Below, piece after piece: positions 1-10,000 of a stretch of 10,000 nt of DNA. Origin of the DNA: Acropora yongei. Taxonomy: Eukaryota; Cnidaria; Anthozoa; Scleractinia; Acroporidae. The stretch spans positions 602,252-612,251 of the forward strand of contig BLFN01000010.1 of assembly GCA_014634225.1 (NCBI GenBank). The letters are read 5' to 3'. The notes beneath the pieces were generated by a model. That model searched no databases. It worked only from the letters and a program-made list of their open reading frames with translations, and was not told where the DNA came from. Positions within the stretch are counted from its first letter, which is position 1, and each line of letters starts with the position of its first letter. A program made the translations under genes and the position numbers.

Positions 1-192
1 CGTAATCATCGAAACATTAGACGTTAGAAACTGAGAAGCTAGTGAGTAGCACACTTATTCTTTAAAAAAAATATTAAATCTCGTTCCCAGAGCGTCCACC
101 CCCTCTCTGTGGAAAATTTCGAATTTTTAATGCACAAAATTTGAGAGAGCACTGATTACAAAATACTATTTCAACTTTCACTTCTGGTTTCA

Positions 193-208
193 TTAACTAA
201 TTAGTTAA
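193..208. repeat. 16-bp perfect palindrome in phosphatase intron
   Basis: The sequence ttaactaattagttaa is its own reverse complement. It contains a TAAT/ATTA core of the kind homeodomain proteins bind, but AT-rich palindromes also arise by chance. It lies 90 bp before exon version A. The rest of 1-297 is intron with no other feature I can support. Confidence 0.35.
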
Positions 209-297
209 CGTGAAGCTAATACTAGTAAGGCGAAGCTTTGTAACCAAACAAATCATGACTGTCGGTGATGTGTGTGTGTGATTCTTATGCAAACTAG

Positions 298-457
298 CGT
301 ACAACGGAGACGTGGATAAACCCGCAGAAAATCATGTTTACATTAACCCCAAGTACAAGACAGTGATTGTTGCAGGATCCGCAGGCTCACGTGAAAGACT
401 TTCCAACTGGACCCGTGCGCCTGATTACATGTCGGCAAAATACATCTACGACTATGG
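298..457 (+). CDS. Purple acid phosphatase penultimate exon, alternative version A
   Basis: Internal exon of a purple acid phosphatase (ACP7-like) gene, read as two bases, then 52 codons, then two bases. It encodes part of the C-terminal 'iron/zinc purple acid phosphatase-like' domain. Visible landmarks are YNGDV at its start, YINPKYKTVIVAGSAGS in the middle and DYG at the end. The G-S/T-A-G strand corresponds to the ITGSAG region of human ACP7. An acceptor AG lies at 296-297 and a donor GTAGGT at 458. There is an N-glycosylation sequon (NWT) near residue 36. It is homologous to the exon at 1255-1408, with the same splice phases and only two codons more. The pyrimidine tract before the acceptor is weak and interrupted by purines, with a (TG)6 run at 269-280, so it may be a regulated exon. 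The first exons of the gene lie to the left, outside the window. Whether this copy is used or is a relic cannot be settled from sequence alone. Confidence 0.8.
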
Positions 458-651
458 GTAGGTTAGAGGGAGCAGCGGACAGAGCAGGGGTGGGGTGGGG
501 ATTTTTTTTGCTTCTTCATCTCACCTTGGGAAAAAAAGAACTTTGCCGAAGACAGCAAATTCTCGTTTTCAACATCAGTTTCTGGCGTATAATTGTTTTT
601 CGAGTAACTCAAATGGTAAATGCCCGTAATTAGATGCATGCTCAATTTTGA

Positions 652-920
652 TAAGTGTAGCGAAGTGTTCCGGTCGATTAACCCTTTCACTCCCGGAGGT
701 GCCAACAGGGCACTTATAGATTTTACTCTTTCTAACGCCAGAAGATTGTACTCGTCAATCGGGAGCCGCTGGGAGTGAAAGGGTTAAGGTGTAAACCACA
801 ATCTTTTACTTTATGGTTAGCGTTTCTGTTGGTTTCGTTTTAGGCTGGGTTTGGGGTTACTGTTTTGGTCTGTTTAAGGAGTAGAGTTAGACAGGGCGAC
901 GGAACACTTCGTGACACTTA
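652..920. mobile_element. Outer inverted-repeat element hosting a nested MITE
   Basis: Terminal inverted repeats of 21 bp at 652-672 and 900-920 match except for two central positions. The perfect core is CGAAGTGTTCCG on the left (661-672) and CGGAACACTTCG on the right (900-911). The repeat may reach a little further out, since CTCAA occurs near the left end and its complement TTGAG just outside the right end. No clear target duplication was found. There is no coding capacity, so this would be a non-autonomous element of about 163 bp before the inner MITE inserted. Confidence 0.5.
678..787. mobile_element. piggyBac-type MITE with TTAA target sites
   Basis: A short element bounded by TTAA on both sides (678-681 and 784-787). 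Its perfect 13-bp terminal inverted repeats are CCCTTTCACTCCC (682-694) and GGGAGTGAAAGGG (771-783). TTAA target sites plus termini beginning CCC are the hallmark of the piggyBac superfamily. It has no transposase, so it is a miniature non-autonomous copy. Similar CCCTTTCACTCCC elements are, to my knowledge, common in coral genomes; that is recollection, not a search result. It lies in the intron between the two alternative phosphatase exons. Confidence 0.75.
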
Positions 921-1254
921 TTGAGGTCTGCATGCGTTGAGTGCAATCCTGTATTTATTTCTCAAATTCTCGTGAGTCTGAATTTCTGAACTGTTCATTT
1001 GACTACGTTGTGAAAAAGCTTCTGGACGATTTAGGGTTTCATTGAATACTGTCGAAAAGCAACTAAAGAGAAACGCAATGCTTCCAGTTCCAGTCTTGGA
1101 TGGCGGCGACTTCTCAGTGCTAAATGTTCCTTCGAATACAGCCCGAGTCTTGAATGTATTTTGTCAGATATCACATCAGGTGCCGTGAATTTTATCAATG
1201 AAGAAATTAAATGTGAGGGATCACCTCTTTGTTTCCTTTCCTCGTCGATCCCAG

Positions 1255-1408
1255 CCTATGACGGTGAGGTGGAACATCAGAGCAAATATGCATACATAAA
1301 CCCTTCTTACATGACAACCATAGTGGCTGGATCAGCTGGTTCAAAGGAAGAGCTTTCCGACGGTAGAGCGCCTTCGAAGACACTGGCAATATACTTCAAA
1401 GACTACGG
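1255..1408 (+). CDS. Purple acid phosphatase penultimate exon, alternative version B
   Basis: Second version of the same purple acid phosphatase exon: two bases, 50 codons, two bases. It has YDGEV at the start, YINPSYMTTIVAGSAGS in the middle and KDYG at the end. The acceptor CAG at 1252-1254 follows a good pyrimidine tract, and the donor GTTAGT starts at 1409. Both acceptors fall after the first base of a codon and both donors after the second, so either exon splices to 1733 in frame. The two copies agree at about half of their residues. The core is strongly conserved (YINP, IVAGSAGS, E-LS, RAP, DYG), which suggests selection on both. The reading frame stays open some 90 bases upstream of the acceptor, but that stretch has no counterpart in version A and is probably intron. 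Confidence 0.85.
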
Positions 1409-1732
1409 GTTAGTATTCTCTCATTTCGACGTGGGTTACAGCATGCATGGCCGAAGTGATGAAAAAAGGCATTAGGTATTTAAAACAAGAAAAAAAAACA
1501 CGCAGATACATTGGGAATTCTGATAAAGGAATGTTTGTAACAAAACTCTGGGATTCTGGACACGACTTTGTATTCCCCTGTTTACACCCCCACTCCGAAA
1601 GTAAACTTTGAATCAGAGTTATGCTTAAGTGTCTTTCCTTGACCACTTGTCCCTTGGAGGGAGTTAGTAAATGGAAATTGAAGCAGATATGTAGATGTAA
1701 GAAAGTTCTGTTTTTTTTTGCTTCCTTTCCAG

Positions 1733-1934
1733 TTACGGTCATCTTCAAGCAATAAATAGAACTCACTTAAGCTGGGAATGGGAAAATACACACTACAACA
1801 GCAGTCGGTCAGTCTTCAAAGACAAGCTGTTGATTGTGCAAGAAAATCATGGCATGAGAGATGAACCTCCCCAGGTTTCACGGGAAGATGCCAACAACCA
1901 AACCAAGGATAAAGGCATTGACATTCCTTATTGA
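1733..1934 (+). CDS. Purple acid phosphatase terminal coding exon
   Basis: Last coding exon of the phosphatase gene. A single T completes a Gly codon (GG|T), then 66 codons follow to TGA at 1932-1934. The start YGHLQAINRTHLSWEWEN matches the closing strands of purple acid phosphatases (family pattern YG-x-L-x-x-x-N-x-T-H-L-x-W-x-W). It is followed by a segment resembling the family's D-x-x-x-IVQ-x-NHG and a polar tail ending DIPY. The sequons NRT and NSS are candidate glycosylation sites, as expected of a secreted or lysosomal enzyme. The acceptor CAG (1730-1732) follows a run of T and C. The dimetal catalytic residues lie in earlier exons outside the window, so activity cannot be judged here. 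No AATAAA is seen close downstream; a 290-bp foldback element begins 63 bp after the stop. Confidence 0.88.
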
Positions 1935-1997
1935 AAACCAGTTTGGAAGTAGTGTCAGCATTCGAATTTTAATCTATCTGAATTATATTTTTCTGTA

Positions 1998-2287
1998 GAC
2001 CGTATTCATAAATGACAGCCCGGAAATGTCCTAGATCCTCGTAGACATAATAGTGCGCTGCGTAAGATTGCAAAGGAGACTTTGGCACGAATCCAGGAGA
2101 TTGTGGTGGCATAGTCCTCGTGTTTCAGCCCGGAAATCATTCTTTTGTCTTTGTGCTAGTCTTCCTCACTAGGCTAACTTTAAAGCAAAAATTCTTTTGA
2201 ATTTTGTTCCTGCTAACCGGGCTAGTGAGGATGATAAGCCTAAAAACAGAAGAATGGTTTACCTAGCCACCATTTATGAATACGGTC
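1998..2287. mobile_element. 290-bp foldback element (MITE-like)
   Basis: Perfect 17-bp terminal inverted repeats, gaccgtattcataaatg (1998-2014) and its complement (2271-2287). The inner arms at about 2126-2182 and 2205-2262 are also imperfect complements, for example CCTCACTAG on the left and CTAGTGAGG on the right. The centre closes with CAAAAATTC-TTTT-GAATTTTG (2186-2206), so most of the element can fold into one long hairpin. A 12-bp direct repeat, cagcccggaaat, at 2016-2027 and 2126-2137 brackets about 98 extra bases in the left arm only. No target duplication is evident and there is no coding capacity. It sits tail-to-tail between the phosphatase gene and the minus-strand EF-hand candidate; the rest of 1935-2413 shows nothing I can name. 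Confidence 0.6.
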
Positions 2288-2413
2288 AATTGATTTTCTC
2301 GGAGATTGAATAACAAGAGTAAGATAATGGATAGGGTTTAGAACTCTTAATTTCCAAGAATCATGTAGATTCGGTATAAACTGGACAAGAAGGACAGTGC
2401 GCTAAAATTAGAA

Positions 2414-2929
2414 TTAATTGCGAACTGACGTTTTCGTGGGAACATTTGATTTTCCTAACTTCGCATTTGCGGCTCGTTTATCAAAGAGTTGTACTGCAAG
2501 TGCAAATTCCTTCGATAAATAACCGGTGCCGTCCAAATCGTACTGGTCCTTACTGGTGAGAAAACATGATATTTGCCCATGCTTCTTTTTTAAATTAAGG
2601 ATATCGTCAATGATCCCGTGCAGTGTAATTGTTTGCTTTGAAAGAAATGCTTCAAAATAAAGAAAACAGTGTTAGACGTGATAACTTTGCTGTTACTAGC
2701 AAAGCATAGAAACGACACCCACGACCCCAGCACAAGCTTGCTTAAGTGAATCCTGGCGACAAATGGGACGCATTCGACGTTTTCGCTTAAAAAGTCAATT
2801 CGACAAATATAACACAGCCTCCGGTCCGTCAAGCCAGCGGTGATGTGTTCATTTGTGTACCTACAATTTATGAAAGGTTTCAGTTGCGTTCGCCCCATGT
2901 TGGCTGATTCTGTGAAGGCAGGAATTCAT
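2414..2929 (-). CDS. Candidate two-exon small protein with an EF-hand-like motif
   Basis: Tentative minus-strand gene. Exon 1 runs 2929-2865 (ATG at 2929, 21 codons plus TT) with donor GTAGGT at 2864. Exon 2 runs 2552-2414, after acceptor CTCACCAG (2560-2553), with stop TAA at 2416-2414. The joined product is 67 residues. Residues around 18-38 read ETFHKFKDQYDLDGTGYLSKEF. This looks like an EF-hand: a hydrophobic helix, then a D-x-D-G-x-G-x-L loop. The loop seems one residue short at its end: E falls at position 11 and F at 12, where calcium-binding loops have E, so calcium binding may be weak or lost. The tail is basic and polar. A second splice choice uses the ATG at 2898 and donor GTACAC at 2860, but it gives a poorer EF helix. 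I cannot name the family. The gene would share its promoter region with RIIAD1, head to head. Confidence 0.42.
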
Positions 2930-3100
2930 GCTTTGGTGAGGGTGAGGAGGAAGGCAAATGAAGAGAACATTGCAACCACGATGGTGACCTGCCTTACATA
3001 AATCTGTGGGACATTTTATGTCCCATACACCACATAACCCGAGAAACGCGCAGGCGCTCAGCTTACGCCCGCAGGTTGCCCGCGCGGACGCGAATGACGC

Positions 3101-3114
3101 GGTTCCTAAGCAAC
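3101..3114. promoter_or_regulatory. Imperfect RFX X-box between divergent genes
   Basis: The sequence ggttcctaagcaac matches the ciliary X-box pattern GTHNYYATRRNAAC at 11 of 14 positions, including a perfect AGCAAC half. A separate perfect GTTGCC half-site lies 26 bp to the left (3075-3080). It is in a GC- and CpG-rich patch (about 3040-3115) that contrasts with the AT-rich surroundings, as expected of a promoter. It is 199 bp before the RIIAD1 start codon and about 170 bp from the start of the minus-strand EF-hand candidate. RFX factors drive ciliary genes in animals; RIIAD1 is linked to cilia and flagella. The motif match is inference from pattern only. Confidence 0.42.
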
Positions 3115-3312
3115 TTGCTACCTGTACGTGACAAGATTTGATAACAAACATCAACGAAACCAATGTGTTCATTTCCTTTTCTTGTTTGAAAACACGTGCT
3201 AGAAATTGTGTTAGGACTTATGAAAGATGTGTAGATTATAAATTTCGCGTAGAACTCCAAACAAAGCGTGAAAGCATCGAAGGAACCTCCACTAAAAATT
3301 TATCCATCAAAG

Positions 3313-5361
3313 ATGGAAGAGAAAAAGATGTTTGGTATAAACGGCATGGAACAGAACGACACAGGCGCTCTCACACCAGAGCAACAGCAAAAACTAAACG
3401 AATTCAAGGTAAAGAAGTTTGTTTCAAAGGAAAAGAGATAAAGGAACGCGTTTTAGTAACCTTGTTTGTCTGTACGTCGTGTAGATCTCTACAAGATTTG
3501 CTAACGAAAGATATTTGAGAGAACATCCAGAAGTCTCGTGTCTGTTAAATGGGTTTTTAGGGTAAGTGTTTTTGAGTTAAATCTAAAATACACTTGTCTT
3601 ACTTTATCTATCACTCGACGAAGTCAGCGGAAAATATCGGCGTCTCTTTCATTCCGCTGTGACCATTTCGTTCTTCTTCACATCTCGAAGATGAATGAGC
3701 TTGTTTTTGTGTGTACTTGTTGTGGTAAACTTCTGAAAATAGAGGTCATATTTACTTTCTCTAAATCCTAGGTTATCATACGTTATTTTAAAAATCTCTT
3801 GACGTTTATCTGATGATCCGGTAACCATTGTAACATCGAAGAGACATTTATGCGGCTTTGTGTTCCTTCATAAACATTTGTCTCTCAGAATTCTAGTGAC
3901 ATTTCTTGATTCTTTTTGCAATTGCTTCTTGCTGTTGTCACCTCTCTTCCACCCACAATCAACAACAATAAAGTTTTTGACATTTCCTTGCAATTAAAAA
4001 TGTTTGGAATCATTGCATATCACATCTATTGTATACTGTACACTTACATTAATTTTTCTTTATCAACTCTTATATTACAAGGGCCTTGGAGAGGGAGGGG
4101 CTGGGAGCTGTAGTGCCTCCATTTTTTTCATGCCTATGGTTTGAATCTGGGGGTTGAATACTTAATTCACGAACTAACCTTGATTGGATTGTACTTAACA
4201 GCATTAATATAGCATTAATTTAATCCTGTTCTCTCCCCTCCCTCTCAACTTTTGTGCCATCCATTGGATTAATCATTGTATTACTGTAACAATGTTGGTA
4301 ATATGTTTCATTAGAGTAAAATAGTTGTTATTGTTGTAGAGAGGGAATTGTTTTTTTGATCATTGAATTTATTCTTGATGAATGTGTTTTTTCTATTGTC
4401 AGGAGTATTTTGCTAGAAAGACCAGAAAATGTGAGGGAATTTGCATCCAGTGAGTTCTTGAACAAATTATATAGTTTCTTGTGCTTCAGTAAAATTCATA
4501 CCTCTGCAAGTGAATGCACGGGCTTGCAAGACTAAACAGTTAAACTTGACTTGCACCTGAATTCATGCAATAAATTTGATTGATAAACAGAAGAGTTATG
4601 GGATCACCTGCATTACAGATGCAAAATGTTTAACTGCTAGGTTAGAGAATATAAACAGAATAACTGCCAGGCCATCCTCCATACTGTAATTGTAAAAATT
4701 AAGTTAAAGTTGCAAGGTCATTTACAACAGTTGGGCCATAGTCTCCACTATGTCTACTAGCATAATGATATACCGGTATTTATGTTGTAGGAGAAATTGG
4801 ATTTCAGGCTACAATGATTTCAACCAAGTCTGAGTTATATTATTCTTTATTGCCAAACCCTAAGAATAATTTATTAAAGTTTAGAAACAGGAAATCAAGA
4901 ATCTATTAACTAGGTTTAATAATTATTATTTATTTCAACCTTAATTTCACTCTAACCTACAACTGATACTTTCATCTACTTTTTTTGTAATAACTATCAT
5001 TATAAAAATATAAAAGTTCAATTAACTATTGTTTCAGTGATAGATGTATTATGAAATTTGTGAAACAAACTGTTAAGTGGAACTTTATTTAATGTGTCAG
5101 TAGTTTAATGTGTCCTTGTATTACTTTTAGAAATGAGACATTTTGATGATTTAACACCTAAAAAAAACATTATTATTATTTTTGAAAATAGCCTTGCCTT
5201 GACCAAATAATGAAATAAGGAAAACTTGTTGATTTTTTAAATTAAATTTTAATTTTGTTGGTTTTTTTACAGAATATTTTTCTGATCCTGAGCTTCGAAG
5301 AAAAGTGGAATTACAAGTTACAGAATTGAATAACAGGATAAAACGTACCAACAAACCATAG
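3313..5361 (+). CDS. RIIAD1: RIIa domain-containing protein 1 (RIIAD1), complete
   Basis: Small protein with an RIIa (PKA regulatory-subunit type dimerisation/docking) fold, associated in animals with cilia and sperm flagella. There are four coding exons: 3313-3408, 3485-3561, 4403-4449 and 5273-5361, all with GT-AG borders (donors gtaaag, gtaagt, gtgagt). They join to 102 residues; the human protein has 92. The N-terminal ~25 residues are polar. Residues 21-32 (TPEQQQKLNEFK) lead into the conserved block TRFANERYLREHPEV (35-49), which matches human TRIANEKYLRTHKEV. LLNGFLGSILLERPENVREF (52-71) and YFSDPEL (75-81) follow. The start is the first in-frame ATG after an in-frame TAG at 3250-3252. 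Met6 and Met12 are possible later starts. Exon 1 and exon 2 are separated by only 76 bp, while introns 2 and 3 are about 0.8 kb. Nothing is broken. The family match is strong; the ciliary role is taken from homologues. Confidence 0.92.
3562..4402 (+). other. RIIAD1 intron 2
   Basis: An 841-bp intron with donor GTAAGT and acceptor TTGTCAG. It is AT-rich and shows no coding exon, transposon ends or RNA gene that I can recognise. It has several short open frames on the + strand that lack any protein-like pattern. Confidence 0.75.
4450..5272 (+). other. RIIAD1 intron 3
   Basis: An 823-bp AT-rich intron with donor GTGAGT and a T-rich acceptor TTTTTTTACAG. It holds runs such as aataattattattta (4919-4933) and no recognisable element. 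Confidence 0.75.
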
Positions 5362-5595
5362 TGTCACCACATAGTTGCATAGCTTTTGGGTTAGGACCCT
5401 TCATACTGTTATTTTTTATGTTCATTTCAGACTAGTGTTAGAAATAGAACAGAAACCTTTGTTTGGACAAAATTTATATTTTTTTCTGTTTTTGGTCCTT
5501 GAGGTTCAATAATTGTAAATATAGATTTACTGTATTTCTGTGAGTCAAAGTATTGGCAAAACATTTTAAATTTATTCTTTTTGAGGGCTACAGTG

Positions 5596-5607
5596 AATAA
5601 AAATAAA
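5596..5607 (+). terminator. Likely RIIAD1 polyadenylation signal (double AATAAA)
   Basis: Two adjacent AATAAA hexamers (5596-5601 and 5602-5607) lie 235 bp after the RIIAD1 stop codon, in the expected place for 3' end formation. The region is AT-rich, so a chance match is possible. Confidence 0.5.
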
Positions 5608-6064
5608 TTATTGATTTTATCCTCAGTGTTGCTGTATATTAAATTTATTAGAATTTTACTGGTTTTATCCAAGCCCATTGTCTGTTGAAAGTAGACAAAT
5701 GAAGTCTTATTATTTATAACAATAACAATGATAATAATGTTATTATTGCACCTTATTTTATTTGCTGCGTTACCTGATATAATCGAGATTTTAAAAGAAG
5801 CAAAAACCAGAGGATACAGCTCTGGCTTTTCATGGGCTTCTTTCCAGCTCATGCATCACTCTTTTAAATCTTCCGTATGGGCATGCCCATAGATTTGTTG
5901 CCCTACACCATCCATTTAATTTTTACAAGAGAGTCTGCAGATTGTTGCAAGATATGCCACCTCAAAACCACAAATGTACTATGCCAGTTTGCGTTTTTTT
6001 TCGTGTTTTTTCTCAGACCTCACCTTCGTGATCACCTCGCAGTGGTAACTTTCCACATACACGA

Positions 6065-6148
6065 AAGATGGCGACATCATATACAAAATGTGCCCTCATA
6101 CATGACGTACCTACTAAAGTGGAAAGGTGAAGCTGCATACCTGACGTA
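6065..6148 (+). promoter_or_regulatory. Candidate nicalin promoter motifs (YY1-like and CRE half-sites)
   Basis: AAGATGGCG at 6065-6073 matches the YY1 core often found near starts of housekeeping genes. TGACGTA occurs twice (6103-6109 and 6142-6148), each a half-site for CREB/ATF factors. They lie 114-197 bp before the nicalin start codon. No TATA box is evident. These are short motif matches, unproven as binding sites. Confidence 0.3.
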
Positions 6149-6261
6149 TCTCGTGCCAATCAGCGTGTTTTGGCAAAGTCCACGCGGGGTTTACGTGACT
6201 GTTGTTCATTCATAAAATTTCACGACTTTCTTGACCTATTCAACGAATCTGTACGAGGAAA

Positions 6262-7153
6262 ATGTTGGAAAACGCGTCTGATTTCTTGGAGTTATTCAAA
6301 AGCTTTCCTGTTTCTATATCAGTTCTGCTTGTAGTGCCAATAGCTCTGTTGAGTGGACATGGTTCTCCTGTAATGGCTGCGCATGAATTTCCAGTGTTTA
6401 GAATGCAACAGTTTGATCTGCAACAAACTCTAAAAGGTAAACTATCCTTAATCAAAATTTTTTGAGCAAAGAGGCTGCGATCAATGGTTGTAAGGAGTGG
6501 TAGCTAATAATTTTGTTATACTCGAATGACACTGAAACGATTATAAAGTATTTTGTAACTAATCAGAATTATCACAAAACGCAGCGGTAGGAGCAACCAT
6601 CTCGCGTATTGATGCAGGATACAGCGAGCGTTAAAACATAAACACAGAGAAAATAAAAGGAAAAGCAAGGTTGATAGAGATGCCTCGAGTGGCTCTTGCG
6701 TAACGCACGAAAACGTAAAATAGCCAACTAGTCACAGGGGACACCTCACACGCACACCTTAACACCTTGGCAGTTACCCTTAACACAGCGTATATTCTTT
6801 TGTGAAATTAACAAAACGTTACAAAACACCTTTGTTTTTCGAATGAGTTCTGGTTTATACAAAGTCCATGTATTTCTTTAAAAAACCCCACCCCCATTTG
6901 TAGATGTGTGAAAACCTATTTTTCCTCTTGTAATTCTTAGCCCCTTCCGACCAAGGGTGGCAGAAATTCTACCTCCATTTTTGAGACGTCTTTTAAAAGT
7001 CAGGCAACATTCCAGTAGTTGACATTGAGTTTTGTTAACACCATCGAAAAAAAATCTGCATAGTTCAATCTTATTTTGTTTGTAGATCCAAATGTCAGAG
7101 TGCTTACCTTTTGAGGTGTATGGTCATATTATTCCAGAATCTTTTCATGTCAA

Positions 7154-7184
<31 letters not shown>

Positions 7185-9798
7185 ACATTCTAACAATAAA
7201 AAGTGGTGCCCTGCTAGCAGAGGTCTCTTTTGTCTTCCCACACAGTAGCTGACATACATATAAGAACACAAGAATGTTATGGATGTGTATTTCCATAACT
7301 TGCCGAACACAAGTTAACCATGAACCCAGAGTAATTGTTGGTTCATGGTTAGCTTGTTGTTAATTAGTAAGTTGGCATGCGTATTATTTTATCTTGTGAC
7401 AGGCTCTCGTAGTTCATTGGTTAATATGGAGGCACGCCCTTTGACAGCTGACATGCTGACACGACGCTGTGTGGTGACCAGATTATCAGATCTTACCATT
7501 GAGAGATTCAAAGAAGCAATTCAAACATTGGGAGCAGGTGCTATGTTGATACTGCTCCCCAAAAATACATCTCTCACTTCTCTGGAACAAATGCAGGTAA
7601 TATACCAGTGAGGGCCTTCCAGGGGTCTTAGGGAACAAGTGAACATGACCATTTACTTTTAGGGAACAAGAGATAAATTATCTTAAAATAACTTTTAGGG
7701 AACATGGGAACTGTTGAGTTGTAATCGGGAACAAGGGAACATTGATTTCCTGACCACTTGAAAAACTTTTTTAATGTGTAAGAGGGAAAAAAGCCTTTCC
7801 GGCAACAAAATATTGGCAAAGTATTACAATTTCTCTCATTTTACGGTCATCAAGGAGGAGAAAGAGGTGTTTTGCCAAGGAGTATCTGTATTATGACTAA
7901 CGGGGTAAAAGCTATGAAAGTAACTAACCATGAAAAAATAAAGTATGAAAGGCATTGTAGGGAACAGTGAGGAATATTTTTGGTGATCAAGAGAGCATGG
8001 AGTAGAATTTCTGGGAACAGGGGAACACAGTAAAAGTGAATTTCCGTCAGGGAACACCTTGATTTATTTTTAAGGAACAAGGGAACAACTGTAAATTGTT
8101 TTAGGGAACATGCACTCCCCCCTCCCCCTGGGAGGCCCTCACCAGTTTGCAGCTGCGTGCTCTACTGAGCAAACCAAGTAAAAACAATTCACCCTTTTGA
8201 GGGTATGATGTTAGGGGGAGAGTTTTTACTTTTGAGCAAAGTATTTTTCTTTTCTGTCAGGAGTGGCAACAACTGGAAAGGGATCTGTTGACTTTGGAGG
8301 TGCCAGTAGCTGTGTATTTTGCATATGAAGACAAGGAGCTGGCTGAGATTTATGAAGATATTAAAACAGCGATCAATACTGATCAGGCTGGTTCTGCATT
8401 TGAAGGTACATAATGTACAAATGACTGTGTAATTATTACTGTTTGTGAAATTATTATTAATACATAATAATCATTTCTCAGAAGATTAATGTGTAAATTC
8501 AAAGATTTAAGAATTTGTCTAAGTTGGTACATACTATTAGTTTTGATTCCTTTTATCTACAGTGTATGTTATTTCTTTTACATTAACAGTATGTATTGAA
8601 TAAAAATTGATGCATTGAATTCTTGACCATGAATTTCTTCAATATTATTACTATTCTTGTTATTGAAAAATACTCGGAAAAGTGGAAATTGTTAATGATA
8701 TCTTACAAGTTTCCTGTGCTGTACAGATTGTATTTTATTTCTAATACAATAACAACATTCTCAAAACTATTATTACATTTAAATTATTTTGACATTTTAT
8801 TATAAGCATTGCTTGGGGTGGCATCCACAAGTGGCCATCAGATGGTTGTAAATGTAGGTGAAGCCAAGGAGATTAAAGACATAACTATTACAAGTTTACA
8901 GGTACTGGAATTCACTTTGTAATGACTTTTTAAGCAGTCAGAATTTACCCTTCCGTTTTTGTCTAGCTCCTGGTCTGTTGCCTGTTTATAACTTAGTTCT
9001 TGTGTTGTCTAAATCATTTATGATGGTAAAAATGTGGTACTGTCCTTCAAAGTTCCCTTTTGGTCTTTGTATTCTAAGTTATTTAAGTGTTTCATAAAGG
9101 CTGCATGATTAGTACCCCAGTACTTTTAACACTACTGGGACCCTGCTCATGGAGTCCCTGCCCATGGAGTGAGAATACCTTGCATCTGAGCAGTTTTTCT
9201 TTCTCTGGGTCTACAAATATGCAACCAACCCACAGCCACGCTTGCTGAGAATCAGAACTTTTTCATCAAATGACAACTGATCAGAGATCATGTTCTGCCT
9301 AAACCTACTTGAAAAAAACGTCATGAATTTCTTGACAATTTTCCCTGAGCGAATGCCAGGGCTTTCTTTGGCTGAGTCAAAATGGGACTTTAGCATGCAA
9401 TGTTTTTTAGTCACGAATGGACATAGGGAGTAAACATCTTGCATGCCGTTCTTACTCTGATTCCTGTCAAGCTTATGACTGAGCTTGTGACTCCAATTTT
9501 CAAATAAGTTGTTATCCAGTGTAATCAAACTTATGAATCCGATTACAACCCCATCTCTGTTGCTCTGTAAATAAACAAGTAAATCATGTACAAATGAACA
9601 TTCTGTGGGCTCATAAAATGTCAACTTGTGCTGTCACAACTGCTTAACCCCCATTCCCTCACAATAACAGTTTGATTGTTGATTAGTTTATACATCTTTT
9701 TTTTATTATCACAGGGCAGATTAGCAGGCATGGGAGTTGATGAACAACTGCCCACCATTGGTGTTGTTACTCATTATGATACTTTTGGCATAGCACCA
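6262..9798 (+). CDS. NCLN: Nicalin (BOS complex subunit), 5' part, first five coding exons
   Basis: Nicalin is an ER membrane protein related to nicastrin and M28 aminopeptidases. With NOMO and TMEM147 it forms the BOS complex of the multipass translocon. Coding exons are 6262-6436, 7403-7596, 8261-8405, 8807-8901 and 9715-9798. All have GT-AG borders and joining phases, and together give the first 231 residues; the human protein is about 560, so the rest lies to the right. The start MLENASDFLE aligns with human MLEEAGEVLE. Residues ~15-31 form the hydrophobic signal segment. AAHEFPVFRMQQFDLQ (39-54) is almost identical to human AAHEFTVYRMQQYDLQ. NMEARPLTADMLTRRCV (66-82), VPVAVYFAYEDKEL (137-150) and GRLAGMGVDEQLPTIGVVTHYD (204-225) also follow the family. 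His223 and Asp225 correspond to the HxD of the peptidase fold, although nicalin is thought to be inactive. A sequon NTS lies near residue 114. A transposon sits in intron 2. No frameshift or stop is seen. Confidence 0.95.
7151..7186 (+). repeat. CAAAA/CAAAAA simple repeat
   Basis: About seven consecutive C-A(4-6) units inside nicalin intron 1. It is low-complexity sequence that could be a former poly-A tail or slippage product; no matching retroelement body is visible beside it. Confidence 0.65.
7316..7350. repeat. 11-bp inverted repeat (hairpin) in nicalin intron 1
   Basis: Arms aaccatgaacc (7316-7326) and ggttcatggtt (7340-7350) are perfect complements around a 13-base loop, and the match extends imperfectly outward (gtt on the left against agc on the right). 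It lies 52 bp before exon 2, so it could present a stem near the branch-point region. Confidence 0.5.
7604..8146. mobile_element. 531-bp non-autonomous DNA transposon in nicalin intron 2, with 6-bp target duplication
   Basis: The element occupies 7610-8140 and is flanked by the direct repeat ACCAGT (7604-7609 and 8141-8146). Its 16-bp terminal inverted repeats, GAGGGCCTTCCAGGGG on the left and the complement of GAGGGCCTCCCAGGGG on the right, differ at one base. The interior carries roughly a dozen copies of GGGAACA or GGGAACAAG, all in the same orientation and denser toward both ends. This resembles the clustered transposase-binding motifs of some DNA transposons. There is no transposase; the minus-strand open frames here are just translations of this repeat. 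It starts 13 bp after the exon 2 donor. I cannot assign a superfamily with confidence. Confidence 0.8.
8902..9714 (+). other. Nicalin intron 4, with an unrecognised minus-strand open frame
   Basis: An 813-bp intron from GTACTG to TTATCACAG. A hairpin, CCCAGTA (9116-9122) with TACTGGG (9133-9139), is followed by a repeated catggagt motif (9149-9156 and 9163-9170). On the minus strand an open frame of 137 codons (9624-9211) has a balanced amino-acid composition, including CPFVTKKHCMLKSH with Cys and His pairs, but I recognise no family. It could be a transposon relic or chance. No terminal repeats were found around it. Confidence 0.4.
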
Positions 9799-10000
9799 GT
9801 AAGTTGACTTTGACAGCAAAGCAGTCATTGCCACAAAATTGTGGGTCTTTGTTACAAAGCCATGTGTTGTAGAAGATATAGACCATTTTACAGTTGTGTG
9901 CTCAATTGCCTGGCCTTTGAATGATAGTGATGCTGGAGTTGACCTTGTTTGATAGAAACTTTGCTACTTTTCTTACATTATGTTAATGATGCTATTCTTA
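9799..10000 (+). other. Start of nicalin intron 5
   Basis: It begins with donor GTAAGT directly after exon 5 and runs out of the window. Nothing else is recognised in it. Confidence 0.7.

Follow-up and report, generated by a model that had tools for sequence, protein, structure and literature searches.

A tandem pair of homologous exons, very probably used in a mutually exclusive manner, precedes the last exon of a coral purple acid phosphatase gene

The window, i.e., the whole stretch of 10,000 nucleotides of Acropora yongei DNA that was analyzed, is located on a 5.8-Mb contig of a 405-Mb genome. It holds the following features (positions are those of the window):

268-297, plus strand: acceptor region of exon A, with a TG repeat, 11 pyrimidines in 20 positions, and TAG.
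298-457, plus strand: exon A of the phosphatase gene, 160 nt, phase 1 in and phase 2 out, with an N-W-T sequon and the donor GTAGGT.
458-1254, plus strand: intron between A and B, 797 bp, with nested inverted repeats.
651-672/900-921 and 678-699/766-787: arms of the inverted repeats in the A-B intron, one pair nested in the other.
1255-1408, plus strand: exon B, the alternative to A, 154 nt, with the same phases as A and the donor GTTAGT.
1409-1732, plus strand: intron between B and C, 324 bp, ending in a pyrimidine-rich tract (18/20).
1733-1934, plus strand: last coding exon C, common to A and B, 202 nt, with a TGA stop.
1998-2287: MITE-like stretch whose terminal inverted repeats (GACCGTATTCATAAATG) are perfect over 17 bp, shortly 3' of the phosphatase stop codon.
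3313-5361, plus strand: gene of an RIIa-domain protein (RIIAD1-like), four exons, directly downstream of the phosphatase.
6262-9798, plus strand: first five exons of a nicalin-like gene that runs off the window.

The MITE-like stretch may lie in the 3' UTR of the phosphatase gene, since the sole AATAAA or ATTAAA between positions 1935 and 3400 is found at 2656. An A. cervicornis gene model (P0014) appears to fuse the phosphatase last exon with the next gene, that of the RIIa-domain protein, which gives the locus some value for annotation. The gene at 6262-9798 was assigned from the way it reads, presumably like nicalin. An intron of this downstream gene contains 12 copies of GGGAAC in 521 bp (7600-8120), and 13 copies are present on the plus strand of the whole window.

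The exons upstream of A fall outside the window. In the genome, those for residues 1-155 were located upstream on the same strand at about contig positions 591,895-593,957, and A, B, and C follow in contig order at about 602,550, 603,505, and 603,985; the intervening sequence is partly N in the span that holds the exons for about residues 156-318. The Pfam domain PF14008 (Metallophos_C) was recognized in A joined to C with 45.5 bits and in B joined to C with 44.4 bits (gathering cut-off 23). The relative P0005 carries, in order and all above the cut-off, PF16656, PF00149, and PF14008, that is, the purple acid phosphatase N domain, the metallophosphatase domain, and again PF14008. Where the source names of the coral relatives are functional, they read acid phosphatase type 7 or type 7-like, or purple acid phosphatase in the case of P0010; the remaining coral relatives are "hypothetical" or carry no functional name. 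The core residues of GDxG, GDxxY, GNHE, HK, and GHxH, which we take to be the metal-ligand motifs of purple acid phosphatase, are invariant in 11 aligned relatives, and the window lies downstream of them. In the same 11-protein alignment, the stretch encoded by A or B directly follows GHAHNYQR, the last metal-binding motif, and neither exon holds such a motif. The closest solved structures, both by sequence profile and by Foldseek, are wheat PAPhy b2 (6giz) and kidney bean PAP (1kbp), which, unlike the coral phosphatase, are plant enzymes. By sequence, the window gene is a coral purple acid phosphatase of the acid phosphatase type 7-like kind.

A preliminary description of this DNA had proposed that A and B are mutually exclusive exons. 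Its coordinates, lengths, AG/GT borders, and phases for A, B, and C were all reproduced on recomputation, and so was its frame logic: A joined to C and B joined to C are both open to one and the same TGA, while A joined to B and the skipping of both exons lead to early stops. Translation of the joined exons A and B gives DYG-Leu-stop, and this stop precedes the B/C junction by 147 nt. A stop more than 50-55 nt before a junction exposes an mRNA to nonsense-mediated decay (NMD), and the A+B mRNA would therefore be exposed to it. When both exons are skipped, seven residues are followed by TAA. The residue to the left of the 5' junction of A and B is the Thr of LYPT, followed by Tyr, in six of the seven relatives aligned and Ala in P0007, and the residue of the split codon at this junction is most likely Thr.

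The homology of the two exons is clear. The alignment score of the A and B peptides is 117, compared with a mean of -19 (SD 9.8, maximum 31) in 2000 shuffles (z = 13.9), and no stop-free piece of at least 20 residues in the window scores above 38 against either peptide except the exons' own frames. At the DNA level, 93 of 150 positions are identical, with 33, 37, and 23 identities in 50 first, second, and third codon positions, respectively, and dN and dS amount to 0.42 and 1.12 (NG86). These codon-position identities and substitution values suggest that the duplication is old and that both copies are constrained at the amino-acid level.

Human mutually exclusive exon clusters consist, like the coral A and B, of neighboring, similar exons of similar length and the same frame (PMC5740500). 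By the definition used there, A and B are neighboring internal exons that are alike in length, sequence, and frame; joint inclusion is tolerated where a premature stop results, and joining A to B does give a frame shift and a premature stop, as far as the frame part of the definition goes. Exons with lengths not divisible by three occur in 377 (60%) of the human clusters. Unlike the human clusters, which were validated by splice-junction reads, the coral pair is known from sequence, frames, and the proteins of relatives.

The preliminary description had also suggested looking for the same pair in other cnidarian ACP7-like genes, and both exon types were indeed found across coral genera. Joining of A to the last exon is seen in two contigs (P0005 and P0018) and in a gene model (P0006), while B joined to the last exon is seen in gene models on large contigs only (P0015, P0003, and P0008). 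In the Acropora-like P0005, an uninterrupted ORF of 436 residues on a 1541-bp lgn contig, A runs directly into the last exon. Since A and C stand 1275 bp apart in the window, this contig is spliced. P0018, a 90-residue fragment on a 1511-bp lgn contig, starts inside A and likewise joins A to the last exon, as does the Porites gene model P0006. In the A. digitifera gene model P0015 (isoform X2, 209 residues), B is joined to the last exon. The last exons of P0005 (A-type) and P0015 (B-type) are identical in 63 of 65 residues, while their upstream parts are identical in only 86 of 93. The B-type Orbicella gene model P0003 (isoform X2) has a last exon identical to that of P0018 (58/58). In Pocillopora, P0008 (B-type, P. 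verrucosa isoform X2) and P0010 (A-type, P. damicornis) share 320 of 328 upstream residues but only 31 of 52 residues of the alternative exon. In each of these three A/B comparisons, the two proteins come from different sources, and no named species is represented by both forms; at the 90% clustering of the protein database, two such isoforms of a single gene would as a rule fall into the same cluster.

Four A-type proteins include the upstream part. P0005 and P0006 run into C, while P0009, on a 1235-bp lgn contig, and P0010, a gene model, end exactly at DYG, that is, at the A donor. These two ends would be compatible with A being an alternative terminal exon, in which the unspliced donor reads GGG TAG and yields a short protein ending in DYG next to a long B-C form, and all six A-type ORFs that do not run into the last exon end in this way. 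However, any GTAA, GTAG, or GTGA donor that follows a phase-2 exon necessarily contributes an in-frame stop, and ORFs read from unspliced or genomic sequence should therefore end at DYG anyway. In addition, a short A form would lack the second half of PF14008, and P0005, P0006, and P0018 do join A to C. We thus regard a terminal exon A as quite unlikely.

Taken together, the A-to-C and B-to-C proteins of relatives and the frame logic support mutual exclusion, and A and B are very probably mutually exclusive internal exons, arranged in tandem in front of the last exon that both use in this coral purple acid phosphatase gene. Each mRNA would take either A or B right after GHAHNYQR and then the common exon C. 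From the relatives, we infer that the junctions 457 to 1733 and 1408 to 1733 are both used in A. yongei. Exclusivity of the product would be enforced at least partly by the frame, since mRNAs containing A and B stop early and are expected to be degraded, and since skipping both exons truncates the protein.

The genome contains at least 13 scored matches to P0005, all in one cluster. A tandem paralogue is located at about 575,284-587,955 of the contig; it ends about 4 kb before the first exon of the window gene and whose exons are 83-100% identical to the A. muricata protein P0002. As tandem phosphatase copies do exist at the locus, A might be thought to be the remnant of a separate copy without a last exon, leaving B as the only functional version. 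This was the outcome that the preliminary description had named as speaking against its own proposal, and it fails, because in P0005 and P0018 A is followed directly by a last exon of the type to which B is joined in P0015 and P0003. The paralogue, moreover, has its own last exon and one B-like exon. The A peptide scored 28 in the 1033 bp on the 5' side of this B-like exon and 23 in the 385 bp on its 3' side, compared with a background of 25 and 22 in the introns of the window gene, 39 in a mostly-N stretch before A, and up to 38 elsewhere in the window; no A-like exon was thus detectable above background in either flank. Likewise, no match to a last-exon remnant above background was present in the 797 bp between A and B, and A is better conserved across genera than B. 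That A is such a remnant is therefore extremely improbable. Since A is common to Porites and Pocillopora, the paralogue has most likely lost its exon A.

The age of the pair was assessed with two trees. An exon tree was built from 37 exon peptides, with P0007, P0012, P0050, and P0052 set apart as the outgroup and P0018, P0047, P0051, and P0053 left out for incomplete exons; it has few columns, and many of its forks are unresolved. In this tree, all nine complete A peptides, among them those of the window, P0005, Porites, and Pocillopora, form one clade (99/96), and the B peptides form one group with weak support (68/79). In a tree of the upstream parts of 11 proteins, by contrast, A and B types interleave by genus, with the Pocillopora A and B proteins together (100/100). 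Forcing the four A types together on the upstream part costs 136 log-likelihood units and is rejected (p-AU = 1.09e-62). Since the A clade spans genera while the upstream parts group by genus, the pair, by these trees, already existed when Acropora, Porites, and Pocillopora diverged. Stony corals fall into two main lineages, one with Acropora and Porites and the other with Pocillopora and Orbicella.

The two exons did not change at the same pace. Between the window and Pocillopora, 42 of 53 residues are identical in A but only 30 of 51 in B, and the B exons of A. digitifera and Pocillopora share 33 of 51; by this comparison, A is more conserved across genera than B. The window A is identical to the A part of P0005 in 52 of 53 residues, whereas its last exon, although of the same kind as the tails of P0005 and P0015, is identical to that of P0005 in only 54 of 65 and carries a W-to-L change at a position kept in seven aligned relatives. 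This divergence of C in excess of that of A could mean that the common end of this copy is now under weaker constraint. We therefore considered a decay of B or of the whole window copy, with an arrangement that is real in corals and one isoform that is being lost in this species. The window B matches the B exon of P0015 in 42 of 51 residues, so that B and C differ from P0015 at 9/51 and 12/65 positions, compared with 1/53 between A and P0005, and some of the changes affect sites kept in most relatives (LAKYIEDYG to LAIYFKDYG, and D-x-LW to DKLL). On the other hand, the frames and splice-site dinucleotides of all three exons are intact, and C is needed by the A isoform as well. The same B peptide (P0023, P0024) and a near-identical C (65/66; P0016, the protein of an ena contig) occur on other public contigs, possibly of the same species, and fast adaptive change would look alike. 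Decay in this species is thus rather unlikely, though less so than a terminal exon A.

Turning to the splice sites of the A/B pair, the acceptor of A has the poorest pyrimidine tract of the 10 acceptors measured in the window, and that of B has 17 pyrimidines in 20 positions and CAG. The predicted U1 pairing energies of the B and A donors are -9.4 and -10.0, respectively, and the B donor is stronger than seven of eight neighboring donors. Since its pairing is close in strength to that of A and stronger than that of these neighbors, we do not call the B donor weak, and a weak B donor as a regulatory key is not claimed. Among ORFs not reaching the last exon, a pyrimidine at donor position +3 (if a GT donor is used) was read from the read-through peptides in 15 of 19 B-type and none of six A-type cases (Fisher p = 0.0012), where the rows are related species and non-independent and P0023, P0024, and P0051 repeat the window's own B. 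The B-type donors of many corals (P0028-P0053; positions 1409-1414 in the window) appear to keep this +3 pyrimidine as GTTR or GTCN. In our judgement, the nested inverted repeats between A and B resemble a mobile element. Hairpins formed by them are unlikely to be a conserved splicing switch, as the translated intron of P0028 lacks, as judged by eye, about 320 bases of the window, including the hairpin part.

The A and B forms of the enzyme would have the same catalytic core but different C-terminal loops, with the N-W-T site always present in the A form. The preliminary description had pointed out that NWT is present only in A and could underlie different glycosylation. In counts that exclude P0007, P0012, P0050, P0052, P0047, and P0013, NWT was indeed found in all nine A-type relatives and in none of 25 B-type exons. 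However, 14 of the 25 B-type exons contain NQT or NHT elsewhere in the exon, and six of the nine A-type exons have a second sequon. Glycosylation is accordingly not simply restricted to A in other corals.

It had further been proposed that the exon covers strands near the active-site face, which our data support weakly. Two AlphaFold models were too uncertain (mean pLDDT of 63 and 64, and below 50 across much of the exon), and no distances were drawn from them. A very weak alignment places the loop IVAGSAGS.E[KR] opposite VGDGGNREK of wheat PAPhy (a phmmer stretch of -3.2 bits and the shared pattern G..G.[RK]E[KR]), while the profile alignment to the solved structure leaves the Lys410 stretch unaligned. 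The wheat K410A variant keeps 13% of its phytase activity, and its activity toward p-nitrophenyl phosphate is not significantly reduced (PMC9073318). At the position aligned with Lys410, the A-type relatives (n = 9) have K in seven and R in two cases, and the B-type relatives (n = 25) have K in 16, R in three, and E in six; three of these six are other contigs with the B peptide of the window itself. As K and R dominate in both types, A and B are alike at this place in most corals, and the match between wheat Lys410 and an exon residue is a lead only. It is a long shot that the pair represents two interchangeable substrate-face modules, retained from a time before Acropora, Porites, and Pocillopora diverged, through which splicing could switch substrates or compartments, e.g., the host lysosome and the algal symbiosome. 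In this reading, the A module would be nearly fixed, with a basic residue at the Lys410 position and an invariant N-W-T, and the B module, which has Glu there in the window species, would evolve more freely.

Comparable arrangements are known from other genes. The vertebrate U2AF1 exons Ab and 3 are likewise a tandem duplicated pair, and transcripts with both or neither of them carry stops and are lowered by NMD (PMC5224494); unlike the coral phosphatase, U2AF1 is an unrelated splicing-factor gene with studied regulation. In GNAO (exons 7.1-8.1 and 7.2-8.2) and in cephalochordate preGNAI/Q/S, local exon duplication has led to mutually exclusive versions, which in GNAO are the final exon pair (PMC5896119). 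GNAO, however, encodes a G protein alpha subunit and has two exons duplicated together, unlike the single-exon pair in corals. In corals, mutually exclusive events were counted among A. digitifera transcripts (PMC6335708), and an A. tenuis gene annotated "Acid phosphatase type 7" stands in a table row of gland/secretory cells (PMC8270879).

Among the matches listed on mutually exclusive exons (cnidaria, corals, acid phosphatase), no title or abstract start describes the coral phosphatase pair, and likewise none of the titles and abstract starts among the matches listed mentions a duplicated C-terminal exon in purple acid phosphatases. As far as these titles and abstract starts show, the coral A/B pair is a new, though ancient, case of a well-known arrangement. 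It would illustrate cleanly, in an animal outside Bilateria, how the frame can enforce the choice within a long-established pair of duplicated exons. Purple acid phosphatases are typically secreted or lysosomal, and phosphorus supply is thought to matter in the symbiosis between corals and algae. Isoforms of differing behavior, should they exist, could thus be examined in a setting where this matters.
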